A stretch of 50,604 nucleotides of DNA, from NCBI GenBank assembly GCA_902778145.1, contig CACYWW010000018.1, positions 1-50,604 on the forward strand. The letters run 5' to 3'. Positions 1 through 50,604 of the stretch are shown here, piece by piece. The position numbers and the translations under genes are program-made. The stretch's first letter is position 1. Each line of letters opens with the position of its first letter. The notes under the pieces are model-generated. The model was not told where the DNA came from. It saw only the letters and a list, made by a program, of their open reading frames with translations, and made no database searches. This DNA is from an uncultured Ruminococcus sp. (GTDB taxonomy: Bacteria; Bacillota; Clostridia; Oscillospirales; CAG-272).

Positions 1-65
1 TCATAGTGGGTTATTCTCTTTCAGCTTGTTCTAACCGCTTTGATATTAAGAATGATTTTGAAAAC

Positions 66-248
66 AGCTAAATTGCTCGCAGTCGCTCGCAGCTAAATTA
101 TACGCCTGTCGGCGTATAGCTAAATTGAAGCCTTACGGCTTCAGCTAAATTAAATTCGCCTGCAAGCTCGGCAAAGCCGAATTTAGCTGGGCGAAGCAAA
201 TTTAGCTGGGCGAAGCCCAATTTAGCTCGCCGCAAGGCGAATTTAGCT
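66..248. repeat. Fishbone hairpin array with AGCTAAATT / AATTTAGCT linkers
   Basis: Four copies of the 9-mer AGCTAAATT (66-74, 91-99, 118-126, 143-151) are followed by four copies of its exact reverse complement AATTTAGCT (180-188, 199-207, 219-227, 240-248). The stretches between them are mostly small GC-rich hairpins, for example GAAGCC-TTAC-GGCTTC (127-142), GGGC-GAA-GCCC (208-218) and CGCC-GCAA-GGCG (228-239). The four forward linkers could pair in nested order with the four inverted ones, giving a long stem with hairpin side arms. The array lies just 3' of the minus-strand gene ending at 262. No protein is encoded. Bases 1-65 show no recognisable feature. Confidence 0.85.
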
Positions 249-261
249 AAGGCTCATTTTT

Positions 262-693
262 TTACGGTTCGAGATTTGCTTCAAGATACGCGCAAAGCTT
301 TGAAAAATCCTTGATGTTTCCGTATTTGTGGATCGTTCCGGGGATCTCCATATATCCCGTGTCCTTTGCGGCGCTCGTCTGTATGAGCTTCAGCTGAGAA
401 TACCTGATTTTCCCGCAGTCATACGACGCGCGGAGCATCCCGCTGTGACTGTTGTGTACGTAGAGGTACGGTCCTTCAAACGTGATCGTCCACCTCGTTG
501 ACACCTGAAGTACGATAAGCATCAGTACCGACGTTAATATGCAAACGGCGATGACCGCGTACAGCGCCGCGCTTATTTTCAGAGCGAAAAGCGCAAGCGC
601 GAGCAGCACGACCCCGGTCAGTGTGAAATACAAAATGTTTTTCGTCTGCACGCCCGTCTCGGTCCTGAACGTACAGTTCTTTGTTTCATTCAT
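262..693 (-). CDS. Small membrane protein of unknown function
   Basis: 143 aa. There is a short polar N-terminus, two adjacent hydrophobic segments (about residues 20-40 and 42-64), then a roughly 75-residue soluble tail rich in beta-type sequence. The layout resembles two-helix anchors followed by a small PH-like or beta domain, but I do not recognise a family. The ATG at 693 overlaps the trmO stop by 8 nt, and an AAGGAG motif lies about 10 nt upstream inside trmO, so the gene is translationally coupled to trmO as last gene of the trxB-DUF1893-trmO run. The protein at 43350-43778 has a similar layout (two helices, short beta tail) but no obvious sequence identity. Confidence 0.75.
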   Translation of the reverse strand: MNETKNCTFRTETGVQTKNILYFTLTGVVLLALALFALKISAALYAVIAVCILTSVLMLIVLQVSTRWTITFEGPYLYVHNSHSGMLRASYDCGKIRYSQLKLIQTSAAKDTGYMEIPGTIHKYGNIKDFSKLCAYLEANLEP

Positions 694-1351
694 GAAATTT
701 TATCTCCTTCACTTCAATGACGGTCACTTTTCCGTCAGCCGTTTTGAATCTGATCTCATATCCTTTATAATTCATTCCGTAGATCCTGTCCGGTTCGTTC
801 TTGTAAGCCGGGCGCGGATCCTGTTCAAGCAGCTCTATTACGGTTTTTTTATCATCTGGAGAAAGCGGCGATACGTCGCATTCGAACGCGACGTCGTACA
901 AACGACCGTTCGTGTCGGACGTAAACCCGTCGGACGCGTCCGGGATACAGTCGGATATTTTCAAATACGGCTTTATATCGTATACGGCCGTGCCGTCTCT
1001 CATATCGATGCCGGATACAAGCAGATCAGTGCCGTCTATCCCGTCGAGCCTGAGAACGGACATGCCGATCGGATTCGGACGGTTGGGTGAACGTGTGGCG
1101 AATACCCCCATCCGTTTATTTCCGCCGAGCCGCGGAGGGCGCACCGTAGGCGACCATTTATCGCCGTTAAAGCCGTCGAACCGCCAGATCACCCATATGT
1201 GGGAAAAGCCCTCAAGCCCGCGCAGAGCTTCGGGACTTTTGAATTCGGGGCGGAAAACGATCCTTCCGCGAAGCCCGGGCACGAGTCCGCTTTGACGCGG
1301 AAGCCCGAACTTTTCCTTCATATCTGTCTGTATCTCAGCTATGATCTTCAT
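686..1351 (-). CDS. trmO: tRNA (N6-threonylcarbamoyladenosine(37)-N6)-methyltransferase TrmO
   Basis: 221 aa, UPF0066/TsaA/YaeB family, which methylates N6 of t6A at position 37 of certain ANN-decoding tRNAs using S-adenosylmethionine. The conserved core is visible: an N-terminal FGLPRQSGLVPGLRGRIVF block, GFSHIWVIWRFDG, RPPRLGGNKRMGVFATRSPNRPNPIGMS (about residues 72-98) and YDIKPYLK. The RSPNRPNPIG stretch is the family signature. Beyond the barrel there is a C-terminal extension of about 70 residues ending in a small beta unit. It starts 17 nt inside the end of the DUF1893 gene and overlaps the following membrane-protein gene by 8 nt, so it lies within a tight operon. Confidence 0.92.
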   Translation of the reverse strand: MKIIAEIQTDMKEKFGLPRQSGLVPGLRGRIVFRPEFKSPEALRGLEGFSHIWVIWRFDGFNGDKWSPTVRPPRLGGNKRMGVFATRSPNRPNPIGMSVLRLDGIDGTDLLVSGIDMRDGTAVYDIKPYLKISDCIPDASDGFTSDTNGRLYDVAFECDVSPLSPDDKKTVIELLEQDPRPAYKNEPDRIYGMNYKGYEIRFKTADGKVTVIEVKEIKFHE

Positions 1352-1766
1352 TTCTCAGCTCTTCAAGTCTTTCTTTGAAGATACGGTAAGCTCCGTCGGC
1401 ACAGTTCATCTCAAGAGCTCTTTTCTCCATCGGACACAATCCGTCGCCTTTTCTGTTTTTAATGCTGTCCGTCATTTTGACAAACGATACGGGTATCCCC
1501 GCGCGGCGCAGCAGATCGACCGCGCGTCGGCTGACCGTGAAAGCGAACACCTCGGAAACGCAGGCTTCTATCAGCAGAAAAGCCGCGGCGGAGCCTATGA
1601 CCTTGTCGGCGGCGGAAAACCCGGAAAGATCCGGAACATTCTCTATTACAGACAATAGCGGCGCGATGCCCGCCCCCGTCCTCGTAATGATCGCATCCCC
1701 TTGGCAGGCGGCGCAGGAAGCACCCGCTTCGATCGCGCCTCTGGCTTTCAACAGATCGTCACGCAT
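1335..1766 (-). CDS. DUF1893 domain protein
   Basis: 143 aa, spanning the whole DUF1893 domain. Diagnostic features are the early CAACQGD segment, GIAPLL, the LSGFSAADKVIGSAAAFL block (about residues 47-65), an internal IPVSF motif, and the KNRKGDGLCPME block near residue 104. A Thermotoga member of this family has a cytidine-deaminase-like fold but no known reaction, so I assign no function. Cysteines at the expected positions are kept. Its ATG shares one base with the trxB stop (TAATG, 1764-1768), and its 3' end overlaps trmO, so it is translated from the trxB mRNA. Confidence 0.88.
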   Translation of the reverse strand: MRDDLLKARGAIEAGASCAACQGDAIITRTGAGIAPLLSVIENVPDLSGFSAADKVIGSAAAFLLIEACVSEVFAFTVSRRAVDLLRRAGIPVSFVKMTDSIKNRKGDGLCPMEKRALEMNCADGAYRIFKERLEELRNEDHS

Positions 1767-2662
1767 TATCTTCCGTCAATGAATCTGCAAGCCGCGAGTG
1801 CCGCGGCCGCGCCGTCGGCGGTCGCCGTGGTGATCTGTCTCGTTTTCTTCGTTCTGCAGTCACCCGCGACGTATATGCCGCTCTCTTTTGTCTCACAGTT
1901 TTCGTCGGAGATGATGTAGCCGTGTTCATCAAGGTCGACCACGCCTTCAAGCGCGATATTGTTAGGGATGAGACCTATCGCTATGAAACACCCGTCACAG
2001 TCGATGAATCTCTCCTCATCGTCACAGAGCACCGCTACTCCCCTGAACTGTTCGCCCGGGAACGATATGACGCGGCAATTGTAGTATACCTCGATGTTTT
2101 CCTTCTCGTTGATTATCGCGGCAAGCGCTTTTTCGCCCGTCAGGTACGGCATATCCTGTAATATCGTAACCTTCGAGCAGCGCTCGGACAGCATGATCGC
2201 TTCCTGCATCGCGGAATTGCCGCCGCCTATAACGGCTACGTGTTTGTCCGCGTAAAACGCGCCGTCGCACACCGCGCAGAAGGAAATACCGTTGCCGATC
2301 AATTCCTCCTCACCCGGCACACCGAGAGTTCTGTGTTTTACGCCGGCGGCGAATATCACGGCCTTCGCTTCAAAGCAGGCGGTATCCGTCATTACTTTTT
2401 TTATTTCGCCGCCCGTGATTCTTTTCACCTCGTCGATCTCTATTTCCGCGCCGAGAGCAAGCGCCTGCTCGAACATCTTGTCAGACAGCTCAAGTCCGGA
2501 TATTTCGTTATATCCCGGGTAATTCTCTATTTTCGGCGAATGGGTCATCTGTCCGCCGAAGCCGTCTTTTTCAAATATAAGCACGGATTTTCCCGCGCGT
2601 CTCGCGTATATCGCCGCGGTAAGTCCCGCGGGTCCTCCGCCGATAACGATGATATCGTACAT
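1766..2662 (-). CDS. trxB: Thioredoxin reductase (NADPH, FAD)
   Basis: About 298 aa, the normal size for low-molecular-weight bacterial thioredoxin reductase, which passes electrons from NADPH through FAD and a redox-active disulfide to thioredoxin. It has an N-terminal FAD-binding GGGPAGLTAA motif, the CAVC active-site pair near residues 130-133 followed by DGAFY, a second nucleotide-binding GGGNSAMQEA, and a C-terminal GIYVAGDC FAD motif. I place the start at 2662 rather than the in-frame ATG at 2674, because GGAGG lies 5 nt before 2662 and overlaps the codons of the longer form. It follows nrdD after a terminator hairpin with no space for its own promoter, so readthrough or a promoter inside nrdD must drive it. 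Confidence 0.95.
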   Translation of the reverse strand: MYDIIVIGGGPAGLTAAIYARRAGKSVLIFEKDGFGGQMTHSPKIENYPGYNEISGLELSDKMFEQALALGAEIEIDEVKRITGGEIKKVMTDTACFEAKAVIFAAGVKHRTLGVPGEEELIGNGISFCAVCDGAFYADKHVAVIGGGNSAMQEAIMLSERCSKVTILQDMPYLTGEKALAAIINEKENIEVYYNCRVISFPGEQFRGVAVLCDDEERFIDCDGCFIAIGLIPNNIALEGVVDLDEHGYIISDENCETKESGIYVAGDCRTKKTRQITTATADGAAAALAACRFIDGR

Positions 2663-2674
2663 ATTATCCTCCAT

Positions 2675-2703
2675 AAAAAGAGGCGCACGCTTCCGTGCGC
2701 CTC
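2675..2703 (-). terminator. Intrinsic terminator or attenuator between nrdD and trxB
   Basis: On the minus strand GAGGCGCAC-GGAAGC-GTGCGCCTC forms a perfect 9-bp GC-rich stem followed by TTTTT. It lies between the nrdD stop (2714) and the trxB start, and the T run is followed directly by the trxB ribosome binding site. It can end nrdD mRNA or set the share of readthrough into trxB. Confidence 0.85.
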
Positions 2704-2713
2704 CGTAATTCTA

Positions 2714-5089
2714 TCAGACACCTATATATTTTCTGATGTTGGAAAGATTGACGTGCATCTGCGCCTCGTCGCCGTTGATCTCAACGAGCGTGGGAGCCTG
2801 CTTTATGCCGTATTTTACGGCGAGCTGCGGCTCATCCTCTGCGTATATCTTTCTGTAATTCACACCGGCTTTGTCAAGAAGTATACCTGCTGCCTTGCAG
2901 TTCGGGCACGTCTTGCTCGCGAACAGGATAAGCTCTTTTCCGCCTTCCGGCGCCTTTTCCGCGGGCTTTTCTTCTGCCGCGGGAGAGCTGAACACGGGGC
3001 GCTCATGCGTGAGACGCGATTTCGCTATATCGTATTCTTTTCTTTCCTTGAACTCCTCCGCCTTTCCGACGTTCCAGTCCTGAACGGGGCGGTAATAACC
3101 GGTTATACGGCTGTAGACCTCGGTCTTTTCGTGGCAGTGCGGGCATTCATAAACCTCGCCGACGAGGTATCCGTGGTTCTTGCATACGGAATAAGTCGGG
3201 GAGAGGGTGTAGTACGGTAGTCTGTAGTTTTCCGCGATCTTGCGGACGAGGTTGGCTGCGGCGCGCCAGTCGGGCAGTCTTTCGCCCAGGAAGGCGTGGA
3301 AAACGGTACCGGAGGTGTAAAGCGTCTGCAGCTCATCCTGAACGTCAAGCGCTTCGAACACGTCGGCGGTGTAACCGACGGGCAGATGCGAGCTGTTCGT
3401 GTAATAAGGAGTTTTGCCCTTTTCGGACGCGGTTATTATATCGGGATAACGCGCGACGTCGTGCTTTGCAAGACGGTATGCGGTGGATTCCGCCGGGGTC
3501 GCCTCGAGGTTGAACAGGTCGCCGTATTTCTCCTGATAGTCGGACAGACGCTCTCTCATATGATTGAGCACGTCCTTCGTGAATTCCTGGGCTTCCTTGT
3601 GAGTCATATCGACGCCGATGAACTTCGCGTTGAGGCAGGCCTCGTTCATGCCGACAAGTCCTATCGTCGAGAAGTGGTTCTCGAACGTGCCGAGATAACG
3701 CTTGGTGTACGGATAAAGTCCCTCTTCAAGGAGCTTCGTGATGATCTTGCGCTTCGTATCAAGTGATCTCGCTGCGATATCCATCATCTTGTCAAGGCGC
3801 TCGAAGAACTCTTCTCTTGTTGCGGACAGATAACCGATCCTAGGCATATTGATCGTTACAACGCCGACGGAGCCCGTGCTCTCACCGGAGCCGAAGAAGC
3901 CGCCGGTCTTTTTGCGGAGCTCACGAAGGTCGAGACGGAGACGGCAGCACATACTGCGTATGTCGGACGGCTCCATGTCGCTGTTGATATAGTTAGAGAA
4001 GTAGGGCGTTCCGTATTTCGACGTCATCTCGAACAGGAGCTTGTTGTTCTCGGTTTCGGACCAGTCGAAGTCCTTCGTAATGGAGTAGGTGGGGATCGGA
4101 TACTGGAAGCCTCTGCCGTTCGCGTCGCCCTCGATCATTATCTCGATGAACGCGCGGTTGATCATATCCATCTCGGCTTTGCAGTCCTTGTATTTGAAAT
4201 CCATCTCCTTGCCGCCGACGATAGCGGGAAGCTCCGCAAGGTCGTTCGGAACGGTCCAGTCAAGGGTGATGTTTGAGAACGGAGACTGCGTGCCCCATCT
4301 TGACGGGGTGTTGACGCCGAATACGAACGATTCGATGCATTTCTTTACTTCTTTATAAGAGAGGTTGTCCGCCTTTACGAAAGGAGCAAGATACGTATCG
4401 AACGACGAGAACGCCTGCGCGCCCGCCCATTCATTCTGCATTATGCCGAGGAAGTTGACCATCTGGTTGCACAGCGTGGCGAGATGGGACGCAGGAGACG
4501 AGGTGATCTTTCCGGGGATTCCACCGAGACCTTCTTTTATGAGCTGCTTCAGCGACCAGCCGGCGCAGTAGCCGGTGAGCATGCTGAGGTCGTGCAGGTG
4601 GATATCGGCGTTCCTGTGGGCGTCAGCGATCTCCTGATCGTAGATCTCCGACAGCCAGTAGTTTGCCGTGATCGCTCCGGAGTTGCTGAGGATCAGACCG
4701 CCGACGGAATACTTGACGGTGGAGTTTTCCTTGACTCTCCAGTCAAGGTTCTTTACGTAGCTGTTTACTATTTCCTTGTAGTCAAGGATCGTCGACTTCA
4801 TGTTGCGGATCTTTTCGCGGTTCTTTCTGTAAAGGATGTAGCATTTCGCAACGTCCGCGTAACCCGCGTCGATCAGTATCTTCTCAACGCTGTCCTGTAT
4901 CTCCTCGACGCCTATCTTGCCGTCCTTGATCTTGGGCTCATAATCCGATGTTACCTTCAGCGCGAGCATATCGATTATATCGTCGTTATACTGTCTGTTC
5001 TGTGCCTCAAAAGCCTTTTTTATCGCTTCCGAGATCTTTCTGATATTGAAATCAACAACTTTACCGTCACGTTTTACTACCTGATACAT
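2714..5089 (-). CDS. nrdD: Anaerobic (class III) ribonucleoside-triphosphate reductase with C-terminal redoxin domain
   Basis: About 791 aa. Glycyl-radical enzyme reducing ribonucleoside triphosphates to dNTPs. It starts with an ATP-cone (MYQVVKRDGKVVDF, about 1-90), then the ten-stranded barrel with GYCAGWSL and MCCRL cysteines, a Cys/His zinc site (CKNHGY...CPHC), and the glycyl-radical motif RITGYYRPVQDW with Gly at about residue 664. After a charged linker comes a domain of about 74 residues (718-791) with a CPNC redox pair and a QAPT cis-Pro type motif: a thioredoxin/glutaredoxin-like module. The start at 5089 is chosen for its AGGAGG site; an in-frame ATG at 5146 would add 19 non-homologous residues. 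The promoter is at 5158-5186. The fused redoxin and downstream trxB suggest thioredoxin-type rather than formate-dependent reduction (inference). Confidence 0.95.
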   Translation of the reverse strand: MYQVVKRDGKVVDFNIRKISEAIKKAFEAQNRQYNDDIIDMLALKVTSDYEPKIKDGKIGVEEIQDSVEKILIDAGYADVAKCYILYRKNREKIRNMKSTILDYKEIVNSYVKNLDWRVKENSTVKYSVGGLILSNSGAITANYWLSEIYDQEIADAHRNADIHLHDLSMLTGYCAGWSLKQLIKEGLGGIPGKITSSPASHLATLCNQMVNFLGIMQNEWAGAQAFSSFDTYLAPFVKADNLSYKEVKKCIESFVFGVNTPSRWGTQSPFSNITLDWTVPNDLAELPAIVGGKEMDFKYKDCKAEMDMINRAFIEIMIEGDANGRGFQYPIPTYSITKDFDWSETENNKLLFEMTSKYGTPYFSNYINSDMEPSDIRSMCCRLRLDLRELRKKTGGFFGSGESTGSVGVVTINMPRIGYLSATREEFFERLDKMMDIAARSLDTKRKIITKLLEEGLYPYTKRYLGTFENHFSTIGLVGMNEACLNAKFIGVDMTHKEAQEFTKDVLNHMRERLSDYQEKYGDLFNLEATPAESTAYRLAKHDVARYPDIITASEKGKTPYYTNSSHLPVGYTADVFEALDVQDELQTLYTSGTVFHAFLGERLPDWRAAANLVRKIAENYRLPYYTLSPTYSVCKNHGYLVGEVYECPHCHEKTEVYSRITGYYRPVQDWNVGKAEEFKERKEYDIAKSRLTHERPVFSSPAAEEKPAEKAPEGGKELILFASKTCPNCKAAGILLDKAGVNYRKIYAEDEPQLAVKYGIKQAPTLVEINGDEAQMHVNLSNIRKYIGV

Positions 5090-5157
5090 TATTCTCCTCC
5101 TGTTTTCTTCGGTACCGTATATCGTTACAATTGCGTTTATTCGCATTCAGCTTGTTT

Positions 5158-5186
5158 ATCATACACCATATTTTCGGTTTTGTCAA
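5158..5186 (-). promoter_or_regulatory. Sigma-A promoter of nrdD
   Basis: Read on the minus strand, TTGACA (5181-5186) and TATGAT (5158-5163) are separated by 17 bp. It lies between nrdG and nrdD, so nrdD can be transcribed apart from nrdG. I could not find a convincing NrdR-box pair. Confidence 0.85.
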
Positions 5187-5237
5187 GTGATTTTTGCAAG
5201 ATATTGTAGAAAAAATTTTCGCAAAATCAACATATAG

Positions 5238-5921
5238 TTAAATTCCGCGCAAAGCCGCGTTCGGCACAAATCTTTGTATTACGGACAGAAAGCGCTCCAT
5301 TTCGCTGTCCGACGGCGCGGTGAGGTTGCCGTACGGAACGTTTTCACTATCCTTGAACCTCTGAAGATAATACTTTTCGCCGCCCTTTATCCACTCTCCG
5401 ATATTGACGAAGTCCTCTTCTTCATGCAGCTGGGAGACAACGGTCGTGCGGAATTCGAAATCCGTCGTCCCGCTTTTCAGAAGCATTATGCTTTTGTTTA
5501 CGCTGTCGAGATCGACATCGCATCCGGCGGTCAGATAGTACTTTTCGCGGCTGTTTTTTATATCCATTGCAACGTAGTCGACAAGACCGCGCGTCAGAAG
5601 CTCCGCGAGACGCGCGGGGAATGTTCCGTTCGTATCGAGCTTTACGGGGTAGCCGAGCGCTCGTACTTTTTCGATCAGATCCGCGATATCCGGATGGATC
5701 AGCGGCTCGCCTCCGGTAATGACGACGGCGTCAAGAAGGCCCGTGCGTTTCTTCAGATATCCGAACACCTCCCCGTCGTCAAGCGGCTCTCCGGGATCCT
5801 GCACGAGACCGAAGTTATGGCAGAAGGGACAACGGAAATTGCAGCCGCCGGTAAACAGCACAGCCGCGGTCTTTCCGGGATAATCAACAAGCGAGAGCTT
5901 TTGCAGTCCGTATATACGCAT
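5238..5921 (-). CDS. nrdG: Anaerobic ribonucleotide reductase activating protein (radical SAM)
   Basis: 227 aa. Radical SAM activase that generates the glycyl radical on NrdD. The CNFRCPFC motif (Cys27, Cys31, Cys34) binds the 4Fe-4S cluster; it is preceded by LSLVDYPGKTAAVLF, typical of the longer NrdG2 type. TGGEPL (SAM-binding GGE motif) lies near residue 69. The rest fits a partial TIM barrel. It lies directly upstream of nrdD on the same strand but is separated from it by the nrdD promoter. It is divergent from gdpP, with a shared intergenic region at 5922-6112. Confidence 0.93.
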   Translation of the reverse strand: MRIYGLQKLSLVDYPGKTAAVLFTGGCNFRCPFCHNFGLVQDPGEPLDDGEVFGYLKKRTGLLDAVVITGGEPLIHPDIADLIEKVRALGYPVKLDTNGTFPARLAELLTRGLVDYVAMDIKNSREKYYLTAGCDVDLDSVNKSIMLLKSGTTDFEFRTTVVSQLHEEEDFVNIGEWIKGGEKYYLQRFKDSENVPYGNLTAPSDSEMERFLSVIQRFVPNAALRGI

Positions 5922-6034
5922 TTTTGAATGTACCTCATGATCTTTTTTATCATCATATCACAGCAATGATGCTTTTTCAAGTCAATTTTCGATTTTCCGT
6001 CACATTACACGAACGTATATTTTTATCTTTGCTG

Positions 6035-6063
6035 TTGACTTTTTATTTCTGTTGTGATATGAT
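6035..6063 (+). promoter_or_regulatory. Sigma-A promoter of the gdpP-rplI-dnaB-tilS-hpt-ftsH run
   Basis: TTGACT (6035-6040), 17 bp, TATGAT (6058-6063). The first ribosome binding site (GGGAGAAG) and ATG follow about 45 nt downstream. No other obvious promoter is seen between the tightly packed genes up to ftsH. Confidence 0.85.
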
Positions 6064-6112
6064 ATATAATAAGGTTATTAGTATGCCTATTATAAAACAA
6101 CCGGGAGAAGAT

Positions 6113-8173
6113 ATGAGTAAGAAGTCAAAACTCGTAATTATATACTGCATCGCGTTCTCCGTCCTTTTCATGACGGTGTTCACGCTGCTCAGTCAGACTG
6201 ACAGGCTGAACGGAACGGCACCCGCCGTGCTCTTCACCGTCGTCTACTGTCTGATCACCGTAGTCGGCGCCTGGTTCATATCGCACGCCGGTAAATCATC
6301 TCAGACAAACGACGCTCCGCCGCGCTCCGCGCGGTCGATAACGCATCTTCTCGCCGTTATGAGGACGCCGGTCTCCGTCACGGACGGCGACGGAAAGATC
6401 ATATGGTACAACAACGCTTTTTCAGACATGATCGGGGATAAGATCAAAAAAGACGACACGCTGTCGGATCTTTGCGATATAACTCTGAAGGAGCTTTTGT
6501 CATCCGAAAACAAAGAAGGCGTCCCCGCAAAGGTCGGAGACGCGGATTACCGCGTGTACGGCTATCCGCAGACGAACTCCACCGGAAGGACCGTCACAAC
6601 TGTCTGGTTCGACGTTTCGAACGAAACGGCGCTGCGCAGACAGCTGTCGGACGAGAGGCTGGTCGTCGCGTACGTCGTCATCGATATGGCGGACAACTTT
6701 CTTTCCAACATGCAGGATCAGTACGCGGAGGCGTCAGCCGCCGTCACGAAGCTGCTCAGAGGCTGGGCGGACTCACTCGACGGTCATATCAGAGAATATG
6801 ACGACGGCAAGTACATCATGCTGTTCTACGCGGATCAGCTTGACGGAATGCGCAGATCGTCCTTCCCGATACTGTCCGACGTCAAGAAGATCACCTTCGG
6901 CGACGATTCAGTTCCTATGACTATATCTGTCGGTATCGCCGACTGCGGCGGTACGGTCGCTGAAAAATGCGCGCTCGCCTCCTCCGCCATGAGCTTCGCT
7001 CTCCAGCGCGGCGGAGACCAGGTCGTTATCAAGAACGACCGCAACGGCAAGGACGAATTCTTCGGCGGGCTCTCGAAGCACGATCCGCAGCTTACCGGCC
7101 TGAACGCGCGGAGACTCGTACTGCAGACGACGCCGCTTATAAAGAAAGCCGGCTCCGTCTTCATCATGGGTCACAAAAACGCGGACTTCGACTGTCTCGC
7201 GTCCTGCATGGGTATAGCAAAGATATGTCTTTCACTCGGAAAGAAGACGACGATCGTCGTTAAAAACAATAAAAACATCGCGCGTCCGTACGCGAAGCTG
7301 ATGGAGATGCCGGATTACAAGGATATCTTTTTCGACTTCGAACGCGACGATTTCGATATGGTCGAGCACGACTCGCTTCTCTTCATCCTCGACGTGAACA
7401 ATCCCGTCATTTTCGAGTATCCCGAGCTTACGAAGCACGTTTCGTCGATCATAGTTATCGACCATCACAGGATGTCATCGTCGAGCTTCCCGTTCGACAC
7501 GCGTATAACGTACGTCGAGCCGTCAGCCTCATCCGCGTCCGAGATCGTGGCGCAGATGATCGCGCAGTTCTTCCCGTCGGGCGTTCTGACGCCGGATGAG
7601 GCGAACATACTTCTGGCGGGCATCCAGCTCGATACGAACAACTTCACGCGCGACTGCGGCGCCGGCACGTATGCCGCCGCACAGTTCCTGCGCCGCGAGG
7701 GTGCAGACGCTTCCGTCTCCTCCTCCTTCTTCACACTCGATAAAAAAGCGTTCATGCTCGAGCTGAAGATCGAGAGCAGCATGCGTGTATACAGAGACGG
7801 CTACGTGATCTGTGCGGGTGATGACAGTACGCCGTCTTCCGATCCCGCCACAGCGGCGAGAGTCGCGGAGACGATACTGAAGCTCGACGGCGTCAGCGCG
7901 TCGTTTGCGATAGTCAGGATCAACACCGACGTTTCATCCGAACCCATGTACTCCGTATCGGCGAGAAGCGACGGAAAGGTGAACGTACAGCTCATACTTG
8001 AGAGGCTCGGCGGCGGCGGACACCATTCAAACGCCGGCGCTCAGCTCACAGCGGGAAAGACTGTCGCCGTTTACGACGGCCCGCTGCCGCGCGTCACGTC
8101 GGAGCTTGCGGTCAAGCTGGTCGAGCGCGCGATAGACGAAAGTCTGAAAACCAAGGAAGATATTTTACTTTGA
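6113..8173 (+). CDS. gdpP: GdpP/YybT-type cyclic-di-AMP phosphodiesterase
   Basis: About 686 aa, matching the family length. Two N-terminal membrane helices (about 7-27 and 38-58) are followed by a PAS-like sensor, a degenerate GGDEF domain, then a DHH domain (MGHKNADFDCLAS near residue 351; VIDHHR near 449) and DHHA1 (GGGGHHSNAGAQL near 634). In this family the DHH/DHHA1 module hydrolyses c-di-AMP to pApA at the membrane. The start at 6113 follows GGGAGAAG; an in-frame ATG at 5924 would add 63 residues that read through the promoter and is rejected. The gdpP-rplI-dnaB order is conserved across Firmicutes and supports the call. Confidence 0.93.
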   Translation: MSKKSKLVIIYCIAFSVLFMTVFTLLSQTDRLNGTAPAVLFTVVYCLITVVGAWFISHAGKSSQTNDAPPRSARSITHLLAVMRTPVSVTDGDGKIIWYNNAFSDMIGDKIKKDDTLSDLCDITLKELLSSENKEGVPAKVGDADYRVYGYPQTNSTGRTVTTVWFDVSNETALRRQLSDERLVVAYVVIDMADNFLSNMQDQYAEASAAVTKLLRGWADSLDGHIREYDDGKYIMLFYADQLDGMRRSSFPILSDVKKITFGDDSVPMTISVGIADCGGTVAEKCALASSAMSFALQRGGDQVVIKNDRNGKDEFFGGLSKHDPQLTGLNARRLVLQTTPLIKKAGSVFIMGHKNADFDCLASCMGIAKICLSLGKKTTIVVKNNKNIARPYAKLMEMPDYKDIFFDFERDDFDMVEHDSLLFILDVNNPVIFEYPELTKHVSSIIVIDHHRMSSSSFPFDTRITYVEPSASSASEIVAQMIAQFFPSGVLTPDEANILLAGIQLDTNNFTRDCGAGTYAAAQFLRREGADASVSSSFFTLDKKAFMLELKIESSMRVYRDGYVICAGDDSTPSSDPATAARVAETILKLDGVSASFAIVRINTDVSSEPMYSVSARSDGKVNVQLILERLGGGGHHSNAGAQLTAGKTVAVYDGPLPRVTSELAVKLVERAIDESLKTKEDILL

Positions 8174-8187
8174 AAGGAATGATATAA

Positions 8188-8637
8188 ATGAAAGTATTAC
8201 TGCTTGAAGACGTAAAAGGCCAGGGCAAAAAGGGCGAGATCGTAAAAGTCTCGGACGGATATGCCAAAAACTACCTCATCCCCCGCAAGCTCGCAAAGGA
8301 AGCTACCGATTCCGTTATGAGGGAGCTTCAGGCGAAGGAGGATTCAAGGCTCCATAAGATCGCCGTGGAACGCGAAGCGGCAAAAGCGCTTGCAGTCAGG
8401 ATAGAAGCACTCACGGTCGTCATACGTCAGCAGTCCGGCGCGGGCGGAAAGTTCTACGGCTCTGTCACCGCCAAAGAGGTATCGGATGAGCTGAAAAAGC
8501 AGCACGGTATAGAAATAGACAAGAGGATGATCCGTCTGGCTGAACCGATAAAAACATACGGGAAATACGAGCTTGACGTCAAATACTATCAGGACGTGAC
8601 GGGAAAGCTCAACCTTATAGTGACCGAAAAGGAGTAA
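8188..8637 (+). CDS. rplI: 50S ribosomal protein L9
   Basis: 149 aa, the full bL9 length. The N-terminal domain starts MKVLLLEDVKGQGKKGEIVKV and contains GYAKNYLIPRKLA. A long central alpha-helical connector (about 45-75) leads to the C-terminal rRNA-binding domain with GAGGKFYGSVT. A ribosome binding site (GAAAGGA) precedes the ATG, 14 nt after gdpP. Confidence 0.97.
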   Translation: MKVLLLEDVKGQGKKGEIVKVSDGYAKNYLIPRKLAKEATDSVMRELQAKEDSRLHKIAVEREAAKALAVRIEALTVVIRQQSGAGGKFYGSVTAKEVSDELKKQHGIEIDKRMIRLAEPIKTYGKYELDVKYYQDVTGKLNLIVTEKE

Positions 8638-8646
8638 CGGTAAGCG

Positions 8647-9993
8647 ATGCCGGATGAATTCAACAGACAGATGCCCTTCTCGCTTCAGGCCGAGCAATCC
8701 GTGCTCGGTTCGATACTGATCGATCCCGAGAAATTCAAGGACGTCGCGGTGCTTCTGTACGAAAGCGATTTTTATCTTGATCTTCACCGACAGATATATT
8801 CCGCGATGAACACGCTCTCGCTCGATCAGAACCGGAACATCGACCTGATAACTCTTACCGAGGCTATGGTGGAGCGCGGCGACACCGACGAGACGACGTG
8901 CAGGAATTACCTTATGACTATAGTCGAGGTGACGCCGTCTACCGCCAACCTCCGCGATTACATACGGATCGTCCGCGAGAAAAGCCTTCGCCGCCGCCTG
9001 ATAGAAGCGGCGTCGGAGATAAGCGAGACGGCATATGACGACTCGGAAAACATAAACACGGTGCTCGAGCGTTCGGAACAGCTCATCTACGGGATATCCG
9101 ACAGTCAGCAGAACAACGAGCTTGAGCATATAAGGGATCTTCTCACAAAAACGCACATGTCGCTTTCCGCTTTAGCGAAGGATCCCGAGGGGCAGAAGGG
9201 CGTACAGACGCATTTTTCCGGACTTGACAACGTGCTTGTCGGCATGAACAAGGGCGAGCTTCTGATTGTCGGCGCGCGTCCCGGTATGGGTAAGACCAGC
9301 TTCGTGCTGAACATCGCGGAGAACGCCGCGTTCAAGGGAAAAAAGACCGTGTGCTTCTTCACGCTCGAAATGTCGGGCGAGGAGCTTGTGAAAAGGATGC
9401 TTTCGACAGAGGCGTGCATCGCGAGCACGACGCTCAGATCCGGAAAGCTCTCAAAAGAGGAATGGGACAGGATCGGCCTCGCCTGCACGAAGCTCGCAGA
9501 GTGCAACATATATATCGACGGTACGACGGAATCGACGGTCTCGCGCATCAAAGCGAAGCTGAAGCGCATAAAGGAGCTGAAGGGCAACGGTCTTGTCGTG
9601 ATAGACTATCTGCAGCTCATGAACGACCCGACGACAGCGAAAAACGGCAGGACCGCGGAGGTGTCGTCCATATCAAGAAACCTCAAGCTTATGGCAAAGG
9701 AGCTTGAGGTCCCGGTCATCTGCTGTTCTCAGCTCAACAGAGACCTTGAGAAGACAAAGGAAAAGGTGCCGACGATGGCGGATCTGCGTGAATCCGGCTC
9801 TATCGAGCAGGACGCGGACGTGGTCCTTCTGCTCTACCGCCCCGACTATTACGACCAGAAGCAGGATCAGCAGAACCGCGCTCAGGTCATAGTCGCAAAG
9901 AACAGGCACGGCAGCACCGGCACGATAGAAATGGCGTGGGATCCCGAGCACACGAGATTTTCGGAGCTTTCGAGAATAGATGAACCCGATTGA
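8647..9993 (+). CDS. dnaB: Replicative DNA helicase DnaB
   Basis: 448 aa, normal for the family (called DnaC in Bacillus). The hexameric helicase unwinds DNA 5'-3' at the replication fork. The N-terminal helical domain (MPFSLQAEQSVLGSIL, about 10-110) is followed by a linker and the RecA-like C-domain with Walker A GARPGMGKTSF (about 212-222), Walker B LVVIDYLQLM, and the ADLRESGSIEQDAD and NRHGSTG motifs. The 3' end overlaps tilS by 14 nt. No intein or insertion is present. Confidence 0.97.
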   Translation: MPDEFNRQMPFSLQAEQSVLGSILIDPEKFKDVAVLLYESDFYLDLHRQIYSAMNTLSLDQNRNIDLITLTEAMVERGDTDETTCRNYLMTIVEVTPSTANLRDYIRIVREKSLRRRLIEAASEISETAYDDSENINTVLERSEQLIYGISDSQQNNELEHIRDLLTKTHMSLSALAKDPEGQKGVQTHFSGLDNVLVGMNKGELLIVGARPGMGKTSFVLNIAENAAFKGKKTVCFFTLEMSGEELVKRMLSTEACIASTTLRSGKLSKEEWDRIGLACTKLAECNIYIDGTTESTVSRIKAKLKRIKELKGNGLVVIDYLQLMNDPTTAKNGRTAEVSSISRNLKLMAKELEVPVICCSQLNRDLEKTKEKVPTMADLRESGSIEQDADVVLLLYRPDYYDQKQDQQNRAQVIVAKNRHGSTGTIEMAWDPEHTRFSELSRIDEPD

Positions 9994-11332
9994 TAAAACG
10001 CTTGAACGCGTCACCACGTTTATCCGCGAAAACAGAATAAGCCTTGACGGGCGTATACTTGTGGGGCTGTCCGGCGGCGCCGATTCCGTGACGCTTCTCC
10101 GCATCCTCCTGATGCTCGGCTCGGATACCGTATGTGTCCACGTGAACCATATGATCAGAGGTGCCGACGCCGATCGGGATGAAGAGTTCTGCCGCGCACT
10201 CTGCCAAAAGCTCAAAGTCCCGTTTCACAGCGTCAGAGTCGACGTGCCCGCACTGTCACGGAAAAACCGGAAGGGGCTTGAGGAGACTGCGAGGGATGAA
10301 CGCAGACGTGTGTTTTCGGAGTTGTATCAAAAGCTCGGCTGCTCGGCTGTCGCGCTCGCGCATAACGCGGACGACCGGGCGGAGACGCTTCTGTTCAATC
10401 TCGCACGCGGAACCGGCGTAAAAGGGCTCGGCAGTATAAGACCGGTAAGAAGCGACGGCGGCGTCACCGTCATCCGGCCGCTTCTCTGTCTTTCCAAAAA
10501 AGAGATCATATCGTTTCTGTCGGAATTATCCGAGGAACACGTTACGGACGCGACGAACAGCGACACGGATTACACAAGAAACTATATACGGCATGAGCTT
10601 TTGCCGATGTTCGGCAGAATAAATCCGTCGTATCTGTCAAACATTAACAGAGCCGCGGATTCAGCCGCCGAGACGGACGATCTCATATCGGAGCTCGCCG
10701 ACGCCTTTATCGGAGAGAGCGACCGCGCGGATACGGATAAGCTGCGCAAGCTTCATCCGGCCGTAAGGAAAAGAGCCGTCACACGGCTTTACGAACGGTG
10801 CTCCGGCGAGACTTTGTCCGAGGTGCATCTCCGTCTGATCGATTCGTTCATATGCGGCGGTGAGAACGGAAAGCGTCTTTGTCTGCCGTCCGGCGTCGAC
10901 GCCGTGATCGACTGCGGTATGCTGCGTTTCATCAAACGCGGAAGGACGGATGATTACGATCTGAGAATAATCCTCGGGATCAACGCGATCCCCGGAAGAA
11001 ATTGCGCGGTGTTTCTCGAATATTCAGACGATCTTCACCTCTCTGACGCTTATATAAATATTTACAATCTCGTAAAACGGGTTAAAATAAGATCTGATAT
11101 CATAGAAAACGGCATATACGCAAGAAACAGAGCGGAAAAAGACAGTATCGTTTACGGCGGGATTACCCACGAGGTCAAAAAGATCCTGAGCGAAAAAAAG
11201 ATACCCTCGTCCGAGAGGGCGGGATGGCCGGTATTTTACGACAAAGACGGTTTACTGTTCGTTCCGCCCGCTTCCGTAAGGGACGGGATCCGCGGTGACG
11301 GAGCGTATTGTCTCTCATATTTTGAATACTGA
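9980..11332 (+). CDS. tilS: tRNA(Ile)-lysidine synthase
   Basis: 450 aa. It modifies C34 of the CAU-anticodon tRNA-Ile to lysidine using ATP and lysine, changing its identity from Met to Ile. The PP-loop SGGADS is at about residues 30-35, with HNADDRAET and RGTGVKGLGSI following in the N-terminal ATPase domain. The C-terminal part carries the substrate-binding domain, ending in GWPVFYD. The start lies inside dnaB (14-nt overlap), implying coupled translation. The tilS-hpt-ftsH order is a classic Firmicutes arrangement. Confidence 0.95.
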   Translation: MNPIDKTLERVTTFIRENRISLDGRILVGLSGGADSVTLLRILLMLGSDTVCVHVNHMIRGADADRDEEFCRALCQKLKVPFHSVRVDVPALSRKNRKGLEETARDERRRVFSELYQKLGCSAVALAHNADDRAETLLFNLARGTGVKGLGSIRPVRSDGGVTVIRPLLCLSKKEIISFLSELSEEHVTDATNSDTDYTRNYIRHELLPMFGRINPSYLSNINRAADSAAETDDLISELADAFIGESDRADTDKLRKLHPAVRKRAVTRLYERCSGETLSEVHLRLIDSFICGGENGKRLCLPSGVDAVIDCGMLRFIKRGRTDDYDLRIILGINAIPGRNCAVFLEYSDDLHLSDAYINIYNLVKRVKIRSDIIENGIYARNRAEKDSIVYGGITHEVKKILSEKKIPSSERAGWPVFYDKDGLLFVPPASVRDGIRGDGAYCLSYFEY

Positions 11333-11348
11333 AAGCCGGTAAAACAAC

Positions 11349-11915
11349 ATGAACATACTTGAAAACGACATTGAAAGAATACTTGTTCCGGAAGAGGAAG
11401 TTGCCTCGATCGAAGACAGCATGGCAAAGCAGATCTCGGAGGATTACGCGGATAAGAATCTTCTCCTTCTCTGCATCCTGAAGGGATCGGTGGTGTTTTT
11501 CTCCGATCTGATGAGAAAGATAACTCTTCCCATGCAGATCGACTTCATGAAGGTCACGTCATACGGCAAGGGCAGCACGTCCACCGGCAACGTCCGGATC
11601 CTTCTCGACCTTCACAGGGAGGATTTCTCGCATGTAGACGTACTGATCGTCGAGGATATAATAGACAGCGGCAGAACGCTCTCCACGCTCGTTGAATATC
11701 TGAAGATGAAGGGCTGCCGCAGCGTCCGCACGTGTACGCTGCTTGACAAGCCGGCAAGACGCGAGGTGGAATTCACACCCGATTACGTAGGGCGCATCAT
11801 ACCCGACGAGTTCGTCGTCGGCTTCGGGCTCGATTACGCGGAAAAATACCGCGAGCTCCCTTACGTCGGCATCCTCAAGCCCGAAGTTTACAAAAAGAAG
11901 GAAAGTCTGGATTAA
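11349..11915 (+). CDS. hpt: Hypoxanthine phosphoribosyltransferase
   Basis: 188 aa. Purine salvage enzyme joining hypoxanthine or guanine to PRPP. It has the type I PRTase fold with LCILKGSVVFFSDLMRKI (about 39-56), the PRPP-binding motif VLIVEDIIDSGRTL (about 98-111), LLDKPARR and DFVVGFGLDYAE-like C-terminal motifs. It lies 16 nt after tilS and 3 nt before ftsH, clearly in one operon. Confidence 0.95.
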   Translation: MNILENDIERILVPEEEVASIEDSMAKQISEDYADKNLLLLCILKGSVVFFSDLMRKITLPMQIDFMKVTSYGKGSTSTGNVRILLDLHREDFSHVDVLIVEDIIDSGRTLSTLVEYLKMKGCRSVRTCTLLDKPARREVEFTPDYVGRIIPDEFVVGFGLDYAEKYRELPYVGILKPEVYKKKESLD

Positions 11916-11918
11916 AGA

Positions 11919-13976
11919 ATGAAGTCAAATTTCAAAAGCATACTGATCTTTGCGGCTCTTATGATAGTTGCCGTACTGATCGCAGGGATGCTTATCCGTA
12001 ACTCGTCCGGCACACGCAAAAAGATAGAAAACTTTTCCGAGGTCGTCGAGAAATTCGAAAACAACCAGGTCGAAGAATTTTATATCCTCAAGGATAATAC
12101 GCTTGTCCTGAAGGACACCGCCGCGGTCGAGTACACATATAAGCTGCGCGACATTGCGATATTCATCAATCAGCTGAAGGATACGGTAGATAAAAACAAG
12201 GAAAGCGGAGTACTGAAGAAATACGATTATCAGCCGATCCCCACGTATCCCGTCTGGGTCTCGTGGATACCGATAGGAATACTTCTTATCGGCGTCGGCG
12301 TTATGTATTTCCTCTTCACCAGGCAGATCACGTCCGGCAGTGGAGGCTTCGGCAAGATGAACTCCTTCGGAAAAGCCAAGCTCCGTCTCGGTTCCGACGA
12401 GAAAAAGCGTGTTTACTTCTCCGACGTGGCAGGTGCCGACGAGGAAAAGGAAGAGCTGCGTGAAGTCGTCGAATATCTGAAGGACGTCAAAAAGTATACG
12501 AAGCTCGGTGCGCGCATACCGCGCGGCATACTTCTCGTCGGACCTCCCGGAACGGGTAAAACGCTTCTTGCGAAAGCCGTTGCGGGCGAGGCCGGTGTTC
12601 CGTTTTATTCGATATCGGGTTCCGATTTCGTGGAGATGTACGTCGGCGTCGGTGCGAGCCGCGTCCGCGACCTTTTTGACACCGCGAGGAAGAACAATGC
12701 ATCGATCGTATTCATAGACGAGATAGACGCGGTCGGACGTCACAGAGGAGCCGGTCTCGGCGGCGGACACGATGAGCGCGAGCAGACGCTCAACCAGCTG
12801 CTTGTAGAGATGGACGGCTTCGGCACTCATGAGGGCGTCATAGTTATGGCGGCAACGAACCGCCCCGACATCCTCGATCCCGCGCTTCTCCGACCCGGCC
12901 GCTTTGACAGACAGATAACCGTAAACTACCCGGATATGAAGGGCAGACTCGAGATACTGAAGGTACACGCGAAAAACAAGCCGTTTGAGGAAAACGTCGA
13001 TCTTGAAAAGATCGCGCAGACGACGGTCGGTTTTACCGGCGCGGACCTTGCAAATCTTCTGAACGAAGCCGCGCTTCTCGCGGCTCGCAAGGGCAAAGCT
13101 CTCATAGGTCAGAACGATCTTGAGGATGCCATGCTCCGTCAGATCGTCGGCACGAGAAAGACGTCTAAGCAAAGGCTCGAATTTGAAAACAAAGTCACCG
13201 CTTATCACGAAGCAGGCCACGCCGTCGTATCGTATTATCTGCCAAACGTAGACAAGGTGACATATATAACGATAGTCCCGGCGGGCAACGCGGGCGGCTT
13301 CACGCTGCTCCCGCCCGAAAAGGATCTCTTCTACTATTCAAAGACAAAGATGGAAGAGGAGATCGTCGTAAACCTCGGCGGCAGAGTCGCGGAAATGCTT
13401 ATATTCAATGATCTCAGCACCGGTGCTTCGGGCGATCTCAAGACGAGCACGAGCCGCGCCCGCGCCATGGTCACAAAATACGGCATGAGCGAAAAGCTCG
13501 GCTCTGTCGTTTACGAAGAGCATTCGAACGACGAGGTATTCCTCGGAAGAGACTTCTCTTCGAGCAAGCCGTATTCCGAAAAGACCGCCGCGGAGATCGA
13601 TTCCGAGATCAAGCGCATAATCGACGAAGCGTACGAAAGATGCGAGATGATCCTCTCCGAACACAGGGATAAACTCGAATTCGTGGCGCAGTATCTGTTC
13701 AAGCATGAGACGATGGACGGCGACCAGTTCGAGGCCGCGATGTCCGGAGATCCGACGTTCGAGGATCTTGAGAAAATAAACGCGGAAAAACGCCGCAAGA
13801 GCGAGGAAGAAAACAAGCGCCGCGAGGAGCTTGAGGAAGAGGCCCGCAAACGCGATGCGGAGGCCGCGGAAAAGCGCCGTCACAGTGAGGCTGACAAATT
13901 CACACGTCCGGATCACGGTATGTTTACGAACAACCCGCAGGACAGTGACGACAGTCACGACGAAGAAGGTCAATAA
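11919..13976 (+). CDS. ftsH: ATP-dependent zinc metalloprotease FtsH
   Basis: 685 aa. Membrane-bound AAA+ protease for quality control of membrane and regulatory proteins. Two transmembrane segments (about 8-28 and 112-132) flank a small extracytoplasmic domain. The AAA domain has GPPGTGKT (about 208-215), Walker [10 protein letters not shown] (about 264-272) and the SRH region [21 protein letters not shown]. The peptidase domain has HEAGH at about 430-434, with the third zinc ligand expected in [11 protein letters not shown]. The last 65 residues are a highly charged Glu/Lys/Arg-rich tail. A terminator follows 7 nt after the stop. Confidence 0.97.
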
Positions 13977-13982
13977 CGGTAT

Positions 13983-14014
13983 ATCTGCTTCCGTTTTTAC
14001 GGAAGCAGATTTTT
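13983..14014 (+). terminator. Intrinsic terminator after ftsH
   Basis: ATCTGCTTCCGT (13983-13994) and ACGGAAGCAGAT (13999-14010) make a perfect 12-bp stem with a T-rich loop, followed by TTTT. It closes the gdpP-ftsH run. Confidence 0.9.
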
Positions 14015-14028
14015 AAAGGTGTTGTATT

Positions 14029-14856
14029 ATGGATAAAGACTTGTTTTTAAAGCCCGAGGATTATGAGGAGCCCGCCTGTCTTCTCTGCATGGACGACAGC
14101 GCGGTATCCCGTATCGACGCTAAGAGGTTCATAGAAAAGCTCGACGGGTATTATTCGAGAAACGACTATGACGGCGCCGAGCGTCATCTCAGATACTGGC
14201 TTGCCGAAGCGGCGGCGGGCGGCGACAAACGCGGCGAATTCACTGTTTATAATGAAATGATGGGTTACTTCAGAAAGACAGGCAAGCGTGAGGAAGCGCT
14301 TTCATCGGCAAAAAACGCGCTCGATCTGATCGCGCCTCTCGGCCTTCAGGGCAGCGTAAGCGCAGGCACCGCTTACGTCAACGTCGCGACGGTATACAAG
14401 ACGTTCAACGAGTCGGACAAGGCTTTGCCGTGGTTCGAAAAGGCGATGACGGTATATGAAGCCTCCCTTTCAGAAGACGACGCGCGCCTAGGCGGACTTT
14501 ACAACAACATGGCGCTTTCGCTCTCCGATCTTTGCCGTTACGACGAGGCGATCTCATACTTCGAGCGTGCGATCGGTATAATGATAAAGGCGGAAAACGG
14601 CGAGCTTGAGGCGGCGATATCGTACCTCAATATGGCGAACACACGTGAATCACAGCTCGGACTCGAGGGCGCGGAGGAATATATTTCGGAGTATTGCGAG
14701 CGCGCGTATGAGCTTCTTGAAACGCCGTCTTTGCCGCGCAACGGCTATTACGCTTTCGTCTGCGAAAAATGTGCGCCGACCCTTCGCTACTACGGGTATT
14801 TCCTGTACGCGTCAAAGCTTGAGGAATATGCGAGGATCATTTATGAAAGGTCTTGA
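14029..14856 (+). CDS. Tetratricopeptide-repeat protein
   Basis: 275 aa, cytoplasmic (no signal peptide). From about residue 35 onward it consists of helical repeats with TPR consensus positions, clearest in SAGTAYVNVATVYKTFNESDKALPWFEKAM (about 105-134) and GLYNNMALSLSDLCRYDEAISYFERAI (about 152-178). No catalytic motif is seen. It overlaps the next gene (DUF4037) by 14 nt; the pairing of a TPR protein with a DUF4037 protein suggests the two products act together, but their role is unknown. Confidence 0.85.
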   Translation: MDKDLFLKPEDYEEPACLLCMDDSAVSRIDAKRFIEKLDGYYSRNDYDGAERHLRYWLAEAAAGGDKRGEFTVYNEMMGYFRKTGKREEALSSAKNALDLIAPLGLQGSVSAGTAYVNVATVYKTFNESDKALPWFEKAMTVYEASLSEDDARLGGLYNNMALSLSDLCRYDEAISYFERAIGIMIKAENGELEAAISYLNMANTRESQLGLEGAEEYISEYCERAYELLETPSLPRNGYYAFVCEKCAPTLRYYGYFLYASKLEEYARIIYERS

Positions 14857-15784
14857 ATTATCAAAGGAATTTTATCTTCGTCACGGCGAAGAAATGCTGA
14901 AAAAGAGCTTTCCGGAGCTTTTGCCGCATATAGCTGTCGGACTTTGCGGCTCCGGATCCGAATGCCTCGGCTATGACGATGAAGTATCTGAAGATCATGA
15001 TTTTGAACCTGGCTTCTGCATTTTTCTGCCCGGTGAGGATAAAGTCGACAGAAAAGCCGAATTCAGGCTTGAGAGGGCATACGCCTCCATGCCGAAAGAG
15101 TTTATGGGCTGCAAAAGACTGCCCGTAAGCCCGGTCGGCGGCAACAGACACGGCGTCATAAGGCTTGAAAGATTCTTTACGGAAAAGACCGGGACGCCGG
15201 ACGGAAGCCTTACACTTGAGCAGTGGCTCAGACTGCCGCAATACGCGCTCTGTGAGGCGACGAACGGTGAGATATTCTACGACGGCAGCGGTATTCTCTC
15301 CTCCGTGCGCGAAAAACTTTCAAACATGCCGGAGGACGTCCGCAGAAAAAGGATAGCCGGAGCTCTTCTGATAATGGCGCAGTCCGGGCAATACAACTAC
15401 AGCCGCTGTATCAAGCACGGCGAGACCGCCGCAGCGCAGCTTGCGGTCTTCGAATTCATCAACGCGTTTCTCAAAACCGCTTTCCTGCTCTGCCGCCGGT
15501 ATATGCCGTATTACAAGTGGGCGTTCCGTGCGTTGTCGGAGCTGCCTCTCCTCTCAGAATACAGGGACACGGCGGAACTGCTTTTGACGACGGAAAACGG
15601 TGCCGATATGGCGGAAACGAAGTATTATCTCATTGAGGATATATCATCCGCGGTTATCACCGCTCTTCAGGATCAGGGACTTACCGAGGCGATCTGCGGA
15701 GACCTTGAAAAACACGCCTATTCCGTAAACGACGGTATAAAGGATCCGACGGTCAGAAACCTGAACATACTCGCAACAGAATAA
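14843..15784 (+). CDS. DUF4037 domain protein (nucleotidyltransferase-like)
   Basis: About 313 aa. The N-terminal part carries LCGSGSECLGYDDEVSEDHDFEPGF (about 33-57): a GSGS...D..S.DHD pattern like the nucleotidyltransferase fold GS-DxD motif, which defines DUF4037. The C-terminal half is helical (GQYNYSRCIKHGE, then YMPYYKWAFRAL). The start at 14843 overlaps the end of the TPR gene; an in-frame ATG at 14606 would lie deep inside the TPR gene in another frame and is rejected. The substrate is unknown. The MITE-like element copy A begins 21 nt after the stop. Confidence 0.85.
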   Translation: MKGLELSKEFYLRHGEEMLKKSFPELLPHIAVGLCGSGSECLGYDDEVSEDHDFEPGFCIFLPGEDKVDRKAEFRLERAYASMPKEFMGCKRLPVSPVGGNRHGVIRLERFFTEKTGTPDGSLTLEQWLRLPQYALCEATNGEIFYDGSGILSSVREKLSNMPEDVRRKRIAGALLIMAQSGQYNYSRCIKHGETAAAQLAVFEFINAFLKTAFLLCRRYMPYYKWAFRALSELPLLSEYRDTAELLLTTENGADMAETKYYLIEDISSAVITALQDQGLTEAICGDLEKHAYSVNDGIKDPTVRNLNILATE

Positions 15785-15805
15785 AAAAAGCGTTTGCTGA
15801 AGCGT

Positions 15806-16129
15806 GGTGCTCTAAAGGACAGTCAATAAAAACCGGCTGAGGTAAGGACAATGAAGTCATTATTTCAGACGGTTTTTTCGTCGCATATCACAGCAAGCAG
15901 GACGTTTGTGTGCCAAACGTCAAAACAGTGAAATCTTTTGCCTTGCGGCAATCTTTTGCCTTGCGGCAAAAGGTGAAATCTTCGGGCTTCGTGACGCGTT
16001 CGGTGAAATGAAATCCACCCACCGTCGAGGCGGATTTCACTGCCCGCAGGGCAATTTCACCGCCGCAGGCGATTTCACCCACCCTGAAAGGGTGGGTTTC
16101 GTTGCCGACTGTCCTTTAGAACAGTCGGC
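15806..16129 (+). repeat. MITE-like hairpin-array element, copy A
   Basis: A non-coding element of about 324 bp. Near its ends are perfect inverted repeats: TCTAAAGGACAGTC (15811-15824) and GACTGTCCTTTAGA (16107-16120). In order it holds a terminator-like hairpin with a T run (about 15829-15880), a GACGTTTG/CAAACGTC hairpin (15901-15921), GTGAAAT linkers (15928, 15973, 16003) and inverted ATTTCAC linkers (16034, 16054, 16072) separated by GC-rich hairpins, and a terminal GCCGACTGT/ACAGTCGGC hairpin (16104-16129). Copy B (35426-35710) is the same element in the other orientation. The insertion lies between AAGCGTTTGC (15788-15797) and GCAAGCGCTT (16134-16143), which together read as one interrupted terminator stem. 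Confidence 0.85.
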
Positions 16130-16141
16130 AGATGCAAGCGC

Positions 16142-16885
16142 TTATTTTATTTTACCGGAAAGCATCTCTCCGTTGAAGGATACGTTGCCGCGCTCTTCAT
16201 CGGCTTCCGTTTCCGCCGGATCCGTTATCATCCTGTCGAACCATTCGACCTCAGACTTTCCGTCGCGGCTTACGCGGCTTATGAACGTTCTGTCGATCGT
16301 ACCGCTGTAACAGCATTTGACGAGATCGTCATCTGTAAGAACACACAGAAGACTGTCCTGTATCTCGCCGTTTACGGTGAAGATGATCTCAAATCTGCCA
16401 TCCTCCGCGTTGTAGCTCACTTTATAAGAGCAGTCATCGTCCTTTTTCTTTGCCGTGAATTCTGCGGCGTTTTCTTCCTCTTTGTACGATCTGTCGTCAT
16501 ATCCGCGCAGCGCGAAATACATGTCAAGCCTGGCGGCGGAGTTTTCATCAAAGAACATCTCCGCTATTTCAGAAAGATCGTCACCGTGCTCATACGCCGT
16601 GATGCCGTAACCGTATTTCTGACCCATTATCGAATTGATCGCGTTCTCGGTATTTTTGAAATACTCTTTGTTTGCGGTCTTATATTCGGCAAAAAGATTT
16701 TTATAATCAGCGTATTTGCCGCTGTCCGGAATATCGGAGGTCTCGGCGGTATCGCTCATCAGGCTTTCGATCACGTCAGGGATCACGGGTCTGCAGGAAC
16801 TCAGAATAAAACTGCATAACAGGAATGATGTGACGGATAACGTGATCAGAATTCCCCATCTGTTTTTTTTCAATTCATTATCCAA
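16142..16885 (-). CDS. Putative lipoprotein of unknown function
   Basis: 247 aa. A basic N-terminus and hydrophobic segment (about 11-30) end in LSSC, a plausible lipobox with Cys at about residue 31, so the protein is probably exported and lipid-anchored. A Ser/Thr/Asp-rich linker and a soluble domain with many charged residues follow. I recognise no family. It has its own promoter (16937-16965). The stop codon lies inside the right arm of the terminator stem interrupted by repeat copy A. Confidence 0.75.
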   Translation of the reverse strand: MDNELKKNRWGILITLSVTSFLLCSFILSSCRPVIPDVIESLMSDTAETSDIPDSGKYADYKNLFAEYKTANKEYFKNTENAINSIMGQKYGYGITAYEHGDDLSEIAEMFFDENSAARLDMYFALRGYDDRSYKEEENAAEFTAKKKDDDCSYKVSYNAEDGRFEIIFTVNGEIQDSLLCVLTDDDLVKCCYSGTIDRTFISRVSRDGKSEVEWFDRMITDPAETEADEERGNVSFNGEMLSGKIK

Positions 16886-16936
16886 CCTTATGTCATTATT
16901 ATGCGGCGGGCGTAAAGCGCGCCGTCAAACATGTAG

Positions 16937-16965
16937 ATTATACACTACGGTGTTTGATTTTGCAA
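16937..16965 (-). promoter_or_regulatory. Sigma-A promoter of the 16142-16885 lipoprotein gene
   Basis: On the minus strand TTGCAA (16960-16965), 17 bp, TATAAT (16937-16942), about 50 nt upstream of the ATG. Confidence 0.75.
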
Positions 16966-17007
16966 TATATTGCGCTGAAAGTTTACAATTATACCATATA
17001 TGCCAAT

Positions 17008-18018
17008 TCACAGCAGAATTATTCCGTTTTCGCGACATACACGTATCGTTTCATCGTCCCAGACCGATGACTGCACCTCACCGATATGCGCTTTGTTCAT
17101 TATAAGCATGCAAAGTCTCGACTGTCCGATGCCTCCGCCTATCGTCTGCGGGAGCTTTCCGTCAAGGAGGTCGCGATGGAAAGGACGGTTCACCCAGTCG
17201 TCACAGCCGCGCTCATGAAGCTGTGAAAGGAGCGATTCTCTGTTCACACGGATCCCCATGCTCGAGACCTCAAAGGGTATGTCGAGCAGACTGTTATAAA
17301 AGATTATATCGCCGTTCAGGCTCCAGTCGTCATAGTCAGGCGCTCTGCCGTCGTGCACCGTGCCGTCGGAAAGCTTGCAGCCGATCTGAGAAATGAACAC
17401 GGTACCGTACTCACGGCATACAAGAAGCTCACGTTCCTTCGGAGATTTCCCGGGGTATTTCCGAAGCAGCTCTTCACTGCTGATAAAATACACGTCACGT
17501 TCAAGCTTATGTGAAAGCGACGGATATATATTCATCAAGGCTTCCTGAGTGTCGCAGATGCAGTTGACTATCGTTTTGACGGTTTTACGGAGATACTCCT
17601 CATTTCTTTCATCTTCCGATATTATCTTCTCCCAGTCCCACTGGTCGACGTATACGGAATGGATGTTATCGAGCGACTCCTCATCACGTCTGATGGCATT
17701 CATATCGGTATACAGTCCGCGCCCTGTAGAAAAGCCGTATTTGCCGAGCGCCATCCTCTTCCATTTTGCGAGAGAATGAACGATCGACGCGGTCCCGCCG
17801 ACGGCAGGGATATCGAATGATACGGGGCGCTCGACGCCGTTCAGTCCGTCGTTCAGACCGGACGACTCGATCACCATAAGCGGTGCGGAAACTCTCTGAA
17901 GTCCGAGCATTCCGATCAGGTTATCCTGGAATATCCTTTTTGTGAGCGCTATCGCTTTTTGCGTTTCGTACAGATCGAGCGACGATCTGTAATCCTTCGG
18001 TATTATGATACTGTTCAT
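17008..18018 (-). CDS. asnA: Aspartate-ammonia ligase (asparagine synthetase A)
   Basis: 336 aa. Makes asparagine from aspartate, ATP and ammonia; class II aminoacyl-tRNA-synthetase-like fold. Diagnostic blocks are YETQKAIALTKRIFQDNL, the ERPVSFDIP motif, HSLAKWKRMAL, YTDMNAIRRDE, SVYVDQWDWE (about 123-132), and QTIGGGIGQSRLCM near the C-terminus (about 291-304). It starts 18 nt after ispE. The ammonia-using AsnA fits with the GATase-less GuaA elsewhere in the window, both using free ammonia, though this is only a parallel. Confidence 0.96.
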   Translation of the reverse strand: MNSIIIPKDYRSSLDLYETQKAIALTKRIFQDNLIGMLGLQRVSAPLMVIESSGLNDGLNGVERPVSFDIPAVGGTASIVHSLAKWKRMALGKYGFSTGRGLYTDMNAIRRDEESLDNIHSVYVDQWDWEKIISEDERNEEYLRKTVKTIVNCICDTQEALMNIYPSLSHKLERDVYFISSEELLRKYPGKSPKERELLVCREYGTVFISQIGCKLSDGTVHDGRAPDYDDWSLNGDIIFYNSLLDIPFEVSSMGIRVNRESLLSQLHERGCDDWVNRPFHRDLLDGKLPQTIGGGIGQSRLCMLIMNKAHIGEVQSSVWDDETIRVCRENGIILL

Positions 18019-18036
18019 TTTATTTCATCCGTTCTG

Positions 18037-18882
18037 TTATTCCGGCCGGCATACGACACCGGCAAAGCCTTCAGCCGCAAGTGCGCCGCAAGCTGAGAGC
18101 GCATTTTTTTCGTTTACAAACACACCGAATACGGACGGTCCGCTTCCGGTCATCAATGTTCCCTCGGCGCCGTGGGACAACATGATCTCTTTTATCCTGT
18201 CGTCATGGTCACCGTTTTGTTCGAATCCGTTGTAAAGTGAGCGGCAGATCCCGTGCAGATCCTTGTTTTTGATCGCGTCGATCATGAGGTCGGCTTTTCT
18301 TCGCTCTCTTTCAGGACATTCATCTATGCGCGCGTACGCGGCTCCGGTCAACACGGTTCTCTCGCCCTTTGAGATAACGAAAAAGCATTCCGGAAGCGAT
18401 CCGAGCTCGCTGAGCTTTTCCCCTATCCCGGCAGCGAGACACAGTCCGCGTTTCAGACAAAACGGGATGTCCGCGCCGAGCGACTTTCCTAAATCAGAGA
18501 GCTGCTTTTTCGTAAACGGCTCACCGTAAAGACCGTTCAGAGCGGAGAGAGTCGCCGCGGCATCAGTCGAGCCGCCGCCGAGACCGGCGGAAACGGGGAT
18601 ATTTTTTTCGAGCCGTATCTTTATTCCGCCGTTTATGCCGCTTTTTTCAAAAAACAGCTTTGATGCGCGAACGACGAGATTTGACTCTGACGACAGCTTT
18701 TCGTCACTGCAGCTGAGCTCTATCCCGCACGGCGTCTTTGAAAACGTAAGCGTGTCATACAGAGTAACGCTCTGCATGACGCTTTCTATCTCATGATATC
18801 CGTCCTCCAGTCTGTCGCCGATTTCAAGAAACAGATTGAGTTTGGCAGGCGCTTTAACGGTTACAAATTCGGACGGTTTCAT
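18037..18882 (-). CDS. ispE: 4-diphosphocytidyl-2-C-methyl-D-erythritol kinase
   Basis: 281 aa. GHMP-family kinase of the MEP isoprenoid pathway. It has the N-terminal APAKLNLFLEIGDRLEDGYHE, the ATP-binding PVSAGLGGGSTDAAATL (about 92-108), and the C-terminal LMTGSGPSVFGVF (about 239-251). It starts 11 nt after the cohesin-gene stop, so a housekeeping gene sits downstream of two surface-protein genes in the same transcription direction. Confidence 0.95.
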   Translation of the reverse strand: MKPSEFVTVKAPAKLNLFLEIGDRLEDGYHEIESVMQSVTLYDTLTFSKTPCGIELSCSDEKLSSESNLVVRASKLFFEKSGINGGIKIRLEKNIPVSAGLGGGSTDAAATLSALNGLYGEPFTKKQLSDLGKSLGADIPFCLKRGLCLAAGIGEKLSELGSLPECFFVISKGERTVLTGAAYARIDECPERERRKADLMIDAIKNKDLHGICRSLYNGFEQNGDHDDRIKEIMLSHGAEGTLMTGSGPSVFGVFVNEKNALSACGALAAEGFAGVVCRPE

Positions 18883-18893
18883 ATATATTCATG

Positions 18894-20258
18894 TCATTTC
18901 CTTTCTTTCAAAGATCTGAGAACGAGCAGAGATCCGGCGGCTCCGATCACGATCCCGCCGGCAGCGGCGGCGATCACGATCCAGAACGGAATGCTCTTCG
19001 TCATAGTTTTGATGAAGCCTCCGTCTTCCGTATCGTCAGGTCCGATCCGGTTGTCCGTATCCGTCTGTTCTGTTTCCTCGTCCGTAATAATGTCATATGA
19101 AGTATCAACAATATCTGACGTATCGTCCGGCGGCTCTGTCTCCGTATCGGTATCCGGTTCGGTCTCCGTTTCCGTGTCAGCCGCGGTCCCGGTTTCCGTT
19201 TCATCAGCTTCGGTTGTATCCGGCGGATACTGAGGCATGCGCACGACTGTTATCGTATATTCGGACGCGGTGCCGTCTTCCGCCGTACAAATGAGCGTTA
19301 ACCTGTTTTCCCCGGGCACAAGCTCCTGTGAAACGCTGTCTGACGACGCTTTTCCGTCGCTCGGCTCACCCTTTGCGGTCATATTCTCCACCTCGTAAGG
19401 TACGTATACGATGTAGTCCGTCACGTCCGGGCTGAACGGCGGCGAGAGCCTGCCGTCGGAGAGGCTTACTGAAGACAGTGTGGCAACGGAAGAGGCGACG
19501 TAATCGGGATCCTGTTTCATCCTCGCTTTGATCGTATAAGTCGTTGTATGCGACCCGTCCTCGGCCGTGACCTTCACTCGGACCGTATTGTCTCCGACAG
19601 ACAGCCTTGCGCCGCTTATCTCTACCGACGCCTCACCGTCAGAGGCTGAGGCGTTGATCTTCAACGCGGTTTTTGTATATTCGACGTCGCCGTCTATCTC
19701 ATATTCCGTATTTGACCGGGAGAAAGAAGGCTTTAGCGTATATCCGTCGACAGACAAGCTCTCAAGCGAGCTGTCCGTGGAAAGCGGACGCGCGACGGTG
19801 AGGCTGTAAGAAGCGGACAGTCCGCTGAGCTCGTCATTTCCGTCAGAAGCCTGTTTGATATCGGCTTTGACGGCCGTCTTATCACCTGCTGAGGCGCCGG
19901 AGGCGAGCCTGAACTTCAGCTCTATCACGGTCGACTGAGAGTTGATCGGCGATTTGAAGCTGTTGTTTTCTTCAGCCCAGATCTGAAGCCTGCCGTCTCC
20001 TCCGTTGACCTCTACACGCCAGTTTTTCAGTGCGCCGGACGACGAGGAATACGTGAGCATATCGGTGTCGTACGTGATCTCGGCGAGTATCCCGCATATG
20101 CCGTTGCCGTCCGCCTTGAACGCGACGGTGACTGAATTGCCGGGGCGCGCGGACGAGGGTCCCGTAAGTGAGAAGGAGGCGCTGAACGCGGCGCTTGCGG
20201 GTACGGACATCATCAATATCGCCGCCGCGATGATACAGCAAAATAAAGCTTTTTTCAT
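18894..20258 (-). CDS. Membrane-anchored cohesin-domain protein
   Basis: 454 aa. Signal peptide (about 1-23), then a cohesin-like domain (about 28-155; PGNSVTVAF, GICGILAEITYDTDML, KLKF-type strand), two cadherin-like beta-sandwich domains (about 160-248 and 262-345; repeated LESLSVDGYTL / LSSVSLSDGRLSPPFSPD openings and TVAEDGT/TYTI closings), a long Thr/Glu/Asp-rich linker (about 350-420), and one transmembrane helix (about 425-447) with a basic tail. The cohesin faces outward. The gene immediately upstream encodes a protein ending in a dockerin, 13 nt away, so the two are a likely binding pair. The cohesin call rests on motif pattern and context. Confidence 0.8.
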   Translation of the reverse strand: MKKALFCCIIAAAILMMSVPASAAFSASFSLTGPSSARPGNSVTVAFKADGNGICGILAEITYDTDMLTYSSSSGALKNWRVEVNGGDGRLQIWAEENNSFKSPINSQSTVIELKFRLASGASAGDKTAVKADIKQASDGNDELSGLSASYSLTVARPLSTDSSLESLSVDGYTLKPSFSRSNTEYEIDGDVEYTKTALKINASASDGEASVEISGARLSVGDNTVRVKVTAEDGSHTTTYTIKARMKQDPDYVASSVATLSSVSLSDGRLSPPFSPDVTDYIVYVPYEVENMTAKGEPSDGKASSDSVSQELVPGENRLTLICTAEDGTASEYTITVVRMPQYPPDTTEADETETGTAADTETETEPDTDTETEPPDDTSDIVDTSYDIITDEETEQTDTDNRIGPDDTEDGGFIKTMTKSIPFWIVIAAAAGGIVIGAAGSLLVLRSLKERK

Positions 20259-20271
20259 ATTCTCCTCCTTT

Positions 20272-23200
20272 TCAATATCTGTTCTGCTCCGGCGACTCGC
20301 CGTTCTGTATGCAGTACTTGAGTTTAAGATAGTCGGTTATCGTTATCTTTCCGTCGCCGTTGACGTCGCACGCGTATTCGCGCGGGGTCGGGAGCGCTTT
20401 GCCGTTGAGTATACGCTCTTTTATCTGCAGATAGTCCGTGATCGTCGTTTTACCGTCCCCGTTAACGTCTCCGGTAATGACGACCGTATAGCTGTCAACG
20501 AGCTTTCCGGAGCTGTACAGCCTTACCTCACTGCCTGTGCCGACGACAGCGGTTCCCTTGATCTCCGAGCCGTTCTTATAAACAGTCAGCTTATCTCCGT
20601 CTTTGAAATTCTTAAGAAACGCGGAAACGTCGGTACCCGGCTTCACAAGACTTACCGTCCCGCTTGCCGTGTTCAGAAAATAAACGTCTGTCCTGATCTT
20701 CAGAATTTCCGGCGCCGTGTAAGATGCGGCGGAGATAGCCGACGCCTCCGTCGTTTCCGTCTCTTTATATCTCTGATAAAGGACGTAAGACGCTCCCGGC
20801 GTAAGTCCCATGAAAACGTTGTTATCCGAGAAAACACCGTCCGAATTAAGCCTGTATTCGCATCCGTCGACTTTTTTGAGCGTCACGGAAGTCTCGTCCG
20901 ACGATGAGATCACCGGTTTCGGCGGAGTCTGCGCCTTCGCTTTCATGACAGTTACGGGACTGCTCACAAGCTCGCCTCCGACGCCGCCCTTTCCCGTGAT
21001 CCTGACAGTCAGGCTGTGTCCGATATCTTCCTTTACGGGTACGTATGAGGCGGACGACGCGCCAGATATCGCTTTTCCGTCTCTGTACCAGCCGTACGTC
21101 ACGGAATCCGTTTTCGGTAAGACCGCGGACATGTCGGCTTCAAGCTTCGTTCCGAAACGCGGATCGCCTTTTATTGAGACGCTCCCGGTGAGAGTCGCGG
21201 AGCTGACCGTTACGTCAAACACGGCGGTACAGCCGCGATACGTGACAGTCGCCTGTACGATGCCGGCGGTCGACGTGTCGCACTCAACTGTAAATCCGTC
21301 GGACACCGTTGTCGTTGTACCGTCGTCCCGTCTGTAGTAGATGACAAGCCCTGCAGCGTCTATCTCTTCGTTTTCGTTGTAATCAACCCTGTCAGGATTC
21401 TTTTTAACGGATATACGCTCGGTGTACGGATCGCCGTATAATTCGATTATATTCTCATGTCTGTATAAATATCTGCTCGCGGCGTCCTCGCCGATAACGG
21501 TCAGCACGCCGTCGTGCAGGTAGTATCTTTCGCTCGATGTCTTCTCGCGTATCATTACGTATTCTCCGAGCGGCAGATAAACGCCGCTGTAAAGGATATC
21601 CGCGGAATACGCCTTGACAGGGAGCTTCGCCGCGACGGACGCTCTCGAAAGATACTGTTTATCCGTGTTTTCCGTCACCCTGAGCGTTCCGTTCACCGGC
21701 GAATATGACGTATAAAGTCCGTGTGACGAGTAGTACATGAACTCAAACGGAATTCCGTTTTCAACGCAGTACGTATACGCGTGTGAATCCTTTCCGGTCC
21801 GGACGCTGCACCCGGAAAGCGAGATGACCGTCGCGCCGTCCGGTATATAGACCGAGAGGCAGCAGCACCTGAAGAACGGATCCTCGCCGAGTCTGCGGAG
21901 GCTCTGCGGCAAATAAAGCGCGTATAGGCGCGTACAGTTGCCGAAAGCGTAAGCGCCTATATCCGTTACGCTCGTATTAAAGACAACATCCTCAAGCCCC
22001 GTGCAATTGAAGAATGCATACGGCATGATCCGAGTGATCTTCGGAGGCACTGTGAACGTTCCTCTCATCGCCTTCGGAACACACTTCAGCGCTCCGTTCT
22101 CATACAGCACTCCGTCAGTCGCCGAAAAGACCGTATTTGACGAATTGACTACGAATTTTTCAAGATAAAGCGCGTCTGAAAACGCTCTTTCGTCGATCCG
22201 TGTTACGGACGGCGGTATAACGACGCCCGTGAGGTAGACGGGGCCGTTGAAGGCGTACGGCGCTATTATCTCCGTTCCCTGCGGAACGGTATATGTCCTT
22301 GCGTTAAGAGCGGACGGGTAATATATGAGCGTCTTTCCGTCCTTGGAAAACAGTACGCCGTCATTCACGGTAAAAGCGTCTGACGGACCGCTGACCTTTT
22401 TAAGTCTGTCACAGTACGTGAATACCGATCCGTCAATCGAGCTGACGCCGGCGCCGAGCCTGATCTCCGTCAAAAGCGTACAATCCCTGAAGGCGCCGTC
22501 CGCTATCGACACGACGCTGTCCGGTACCGTAAACGTGCCGTCGTTCGACGGAGGAACACGCAGAAGAGTCTTTTTGTCTTTTGTATAAAGGACACCGTCA
22601 AGTGAAGAATAGACGGGATTCGAGGAGTCGACGGTAAAGGAATTGAGCGGAAAGCATCCGTCAAACGCACCGTCGGCTATTTCAACAACGGTTCCCGGAA
22701 CGGAGAGCGTTCTGATCGGGGTATATGAGAACGCACCGTCGCTGATTCCGGCGACCGGCAAACCGCCGAGCTTTTCCGGGATCTCAACGAAGAACGCGCC
22801 GCCTTTGTAACGCGTAATATAAGCGGAGCCGTTTTTGTTTATAAATTCAAAGCCGTCCTCCGCGTCGTCCTTGACCGTTACGCGGCAAACAGCGCTTACG
22901 CCGTAATATGGAGAATAAACGGTTATATCGGCAGCCCCCGCGCTCAGTGCCTTGATAACACCGTCCGCGGAAACGTGCGCGACCGCACCGTCGGAGGAAA
23001 CGCATACAAGCTCGCCCGGAAACGCGCCCGCCGGCACGGTCTTAGGGGAGAGCTCATAAGTATCTCCCGTCGAAACGGTGACTGACGATGGTACGGATAT
23101 GCTTTTGACCGACTGAAGCGATGATACGGGAACGGCTGAAACGACTCTGAAGCCGTATGCGCCTCCCTTCTCCGCGGCGAGCGTTATTTTAACTGTATCG

Positions 23201-24564
23201 CCGTCAATGAAGATCGTTTCTGACGCGGTCTTTTTTCCGCTGAAAACTCCGTATACGTTTCCGCGCGCGTCCGTGACTGTCAATACGTCAGATGACGCGA
23301 GCATATCTGAGCCGGAAAACGTAACGGCGATCCTGCCGGGAGAACCGGGGACTTTATACGTATATGAATACGTTCCGGCGGAATACGGATGCTCGGAGCC
23401 TATGACCTGAGCCCCGTCATTCACAGTAACGGTGATCACCATGCACGCTCCTCCGCTGCGCGATACGGCGTATACACGCGCCGTTCCCTCCGCGACGGCG
23501 GTAAGCGTACCTCCTTCGACTTTGACGACGGGCGACGATGAGAAAAGATCATATCCGCCCTGGGCGGTGACTGCGGGTATAACGGAGGCGCCTGTCTTCA
23601 GTACTATCCCGTCGGATGAGACCGATATTGGGGAATACGGGGAGGCGAGCGTTTCATCAAGTCTGTCACAGAGATCGAATGCGTCAAGCGCGGCGGTGAT
23701 ACCGCCGGTACGGGCATATTCAAGCGATATGCAGCCGCAGAAAGCGAGACGCCCGATCTGTTTTATGTTCCTCCCCACGGGCGCCGTGACAAGAGACGTG
23801 CAGCCCGCAAAGGTCTGATCCGGTATCTTATCGGCGCCGTCGGGAAGAGACGCCGAAAGAAGCGCGGTATCCCTGAAGAAAACACCGTCGCCCATGCCCG
23901 AGGCGCCCGAAAGATCCGCGTATTCAAGCTCCGTACAGTCGGAGAAGGCATGCGCGCCTATAAAGCCGCCCGTGACCTTCGCGGTTTTTAAAGCGGATCC
24001 GGAAAACGCGTATTCTCCGATGCTGACTCCGACTGTTACGTCGGTCAGATACGACATACTGAAAGCGTACGCGCCGACGGACGACGCGCCGGAAAGATCG
24101 GAGGAAGATATGTGAGAGCCGGAAAACGAATAATCCGCGAGCGCCGTGCCTGACGGAACGGTAAACGAGCCGTCGACCGATTCCGGAAATTTAACTATCG
24201 TTTTTTTGTCCTTCGTATAAAGGATACCGTCTTCAAACGTATAATTGCCCGACACCTCGAACTCGCAAAGCGACGGCGTCGCTGTAAAAGCACCGGGTTC
24301 AATGTATTCGACCGTATCGGGAATGATGATCTTATAAGTCGATACGTTCCCGGAGAACGCGCCTTTTGCGATCCGCCTGACCGGCACACCGGCATATTCG
24401 GACGCCACGGTGAATTCCGCCTCGTTTCCCGTGTACGAAGTGAGTATACTGTACTTTCCGTCGTCCGATACGGAATAAAGCGCCGGGGATGCGGCGTGCG
24501 AAAACACCGCGGCAAACGCGGAAAAAAGCATTATCAAAAGACATACCGACAGCGCTTTTTTCAT
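20272..24564 (-). CDS. Giant secreted leucine-rich-repeat (BspA-like) protein with Ig-like domains and C-terminal dockerin
   Basis: 1430 aa. Signal peptide (1-24). A first LRR_5/BspA-type repeat block (about 30-300; AFSGNV/AYAFS/AHAFSDCTEL units) is followed by a BIG2-like Ig domain (about 310-385), a jelly-roll-like segment (to about 480), another BIG2-like domain (about 485-565), and a second LRR block (about 570-945; GAFDGCFPL, AYAFGNCTRL). Then come a BIG3-like domain (about 1060-1130), an Ig-like domain (about 1135-1220), and a type I dockerin (about 1365-1424) with two calcium-binding repeats, DVNGDGKTTITDYL and DVNGDGKITITDYL. It has its own promoter (24620-24648). It is probably secreted and held by the cohesin protein next door; its ligand is unknown. 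Confidence 0.92.
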   Translation of the reverse strand: MKKALSVCLLIMLFSAFAAVFSHAASPALYSVSDDGKYSILTSYTGNEAEFTVASEYAGVPVRRIAKGAFSGNVSTYKIIIPDTVEYIEPGAFTATPSLCEFEVSGNYTFEDGILYTKDKKTIVKFPESVDGSFTVPSGTALADYSFSGSHISSSDLSGASSVGAYAFSMSYLTDVTVGVSIGEYAFSGSALKTAKVTGGFIGAHAFSDCTELEYADLSGASGMGDGVFFRDTALLSASLPDGADKIPDQTFAGCTSLVTAPVGRNIKQIGRLAFCGCISLEYARTGGITAALDAFDLCDRLDETLASPYSPISVSSDGIVLKTGASVIPAVTAQGGYDLFSSSPVVKVEGGTLTAVAEGTARVYAVSRSGGACMVITVTVNDGAQVIGSEHPYSAGTYSYTYKVPGSPGRIAVTFSGSDMLASSDVLTVTDARGNVYGVFSGKKTASETIFIDGDTVKITLAAEKGGAYGFRVVSAVPVSSLQSVKSISVPSSVTVSTGDTYELSPKTVPAGAFPGELVCVSSDGAVAHVSADGVIKALSAGAADITVYSPYYGVSAVCRVTVKDDAEDGFEFINKNGSAYITRYKGGAFFVEIPEKLGGLPVAGISDGAFSYTPIRTLSVPGTVVEIADGAFDGCFPLNSFTVDSSNPVYSSLDGVLYTKDKKTLLRVPPSNDGTFTVPDSVVSIADGAFRDCTLLTEIRLGAGVSSIDGSVFTYCDRLKKVSGPSDAFTVNDGVLFSKDGKTLIYYPSALNARTYTVPQGTEIIAPYAFNGPVYLTGVVIPPSVTRIDERAFSDALYLEKFVVNSSNTVFSATDGVLYENGALKCVPKAMRGTFTVPPKITRIMPYAFFNCTGLEDVVFNTSVTDIGAYAFGNCTRLYALYLPQSLRRLGEDPFFRCCCLSVYIPDGATVISLSGCSVRTGKDSHAYTYCVENGIPFEFMYYSSHGLYTSYSPVNGTLRVTENTDKQYLSRASVAAKLPVKAYSADILYSGVYLPLGEYVMIREKTSSERYYLHDGVLTVIGEDAASRYLYRHENIIELYGDPYTERISVKKNPDRVDYNENEEIDAAGLVIYYRRDDGTTTTVSDGFTVECDTSTAGIVQATVTYRGCTAVFDVTVSSATLTGSVSIKGDPRFGTKLEADMSAVLPKTDSVTYGWYRDGKAISGASSASYVPVKEDIGHSLTVRITGKGGVGGELVSSPVTVMKAKAQTPPKPVISSSDETSVTLKKVDGCEYRLNSDGVFSDNNVFMGLTPGASYVLYQRYKETETTEASAISAASYTAPEILKIRTDVYFLNTASGTVSLVKPGTDVSAFLKNFKDGDKLTVYKNGSEIKGTAVVGTGSEVRLYSSGKLVDSYTVVITGDVNGDGKTTITDYLQIKERILNGKALPTPREYACDVNGDGKITITDYLKLKYCIQNGESPEQNRY

Positions 24565-24619
24565 ACCGGACCTCCCTTCGGCGATTTGTACCGCGACCTG
24601 AAAACAATATTCCGTTTAT

Positions 24620-24648
24620 ATTATACCACGCATTTTAAGCTTTGTAAA
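24620..24648 (-). promoter_or_regulatory. Sigma-A promoter of the dockerin-cohesin-ispE-asnA run
   Basis: On the minus strand TTTACA (24643-24648), 17 bp, TATAAT (24620-24625). A leader of about 50 nt ends in GGGAGGT before the ATG at 24564. Confidence 0.85.
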
Positions 24649-24671
24649 GTTCTAAATATAAATTTTATATA

Positions 24672-24696
24672 AAAGACGGACGCCGTGTCCGTCTTT
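24672..24696 (-). terminator. Terminator after the solute-binding lipoprotein gene
   Basis: AAAGACGGAC (24672-24681) and GTCCGTCTTT (24687-24696) form a perfect 10-bp stem just after the stop at 24712. A/T-rich flanks on both sides make it plausible in either direction. Confidence 0.75.
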
Positions 24697-24711
24697 GTTT
24701 TGTTATGACTG

Positions 24712-26184
24712 TCAGATCTTGTTGTATTTTTCAACGATCTTGTTCAGCTGTTTCTCGGCAGATTTGCTCTTGGATTTGTACTTTGATGCAAAATCCGTGC
24801 TGCCTTGCTGTACAAGCGCTCTGAACACGTCGGCGAGTCCGATCGAGCCGTAAATGTAACCGATGTCATAAACACGGGACTGAAGGATTATGTCTATCAT
24901 CTCGGCGGATTCGGAGTCTCTCGATTTCTTTCTCTTCAGCGTTACGTCATAGTAAGCGGGCGTAACGTACTGATATGAATAAAGCGCGAGGGTCTCGAGT
25001 ATAACGGCAGTCTGAGCGGGATCGGTAACGTTGGAAGGGATGCTTATCATAGAGCCGACGCCGTCGACGTGAGTTCTGTAGTTCTCCTGAGCTTCATCGA
25101 ACAGAGGGGTCGGGAGGACGCCGTACGGCGAATCCATATCGCTGAGGTTTACGATATAACTCAGCACCTCGGAATAGAACAGACCCTGGTTGTTCATGAA
25201 CATTTCTTTCGTCTGGTTGGGGTTGTTCTGCGAGATCCACGTGGTGTTGTCCTCGTGTATCAAATGCTTGCAAAGCTCGAGTACCTTGATGATCTTCTCC
25301 TGATAGTTGCCCATAACGACAGTGGGAGTGCCGTCTATGACCTCAACGGTCTTAATATCGCTCGTATACATGAAGTTAGTCAGGCCGCCGCCGTTCGTCG
25401 TAAGGAAGCCGTACGTATCCTTGTCGTCGTACTTGCCGTCGCCGTTGTCGCGGGAAACGTTCCTGCAGTATTCGTAGAACTTGTCAAGCGTCCATTTTTT
25501 CTGTCTGACGAGCTCGTACGGCTCAACGAGGTCGTTGTCGGAGATCATCTTCTTGTTGAAGATCATGATCCACGTGACGTCGTTATCGAGGATGTTGATA
25601 TCGCCGTTCATGAAATAGACCTTGCCGTTTATGGCGCAGTCACGGAGTGTGCCGGGATCCCACCATTCCTTGTCAAGATTCATATGTTCCTCAAGATCAA
25701 GGAAGTTGTAGAGATATCCGTTCTGCGCGAGAGCGCCGGTAGAAGGACCGTTCGCCATGATGAGGTCGTATGACTTGGCGTTGGACTTTATGTCTTTCTG
25801 AGCCGCCGATGACACGTCTGCCTGCGGGTTCATCGTGATCGTCACGCCGAGTTTGTCCTTGAGCGCGGTGTTGCGGAGGAAGACGGCGTTTTCAATGGGT
25901 TCAGTGCTTGCGTCTTCAGCCCAGATCTCTTTTTCGGAGTTGCCGACGCCCGCCATGCAGAGCACGTTGAACTCACGCTTGTAATCCGCGTCAGGAATTG
26001 CGTCGAGATACGGCTTCGCTTTATCTGCGTTTGTCAGCTCCTCAACCACGGGCTGTGAATCCTCGGACGTCGTAGTCTCGTTTCCGCTGCCGGTGGTCGT
26101 CGCGGGGGCTTTGCCTTCGGCGCACGCCGTGAAGCATCCCACGATAAACAGCAACGACAGGAAAATGCAAAACAGTTTTTTCAT
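24712..26184 (-). CDS. Extracellular solute-binding lipoprotein (ABC-type)
   Basis: 490 aa. Signal peptide with a lipobox (IVGC17 or FTAC21), a Thr/Ser/Glu-rich tether (about 25-50), then a periplasmic-binding fold resembling family 1 carbohydrate-binding proteins: YDLIMANGPSTGALAQNGYLYNF, EWWDPGTLRDCAINGKVYFMNGDINI, WIMIFNKKM and KKWTLDKFYEYCR. No permease or ATPase gene adjoins it, so it is an orphan. It starts 16 nt after mreB in the same direction. The substrate cannot be read from the sequence; a sugar or oligosaccharide is likely for the family. Confidence 0.82.
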   Translation of the reverse strand: MKKLFCIFLSLLFIVGCFTACAEGKAPATTTGSGNETTTSEDSQPVVEELTNADKAKPYLDAIPDADYKREFNVLCMAGVGNSEKEIWAEDASTEPIENAVFLRNTALKDKLGVTITMNPQADVSSAAQKDIKSNAKSYDLIMANGPSTGALAQNGYLYNFLDLEEHMNLDKEWWDPGTLRDCAINGKVYFMNGDINILDNDVTWIMIFNKKMISDNDLVEPYELVRQKKWTLDKFYEYCRNVSRDNGDGKYDDKDTYGFLTTNGGGLTNFMYTSDIKTVEVIDGTPTVVMGNYQEKIIKVLELCKHLIHEDNTTWISQNNPNQTKEMFMNNQGLFYSEVLSYIVNLSDMDSPYGVLPTPLFDEAQENYRTHVDGVGSMISIPSNVTDPAQTAVILETLALYSYQYVTPAYYDVTLKRKKSRDSESAEMIDIILQSRVYDIGYIYGSIGLADVFRALVQQGSTDFASKYKSKSKSAEKQLNKIVEKYNKI

Positions 26185-26200
26185 ATCCGTTTCCTTTCGT

Positions 26201-27208
26201 TTATTTATTGCTTTTTATTCTCTTGGAAGATGTTGTGAGCATGCCGCTGCTCTGGGCTTTTCCGGCTCCGAGCACTACGCACAGCTCGGGATCGTCGGCG
26301 ACTCTGACGGGAAGACCGGTAACACTGCCGATCATTTTGTCAAGTCCGTAGATCTGACAGCCGCCGCCGGTCAGAACTATGCCGTTTTCGGCAATATCGG
26401 ACACAAGCTCCGGAGGAGTCCGCTCGATAACGGCGCATATCTCCTCGATCAGATCCGTCATCGGCTCCTCGAGCGCCTCGGTCATATCGGATGCGGTAAG
26501 CCCGGTCGAAAGCGGGGCTCCGCTTATCAGACTTTTGCCGGAAACCCTGAACGTCTCAGGCTCCGCAACGCGCCATACAGATCCTATCGCTTTCTTGCAC
26601 TCCTCGGCGGTACTGTCTCCTATCTGCAGTGAATACTTGTTTCTGACGTACCTGACTATCGCCTCGGTCATCGAATCTCCCGCCGTTTTGATCGACGAGG
26701 AGACGACTGAGCCGCCAAGACATATTACGGCTATATCAGTCGTTCCGCCGCCTATATCGACTATCATGTGGCCGGAATCGCCGTTAACGTCGATCCCCGC
26801 GCCGATCGCCGCAGCGACAGGTTCATCGATCAAAAACGGTTCCTTCAATCCGGCGCTGAGCGCCGCGTCAAGCACGGCGTGCTCCTCCACGTCAGTTACG
26901 ATGCTCGGTACCGCGATAACGGCTCCGGGAGGCAGAAGGAACCTGCCGCAGGCTTTTCTCAAAAACCTCTGCAGCATAACAACGGTGTGGTTGAAACGGC
27001 TGATAACTCCCTCTCTTACGGGTCTGACGACCTCGATCCCCTCCTGCACTCTGCCGAGAAGCTCCTCCGCGTCGCGTCCGACGCGTATGACTTTGTTCAG
27101 ATATCTGTCGACCGCGATGACCGACGGTTCGTTCAGCACGACGCCCTTGCCTTCGACGTATATCTGCAGAGTCGACGTGCCGAGATCTATTGCTACTTTT
27201 CTGATCAT
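26201..27208 (-). CDS. mreB: Rod-shape-determining protein MreB/Mbl
   Basis: About 335 aa. Bacterial actin that organises lateral cell-wall synthesis. Actin-fold motifs: phosphate-1 VAIDLGTSTLQIYV (about 4-17), VVRPVREGVI, PSIVTDVEE, the phosphate-2 DIGGGTTDIAV (about 165-175), and the adenosine motif IVLTGGGCQIYG (about 278-289). I start at 27208, 10 nt after the previous gene; the in-frame ATG at 27274 would overlap it and adds unrelated residues. There are no mreC/mreD genes beside it, so it may be an additional Mbl/MreBH-like paralogue rather than the main MreB. Confidence 0.92.
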   Translation of the reverse strand: MIRKVAIDLGTSTLQIYVEGKGVVLNEPSVIAVDRYLNKVIRVGRDAEELLGRVQEGIEVVRPVREGVISRFNHTVVMLQRFLRKACGRFLLPPGAVIAVPSIVTDVEEHAVLDAALSAGLKEPFLIDEPVAAAIGAGIDVNGDSGHMIVDIGGGTTDIAVICLGGSVVSSSIKTAGDSMTEAIVRYVRNKYSLQIGDSTAEECKKAIGSVWRVAEPETFRVSGKSLISGAPLSTGLTASDMTEALEEPMTDLIEEICAVIERTPPELVSDIAENGIVLTGGGCQIYGLDKMIGSVTGLPVRVADDPELCVVLGAGKAQSSGMLTTSSKRIKSNK

Positions 27209-27218
27209 TTCAAATCTT

Positions 27219-28715
27219 TCATCTTGTGAATTTGTCCCACGGAACGGGATCGACAGCGCCTTCGAGCAGCGCACCTATATGGAACATCAACGGAAATTCA
27301 AGAGGATCCGCTCCGCGCGTCTTCAGTACGGAATACATCCTTTTTGTTATGACGACGGATTCGAGCGTGACGCCGGAGAGCATCCCGATCGCCTCGTCGA
27401 ATGTGTGTCCCTCGCCGAGCAGCGTTCCGAGACGGCGGGTCCTGCCGCCGAATATCGTAACAAACAGATCGCCCGCTCCGACGTAAAGCGACTCCTCTCC
27501 TCCGCCGAAAAGCCTCAAAAGAGCGTTCATTTCACGCAGGCTTTGGGCAAAAAGCGCGGCTTCCGTGTTGTAGTGCTCCGGGCACCCCTCTCCGTCACGC
27601 TTGTGCGCCATGCCGATCGCGAGAGATACGGCGAGCGCGTACGCGTTCTTCAGTGCGACCGCGATCTCCGTTCCCGTGACGTCGTCTGTCGTATCGACAC
27701 GGTAATAATCCGTCTGCAAAAGCGCTTTGAAATGCTCCGCGACCCATTTTTCATGACTGCATACCGATACGACGCAATTATTCCTGTCCGCCAGCTCATA
27801 GCTCGTACAGGCACCGCCGACAGCCGCGAAAAATATCTGTTTGCCTGCTTTTGACTCAAAATATGACGGATAATCAGTTACCGTACCGTCGCCGTTGTCA
27901 AGCAAGCCCTTTGTTACGGAAAGCACACGGGTCCCGGGTCTGAGCCGCGGTATCACCTCTTCCGCGAACCACCGTACACCGAAGCTGCTGACGCCGCATA
28001 CAACGTCATAAGCTCCTTCAAGCGCCGATTCAAGTCCGGAGTATTTATACAACTTTACAGGCTGTATATGCCTTTTCATGTTTTTGTGGTAAAGATCGTC
28101 TGCGAGCCCGTCGATCAGATCGTCGTCAAGCGGAGTTCCGACGAGCCTGACTTCCACTCCGTTATCCGTTGCCGGGACAGTAAGTGCCGACGACATCATA
28201 CCGGCGCCGATATACGTCATGATCCTTTTGCGTTTGTAGGTTACGTATCTGTAAGGCGTGCCGTCCGTATCGAAGAACTGCTCGCTTTCATCGTCTATAT
28301 ACCAATCCCCGCGCTTGTCAAGGTCGTATATGAAGGTATCGGCTTCATAATGACGGTCGATCTTTGTGATGTATGCCGTATCGCAATACGGTAAAAGCTG
28401 ATTGTATACCGAGCCGCCGCCTATGACGAACACGTCCTTGTCCTTTATATCATAACAAACGGAAACGGCTTCCTCAAGGCTGTGGACGACGCGCGCGCCT
28501 TCTATCACGATATCGTCCGGATACAGCACGATATTATCCCTGTTTTTTAAAGGCTTTCCGCCGGGGAGCGACAACAGGGTGTTATATCCCATTATAACGG
28601 CGTTTCCGGTCGTCAGCTCTTTGAATCTTTTCAGGTCTGTCGAGATACGGGCAAGAAGATCTCCCTTATATCCGATTGCCCAGCCGTCCGCGACGGCGAC
28701 GATCATTTTAAGCAT
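27219..28715 (-). CDS. Fusion of dihydrofolate reductase and a GpsA-like glycerol-3-phosphate dehydrogenase
   Basis: 498 aa. Residues 1-165 are a complete DHFR: VAVADGWAIGYKGDLL, DLKRFKELT with the active-site Asp, NAVIMGYNT, and VIGGGSVYNQLLP. From residue 166 (MTYIGAGMMSSAL) a second protein begins with a Rossmann GxGxxxxA motif, then VTKGLL, AVGGACTSYELADR, ALKNAYALAVSLAIGM, GAGDLFVT and GRTRRLGTLLGEG, the order of motifs in NAD(P)-dependent glycerol-3-phosphate dehydrogenase, though diverged. The frame is open throughout. AAAAGG lies 3 nt before the internal ATG, so separate translation of the second half is possible. thyA lies upstream by 9 nt, consistent with the DHFR role in thymidylate synthesis. 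Confidence 0.85.
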   Translation of the reverse strand: MLKMIVAVADGWAIGYKGDLLARISTDLKRFKELTTGNAVIMGYNTLLSLPGGKPLKNRDNIVLYPDDIVIEGARVVHSLEEAVSVCYDIKDKDVFVIGGGSVYNQLLPYCDTAYITKIDRHYEADTFIYDLDKRGDWYIDDESEQFFDTDGTPYRYVTYKRKRIMTYIGAGMMSSALTVPATDNGVEVRLVGTPLDDDLIDGLADDLYHKNMKRHIQPVKLYKYSGLESALEGAYDVVCGVSSFGVRWFAEEVIPRLRPGTRVLSVTKGLLDNGDGTVTDYPSYFESKAGKQIFFAAVGGACTSYELADRNNCVVSVCSHEKWVAEHFKALLQTDYYRVDTTDDVTGTEIAVALKNAYALAVSLAIGMAHKRDGEGCPEHYNTEAALFAQSLREMNALLRLFGGGEESLYVGAGDLFVTIFGGRTRRLGTLLGEGHTFDEAIGMLSGVTLESVVITKRMYSVLKTRGADPLEFPLMFHIGALLEGAVDPVPWDKFTR

Positions 28716-28724
28716 TTTATCTCC

Positions 28725-29555
28725 TTATTCGGCTACGGGGATCTTCTCGTCAAGATCTGTATACTCGTAGTTTTCAAGCCTGAAGCTGTTTTTGGTGAAC
28801 TGATAGAAATCCTTTATATCCGGATCGAGTATGAGCTTCGGCGCCGGTTTCTGCTCGTTTTGTATTATCTTTTTAACGATGGGTATATGTCTGTCATATA
28901 TATGCGCGTCAGCTATAACGTGGACGAACTCACCGGGTTCAAGCCCGGATACCTGTGCCATCATCATAACGAGCAGAGCGTACTGCGCGACGTTCCAGTT
29001 GTTTGCGACAAGCATATCGTTTGAACGCTGATTGAGTATCGCGCAGAGCTTGTTTCCCGAGACGTTGAACGTCATACTGTAGGCGCACGGATAAAGCGCC
29101 ATCTCGGACAGATCCGCGTGGTTGTAGATATTCGTTATGATGCGTCTGCTCGCCTTGTTGTATTTCAGATCGTAAAGCACACGGTCGACCTGGTCGAACA
29201 TGCCTTCCTTATACTTATGCTTTACGCCGAGCTGATAGCCGTACGCCTTGCCGATCGAGCCGTTCTCGTCAGCCCACTGATCCCATATGTGGCTTTCAAG
29301 ATCCTTTATGTTGTTCGATTTCTTCTGCCAGATCCATAAAAGCTCCTGAGCCGCGGACTTTATGAAGGTCCTTCTTATCGTAAGTATCGGAAACTCCTTT
29401 GACAGATCGTACCTGTTTACTATACAGAATTTTTTGACCGTGTGAGCCGGCGTGCCGTCCTTCCATCTCGGTCTGACGTCAAGGTCCGTGTCCCACACGC
29501 CGTTTTCCATTATATCGGTAACGTTTTCAATAAACACCCTATCCGCGTAACTCAT
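28725..29555 (-). CDS. thyA: Thymidylate synthase
   Basis: 276 aa. Folate-dependent dUMP to dTMP methylation. The catalytic Cys is in ALYPCAYSMTF (about residue 156), with RR pairs (SRRIITNIYNHADL), the QRSNDMLVANNWNVAQYALL block and the VHVIADAHIYDRHI block. The QRSxD-LG-PFN consensus is diverged here (SNDMLVANNWN), as in a subset of Firmicutes enzymes. The next gene encodes DHFR fused to another enzyme, which recycles the dihydrofolate produced. Confidence 0.95.
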   Translation of the reverse strand: MSYADRVFIENVTDIMENGVWDTDLDVRPRWKDGTPAHTVKKFCIVNRYDLSKEFPILTIRRTFIKSAAQELLWIWQKKSNNIKDLESHIWDQWADENGSIGKAYGYQLGVKHKYKEGMFDQVDRVLYDLKYNKASRRIITNIYNHADLSEMALYPCAYSMTFNVSGNKLCAILNQRSNDMLVANNWNVAQYALLVMMMAQVSGLEPGEFVHVIADAHIYDRHIPIVKKIIQNEQKPAPKLILDPDIKDFYQFTKNSFRLENYEYTDLDEKIPVAE

Positions 29556-29581
29556 ACAGACCTCCGTTTTTTATTATTTTA

Positions 29582-30598
29582 TCACCACTTCGGTGTTATG
29601 TCAATACCTATTTTCCGTTTCATATCAAGTATTCTGCCGACGGCTTCGTCAAGGCGGCTGACCGGGACTTCCCCGTCCTTCACGGCCTTTACTATGCACT
29701 CGTATCCTTCCTCGAAATAAGCCGAGATGAGCATATCGTTTCCGCATAAAAGAGCCCTTACGCACGGATCCTTGCCGCCCGTGAACTGTCTTATCGCGTT
29801 CATCGTGAGTGAATCGGTTATTATAACGCCTTCAAACCCGAGCTTTTCACGCAGGTATTCGTGTATCGGATAAGACAGGGACGCAGGATACTCCGGATCG
29901 AAGCAGTTCACTATATTATGTGAGACCATAACGCTCTGAGCGCCCGCCGCGATACCGGCTCTGAACGGAAGAAGGTCTTTTTCCTCAAACTCGGACAGAT
30001 CCCTTACGTCGACGGACATATTCATGTGCGTGTCGGAATTGCCGCCGTAACCGGGAAAATGCTTCAGAGACGTGCAGAGGCCGCGCCCGGTCATCGCCTC
30101 GACGCTTATCCGTATGAATTCCGCGCTGGCCTCGGGCGACACGCCGAATACTCTCTTCGCTATGTATTTGCCTTCGTCGTCCGTATAGTCAGCGACCGGG
30201 GCGAGATCGTAGTTCATGCCGAGCCCGAGCATAAGATCCGCTTTTTCGCGGGCTTCCGCCGCCACGGCGTCATAGCCGCCTTCGGCGTAGATCTCCTTCG
30301 GCGATTTGAAAGGCTCGCTCCTGTACTGGCTGAATTTACTGATCCTGACGACTGTTCCGCCCTCCTCGTCCGCCGCGGTTAGAAGCGGGATCCTGGCTTT
30401 TTCATTGCAGGAGGCGATGAATTCCCGGATACCGTCCGGCGTGTTTTTCTCAAAATTGTACGCGAAAAGCAGCAGCCCTCCGAGATGCAGGCGCGACACG
30501 AGCTCTTCCGCGCCCTTGGCCGGGCAATGCGCGAGGAAAAGCTGACCCGCTTTTTCCTCCGTTGTCATACTGTCAATAATGTTTTTTATACTTTTCAT
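29582..30598 (-). CDS. Glycoside hydrolase family 3, NagZ-like beta-N-acetylhexosaminidase
   Basis: 338 aa, a single TIM-barrel domain. Family signatures: MTTEEKAGQLFL at the N-terminus, ADEEGGTVVR, the NagZ-type catalytic loop KHFPGYGGNSDTHMNMSVD (about 178-196), and nucleophile motif VIITDSLTM (Asp at about residue 250). No signal peptide, so cytoplasmic, as expected for muropeptide recycling. It precedes thyA by 26 nt and follows a hairpin after hpf. Confidence 0.9.
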   Translation of the reverse strand: MKSIKNIIDSMTTEEKAGQLFLAHCPAKGAEELVSRLHLGGLLLFAYNFEKNTPDGIREFIASCNEKARIPLLTAADEEGGTVVRISKFSQYRSEPFKSPKEIYAEGGYDAVAAEAREKADLMLGLGMNYDLAPVADYTDDEGKYIAKRVFGVSPEASAEFIRISVEAMTGRGLCTSLKHFPGYGGNSDTHMNMSVDVRDLSEFEEKDLLPFRAGIAAGAQSVMVSHNIVNCFDPEYPASLSYPIHEYLREKLGFEGVIITDSLTMNAIRQFTGGKDPCVRALLCGNDMLISAYFEEGYECIVKAVKDGEVPVSRLDEAVGRILDMKRKIGIDITPKW

Positions 30599-30609
30599 AT
30601 CTCAATCAA

Positions 30610-30634
30610 GACCCGCCGCGTGACGCGGCGGGTC
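30610..30634 (-). terminator. GC-rich hairpin between hpf and the GH3 gene
   Basis: GACCCGCCGCG (30610-30620) and CGCGGCGGGTC (30624-30634) form a perfect 11-bp stem. On the minus strand it lies between the hpf stop and the GH3 start, but the following tract (TTGATTGAG) is a weak U-tract, so it may only partly terminate. Confidence 0.55.
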
Positions 30635-30649
30635 GTATCCGCTGATTAT

Positions 30650-31177
30650 TTATTTAATGGGCTCGATGAGTCCGTAGCTGTTTCCCTCTCTCTTGTAAAC
30701 GACGTTGATAAGTCCGGTCGCCTCGTTCTCAAACACGAAGAACGTATGATCGAGCAGATTCATCTGAAGGATCGCTTCCTCGGTCGACATGGGCTTGATA
30801 TCGAACTCCTTGACTCTGACGTCGAATTCCTTCTCCTCCTCGGTCTCCGGGATATCAGCCGTTGCCGCGGCGAAGTCCTTGTTTCTGATGCGCTTCTGGA
30901 TGCGCGTCTTGTTCTTTCTGATCTGTCTCTCGATCGAGCTCATCACCGAATCGAGAGCGGTCTGGAAGGAAGGAGCAGTTTCCTCCGCGCGGAACAGCGT
31001 TCCGCCGACGTTGATCGTGAGCTCTACTTTTTTCTCGTTGTTCCTGCGTTCCTTGAGCGTCGCGGTCGCTTCCGCTTCGCTGCCGAAGAACTTATCGAAC
31101 TTTTTGAGCTTTTTGTCGAACAGATCTTTCAGATCTTCCGTGAGCTCCGCCTGTTTGGAAACCATCAAAATCTTCAT
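30650..31177 (-). CDS. hpf: Ribosome hibernation-promoting factor, long form
   Basis: 175 aa. The N-terminal RaiA/YfiA-type domain (about 1-105; MKILMVSKQAELTEDLKDLFDKKLKKFDKFF) binds the small subunit. A linker leads to the C-terminal dimerisation domain (about 118-172; VRVKEFDIKPMSTEEAILQMNLLDHTFFVFENEATG), which in long HPF joins two ribosomes into 100S particles. Strong promoter at 31233-31261. Confidence 0.95.
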   Translation of the reverse strand: MKILMVSKQAELTEDLKDLFDKKLKKFDKFFGSEAEATATLKERRNNEKKVELTINVGGTLFRAEETAPSFQTALDSVMSSIERQIRKNKTRIQKRIRNKDFAAATADIPETEEEKEFDVRVKEFDIKPMSTEEAILQMNLLDHTFFVFENEATGLINVVYKREGNSYGLIEPIK

Positions 31178-31232
31178 ACCTTTATCCTGCCTTTCTTACG
31201 GATATTGCGGCGGTATCACCCTCCGCATCTTT

Positions 31233-31261
31233 ATTATATCACAGGCATTGCAAAAAGTAAA
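31233..31261 (-). promoter_or_regulatory. Sigma-A promoter of hpf
   Basis: On the minus strand TTTACT (31256-31261), 17 bp, TATAAT (31233-31238). A leader of about 50 nt ends in GGCAGGA before the hpf ATG. Confidence 0.82.
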
Positions 31262-31308
31262 TAAATTTTACAAAAATAAATTTGAATTTTTGGTGATTTT
31301 TTCTAATA

Positions 31309-32229
31309 TCACCCGCGGATCAGCTCTTCAAGAGCCTTCATATCGGCGGCGTCGACCGTGCATTCGGAAAGAGTCCAGTTCAGCTCAAACACGGCCTCGT
31401 CTCCCGGAGCTATGGCGGAAAGCGGAGAAAGCGCCTCCGCCTCGGTGAAATCCGGGCATGAATATATCTCGCTGCTGCAGCCGCCGTCGGGATATACGCC
31501 GTTTATATGATCGGTATCGAAGGTCTGCGTAAACAGCTGACCGTCAGCCGTGAGCGTCATTATCCTGCCGAGCTCGTTGTTGAAGCCGATCTTGAGCGCG
31601 CCCTTGCCGTCCGGATCCTGTCTTACATCTACCAGCCCGTTCTCTATCCTGATCCTGCCGTCATGTATATCGGTATAGGGCCAGATGACAAGCGTGCGGT
31701 TGGGGAGAAGCCCCGTATCCCTGACGCTCTGCGCGCCGAACGTATGCGATCTTTGAGACATGACCGCGAGCGTCCATACGGCGCCTTCCTTGACTTTCCC
31801 GGATGTGTTTTTGATGAAATTCCTGACTCCGATCTCCCCGTTCCCCTTGAACGTGAGCGAATACCCCGTCGCGAGTCCGTTTTCCGTCTGTGCGGGCGGC
31901 GTGAACGTGACGGTATCACCGTCGATCTCATAATTTACCGGGTCGTTGTCCGGGTAATACGTGTGAGGAAGTCCCTCAGGCGAAAGCCAGAGCCTGTAAC
32001 CGCCGTACAGGTACCAGTAACGTCCCTTGCCGTAATATTCATCCATTTCCGGCTTATTGCAGCACGTTCTTCTCAACAGGTCGTTGAAGAACACGTTCTT
32101 CTTACCTTTCCTCGCCAGATATATCACGCGAGGTCCGACGTCGAGCGTTATCTTCGCGTCGACCGTGCCGTCCGATACACAAAGGACTCTTCCGTAGTTT
32201 TCGTATTCTTCGATGTTTGTTCTGATCAT
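31309..32229 (-). CDS. DUF4380 / aldose-epimerase-like beta-sandwich protein
   Basis: 306 aa. Beta-rich sequence with a GGYRLWLSPEG motif (about 76-86) and VTFTPPAQ, IGVRNFIKN, WTLAVMSQ and WPYTD elements, as in DUF4380 proteins, which are predicted to have the galactose-mutarotase-like supersandwich. No signal peptide. The catalytic residues of true mutarotases are not obvious. It starts 13 nt after the BtuF-like gene, so they share a transcript; no functional link is apparent. Confidence 0.7.
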   Translation of the reverse strand: MIRTNIEEYENYGRVLCVSDGTVDAKITLDVGPRVIYLARKGKKNVFFNDLLRRTCCNKPEMDEYYGKGRYWYLYGGYRLWLSPEGLPHTYYPDNDPVNYEIDGDTVTFTPPAQTENGLATGYSLTFKGNGEIGVRNFIKNTSGKVKEGAVWTLAVMSQRSHTFGAQSVRDTGLLPNRTLVIWPYTDIHDGRIRIENGLVDVRQDPDGKGALKIGFNNELGRIMTLTADGQLFTQTFDTDHINGVYPDGGCSSEIYSCPDFTEAEALSPLSAIAPGDEAVFELNWTLSECTVDAADMKALEELIRG

Positions 32230-32242
32230 GGCTTTGTTCCTT

Positions 32243-33202
32243 TTATTTTGCGTTTTTCATTATCTGTTCGATATCGCGCAGGGCGCTGATTATATTCTGC
32301 GTCGGGCGCGTGGCTTTGATATAGTCGAGCGCGAAAACGGATTTCGTGCGGGATGCGTATATCTGATCGATCCCTTCTCTTTTTCTGATCTTATCGATAT
32401 CGTACTTTCCGGGGTCGGTCGACAGTACTATAACGAGCTGCGGATCCTTTGATGAGACCTCCGCGGCGTTCGTGTTCTTCGTTCCCTTAACATCGGCGAA
32501 TACGTTGTCGGCTCCCGCTAACGCGCACAGCTCGCTCACGATCGTATCTCCGCCGTACGCGATGAACTGCGACGCGCCTTCGATATAGACAGTTTTCCTC
32601 ACTCCGACGATCTCCGCCGCAAGCCTCGTCTTCTCGTATTCCGCGCGCATCGACGCGATGACCTTTTCACCGATCTCATCCTTGAACAAAAGCGATGATA
32701 TGAATCTTATGTTCGCTTCCGCCGCGGCTATACCGCCGCTGTCCGGGATCCTGATCAGCGTAAGACCGCTGTTTTTCAGGGAGGCTGCGGCGAGCGGATC
32801 CGTGGTCGCCGTCGAATAGAAGACCAGATCGGGTGAAAGCTCCGTGATCTTCTGCACGTCCACGCCGAAATAAGGTATGACCTCGGCGGAGATCGGCGCG
32901 CCGTCAAGCCTTGACGACGCCTCGTCAAGCGCGGTTATATAGCGTCCGGCGCCGATGCCGCAGATTATCTCCGTCGCAACGACGGACAGAGACACGACCT
33001 TTTCGGGCTCTTTTTTCAGGGTCAGTCCGTTCCCGTCAAAGTCCCTGAAGAAGACGCTCCCCTCCTCCACGTCGACCGGGATGAAATGCGTATCCGGCGA
33101 TCCGGTCGTTTCCGGATAGAATTTTTCAGCCAGGCGTTCGCATCCGCAAAAAACGAGCAGAAGCCCGGCGAGAAGCGACGCGCATATCCTTTTGAATATC
33201 AT
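32243..33202 (-). CDS. BtuF/FecB-like substrate-binding lipoprotein
   Basis: 319 aa. Lipoprotein signal (LLLVFCGC; Cys at about 19 or 21). The fold has the two-lobe, long-helix organisation of cluster-8 (iron-siderophore, heme or cobalamin) binding proteins: VVSLSVVATEIICGIGAGRYITALDEAS, the ITELSPDLVFYSTATTD segment (about 120-136), and SSKDPQLVIVLSTDPG. No permease or ATPase gene lies beside it, so the ligand is unassigned. Promoter at 33246-33274. Confidence 0.82.
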   Translation of the reverse strand: MIFKRICASLLAGLLLVFCGCERLAEKFYPETTGSPDTHFIPVDVEEGSVFFRDFDGNGLTLKKEPEKVVSLSVVATEIICGIGAGRYITALDEASSRLDGAPISAEVIPYFGVDVQKITELSPDLVFYSTATTDPLAAASLKNSGLTLIRIPDSGGIAAAEANIRFISSLLFKDEIGEKVIASMRAEYEKTRLAAEIVGVRKTVYIEGASQFIAYGGDTIVSELCALAGADNVFADVKGTKNTNAAEVSSKDPQLVIVLSTDPGKYDIDKIRKREGIDQIYASRTKSVFALDYIKATRPTQNIISALRDIEQIMKNAK

Positions 33203-33245
33203 TTTTTTTGATTCCGTTCATTGATAATAGCCGTTCGGCGGGAAT

Positions 33246-33274
33246 ATTATAACACATTTTTCCCCGTCAGTCAA
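33246..33274 (-). promoter_or_regulatory. Sigma-A promoter of the BtuF-like gene
   Basis: On the minus strand TTGACT (33269-33274), 17 bp, TATAAT (33246-33251). It is back to back with the mecA-like promoter. Confidence 0.82.
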
Positions 33275-33283
33275 TAGTTTTCA

Positions 33284-33309
33284 CACGTTTGTCTTCTTGT
33301 GTTTATAAT
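33284..33309 (+). promoter_or_regulatory. Probable promoter of the mecA-like gene
   Basis: TATAAT at 33304-33309, with a weaker TTCACA-type -35 about 18 bp upstream, 15 nt before the start codon at 33325. Confidence 0.6.
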
Positions 33310-33324
33310 ATACGGGAGGGTATT

Positions 33325-33882
33325 ATGGAGCTTAAAAGGATTTCTGACCGGCAGATCGAGGCCGTGCTTTCCGATGAAGAGATGGATGAGCTCGGGATAA
33401 CGGACGACCCGGATTCATATGATGACGCGGCGGAAGCAATAATAGCGGCGGCGCGCTGCGAGCTCGGCTTCAAAGGGACGCGGCAAAGCGCACGCACCGA
33501 GCTTTCGCTCACCGGCAACGGATGCGTCATGAGAATAAACGTCCGTGACACGGATAACAACGAAGACTGCCTTTTCCTGTTTGACAGTGTTTCCCGAATG
33601 ATCGCGGCATGCCGTCTGCTCGACTCCGCGGGGTATTCCGGCGGCTCTCTTTATCTGGCGGACGGCGGTCTCTACTGTCTGTCGATAACGGCGGACGCCG
33701 GGACCTTTGACGGGATCCCGTACGCTTTCATCTCGGCGTCGGAGATGTGCTGCCGTTTTTTTACCGGGAAGATGCCGTATATGTACTACATCAAAGAACA
33801 TGGCGAGCCTGTTTTTACAAAAAATGCCGTAAACCGTATTGCAAATTCGACAAAAGAGTGGTACAATAAGCACGATAAATAA
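33325..33882 (+). CDS. MecA-like ClpC adaptor protein
   Basis: About 185 aa. The opening MELKRISDRQIEAVLSDEEMDELGI matches the N-terminal substrate-binding domain of MecA/YpbH adaptors; a C-terminal domain (about 95-170) has FLFDSVSRMIAACRLL followed by SLYLADGGLYCLSI, the pattern of the ClpC-binding domain. Family members deliver substrates to ClpCP. It is shorter and more divergent than Bacillus MecA, so the assignment is tentative. The start at 33325 has GGGAGG upstream; the in-frame ATG at 33289 lacks one. Confidence 0.6.
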   Translation: MELKRISDRQIEAVLSDEEMDELGITDDPDSYDDAAEAIIAAARCELGFKGTRQSARTELSLTGNGCVMRINVRDTDNNEDCLFLFDSVSRMIAACRLLDSAGYSGGSLYLADGGLYCLSITADAGTFDGIPYAFISASEMCCRFFTGKMPYMYYIKEHGEPVFTKNAVNRIANSTKEWYNKHDK

Positions 33883-33903
33883 AAAAACAAGGATGAGTTT
33901 GAA

Positions 33904-34464
33904 ATGGAATTATCCGAGCTTCAGAAAAAATGTGAGGAATGCCGTGCCTGCGAGCTCTGGCGTACGCGTACGAACGTCGTCTTCGGCACGGGCGATCCCG
34001 ACGCCGATATAATGTTCATCGGCGAGGCGCCGGGCGAAAAGGAGGATCTTTCGGGCATTCCCTTCGTCGGACGCGCGGGTCAGCTTTTCGACCGTTATCT
34101 TGAGGCGGTAGGGCTCGACCGCGGGAAGGTCTATATCGCGAACACGATAAAGTGCCGTCCGCCAAAGAACCGGGACCCCGATCCCGAGGAGCAGGCGGCG
34201 TGTCTCGGCTTTCTGCGCGAGCAAACGCGGATCATAGATCCGAAGATGATCGTTTGTCTCGGCAGGATCGCGGCGTACCGCATAATCTCACCGGATTTCA
34301 AGATATCGCGCGACCACGGCGTGTTTTATGAACGCAAAGGCAAGATACTGACCGCCGTGTATCATCCTTCCGCACTTCTCCGCGATCCTCGTAAGAAGGA
34401 TGACATGCTCGCCGATATGATGAATATTAAGAAAAAAGCCGACGAGCTCAAGGGAATATCATGA
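33904..34464 (+). CDS. Family 4 uracil-DNA glycosylase (4Fe-4S)
   Basis: 186 aa. Removes uracil from DNA. The N-terminal cluster cysteines are at CEECRAC (10-16), with the further pair in IKCRPP and EEQAACLGF (about 81-100). Catalytic motif [22 protein letters not shown] (about 39-60) and C-terminal [14 protein letters not shown] are typical of UDGs of this family. Its TGA overlaps the ATG of the AEC transporter (ATGA, 34461-34464). Confidence 0.92.
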
Positions 34465-35405
34465 TAGATATAACAAGTCTTTCCTATACCGTCATAACGC
34501 TGTTCATCGTCGTTATCGTGAGCTTCGCGGCAACGAAATTCAAGCTTGTCACGGAGGGCTTCACAAAGGGCTTTTCAACGTTCATCATTTGCGTGGCTCA
34601 GCCGTTCATGATCGTCGACTCGCTTTCACACGTCGAGTTTTCACTTGAAAATCTGAAAAAGGGATTTACAGTAACCGGGCTCGGCTTCATTTCGCTTGCG
34701 ATATGCGCCGCCGTCGGTTTTTTGGCGACGAAGCCGTTCAGGGACGAAAACGATCGGAAGATCGGCACGTTCGCGCTCGTGTTCGCTAACACCGGCTTCA
34801 TGGGTATCCCGGTGCTTAAGGCGCTGTTCGGCGAGATCGGAGCGTTTTACGGCGCGTTCTTCATGATCACGTTCCAGGTCGTTTTGTGGACGTACGGAAT
34901 GATCCTGCTCGGGCGCGGACGAAACGACATAAAGGTCAAGCCGCTGAACCTGTTATTCAACTACGGCACGGTTCCGTGTCTGATCGGTATAATCCTGTAC
35001 GTACTGCCGTTCGAGCTTCCGGCGCCTGTCAGCTCCGCTGTATCGATGCTCGGTTCGCTCTGCGCTCCCGGATCGATGATTATAGTAGGATCCATCCTCG
35101 CGTCGATACCGCTGCGCGAGCTCTTTCTCGACGTCAAGGCGTATCTTATATGCGCGGTACGTCTGCTCGTTTTGCCGTCGATCGTATGCGTGATATGCGT
35201 GCTTTGCAGGCTCCCGTCCGAGACTGTTTATCTTTTCACGACGCTTACCGCGCTGCCGTGCGCAACGAACTCCGCGATGTACGCGCAGACCTACGACATA
35301 TCGCCCGGACTCGCCGCGAAAGCCGCGTCGCTCACGACGCTGCTATCGGTAGCGACGGTGCCGCTGATGCTGAACGCGGCAAAGCTCCTTCTCTCGCTCA
35401 GGTAA
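34461..35405 (+). CDS. AEC (auxin efflux carrier) family transporter
   Basis: 314 aa, about ten hydrophobic segments in two halves. Family features include VAQPFMIVDSL early, FANTGFMGIPVLKALFG (about 108-124) and, near the C-terminus, TALPCATNSAMYAQTYD (about 263-279). The family transports small organic anions such as malate; the substrate here is unknown. Start overlaps the UDG stop. Copy B of the hairpin element lies 20 nt downstream, inside the loop of the apparent terminator. Confidence 0.88.
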   Translation: MIDITSLSYTVITLFIVVIVSFAATKFKLVTEGFTKGFSTFIICVAQPFMIVDSLSHVEFSLENLKKGFTVTGLGFISLAICAAVGFLATKPFRDENDRKIGTFALVFANTGFMGIPVLKALFGEIGAFYGAFFMITFQVVLWTYGMILLGRGRNDIKVKPLNLLFNYGTVPCLIGIILYVLPFELPAPVSSAVSMLGSLCAPGSMIIVGSILASIPLRELFLDVKAYLICAVRLLVLPSIVCVICVLCRLPSETVYLFTTLTALPCATNSAMYAQTYDISPGLAAKAASLTTLLSVATVPLMLNAAKLLLSLR

Positions 35406-35425
35406 AATAAAAACGGGGTCACTTA

Positions 35426-35710
35426 GCCGACTGTTCCGAAGGACAGTCGGCAACGAAATCCACCCCTGCGTGGTGGGTGAAATCGCCTGCGGCGGTGGGT
35501 GGATTTCATTTCACCGAACGCATAAGCGTTCGATTTCACCTGAGGGCAACGCCCGAAGATTTCACCTTTTGCCGTAAGGCAAAAGATTTCACTTTTTTGA
35601 CGTTTGGCACACAAACGTCCTGCTTGCGCCATTCTGCGACAAAACCCGGCTGAGATAAGGATCATTTTCCTTACTTCAGCCGGCTTTGATTAACTGTCCT
35701 TTAGAGCACC
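35426..35710 (-). repeat. MITE-like hairpin-array element, copy B
   Basis: Same element as 15806-16129, inverted. Read on the minus strand it begins GGTGCTCTAAAGGACAGT, continues with a terminator-like hairpin (about 35645-35690), the GACGTTTG/CAAACGTC hairpin, GTGAAAT linkers alternating with hairpins (for example CTTTTGCC/GGCAAAAG and CGAACGC/GCGTTCG), inverted ATTTCAC linkers, and the terminal GCCGACTGT/ACAGTCGGC hairpin (35426-35451). Compared with copy A, stems are kept while several loop bases differ. It lies between AAAAACGGGG (35409-35418) and CCCCGTTTTT (35718-35727), a perfect 10-bp stem interrupted by the element. Confidence 0.85.
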
Positions 35711-35730
35711 TTGCGTTCCCCGTTTTTTGT

Positions 35731-36579
35731 TTATTTTCCCGCAAGCCTTCCCGCCAGATTCGCGAGGGCTTTTTTCTTTGATCTGAGCTCTTCCGCGTCA
35801 AGCCCGTCCGGCTTTACGTTCGTTTCAAGCGAGAATACACCTTCGAAACCTATATCAAACAGCGCCTTTGAAAACTCCTCCCAGTTTATGACACCGGTCC
35901 CGGGCAGCCAGTGGAAGTCTCCTTTTCCGTCGTTGTCGTGTACGTGCAAGACTCTGAGATATTCGCGTCCGATCATGCGCACGGCGTCCGCCGGATCGTT
36001 CTTCGTCACGGCGCAGTGTCCCGTGTCGAGACATACGCGGAAATACGGTGAATCGATCATCTTCACGAAGTCGAGTATCTGAGCGGGCGTCGCAAGTGAA
36101 AGCGCCGGCATCGGCATGTTTTCGAAGTCTATCACAACGCCGGCTTTTTTCGCCTCCTCTGTCAGTCTGCCGAAAAACTCAAGATTCATCTCCATAAAGG
36201 CTTCCGGATACGGATCCTGCCAGTCTCCGAACGGCATTATCGGATGGATGACCATGTCGCGGCAGCCGAGCTCGGCGGTGCCGTAAAGGGATCTGACCAT
36301 TTTTTCAAATCTCTCGTCGCGCTCCTCCTTTGTCGAATCGCGCGGGGGCCAGCGCCACGGTCCGTGAGTCTGACTTACTGTAAGCCCGGCGTCCGCGCAC
36401 GCGTCTCTGACAAGCTTCAGATTTGCCGACACGTCAGAATGATCGCCGAAAAACACGTTTTCCGTGTGACAGAACGACTGAAAATCGATACAGTCATAGC
36501 CGAGCTCACGGATCTCGTAAAGCTCCCTTACCTTCTCTTCAACGTGATCCTCGGGGCACCATTCGATACCTGTTCTCAT
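35731..36579 (-). CDS. Sugar phosphate isomerase/epimerase family TIM-barrel protein
   Basis: About 282 aa, AP-endonuclease-2 / xylose-isomerase-like fold. Metal-binding positions are visible in HTENVFFGDHSD, VIDFENMPMPAL (Glu), YFRVCLDTGHCAV (Asp and His) and LRVLHVHDNDGKGDFHWLPGTG (His, Asp). The closing VFSLETNVKP supplies the last Glu. The substrate is not determinable. Start set at 36579 (GGAGG 7 nt upstream); it overlaps ybaK by 4 nt, so it is coupled to it. Confidence 0.82.
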   Translation of the reverse strand: MRTGIEWCPEDHVEEKVRELYEIRELGYDCIDFQSFCHTENVFFGDHSDVSANLKLVRDACADAGLTVSQTHGPWRWPPRDSTKEERDERFEKMVRSLYGTAELGCRDMVIHPIMPFGDWQDPYPEAFMEMNLEFFGRLTEEAKKAGVVIDFENMPMPALSLATPAQILDFVKMIDSPYFRVCLDTGHCAVTKNDPADAVRMIGREYLRVLHVHDNDGKGDFHWLPGTGVINWEEFSKALFDIGFEGVFSLETNVKPDGLDAEELRSKKKALANLAGRLAGK

Positions 36580-37064
36580 ATTTGTTCCTCCCTGCACAGC
36601 TCCGCCGTGCCGAAGCTAATCACCTTTGACAGCTCCGCAAGCGTTATTTCTATCTGCGCGCCGATCTTCCCGGCGCTGAATATCACCGTATCGCATCCTT
36701 CCGCCGACAGGTCGAAGAACGTCGGGAAGAATTTTTTCATCCCGATGGGCGAGCATCCGCCGTGAACGTAGCCCGTCAGCGGCAAAAGCTCCTTCGATCT
36801 GAGCATTTCCACGCTCTTCTCGCATGCCGCGGCAGCGGCTTTTTTAAGATCGAGCTCGGCGCGGACCGGGATCACGAAAACGTAATTCTTCCCGCTTTTC
36901 CCGACCGTTACGAGTGTTTTGAAGACGTGCGCGGGATCCTCTCCGATCATCCGTGCGACCTCGTCTCCGGAAACGGCGACGTCCGTTTCATAATAGTGCG
37001 TGCCGTACGCCGCTTTATGTTGGGCGCAGATACGCATCGCGTTCGTTATTTCCTGTTTTTTCAT
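36576..37064 (-). CDS. ybaK: Cys-tRNA(Pro)/Cys-tRNA(Cys) deacylase YbaK
   Basis: 162 aa. Trans-editing protein that removes cysteine from mischarged tRNA-Pro. The fold is single-domain; signature segments are HVFKTLVTVGKSGKNYVFVIPV (about 46-67, with the conserved Lys) and GYVHGGCSPIGMKKFFP (about 98-114). Its TGA overlaps the ATG of the following TIM-barrel gene. Confidence 0.92.
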   Translation of the reverse strand: MKKQEITNAMRICAQHKAAYGTHYYETDVAVSGDEVARMIGEDPAHVFKTLVTVGKSGKNYVFVIPVRAELDLKKAAAAACEKSVEMLRSKELLPLTGYVHGGCSPIGMKKFFPTFFDLSAEGCDTVIFSAGKIGAQIEITLAELSKVISFGTAELCREEQI

Positions 37065-37100
37065 TTACTGCATCCTCCACACTGAACGGGCTTTCGCGCG

Positions 37101-37823
37101 TCACACGCAGATATATCCGTTATATTTCGTGGGCAATCCTTCACGGTAGATATGCGAATCCGATGAATGCATGAGCACCTTCGGTACCGTCACGCCGCCC
37201 TCGTCGCTGAATTCGATCACCGTCATACCCGTCGTAGTTATATCGAAATGAGTACAGAAAGCGGGGTACGGTATATCGAGCACACAGCTGAGAAACGCGA
37301 GCCCGAAGCCCTGATGGGCAAATAAAGCGACACGTTTATCGTTCGGCGCGACAGATCTGTACTGTCCCGTACGGCGGATATGGTCGTAGCCGAGTGAACG
37401 GAAAAAACCGTCCGCGTCGTTATACACGCGCTCGACGCCTTTACCGTAATCGCCCCGGCGGAGCTGTGGATGGTCATACCATCTGTCTCCGAGCGCGCGC
37501 ACCTCGGCACTGCTCATAAGCAGCTTCGTCCTTCTGTTCTGGAAGAGCCAGGTCCTGTCCGGAGCTCCGTCTTCACGCTCCGTAGTGAATTCGCGCCAGA
37601 CGTGAGATTCGTTCGCGAAATCGAGTGTTTTCAGCTCAAGTTTGAGCAGCTCGCAAGTTGGCTTTGCTGTCATCATCGCCCGGTTCGACGTGGATGAATA
37701 CACCTCATCAAGCCCGTGCAGCGCAAGACGCTTTGCGACAGCCTCAGCCTGTCTGTGACCGAGCGGCGTAAGCGAATCCGGATCGTATACGGGATCTCCG
37801 TGTCTGATATAATAGAACAGCAT
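37101..37823 (-). CDS. Histidine phosphatase family protein
   Basis: 240 aa. Phosphoglycerate-mutase-like phosphohydrolase with the RHG motif at YIRHGDP (His at about residue 8), SSTSNRAMMTAKPT (second Arg), and a late ALFAHQGFGLAFL His (about residue 168). Typical length. The substrate is unknown. First gene of a three-gene run with ybaK and the TIM-barrel protein; promoter at 37873-37901. Confidence 0.88.
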   Translation of the reverse strand: MLFYYIRHGDPVYDPDSLTPLGHRQAEAVAKRLALHGLDEVYSSTSNRAMMTAKPTCELLKLELKTLDFANESHVWREFTTEREDGAPDRTWLFQNRRTKLLMSSAEVRALGDRWYDHPQLRRGDYGKGVERVYNDADGFFRSLGYDHIRRTGQYRSVAPNDKRVALFAHQGFGLAFLSCVLDIPYPAFCTHFDITTTGMTVIEFSDEGGVTVPKVLMHSSDSHIYREGLPTKYNGYICV

Positions 37824-37872
37824 GGTCTCTGATCTCCTCCGTAAGCTTTACATAATTCAGCTTTCAACCGGT

Positions 37873-37901
37873 ATTATAGATCGATTATATGAACAAGTCA
37901 A
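37873..37901 (-). promoter_or_regulatory. Sigma-A promoter of the phosphatase-ybaK-epimerase run
   Basis: On the minus strand TTGACT (37896-37901), 17 bp, TATAAT (37873-37878). The tandem repeat region starts about 55 bp upstream of this promoter. Confidence 0.82.
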
Positions 37902-37954
37902 GGCAAATAGGAATTATATCACCGGCATATTCACTCTCAAAATGAATGGACAAA

Positions 37955-38511
37955 GAAGATCGGTCTCGCCTGCGGGCGAGGGAACGCCGGCTCTGAAGCG
38001 CCACCGGCGCTTCATTCACTCCCGGCTTCTTCGATCCCCTTCGATCGGTTGATGCAAAAACAAAATGACGCCTTTTGGCGTCATAAAAAGGGGATCGGTC
38101 TCGCCTGCGGGCTCGGTCAAGGCCGGCTCTGAAGCGCCACCGGCGCTTCATTCACTACCGGCTTCTTCGATCCCCTTCTTTTGTTCAATTCAAAATTAAA
38201 ACCGGGGATCGGTCTCGCCTGCGGGCTCGGTCAGGGTCGGCTCTGAAGCGCCGCTGGCGCTTCATTCACTCCCGACCTCTTCGATCCCCTTCGACCGGTT
38301 GATGCAAAAACAAAGGGGATCGGTCTCGCCTGCGGGCTCGGTCAAGGCCGGCTCTGAAGCGCCACAGGCGCTTCATTCACTCCCGGCCTCTTCGATCCCC
38401 TCCGATCGGTTGATGCAAAAACAAAGGGGATCGGTCTCGCCTGCGGGCTCGGTCAGGGTCGGCTCTGAAGCGCCACCGGCGCTTCATTCACTCCCGACCC
38501 GTTCGATCCCC
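37955..38511. repeat. Five tandem 85-86-nt structured repeat units
   Basis: Units at 37955-38039, 38090-38175, 38204-38289, 38315-38400 and 38426-38511. Each of units 2-5 opens GGGGATCGGTCTCGCC and closes CGATCCCC (outer stem); unit 1 has a weakened left arm. Inside are a GGCCGG or GGTCGG arm with its matching CCGGCC or CCGACC, and a 9-bp hairpin TGAAGCGCC/GGCGCTTCA whose 3-nt loop varies (ACC, GCT, ACA). Spacers of about 25-50 nt often contain CGATCGGTTGATGCAAAAACAAA-like sequence, and one holds a separate ATGACGCC/GGCGTCAT hairpin (38065-38083). Repeat-derived small reading frames are present but not convincing genes. Confidence 0.9.
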
Positions 38512-38526
38512 TTCTTTGTTTTATGC

Positions 38527-38566
38527 AAAATCAGAAAACGGCGCTTAAGCGCCGTTTTCTGATTTT
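38527..38566 (-). terminator. Perfect 40-bp palindrome acting as tRNA-Ala terminator
   Basis: Bases 38527-38566 are an exact palindrome, each half 20 nt (centre CGGCGCTTAAGCGCCG, AT-rich outer arms). On the minus strand it follows directly on the tRNA CCA end, with a GC stem and then TTTT, so it reads as a Rho-independent terminator. Confidence 0.8.
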
Positions 38567-38641
38567 GGTGGAGACGAAGGGGATCGAACCCTCTACCTCA
38601 GCGTTGCGAACGCTGCGCTCTCCCAGATGAGCTACGCCCCC
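38566..38641 (-). tRNA. tRNA-Ala (anticodon CGC)
   Basis: 76 nt including encoded CCA. Read on the minus strand: acceptor GGGGGCG pairs with CGTCTCC (with G-T wobbles), D-arm GCTC/GAGC, anticodon stem CAGCG/CGCTG with loop TTCGCAA (anticodon CGC, reads GCG), T-arm GAGGG/CCCTT with loop TTCGATC. The promoter is at 38659-38687. Confidence 0.95.
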
Positions 38642-38658
38642 GAAACTTGACAAGCGGT

Positions 38659-38687
38659 ATTCTATCACAAAATATCAGATTTGTCAA
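38659..38687 (-). promoter_or_regulatory. Promoter of tRNA-Ala
   Basis: On the minus strand TTGACA (38682-38687), 17 bp, TAGAAT (38659-38664), 18 nt before the tRNA. ACTTGACAA (38645-38653) and TTGTCAAGT (38681-38689) also form an inverted repeat around the -10. Confidence 0.82.
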
Positions 38688-38702
38688 GTGGTTTTGCGCA
38701 AT

Positions 38703-39704
38703 TTATTCCGATAAAACTTCGTTTTTTTCGCCGTCGTTTTCTTCCTTCGGGTCGCCGTTGCCGTCGTAATATGGATCTATCATGATCTCCTTGATCTTCG
38801 GGTAGGCGGCGTACATTCCGATATAACCGCATACGGCAAACGTCAGAACGAACGGCATGATTATACCGAGCGGGAAGAACACGTAGATCAAAAGGGCGTT
38901 CAGTCCGACGGCAAGCGCGATGCCGATCAATCCGAGGACGTTCCTCTTCAGCCCGAGCACGGTGAAGATCAGGGCGTTCTTGTAGATCTTGAGAGTACTG
39001 AGCTTGAAAGTGACAAGCAGCGGATATATATACATCCTCATGACGACATACAGCAGGATCATGACGATCGTCGCGATATACAGGAAGAAGAACACGTTCC
39101 TTGACGAGTTGTAGGAATAAAATCTGAGGTTGTAGAACAAAAGCGCGATGATCGCCGCATCGATAACGCCGACGATGAGCGCCTGTACGGCGTTTTTCTT
39201 AAGCGTCCTGAAATAGTCGCTCCAGACGAAGACAGGCTCGCCCTTCTGCAGATTGCGGATCGTGTACGCCATACCGGCGTTCGCGTATCCCCACGTGAAG
39301 ACGGTCAGAAGCGAGATGCCGTAGAAGATGTACGATGTAACGGAGGTCTGTGAGATGACTCCGGTCCTTACACCGAAGACTCCGTACAGCGACATAGTGA
39401 GCGGATCATATTCTCCGTTCATAATAAGCCCGTTAAGGACTGACGCCATCGGTCTCGTCGCCGTCGCGGCGCTCGGATCGAAATACCCGGCTATCGCGAA
39501 CAGCGCGAAAAACAGCGGTATGCAGAAGAACGTGAACATCAGATTCACGTACAGCAGCTTTGTGAAGGACCTGCCGAAATATTTGAAAAAGTTCTTGAAG
39601 GTCGGTTCCTTCACCTCGCCTTTTTCAACGCCCTTCCCCACTCTCTGAGAATCGAACATATCGAACAGATTGAACTTCTTCTTTTTTTTCTTTTCCGTTT
39701 CCAT
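38703..39704 (-). CDS. DUF624 / YesL-like membrane protein
   Basis: 333 aa. A Lys-rich N-terminus (KKKKKK) precedes TFKNFFKYFGRSFTKLLYVNLMFTFFCIP, the typical DUF624 opening, then about six hydrophobic segments. VFTWGYANAGMAYTIRNLQKGEPVFVWSDYFRTLKKN (about 135-172) is the family's conserved middle. The tail is Asp/Glu-rich. DUF624 proteins often accompany sugar ABC transporters; none is seen here. It starts 6 nt after the preceding membrane-protein gene stop. Confidence 0.82.
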   Translation of the reverse strand: METEKKKKKKFNLFDMFDSQRVGKGVEKGEVKEPTFKNFFKYFGRSFTKLLYVNLMFTFFCIPLFFALFAIAGYFDPSAATATRPMASVLNGLIMNGEYDPLTMSLYGVFGVRTGVISQTSVTSYIFYGISLLTVFTWGYANAGMAYTIRNLQKGEPVFVWSDYFRTLKKNAVQALIVGVIDAAIIALLFYNLRFYSYNSSRNVFFFLYIATIVMILLYVVMRMYIYPLLVTFKLSTLKIYKNALIFTVLGLKRNVLGLIGIALAVGLNALLIYVFFPLGIIMPFVLTFAVCGYIGMYAAYPKIKEIMIDPYYDGNGDPKEENDGEKNEVLSE

Positions 39705-39710
39705 AAGCGA

Positions 39711-40352
39711 TCATCCTTTGAAAATAAGGCGCAGGACGCTCGTCAGCAGATCTCTTGAGACGATACACGCGCAAAGCGCCGTAACAGATATAAGATAATA
39801 TGTAAAGCAGCTGTCGCCGTCATCCGTCGACACGGCGCCGCGTCTTCTGCAGCGCGCGTATGAGGCGCATACGGCGAATATCAGCGTATAAACAAGCATC
39901 ACGGACACTATGAACAGGAGGGCCGGCGCGGCGGAAGCGAGCGCTGCTGCCGTTAAAGGCGACGGAAGAGACACGATCACGCAAAACGAGAACGCGCCGG
40001 ATACAGCGCCCGTGACCGCGGGCAGGACCGTATCGCAGGATCTGCCGAGCGCGCCGCCGAGCGGAAAGCAAAGTGCGAACGAAACGGTCGGCAAAAGCGA
40101 GATGAGGAAAAGCTCCTTCATCATACGACGAAGCTCGAACGGCACGCCCGAAAAAAACGGGTATACCGCGTGCGCCTTCGCGCTCATCATATAAAAGCAT
40201 CCCATTGCCGCAAAAATGATCATAAGCGCCGACGAACGAAAAAGCGATCCGTAAAACGCTTCTCTTCTTTTCTGCCTTCCCGCCATCGCGGTGTAAGCTT
40301 CGACGGTCATCGTATCGCGTCTTGTTCCGGGTCCGAGATATCCGATCTCCAT
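39711..40352 (-). CDS. Membrane protein of unknown function
   Basis: 213 aa. Basic cytoplasmic N-terminus (about 1-38), then about five hydrophobic helices (about 40-60, 85-105, 110-130, 135-160, 185-205). No family recognised. Cotranscribed with the DUF624 gene from the promoter at 40414-40442. Confidence 0.75.
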   Translation of the reverse strand: MEIGYLGPGTRRDTMTVEAYTAMAGRQKRREAFYGSLFRSSALMIIFAAMGCFYMMSAKAHAVYPFFSGVPFELRRMMKELFLISLLPTVSFALCFPLGGALGRSCDTVLPAVTGAVSGAFSFCVIVSLPSPLTAAALASAAPALLFIVSVMLVYTLIFAVCASYARCRRRGAVSTDDGDSCFTYYLISVTALCACIVSRDLLTSVLRLIFKG

Positions 40353-40413
40353 TTCAAACAGCCTCCCTTCAGGTCATGCTAATTGATATGCGTCCGGATA
40401 TCCTTTTATGATA

Positions 40414-40442
40414 ATATTATCACCCGTGCGGCGCGATGTCAA
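40414..40442 (-). promoter_or_regulatory. Promoter of the 40352-38703 membrane-protein pair
   Basis: On the minus strand TTGACA (40437-40442), 17 bp, TAATAT (40414-40419). Confidence 0.78.
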
Positions 40443-40485
40443 GTTAAAAAATATGAAATTACGCTCCGTTTGTGGAAATTTGCTA

Positions 40486-40514
40486 TTGCATTTCGTCGTA
40501 TTTTGTGATAAAAT
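40486..40514 (+). promoter_or_regulatory. Promoter of guaA
   Basis: TTGCAT (40486-40491), 17 bp, TAAAAT (40509-40514), followed 30 nt later by the guaA ATG with GGAAAGGAAG upstream. The leader is too short for a purine riboswitch. Confidence 0.78.
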
Positions 40515-40544
40515 CAAACAATAAACCGGAAAGGAAGTATATTT

Positions 40545-41525
40545 ATGGAAAACAACAAGCGCCCGGAAAACATGGAAAGAATAACAACAAAAGAGCTTGC
40601 GCTGGCTTTCATCGACGAGCAGATCTCAGCTCTTCGTGAACAGATAAAAGACCGCAAGGTCCTGCTCGCGCTGTCCGGCGGCGTGGACAGCTCCGTCGTC
40701 GCGGCTCTGCTTATCAAAGCGATCGGTGACCGTCTCGTCTGCGTACACGTCAATCACGGTCTTCTCCGCAAGGGCGAGCCGGAACAGGTGGTAAGAGTCT
40801 TCCGTGACGAGCTCGGGGCAAATCTGATTTATGTCGACGCGGTCGACAGGTTCCTTGACAAGCTCGTCGGTGTTTCCGAGCCTGAAAAAAAGAGAAAGAT
40901 AATCGGAGCCGAATTCATCAGAGTCTTCGAGGAAGAGGCGAGAAAGCTCGACGGTATCGAATTCCTGGCGCAGGGCACCATATATCCCGATATACTCGAA
41001 TCCGGTCCCGTAAAAGCACACCATAACGTGGGCGGTCTGCCCGAGGATCTCAGATTCGAGCTCGTTGAGCCTTTGAAGTTCCTCTTCAAGGATGAGGTCA
41101 GGATGGTAGGACACACTCTCGGTCTGCCCGACAACATGGTATACCGTCAGCCGTTCCCCGGCCCCGGCCTCGGAGTACGCTGCCTCGGCGCCATCACGCG
41201 CGACAGGCTCGAAGCCGTCAGAGAATCCGACGCGATCCTCCGCGAAGAATTCGCGAACGCGGGGCTTCAGGGCAGGGTCTGGCAGTACTTCACTCTCGTT
41301 CCGGACTACAAGTCCGTCGGCGTAAAGGAAGGTCTGCGCAGCTTCGAATGGCCAGTAATAATCCGCGCCGTCAACACGCGCGACGCTATGACAGCGACGA
41401 TCGAGCCCATCCCGTACGAGCTACTCGGCAGAATAGTCGACAGGATAGTGCACGAGGTAAAAGGCGTCAACCGCGTCCTCTACGACCTCACGCCGAAGCC
41501 CACGGGAACGATAGAATGGGAATGA
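40545..41525 (+). CDS. guaA: GMP synthase ATP-pyrophosphatase subunit (no glutamine amidotransferase domain)
   Basis: 326 aa. Converts XMP to GMP. It contains only the ATP-PPase domain (PP-loop [15 protein letters not shown], about 41-55; [11 protein letters not shown]) and the C-terminal dimerisation domain ([16 protein letters not shown], and the closing PTGTIEWE). The usual N-terminal class I GATase of about 190 residues is missing: the gene starts with its own promoter and ribosome binding site, and no GATase gene is adjacent. It therefore either uses free ammonia or pairs with a separate glutaminase subunit, as in archaeal two-subunit enzymes. Confidence 0.93.
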
Positions 41526-41610
41526 TTTTATCGGTTATTATCGCCTGACGGCGAATGTTGAAAGAATGACGCACAGCGATCAAGACAAACGCCAACGGAG
41601 GTAAACAGAC

Positions 41611-42558
41611 ATGAAGCTGAACGAAGTGCTTGAAGACGAAAAACGCGGCGAGAGGTATCCGGCGGTCGTGACCGACGCGGGTTTTCTGACGCTTTCCTTC
41701 AACGAAGCTGCAGGAAAATTGTTTGACGGGATATGCGGCGGCACCGACATTACGAAGATCGCCGGTTTTCCGGAGCTCGAGTATCTGAGGGGGCTGAGAT
41801 ATCCGTCGACGACTGTGGCGATATACGATGACGCAGAGTACTTCTGCTTCATTTGCCCCGCCGAGGACGGTTTCGATACGAAATACGTTTTCTTCTTTTC
41901 CCTGCCCGAGGACGGGGATCAGTATATCACGATGAAAGCTTCCGTGATCTCCTGGCTCAGCTCAGACGAGATAACGCATGGCAAGTTCGGTTCATCAAAG
42001 CTTGAAGCGGTCCTCCGCCTTTCGGCGGCGTTTGCCGGCGGCGGTCTGTCCACTGTTCACACGAGGTCGCTTTTGGACGACGCGTTTTCGTATTACTGCC
42101 GGGCGAAATACGGCGACGATCGTAAAAGATACGCGCTGACTGACGTCGAGGATTACGTGATAATGAACAAGGAGACCGCCGCCGCGCTCGTCATCTGCTT
42201 CCGCATCAGTACGATGCTTTCATCGAACGGATACTGCGAGGTAAGTGCCGCAGACCGTAACAACGTGACGTCGTTCAGATTCGTATTCAGACCGGGCAGG
42301 GATCTGCGCGTCAGCCTTGATTCCGGCGGGTCGGAATTTCACGCGTTTTACAGAGCGCTCGGCAAACGCGCGGAGGATCTGTACTTCGTCAAATGCCTTA
42401 TGGCAGGAGCCTCCGGGCGGACTGATACAGGCTCGGAAGACGGGGCTGTGTTTATCGAGATATCCTTCGATCACGGCAGAAGGATCGAGCTCCGCTCTCA
42501 CGGCACGGATCACACGGCGCTGCTGAGAGCCGTCGCGGACTTTCTGCTCTTCGAATGA
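41611..42558 (+). CDS. Protein of unknown function, possibly with N-terminal PAS-like domain
   Basis: 315 aa, soluble. The opening (AVVTDAGFLTLSFNEAAGKLF, about 18-38) resembles a PAS core start, and the C-terminal half has alternating beta/helix sequence (SFRFVFRPGRDLRVSLDSGG; VFIEISFDHGRRIEL), loosely like a degenerate sensor kinase. No H-box or ATP-binding motif is seen, so I make no functional call. Ribosome binding site GGAGG precedes the ATG. The terminator at 42563 ends it. Confidence 0.75.
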   Translation: MKLNEVLEDEKRGERYPAVVTDAGFLTLSFNEAAGKLFDGICGGTDITKIAGFPELEYLRGLRYPSTTVAIYDDAEYFCFICPAEDGFDTKYVFFFSLPEDGDQYITMKASVISWLSSDEITHGKFGSSKLEAVLRLSAAFAGGGLSTVHTRSLLDDAFSYYCRAKYGDDRKRYALTDVEDYVIMNKETAAALVICFRISTMLSSNGYCEVSAADRNNVTSFRFVFRPGRDLRVSLDSGGSEFHAFYRALGKRAEDLYFVKCLMAGASGRTDTGSEDGAVFIEISFDHGRRIELRSHGTDHTALLRAVADFLLFE

Positions 42559-42562
42559 TAAT

Positions 42563-42602
42563 AAAAAACGGGCTTGCCGCCGATACGGAAAGCCTGTTTT
42601 TT
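42563..42602. terminator. Bidirectional terminator
   Basis: AAAAAACGGGCTT (42563-42575) pairs with AAGCCTGTTTTTT (42590-42602). It separates the convergent genes ending at 42558 (plus) and 42605 (minus) and carries A/T tracts on both sides. Confidence 0.88.
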
Positions 42603-42604
42603 GT

Positions 42605-43333
42605 TCACTCAAGGATGTTGCTCGTCAGGTAATCGGCTCCCCATTCGGCGAATTTTTCACCCGTGCCTTTATCGTCGACCGTCCAGATATTTATCTTCTT
42701 TCCGGTCGATCTGATATCGTCGAATATTTCCTTCGTCAACGGAGGCCAGCATATATCGATGTCGAGCCTGTATTCTTCGATGAAGGCTTTGACACTGTCG
42801 TTCCATTCGCATGTAAGGAACTGGGCGGGCTGATCCGGCAGATATTCGCGCAGATATATAAGATCCTGTCTGTGGAACGATATAAAAACGGTCATATCGA
42901 GATGGTCCATTTCGCGGATGATATCTACTATCTCGCGGACGTGTTCCTTTTCAAACGGCGTTTTCAGCTCGAGGACGGATACCTTTCCGTATCTGTGACA
43001 GAGCTTGATATAATCCTGAAGCGTGGGGATGCGCAGATCGAAGCGGTCAGTCGAGCCGTCGATATCCATAAGCTGAACGGAGCGCAGCTGCTCCAGCGTT
43101 GACGATTCCACGTCCATATCGACACCCGATACGCCTTTCGTATTGCTGTCGTGGATGCAGACGTATTTACCGTCCGCCGTTCTGTGGACGTCCGTTTCGA
43201 TGCCGTAATACTTTTTGCGATTGCATGCCGCGGTGAACGCCTGGTTAGTGTTTCCGCGTTCAAGTCCGAAAAGTCCCTGATGGGCGACCATCTTCATGTT
43301 TTTACTGTCGATCTTGATCGTTGTGTTTGCCAT
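42605..43333 (-). CDS. Glycerophosphodiester phosphodiesterase family protein
   Basis: 242 aa, cytoplasmic. TIM barrel with the GDPD signature: AHQGLFGLERGNTNQAF (catalytic His; family HRG is here HQG), YGIETDVHRTADGKYVCIHDSN (Glu, Asp and the second His, about 43-64), VLELKTPFE, and INIWTVDD near the C-terminus. Cleaves glycerophosphodiesters to glycerol-3-phosphate and an alcohol. The HRG to HQG change is at a conserved position and may alter activity. Last gene of the 44524-42605 run. Confidence 0.87.
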   Translation of the reverse strand: MANTTIKIDSKNMKMVAHQGLFGLERGNTNQAFTAACNRKKYYGIETDVHRTADGKYVCIHDSNTKGVSGVDMDVESSTLEQLRSVQLMDIDGSTDRFDLRIPTLQDYIKLCHRYGKVSVLELKTPFEKEHVREIVDIIREMDHLDMTVFISFHRQDLIYLREYLPDQPAQFLTCEWNDSVKAFIEEYRLDIDICWPPLTKEIFDDIRSTGKKINIWTVDDKGTGEKFAEWGADYLTSNILE

Positions 43334-43349
43334 ATATGACTCCTGTATT

Positions 43350-43778
43350 TCATTCCGCGAACGGAAATAGTTTTATAACGTCCTGCCTGTATTTTGCCGA
43401 AATCGGATTAAAGTAAAATTTTTGTCCTTTTGACGTTGTCACCGTGACAAAACGGAAAGATCCGCCGAGCTTTATGAATTCATTCTCTTTCGCCGTAACT
43501 GTTCCTCCGACGTAGTTTATCAGCTCGACCGTCGTCCCGTCTTTTTCTACGTGACTGACCTGTCTGAGCGCAAAAACGTACAAAAATACCGTCACCGCGC
43601 CGACCGCCGCCGCCATGATGACGACCCCGGGCAGCTCCGACGTATTCGATGTAATGACAGAGCCGACTATGTTCGCCAGAAGAAGGAACGTAAAAAGCGA
43701 GAAACATCCGCAGACGGAAAGATAAATGATCCTCGCAAAGAACAGTGCTCTGTTAAGCTTATACAGCTCCATCATCAA
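43350..43778 (-). CDS. Small two-helix membrane protein of unknown function
   Basis: 142 aa. Two hydrophobic segments (about 15-40 and 48-70), then a beta-rich tail with TTVELINYVGGTVTAKENEFIKLGG and KGQKFYFNP. The layout is like the protein at 262-693. No family recognised. The first of three tandem ATGs overlaps the stop of the upstream gene (ATGATGA region at 43772-43778), so translation is coupled. Confidence 0.72.
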   Translation of the reverse strand: MMMELYKLNRALFFARIIYLSVCGCFSLFTFLLLANIVGSVITSNTSELPGVVIMAAAVGAVTVFLYVFALRQVSHVEKDGTTVELINYVGGTVTAKENEFIKLGGSFRFVTVTTSKGQKFYFNPISAKYRQDVIKLFPFAE

Positions 43779-44524
43779 TTCTCGGCTGTCGCGCGCATTT
43801 CAGGATCATATTCCATCGTATTTCTGATCGGTCTCGTCGCCTCAGCGGGGATCGGTATTTTATCGATCATATCAGCGCGCGCAAAGACGGAAAGCGGCAT
43901 ATCCGCGTCGCACACCATCTCGTATCCGGTGATCATATCCGGCTTTATATCAAGTCTTGAGAACATCATAACGCCTGAGACGGTAAGATCCGCGTCGTTG
44001 ATGAAAACGACGTCGGGAGATGAGCGATATGCTATCACATGGATCTTTGCGGAGGAAAGCTCGGAGCCGTCGTATTTATACGAAACCCTGTCTCCTTTAA
44101 ACGACAGGACCGCCGTTCTTTTTCCGTCTTTTCTCCACTCTATCCAGTCGCCTTTGAGCTTCGGCAGATATTTTTTGTCAAGTATAAGGTAGTTGTAAAA
44201 CGGATCGTGATCGACGCGGTGAAGATCGTAGCTGCTGTCACCTGTGATGGTGTAGTGCGTATCCATATGGATCGTGTCGTTTTCGTACCACATGCCGGTT
44301 ATGTACCACATCGGCTCGCCCTTGTAGTTTTTTGCGAGAGCGGTCTCACCTATGTGAAGCTCGGTCCGCTCACCCCTCTCGAGCGCTCTTGCGTCGTATT
44401 CTATTTTTGTTGTGAAAACGACGCGTTTTCCGGCGTCGCGCAGGGTAAACATATTGTTTCTGATCTCGAAATAATAGTGGTAGCCTTCTTCCCAGTAACC
44501 GTTCAGTTTCTTTGAATACTTCAT
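43775..44524 (-). CDS. Protein of unknown function
   Basis: About 249 aa, soluble, no signal peptide. Two copies of a lipocalin-like pattern appear: LNGYWEEGYHYYFEIRNNMFTLRDAG near the start and LKGDWIEWRKDGKRTAVLSFKGDRVSYKYDG in the middle (about 125-155), each a G-x-W opening followed by beta strands. This suggests two related beta-barrel-like halves; no function is assigned. Start chosen at 44524 with AAGGAGG upstream; a longer in-frame ATG (44575) lies at the promoter -35. First gene of a run with the small membrane protein and GDPD. Confidence 0.75.
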   Translation of the reverse strand: MKYSKKLNGYWEEGYHYYFEIRNNMFTLRDAGKRVVFTTKIEYDARALERGERTELHIGETALAKNYKGEPMWYITGMWYENDTIHMDTHYTITGDSSYDLHRVDHDPFYNYLILDKKYLPKLKGDWIEWRKDGKRTAVLSFKGDRVSYKYDGSELSSAKIHVIAYRSSPDVVFINDADLTVSGVMMFSRLDIKPDMITGYEMVCDADMPLSVFARADMIDKIPIPAEATRPIRNTMEYDPEMRATAEN

Positions 44525-44546
44525 TGCGGCGCCCTCCTTTTTTTCG

Positions 44547-44575
44547 ATTATACCATACAAATTCCGTTTTTGCAA
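44547..44575 (-). promoter_or_regulatory. Promoter of the 44524-42605 run
   Basis: On the minus strand TTGCAA (44570-44575), 17 bp, TATAAT (44547-44552). Confidence 0.82.
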
Positions 44576-44583
44576 TATTTTTC

Positions 44584-44614
44584 GATAAAAAAACCGGAGC
44601 AGCGCGGTTCCGGT
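44584..44614 (-). terminator. Terminator after the CobW-like gene
   Basis: On the minus strand ACCGGA (44609-44614) pairs with TCCGGT (44593-44598), extended by a wobble and one more pair, and is followed by a T run (44584-44593). It follows the stop at 44624. Confidence 0.75.
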
Positions 44615-44623
44615 ATTTTTATA

Positions 44624-45568
44624 TCAATAATAAGTAGCGACGGTGTCCTCAGGCGCGACGGCGGGCTTTACCTCAACAAGGCTCAGAACGGGCCCTTTTC
44701 TGCCGTAGACGCGGCACGGTTTTACTTTGATCTTCGCCGTGAGATTCACCCACTGTTCGTTTTCGACAAGCTCTGCTCCGTTCTCACAGAACAGTCCGCT
44801 GAAGGCGATGTCCGCGGCGCAGCACGTCATGATCGGACGTCCTATTATGAAGCCGCCCTTCGGGAGCTTGTCATACTTGCTTATCATTCCCGAGAAGTTT
44901 ACGGTCTTACCGTCATACTGCGCCATATTCTCGCCCATATCGCGGTACATGAGCGCGTAGTCGCGGTCTTCCACTTTGATGAGAGGAGCATTTACGTCGA
45001 ACGGGAGCGGATCTTCGATATCGTCGTACGCCGCCTGACCGTTCGTCTTCTCATAGAAGATATCCGCGCGGCGCGTCACACCGCGTACGAGCTTATGGAG
45101 CTTTTGTATGTCCTCGTCCGGCGCACAGCGGTTGAACGCGATAAGATCGGCATTCACCATCTTATCGACGACGAGATTGCGCATGTTCGCGTTGTATACG
45201 TCGACCGTCTCCGCGTCTATGAACGTCATCTGCTGGCAAACGTACCAATTCTCCGGCATGGAGTTCATCATATCGGTTATGAGCCACATACCGTTGCATT
45301 CGATCAGAACGCGCTCCGGCTTATATTTGTTTTCAAGTGACGAGAGCTTATCGGGGTTGAATCTTCTCTGCTCGTCTATTATCTCGATGAATACGTTCTT
45401 CGATATGAATTTTCCGGGATCGAGCTCCTCCTCGCCCTCCTCGCACAGTATCACGAGGGTGCGTTCGTTTCCGCGGTCGAAAAAACTTTTATCGCAAAGC
45501 GTTTCCTGCAGGAATTTTGTCTTTCCGGCTTCGAGAAAGCCTGCGAAAAGATATACCGGTAATTCCAT
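44624..45568 (-). CDS. CobW-like GTPase with YcgQ/TIGR03943-like C-terminal domain
   Basis: About 314 aa. G3E-type P-loop GFLEAGKTKFL (about 9-19) and a guanine-specificity NRCAPD-type motif (FNRCAPDED) in the GTPase half; the canonical CxCC metal motif is absent. The last third (about 205-310) has beta strands with KGGFIIGRPIMTCCAADIAFSGLFCENG, resembling the C-terminal domain of the DUF1980/YcgQ family found with metal-related permeases. The upstream neighbour, 13 nt away, is the His-rich G3E GTPase. I choose the ATG at 45568 because AGGTG lies 6 nt upstream; a GTG at 45577 is in frame. Confidence 0.8.
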   Translation of the reverse strand: MELPVYLFAGFLEAGKTKFLQETLCDKSFFDRGNERTLVILCEEGEEELDPGKFISKNVFIEIIDEQRRFNPDKLSSLENKYKPERVLIECNGMWLITDMMNSMPENWYVCQQMTFIDAETVDVYNANMRNLVVDKMVNADLIAFNRCAPDEDIQKLHKLVRGVTRRADIFYEKTNGQAAYDDIEDPLPFDVNAPLIKVEDRDYALMYRDMGENMAQYDGKTVNFSGMISKYDKLPKGGFIIGRPIMTCCAADIAFSGLFCENGAELVENEQWVNLTAKIKVKPCRVYGRKGPVLSLVEVKPAVAPEDTVATYY

Positions 45569-45580
45569 GTTTTTCACCTG

Positions 45581-46753
45581 TTATTTTACACGGAAGAGCT
45601 CGGACAGAGCTTTTTTGTCAAGTCCGGAGCCTATGACACAGAGCTTGCCGATAACGTCCGGCACGCCCGTCCTGACTTCCTTTTCACCCGGCACGTAGTC
45701 GAAGTGGATCCATTCGCCTTCCGTCGGCGCCACGATGCCCTTTGCGCGCAGGACGGTGCCGAAGCGTCCCGTCATAAGCTCGTCAAGGCAATCCTCAATG
45801 AACTCCTTCGTGAATTTGTCGGAAGTCTCGACGCCCCAGCTCGTGAATACCTCGTCAGCGTCATGATCGCCGTCATGATGATGGTGGTGATGATGGCATT
45901 CGCAGTCCGGATCGTCACACTCCTCGTCATCGTCGTGATGATGGTGATGATGCTCGTGTTCGTCATCATCGTCATCATCGTCGTCGTGGTGATGATGGTG
46001 ATGCTCGTGTTCGTCGTCATCGTCGTCATCGTCGTGATGATGGCATTCGCATTCCGGATCGTCGCATTCTTCACCGTCCTCGTGATGATGATGGTGATGA
46101 TGATGCGCATCCTTTTCCTTCTGCTCCTCAAGCAGATGCTGAAGCTCCGCTTCAAGCGTGTTTTTCTTTTCCATCGTCTCAAGGATCACCTTGCCGTCAA
46201 GCTGATCCCACGGCGTTGTGATGAGAGTTGCGGTCGTGTTGAGCGAGCGGACGATCTCAACGGCGTCGTCAAGCTTGTCCTTGCGGAGCCCATCCGTGCG
46301 AGAAAACACGACGGAGGACGCGAATTCTATCTGATTGCGATAGAATTCCGCAAAGTTTTTCATATACATTTTGCATTTCGACGCGTCAATGACCGTCGTG
46401 AAGGCGTTCAGCTCAAGGCCTTCGATGTTAGCGTCCTGTACGGCGCGGATAACGTCGCTCAGCTTGCCGACGCCGGACGGCTCGATGACGATCCTGTCGG
46501 GATCGTACTGCGCCTTGACCTGCGCAAGCGCTTTGCCGAAATCGCCGACGAGGCTGCAGCAGATACAGCCGGAATTCATCTCCGTTATCTGTATGCCGGC
46601 TTCTTTGAGAAAGCCTCCGTCGATACCGATCTTGCCGAATTCGTTTTCTATTACGACTATCATCTCGCCCTTATAGGCTTCTTTTATAAGCTTTTTAATA
46701 AGCGTCGTCTTGCCGGCGCCGAGAAAACCCGAAAATATATCTACTTTTGTCAT
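45581..46753 (-). CDS. G3E (CobW/ZNG1-type) GTPase metallochaperone with His/Asp-rich metal-binding region
   Basis: About 390 aa. GTPase half: Walker A GFLGAGKTTL (about 9-18), metal motif CICC in MNSGCICCSLVGDF (about 62-75), VIEPSGVGKLSDVI, and the SRTDGL segment at the base-specificity position. Between the GTPase half and the C-terminal CobW domain (VFTSWGVETSDKF..., then RAKGIV, IHFDYVPG) lies a roughly 90-residue tract (about 216-305) with about 33 His and about 29 Asp, organised as repeated His clusters, Asp runs and DPxCEC units. G3E proteins move metals (zinc, cobalt, nickel) into target proteins. Start at 46753 follows GGAGGGG. Promoter at 46787-46815. Confidence 0.9.
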   Translation of the reverse strand: MTKVDIFSGFLGAGKTTLIKKLIKEAYKGEMIVVIENEFGKIGIDGGFLKEAGIQITEMNSGCICCSLVGDFGKALAQVKAQYDPDRIVIEPSGVGKLSDVIRAVQDANIEGLELNAFTTVIDASKCKMYMKNFAEFYRNQIEFASSVVFSRTDGLRKDKLDDAVEIVRSLNTTATLITTPWDQLDGKVILETMEKKNTLEAELQHLLEEQKEKDAHHHHHHHHEDGEECDDPECECHHHDDDDDDDEHEHHHHHHDDDDDDDDEHEHHHHHHDDDEECDDPDCECHHHHHHHDGDHDADEVFTSWGVETSDKFTKEFIEDCLDELMTGRFGTVLRAKGIVAPTEGEWIHFDYVPGEKEVRTGVPDVIGKLCVIGSGLDKKALSELFRVK

Positions 46754-46786
46754 TTTTACCCCTCCGATAATTATCATCATTTCTAT

Positions 46787-46815
46787 AATATATCAAAAGA
46801 AATAGCGTTTTACAA
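46787..46815 (-). promoter_or_regulatory. Promoter of the two CobW-type GTPase genes
   Basis: On the minus strand TTGTAA (46810-46815), 17 bp, TATATT (46787-46792). I looked for a Zur-type palindrome and found no convincing one. Confidence 0.7.
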
Positions 46816-46896
46816 GCGTCGTTATGTTAATTTTTATCTTGTTCCCGATCATCCGGTCAAACGTTATTATTATCAGCGTTGTTTACATATCCTGTA

Positions 46897-46925
46897 TTGA
46901 TTTTTTTGTCGGGATACGGTAAAAT
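46897..46925 (+). promoter_or_regulatory. Promoter of the FRG-sirtuin pair
   Basis: TTGATT (46897-46902), 17 bp, TAAAAT (46920-46925). ACGGAGGGA ribosome binding site precedes the ATG at 46955. Confidence 0.75.
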
Positions 46926-46954
46926 ATTAAAAAAAGTTATACGGAGGGATAGTC

Positions 46955-47947
46955 ATGTCAGCCGTAAAGGAAAGAGTCGTTATCCCGGATACCGCCGGGC
47001 TCATAGCTTTCTTGAAGGAGCTTTCTTCGGATCGCGCGGCGATCGCGGGATCATACGCTGATTCTTACCGCGAGCTCTCGGAGGATCCGGAGCTTTCTGA
47101 CAGGGAACGCGATTATTTTACAAGCGAGCTTGAGAGAAAGCTCGGCTATTCCGAGTCCGCCGACAACCCGGGACTGTTCGGCGCGTCGGACTCGAACGAT
47201 TACAGGTTTTTCTACTGCGCCGGCAGCATTATGCCGGAGATACTCACACACGGGCTGCAGGCGCGTGAGGATAAGATCTATAAAAGCATATCCGTAGAAT
47301 GCGCGGCGGAGCTCCGGGATCGTTCATATCTCGGAAAGCTCATCCGCATGCAGCAGAACGGCTGTCCCGTAAGGATGACGGAGCTGACCTCGGATCCCCT
47401 GATCGCACTTTATCACGCCTGCAAAAACAAGTGCGACGTTTCCGTTTTCGCCGTCCCCGCGGGCGAGATCGCCGGCGCGGGCAGCGACAGGGCGTTGATG
47501 CTGTCGGTCATCCCTTCGCTCGATCTCCTCACGAAGCGCAGGCTTTGCGAGGCGGCGGTCAATTCCCTTCCCGCCGGAAGATTCCAGCAGCTGAAGGGCG
47601 GTTCGAGGTACCTCGACGAGGCGGCGGAAGAGCTTTACCGCCGAGTGACTGACGAAAAGCCGTTCTTCAAGCGTGATATCGATCCCGCGGATCTTCTCCG
47701 CCCGCTGTTCGTGATACCCGACAAAACCACGGAAAAGCTTGCACTGCGCGGAACGGCGTTCCTTATGAGCGGTCTGTCCTCCGACGCTGATGAAGCGGCG
47801 AGAAAGCTGACGGCGGAGCGTCTTTCCGTCATCCATCCGAGCGATCCTGACAACATTCTGGAGGAGCTTTCCCTGCTCGGCATAAACGGGCTCTCCATGG
47901 CGTCCGGAATGGCTCAGATAGCGTCATATTTCACGGAGCTTTCATGA
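46955..47947 (+). CDS. FRG-domain-like protein
   Basis: 330 aa, soluble. The core FRG pattern (l-Q-h-y-G-x-P-T-r-l-x-D-x-T-x-x-P-L-x-A-L-y-x-A) is recognisable in MQQNGCPVRMTELTSDPLIALYHAC (about 131-155), preceded by FFYCAGSI, which replaces the usual YRGQ start. The fold and reaction of FRG domains are not settled; such proteins are often found in accessory or defence neighbourhoods. Its TGA overlaps the ATG of a sirtuin gene (ATGA, 47944-47947), so the two are made together. The FRG match is by pattern and moderately degenerate. Confidence 0.7.
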   Translation: MSAVKERVVIPDTAGLIAFLKELSSDRAAIAGSYADSYRELSEDPELSDRERDYFTSELERKLGYSESADNPGLFGASDSNDYRFFYCAGSIMPEILTHGLQAREDKIYKSISVECAAELRDRSYLGKLIRMQQNGCPVRMTELTSDPLIALYHACKNKCDVSVFAVPAGEIAGAGSDRALMLSVIPSLDLLTKRRLCEAAVNSLPAGRFQQLKGGSRYLDEAAEELYRRVTDEKPFFKRDIDPADLLRPLFVIPDKTTEKLALRGTAFLMSGLSSDADEAARKLTAERLSVIHPSDPDNILEELSLLGINGLSMASGMAQIASYFTELS

Positions 47948-48714
47948 CAGACAAAAAGACCGAACGCCTCGCCCGGTTTATATGCGAGTGCGATAACATA
48001 GTCTTTTTCGGCGGCGCCGGCGTTTCGACCGAGAGCGGGATCCCGGATTTCCGCAGCGCCGACGGCCTTTACAACAGACGCGACGTCAGGTTCGACGGAT
48101 ACGAGCCGGAGTATCTTCTCAGTCACGAATGCCTCGTGAACGAGCCCCGGGTGTTCTTCGAATTCTACAGACAAAAGCTTGACTGTCGCAATATAAAACC
48201 AAACGCCGCGCATTACGCGCTCGCGGAGCTTGAAAAGCTCGGAAAGCTCAGGGCTGTAATAACACAGAACATCGACGGTCTGCATCAGGCGGCGGGCAGT
48301 AAAAACGTGTTTGAGATCCACGGGACGACGGCTGAAAACTACTGTATGAGATGCGGCAGAAAATATCCCGCGGATCATATTTTCATATGCGGTGAGGATA
48401 TCCCGCACTGCGAATGCGGCGGCGTCATCCGCTGTGACGTGACGCTTTACGGCGAGCAGCTGCCGGAGAAGGCCGTGGAAGGCGCGGTCGACGCGATATC
48501 TCACGCGGATATGCTCATTATCGGCGGCACTTCCCTTTCGGTTTACCCCGCGGCGTCATACGTCAAATATTTCCGCGGAAAATACCTCGCCGTCATAAAC
48601 CGGGATCATCTGCCGCTTCGTTTTCCGGAGGACAGATCGGTTCAGATCAACGCGCCGATCGGCGAGGTCTTATCGGAAACGATGGACGCGGTGAGAAGGT
48701 ATCTCGCCGAATGA
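47944..48714 (+). CDS. cobB: NAD-dependent protein deacylase (sirtuin)
   Basis: 256 aa. Sir2 family: GAGVSTESGIPDFRS NAD-binding motif (about 25-39), VITQNIDGLHQAAGS (about 103-117), FEIHGTT with the catalytic His, zinc cysteines in YCMRC and CECGG, and the GGTSLSVYPAAS motif (about 197-208). It has the standard small bacterial form with no extra domain. It removes acyl groups from lysines using NAD+, or could act on ADP-ribose-type substrates given its neighbour (speculative). Translationally coupled to the FRG gene. Confidence 0.93.
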   Translation: MTDKKTERLARFICECDNIVFFGGAGVSTESGIPDFRSADGLYNRRDVRFDGYEPEYLLSHECLVNEPRVFFEFYRQKLDCRNIKPNAAHYALAELEKLGKLRAVITQNIDGLHQAAGSKNVFEIHGTTAENYCMRCGRKYPADHIFICGEDIPHCECGGVIRCDVTLYGEQLPEKAVEGAVDAISHADMLIIGGTSLSVYPAASYVKYFRGKYLAVINRDHLPLRFPEDRSVQINAPIGEVLSETMDAVRRYLAE

Positions 48715-48742
48715 CCGGACGCTGATAGACTTACCGTAAAAC

Positions 48743-48779
48743 AGCCCGATCAAAAAACTATCCGTTTTTTGACCGGGCT
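48743..48779 (+). terminator. Terminator-like hairpin after the sirtuin gene
   Basis: AGCCCG-A-TCAAAAAAC (48743-48758) pairs with GTTTTTTGA-C-CGGGCT (48764-48779), one internal mismatch. The T run lies inside the stem, not after it. Confidence 0.65.
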
Positions 48780-48810
48780 GACATCTTCTGAAATTTTTTC
48801 AAAAAAGGTA

Positions 48811-48839
48811 TTGACAAAACGGGATCATAGTGGTATAAT
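48811..48839 (+). promoter_or_regulatory. Consensus promoter of the tRNA-Leu/tRNA-fMet operon
   Basis: TTGACA (48811-48816), 17 bp, TATAAT (48834-48839): an exact consensus sigma-A promoter, 25 nt before the first tRNA. Confidence 0.93.
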
Positions 48840-48864
48840 AATCAAGCTAAAAGAAATCAGGTAT

Positions 48865-48953
48865 GCCGGAGTGGCGAAATTGGCAGACGCCCGGGACTTA
48901 AAATCCCGTGGGACCTAAATCCCGTACCGGTTCGAGCCCGGTTTCCGGCACCA
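48865..48953 (+). tRNA. tRNA-Leu (anticodon TAA)
   Basis: 89 nt with encoded CCA. Acceptor GCCGGAG pairs with TTCCGGC; anticodon stem CGGGA/TCCCG with loop CTTAAAA gives anticodon TAA; a long variable arm (TGGGACCTAAATCCCGTA) marks a class II tRNA; the T-arm loop is TTCGAGC. Confidence 0.96.
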
Positions 48954-48959
48954 TAATAT

Positions 48960-49035
48960 CGCGGGGTGGAGCAGCTGGCAGCTCGTCGGGCTCATAACCC
49001 GGAGGTCGTAGGTTCGAATCCTTCCCCCGCAACCA
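48960..49035 (+). tRNA. Initiator tRNA-fMet (anticodon CAT)
   Basis: 76 nt with CCA. The C1:A72 mismatch (CGCGGGG against CCCCGCA) and the three G-C pairs of the anticodon stem (TCGGG/CCCGG around loop CTCATAA) are the initiator hallmarks. It is 6 nt after tRNA-Leu in the same operon. Confidence 0.96.
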
Positions 49036-49039
49036 TTTA

Positions 49040-49073
49040 GAGTGGTCATAACGGATTCGAGTTATGACCACTC
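49040..49073 (+). terminator. Perfect 13-bp inverted repeat after tRNA-fMet
   Basis: GAGTGGTCATAAC (49040-49052) and GTTATGACCACTC (49061-49073) with an 8-nt loop lie 4 nt after the CCA end. It probably ends the tRNA transcript, but the following tract is only pyrimidine-rich. An alternative is part of an attachment site of the mobile element. Confidence 0.55.
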
Positions 49074-49206
49074 GATTTCTCTCTTGCTTTTTGTCTTTGT
49101 TTGGGTGTCTGTTTCGTTTGAATACCTGTCTGCTGAAATGTGCTCACTTCTGTTTAGTTTTTTGGAGTTTGTTTTAACGATACTAAACTTTATGGGAGGA
49201 TATGCT

Positions 49207-49302
49207 ATGGAAGTAAGTGTTTTAGTGGTAATTGGCTTTAATGGTGGGCGCCAGGTAACACGATGGGTAGGATGCAAACAGATATACGCAAACAGAGCTT
49301 AA
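49207..49302 (+). CDS. Possible 31-codon peptide
   Basis: ATG at 49207 with GGGAGGA 6 nt upstream, stop TAA at 49300. The 31-residue product begins MEVSVLVVIGFNGGRQVTR and resembles nothing I know. From 49223 on, the frame overlaps the tRNA-like RNA described next, so either the peptide or the RNA may be the functional product. An inverted GTTTAGT/ACTAAAC pair (49152-49158, 49182-49188) lies just upstream. Confidence 0.35.
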   Translation: MEVSVLVVIGFNGGRQVTRWVGCKQIYANRA

Positions 49303-49340
49303 AGATAGCCAATTCGGGTGCAATTCCCGGACCACTACCA
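49223..49340 (+). ncRNA. Candidate tRNA-like structured RNA ending in CCA
   Basis: TAGTGGT (49223-49229) pairs perfectly with ACCACTA (49331-49337), and AATTGGC (49230-49236) pairs perfectly with GCCAATT (49308-49314). Between the second helix and the acceptor-like strand is a CGGG-TGCAATT-CCCG hairpin (49315-49329) shaped like a T-arm. The 3' end is CCA (49338-49340), and a strong terminator follows within 2 nt. The inside holds an AATGGTGG stretch like a D-loop and a direct repeat GCAAACAGA (49274, 49288). At about 117 nt it is too long for a normal tRNA, and no anticodon arm can be drawn with confidence. I do not recognise a known family. Confidence 0.45.
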
Positions 49341-49341
49341 T

Positions 49342-49369
49342 GGGCGTTAGCAATAACGCCCTCTTTTTT
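49342..49369 (+). terminator. Intrinsic terminator after the tRNA-like RNA
   Basis: GGGCGTTA-GCAA-TAACGCCC (49342-49361), perfect 8-bp stem with a tetraloop, then TCTTTTTT. It indicates that the upstream locus is transcribed on the plus strand. Confidence 0.92.
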
Positions 49370-49376
49370 ATGTACC

Positions 49377-49401
49377 GGAGCAGGTTTTCCTGCTCCTTTT
49401 T
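49377..49401 (+). terminator. Second intrinsic terminator
   Basis: GGAGCAGG-TTTT-CCTGCTCC (49377-49396) followed by TTTTT, 3 nt before the converging recombinase stop. On the minus strand no T run follows, so it mainly acts on plus-strand transcripts. Confidence 0.82.
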
Positions 49402-49403
49402 GT

Positions 49404-50604
49404 TTATCCTCCTTCCTCGGTTTCTTCTCCGTCGTCGCCGTAGTGTACCTTGATCGGCGCGCAGGAGATATACTCCACCGAAACGCCCTGCCTCGTGTCC
49501 TCCGAAAAGCGGGTCTGTTCCTCCGGGATCTCGAGATAGCCGACGAAGCGGTAGTAGATCACCACGCGCTGGGTGCGGTTCTTGCCCACGCCCTCGGTCT
49601 CGTGCACCTCGATCCGGTCGATCAGCTCGGTCAGAAGATTCTTCGTCAGCATCTTCATTTCCATAAAGCGCCGGATCGCGCGGACGAACTTGTCCCGCTC
49701 GTAGCGGCGGTCTTCGAGATCCTTCATCTTCTCCTGCAAAACGATGATCCGCTCCTTCAGCCGCCCGCGTTCCTCGTTGTACTCGCGGGAGAGGATCATA
49801 AAATCCTCGTCCGAGACCTTTTCGCTCAGGTTGTTCTCGTAGAGCTGCTTCAAAAGCTTCGGGATCAGCTCCAGCCGCTTGGTCGCCTTGGTAAGCTCCC
49901 CGGTCGTCTGCTTGTGAGCCGTCTGATACTCCTTATCGCTCTTTCGCGCTAAGATCTCGGCGAAACGGTCCTCGTCGTTCCGCAGATAGTCCGCGAGTCT
50001 GCGCAGCTCCATCGTCACGATGGTGTAGAGCGCGTCGGCGCGGATATAGTGGCGGGTCTTGCAGGTGCCGCGATAGTCCTTTTCGTAGTTTGAACAGGAG
50101 AAAAAGTGGATATCCTTATTGGTGGTGCTGGTGTGATACCACAGCTTTTTCCCGCAGTCCGCGCAGTAGACGAGATCGCAGAAGATGCTTTTCGGACCGT
50201 TTTCCTCCTTCGGCGGGCGGCGCTTGGTCTTGCCGATCAGCTTCTGCACCTTTTCAAAGGTGGAGCGGTCGACGATGGGCTCGTGCACGTCGCGGAAGAT
50301 CATCTGATTCTCCTTCGGATTTTCAAGACGCTGCTTGTTTTTGAAGGACTTGGAGTAGGTCTTGAAATTGATGACGTCTCCGCAGTATTCCTGCCGCGAG
50401 AGGATGCCGGCGATCGTGGAGCATTTCCACTTGCAGGGATTGGGCTGAGTCTTCTTGCCGCCTCTGCCCACGCCCTTTTCGTGCCAATAGGCGGTGCAGT
50501 TGAGATGCCCCTCGTCCTGCATGATGCGGGCGATGGTGTCGATGCCGTTGCCTTCGAGATAGAGCTTGAAGATCTCCCGCACCACCGGCGCCGCCTCCGG
50601 GTCG
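49404..50604 (-). CDS. Large serine recombinase, C-terminal part (truncated by window end)
   Basis: The reading frame is open to the window edge; about 400 C-terminal residues are seen and the N-terminal catalytic resolvase domain lies outside. Visible: the Recombinase domain (VVREIFKLYLEGNGIDTIARIMQDEGHL and CSTIAGILSRQEYCGDVINFKT), a zinc ribbon (YCADCGKKLWYH...FSCSNYEKDYRGTCKTRHYIR), a coiled coil (about 270-330 of the visible part) and a DUF4368-like tail (LTKNLLTELIDRIEVHETEG...VVIYYRFVGYLEIPEE). This matches TnpX/TndX-type recombinases of clostridial mobilisable elements. The gene is more GC-rich than its surroundings, consistent with transfer. The element end probably lies in 49036-49403. 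Confidence 0.93.
   Translation of the reverse strand, partial: DPEAAPVVREIFKLYLEGNGIDTIARIMQDEGHLNCTAYWHEKGVGRGGKKTQPNPCKWKCSTIAGILSRQEYCGDVINFKTYSKSFKNKQRLENPKENQMIFRDVHEPIVDRSTFEKVQKLIGKTKRRPPKEENGPKSIFCDLVYCADCGKKLWYHTSTTNKDIHFFSCSNYEKDYRGTCKTRHYIRADALYTIVTMELRRLADYLRNDEDRFAEILARKSDKEYQTAHKQTTGELTKATKRLELIPKLLKQLYENNLSEKVSDEDFMILSREYNEERGRLKERIIVLQEKMKDLEDRRYERDKFVRAIRRFMEMKMLTKNLLTELIDRIEVHETEGVGKNRTQRVVIYYRFVGYLEIPEEQTRFSEDTRQGVSVEYISCAPIKVHYGDDGEETEEGG

What the first reader, a model, noticed from the sequence alone, without database searches (positions are those of the whole stretch)
35409..35727. Copy B is also inside a terminator stem, giving two independent cases
AAAAACGGGG (35409-35418) and CCCCGTTTTT (35718-35727) are a perfect 10-bp stem with A/T tracts, split by the element. 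Seven bases remain between stem and element on each side. As with copy A, the element is oriented with its GGTGCTCTAAAGGACAGT end towards a gene 3' end, about 20 nt from the stop codon, in a convergent gene pair. Two of two copies showing this is unlikely by chance. Some insertion sequences are known to target terminators, but this element is non-coding and hairpin-rich, so a helper transposase would be elsewhere.
Basis: partly seen in the sequence, partly recalled or inferred. Interest (0 to 1): 0.82.

Follow-up and report, generated by a model that had tools for sequence, protein, structure and literature searches.

The report
Recombinase-borne mini-elements inside gene terminators

Summary
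Copy B (35425-35715) splits a perfect 10-bp terminator stem. Of 36 complete copies from this genome and relatives, 27 have a strong split stem (27% of mismatched flank pairs do), 31 have A and T tracts at fixed distance, and 29 carry the same dinucleotide on both sides (permuted mean 8, maximum 18). Relatives show uninterrupted terminators at two orthologous sites. The ends share one geometry: TCCTT-N14-[2-bp core]-N14-AAGGA. The same right end follows the 3' end of a DUF4368 large serine recombinase (LSR) gene, seen over 170, 34 and 20 residues on three contigs. In 3 of 4 genomes with that end, a left end beside the partner terminator arm lies on another contig. I conclude that copies A and B are MITE-like passengers of Tn4451/TnpX-like LSR elements that use intrinsic terminators as attachment sites. 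Copy A contains the orphan RNA family Gut-1. Gaps: no experiment, no LSR with exactly these ends found in this genome, no complete LSR element on one contig.

The parts
35409..35418 (+). left arm of the split terminator (AAAAACGGGG), host sequence
   Evidence: joined-flank fold
35423..35424 (+). left copy of the 2-bp core (TT)
35425..35715 (+). copy B, the mobile element (291 bp)
   Evidence: ends defined from 36 complete copies and from empty sites of other copies
35426..35451 (+). left-end hairpin GCCGACTGTTCCGAAGGACAGTCGGC, with AAGGA at 35439-35443, 14 nt from the core
35451..35594 (+). variable hairpin array; in this copy only sub-threshold Gut-1 (RF01706) matches (31.9 and 38.5 bits, cut-off 50)
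35593..35710 (+). right module shared by many copies: ACGTTTG/CAAACGT hairpin, long CCGGCTG hairpin, then ACTGTCCTTTAGAGCACC; function unknown
   Evidence: many matches cover query 194-311
35697..35715 (+). right arm of the proposed attP: TCCTT followed by N14 up to the core
   Evidence: same end next to LSR genes
35716..35717 (+). right copy of the 2-bp core (TT)
35718..35727 (+). right arm of the split terminator (CCCCGTTTTT)
15788..15797 (+). copy A: terminator arm AAGCGTTTGC
   Evidence: joined-flank fold
15799..15800 (-). copy A: right copy of the core (TC on the minus strand)
15801..16130 (-). copy A, the second copy of the element (330 bp)
16029..16104 (-). Gut-1 RNA family match (RF01706, 70.4 bits, cut-off 50) inside copy A
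16131..16132 (-). copy A: left copy of the core (TC on the minus strand)
16134..16143 (+). copy A: partner terminator arm GCAAGCGCTT

Best explanation
Copy B is a MITE-like, non-autonomous integrative element. It moves when a DUF4368-type large serine recombinase, encoded by a separate integrative element, recombines the circular junction of the element (attP: TCCTT-N14-XY-N14-AAGGA) with an intrinsic terminator (attB: A-tract, about 10 bp, XY in the loop, about 10 bp, T-tract). Shown by sequence: the ends, the shared 2-bp core, the split terminators, the empty sites, and the identity of the right end with the end that follows LSR genes. Inferred: excision as a circle, action of the LSR in trans, that the ends on separate contigs belong to one LSR element, and that the insertions survive because the terminator arms can still pair around a hairpin-rich insert.
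For: (1) Core: the dinucleotides next to the element are equal on both sides in 29 of 36 complete copies; permuted flanks mean 8.2, maximum 18 in 10,000; shifting the boundary by 1-3 nt gives 4-11 of 36. XY is TT, TA, TC, CA, AT, CT or GA and tends to go with the five element bases beside it (TTGC mostly TT, TCGC mostly TA, ACGC or ACAC TC or CA), as expected if one core travels with the element. (2) AAGGA lies 14 nt from the left core in 35 of 36 copies. (3) Target: A is 81-95% at positions 13-15 of 48 left flanks, T is 80-91% at positions 13-16 of 115 right flanks (half copies, cargo and LSR elements included). (4) Uninterrupted terminators at orthologous sites: G000:C24 against G007 (L189), G000:C2 against G006 and G005 (L190, L191). 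(5) LSR link: the right end follows LSR coding sequence on L094 (170 aa), L111 (34 residues matched) and L101 (20 residues); on L094 the coding sequence ends 72 nt before the end of AGCACC. The L094 piece is DUF4368 and 43.6% identical over 165 aa to the C-terminus of the complete LSR L250. Left ends TGCCC...GTTCTTAAGGACAGT lie beside the partner terminator arm in 3 of the 4 genomes with that right end (G405, G408, G407; cores AA, AA, TA). (6) Two further LSR kinds in the genus (L251 in G007, L239 in G005) end in TCCTT-N14-core before a T-tract. (7) The G406 left end is followed by a TnpV gene. (8) Cargo elements with such ends in split terminators: L089, L134, L137, L162.
Against: No LSR whose own end has the exact family-1 motif was found in the window's genome; its C70 LSR has a related but different end, and its contig stops at the core. 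Of 22 DUF4368 loci of the genus examined, only 3 (L239, L250, L251) have a TCCTT-N14 end; the other 19 do not within the stretch seen. Left and right ends of each LSR element lie on different contigs; G407's right-end contig (L090) holds no LSR coding sequence, only the shared DNA before the end; in G406 the left end found has a non-matching flank; and the left-end pattern is not specific by itself (26 hits against 13 for the reversed control). 7 of 36 copies have unequal core dinucleotides. No circular junction in viral contigs. Gapless identity of joined flanks to the empty sites is only 42, 36 and 38 of 58. Stems are commoner at insertions than at background tract sites (19 of 31 against 216 of 1790), so tracts alone do not explain the target; with strict tracts and GC-rich arms the difference is not significant (9 of 13 against 9 of 21, p 0.17).
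Confidence: 0.82

Rival explanations
1. A DDE transposase with a 2-bp target duplication (for example an IS30-like enzyme, recalled to prefer palindromic targets) moves the element in trans.
For: 2-bp direct repeats and subterminal inverted repeats; near-perfect terminal inverted repeats in L134 (by eye).
Against: No transposase among the ORFs of the four cargo elements (five of their proteins were scanned with Pfam). The core dinucleotide goes with element subtype, not expected of a staggered-cut duplication. LSR coding sequence precedes the same right end. IS30 and other DDE families were not searched for in the genus.
Confidence: 0.1
2. A single-strand (Y1: IS200/IS605 or RAYT) transposase inserts the element into the exposed loop of the terminator hairpin.
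For: Hairpin ends and insertion in hairpin loops. Weak Y1 matches in 5 of 12 genomes of the genus, 2 of 12 over the cut-off.
Against: The five Y1 genes carry or adjoin other palindromes (GTAG type in four by eye), not these ends. No match in the window's genome, which has the most exact right ends (23). Both ends are symmetrical about a duplicated core.
Confidence: 0.04
3. An RNA-guided IS110/IS1111 recombinase moves it; the structured insert would be the guide RNA.
For: A 2-bp core and subterminal inverted repeats also fit IS110/IS1111 (recalled; the seekRNA paper PMC11187229 was seen only as a search listing).
Against: No Transposase_20 match in any of 12 genomes of the genus. Terminator arms differ from site to site while the element changes little.
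Confidence: 0.02
4. The element is not mobile but a conserved RNA structure that evolved around terminators.
For: Very strong fold (z -11.4) and a Gut-1 match in copy A.
Against: Near-identical copies at unrelated sites of different genomes (L081/L082 99.4%, L121/L172 98.5%), uninterrupted orthologous sites, shared 2-bp core, interior replaced by genes in relatives.
Confidence: 0.02

Closest known systems
Tn4451/Tn4453 (TnpX) integrative mobilizable elements
   Same: Large serine recombinase, recombination between 2-bp identical sequences, low integration specificity, a TnpV gene (passages of PMC5704250 and PMC3158075; here); relaxase and NikA-like genes beside the related L266 LSR
   Different: Copies A and B carry no recombinase gene, are about 0.3 kb and multicopy; the target is an intrinsic terminator
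Multi-targeting DUF4368 LSR clade
   Same: DUF4368 domain and many targets; one example has a TT core with A/T-rich outer arms (passages of PMC10083194)
   Different: 'Terminator' has 0 occurrences in that paper's main text; no mini-elements in the passages I saw
MITEs of prokaryotes, including SPRITE (terminator-like) and TIMEs (Tn3-derived)
   Same: Short, non-coding, multicopy, intergenic, ends shared with a larger element
   Different: SPRITE is itself terminator-like rather than inserted into terminators, as far as the passages tell; 'serine' has 0 occurrences in the review PMC10969869 (passages). TIMEs seen only as a search listing
Gut-1 RNA (RF01706)
   Same: Copy A and 7 other copies in this genome contain a Gut-1 match over the cut-off, about 25 nt behind the left end
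   Different: Described as a noncoding RNA found only in environmental (human gut) sequences; no mobile context in the passages seen (PMC2864571)
REP/RAYT and IS110/IS1111 elements at palindromes
   Same: Association with intergenic palindromes (recalled)
   Different: Different enzymes; tested here and not supported

Membership tests
MITE (non-autonomous miniature element) | Short, no transposase or recombinase gene, multicopy | tested here: met
   291 and 330 bp; the only ORF of 80 aa or more lying across most of copy B is one of 80 aa on the minus strand; 51 BLAST pieces in the genome
MITE (non-autonomous miniature element) | Ends shared with an autonomous element | tested here: met
   TCCTTTAGAGCACC follows LSR coding sequence on 3 contigs; left ends with GTTCTTAAGGACAGT beside partner arms in 3 genomes
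MITE (non-autonomous miniature element) | Direct repeats from the target on both sides | tested here: met
   2-bp repeats in 29 of 36
LSR element of Tn4451/TnpX type (the larger helper) | Recombinase with Resolvase, Recombinase and zinc-ribbon domains | tested here: inconclusive
   met for the related L266 LSR; for the family-1 LSR only the C-terminal 170 aa with DUF4368 is on the contig
LSR element of Tn4451/TnpX type (the larger helper) | Same 2-bp core at both ends | tested here: met
   AA, AA, TA in three genomes, with the two ends on separate contigs
LSR element of Tn4451/TnpX type (the larger helper) | Excision as a circle by the recombinase | not testable with these tools
   no experiment; no circular junction of the mini-element in viral contigs
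IS110/IS1111 | DEDD/Transposase_20 enzyme | tested here: not met
   no match in 12 genomes of the genus
IS200/IS605 or RAYT/REP | Y1 transposase linked to these ends | tested here: not met
   matches in 5 of 12 genomes, none in the window's genome; none of the five is bordered by these ends
IS30 or other DDE elements | DDE transposase linked to these ends | tested here: inconclusive
   none seen in the four cargo elements; no family search made in the genus
Gut-1 RNA (RF01706) | Score over the curated cut-off | tested here: inconclusive
   copy A met (70.4 bits, cut-off 50); copy B not met (31.9 and 38.5 bits), so copy B is not filed as Gut-1

The most novel reading that the evidence does not exclude
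Intrinsic terminators are the dedicated attachment sites of a clade of DUF4368 serine recombinases. A community of elements shares this safe harbour: integrative elements, single-gene cassettes and non-coding hairpin-array mini-elements of several families. The orphan RNA family Gut-1 is in large part a module of such mini-elements rather than a host RNA.
Probability: 0.6. Interest if true: 0.82.

Novelty: new variant of a known kind. Interest (0 to 1): 0.76.

Why it matters
It gives a concrete target rule (tracts, arms and core of an intrinsic terminator) to part of a recombinase clade known as multi-targeting, suggests how integrative elements can enter dense bacterial genomes without breaking genes, and offers a mobile-element context for an RNA family that has had none. 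LSRs with a terminator preference would also be of practical interest as integration tools that avoid coding sequence.

Tried and rejected
Viral contigs: 11 pattern hits, none with a left end of this kind, taken as chance; no LSR relative among viral contigs; no circular junction. Y1 and IS110 as helpers: not supported. Order-wide search for the cargo-type right end: 2 of 394 genomes; the family of one hit held a single genome. Pure tract model: not sufficient (also 118 relaxed tract sites in the window alone, 12 with a stem of 6 or more). For the L010 copy I looked at L192 as an empty site: 24 nt across the junction are identical, consistent with a CA duplication, but the sequence upstream differs (30 of 58 without gaps), so it is another copy of the same repeated end, not an orthologous site. 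Copy B itself: after the orthologous upstream gene, three relatives have a plain hairpin terminator (L212, L215, L209) and four have other hairpin arrays (L217, L218, L206, L219), too diverged to align base by base. Several other copies (L005, L009, L018, L023) gave no usable empty site.

Rows dropped: the set of 36 needs the left pattern (one substitution allowed) and the right pattern within 700 bp and flanks of 30 bases without N; half copies at contig ends, cargo and LSR elements and copies with degenerate ends (L002, L004, L026) are left out. Loci L105, L109, L146, L153, L163 and the 11 viral loci were left out of the flank profile as chance matches. L247, one of 23 DUF4368 matches, was not examined.

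Full report
What was claimed.

The observation. The two stem arms are exactly where stated. The element gives 51 matching pieces in the whole genome. The right-end pattern ACTGTCCTTHAGAGYACC occurs 23 times in this genome and in 10 of 12 genomes of the genus, this one included, and in 93 stretches of the species collection, by their titles mostly rumen and gut Clostridia. At least five of those (L105, L109, L146, L153, L163) have no T-tract behind the end and are taken as chance. I called a copy complete if it had the left hairpin and the right end within 700 bp and clean flanks. That gives 36 copies with distinct flanks, 12 in this genome and 24 in relatives.

Target. The best stem between the two flanks scores 9 or more in 27 of 36 copies, against 27.2% of 1260 mismatched pairs. 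Inside the tracts, 22 of 36 have a run of 6 or more pairs, against 12.6% of mismatched pairs. The profile of 48 left and 115 right flanks shows tracts at fixed positions: A at 13-16 and T at 13-17, counted outward with the core as 1-2. Both tracts (3 of 4 letters) are present in 31 of 36 copies. Of the 8 copies with no run of 5 or more, 7 keep the A tract, 7 keep the T tract and 6 keep both. On the other side, of 1790 background sites with similar tracts only 216 have a run of 6, against 19 of 31 insertions (p 2e-10); with all eight tract letters required it is 17 of 68 against 9 of 14 (p 0.009), and with GC-rich arms as well 9 of 21 against 9 of 13 (p 0.17). So both features mark the target, and I cannot separate recognition of the hairpin from selection that removes insertions outside terminators.

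Core and ends. Taking the element from one base outside the left hairpin to five bases beyond ...AGCACC, the neighbouring dinucleotides are equal in 29 of 36 copies; permuted flanks give 8.2 on average and 18 at most in 10,000; moving the boundary by 1 to 3 nt gives 4 to 11. The seven exceptions are L169, L053, L081, L139, L114, L161 and L124. The dinucleotide varies and tends to go with the five element bases next to it. AAGGA lies 14 nt from the left core in 35 of 36 copies. TCCTT lies 14 nt from the right core in all 36, but there the search pattern and my choice of boundary fix the distance. A symmetric layout around a 2-bp core is what an attP of a large serine recombinase looks like (recalled).

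Empty sites. The copy at G000:C24 has an orthologous site in G007 (L189, upstream gene end 90.7% identical) with an uninterrupted terminator, AAAAAACGCGGTATCAAAACCGCGTTTT; the copy at G000:C2 has uninterrupted terminators in G006 (L190) and G005 (L191). The joined flanks of the filled sites agree with these at 42, 36 and 38 of 58 positions without gaps, so the loops cannot be compared base by base. After the gene upstream of copy B, G007, G009 and G011 have a plain hairpin terminator, while G005, G006, G004 and G010 have other hairpin arrays, which suggests repeated use of this site.

The interior varies. Copy A contains a Gut-1 match (70.4 bits, cut-off 50). In the genome 13 Gut-1 matches pass the cut-off; by their coordinates 8 of 13 lie about 25 nt behind a family-1 left end. 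Of the other five, three follow an intact terminator-like hairpin and two follow a T-run, by eye. Larger relatives with such ends in split terminators carry genes: a methyltransferase (L134), DUF4932 plus DUF559 (L089), VanZ plus a DUF559-like protein (L162, the latter by eye) and a helix-turn-helix/TPR protein (L137).

The helper. On L094, L111 and L101 the right end follows the 3' end of a recombinase gene with nearly the same DNA in between; the coding sequence on these contigs covers 170, 34 and 20 residues of the L094 piece. L090 shares only the DNA just before the end. The 170 aa is DUF4368 and 43.6% identical over 165 aa to the C-terminus of the 573-aa LSR of G000:C70 (L250), which has Resolvase, Recombinase, zinc-ribbon and DUF4368 domains and lies beside relaxase, NikA-like and actin-like genes. 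That LSR element ends in TCCTT-N14-TT; in G000 the contig stops at the core, in G007 (L251) it runs on into a T-tract behind what I read, without a scan, as ATP synthase genes. L239 in G005 ends the same way. The other 19 of 22 DUF4368 loci examined do not; several of them lie near tRNA-like sequence, by eye. A search of five genomes for an A-tract plus AAGGACAGT (26 hits against 13 for the reversed control) found left ends: in G405 AAAAAAACCATCCGGAA|TGCCCGGTGTTCTTAAGGACAGT, whose arm pairs with AATTCCGGATGGTTTTTTT at the right end of L094; likewise in G408 with L111 and in G407 with L090. In G406 (L101) the left end found has another flank; it is followed by a TnpV gene. This left end differs from the mini-element TGCCGACTGTTCTTAAGGACAGT at 3 of 23 positions. 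The mini-elements therefore look like LSR elements whose interior has been replaced.

How it most likely works. The LSR excises a circle joining both ends at the core, then recombines it with a terminator whose loop holds the same dinucleotide. This is inferred; for Tn4451 the recombinase is reported to act between 2-bp identical sequences and in both directions without a directionality factor (passages of PMC5704250). The terminator arms remain on both sides and in copy B still pair around the insert in a computed fold, so the host gene may keep its terminator; untested.

Alternatives. Y1 enzymes are weak matches in 5 of 12 genomes, not in this one, and are not bordered by these ends. No IS110 enzyme matched in 12 genomes. 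DDE enzymes were not searched for by family in the genus and remain the main rival.

What is known. DUF4368 LSRs are known as multi-targeting, one with a TT core and A/T-rich arms; 'terminator' has no occurrence in that paper (PMC10083194, passages). PMC13137831 was seen in one passage. Gut-1 is listed as a noncoding RNA from the human gut (PMC2864571, passages). Nine searches of the held library (capped listings) listed no paper on serine-recombinase mini-elements or on LSRs that target terminators; most subscription papers are not held, so this is not proof of absence.

Verdict. A real, general phenomenon: a family of mini-elements in terminators, most likely moved by a serine recombinase. 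New variant of a known kind.

Noticed in passing
window 49404-50585 (-): Another DUF4368 large serine recombinase (393 aa in the listed frame) near the window end, close to tRNA genes at 48865-49032; distant from the L094 type (22% identity over 126 aa).
   Followed up: partly
L089, L134, L137, L162: Cassette-like elements with such ends carrying genes (DUF559, VanZ, methyltransferase, DUF4932, HTH-TPR); several share a 3' region with hairpins or a GTCGGTAGGTAA-like motif near one end.
   Followed up: partly
L217, L218, L202, L205, L221: A third hairpin-array family (GGTGTACTTCGTAAGGAAGTACACC followed by GCAGCTAAATT repeats); in L217 and L218 it follows the ortholog of the gene upstream of copy B. 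AAGGA stands at a similar spacing, by eye.
   Followed up: partly
L041, L042, L047, L048: Gut-1 matches in a second context: behind an intact terminator-like hairpin (three cases) or a T-run (two cases), each followed by CAACTAAATCC.
   Followed up: no
L232-L236: RAYT-like Y1 genes whose coding sequences or flanks contain palindromes, GTAG-starting in four by eye (for example GTAGGGCGGGGGCTTGCTCCCGCC), partly translated in frame.
   Followed up: no
L010 (G000:C34), L007, L025, L192: A second family of ends, TGCCCGACCGTCATAAGGAAGT, like the end of the L250 LSR element; in L010 a family-1 element sits inside it.
   Followed up: partly
G000 contig ends, e.g. C30, C33, C36, C37, C39, C75, C78: Contigs of this assembly often break inside these repeats, so copy numbers are lower bounds.
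   Followed up: no
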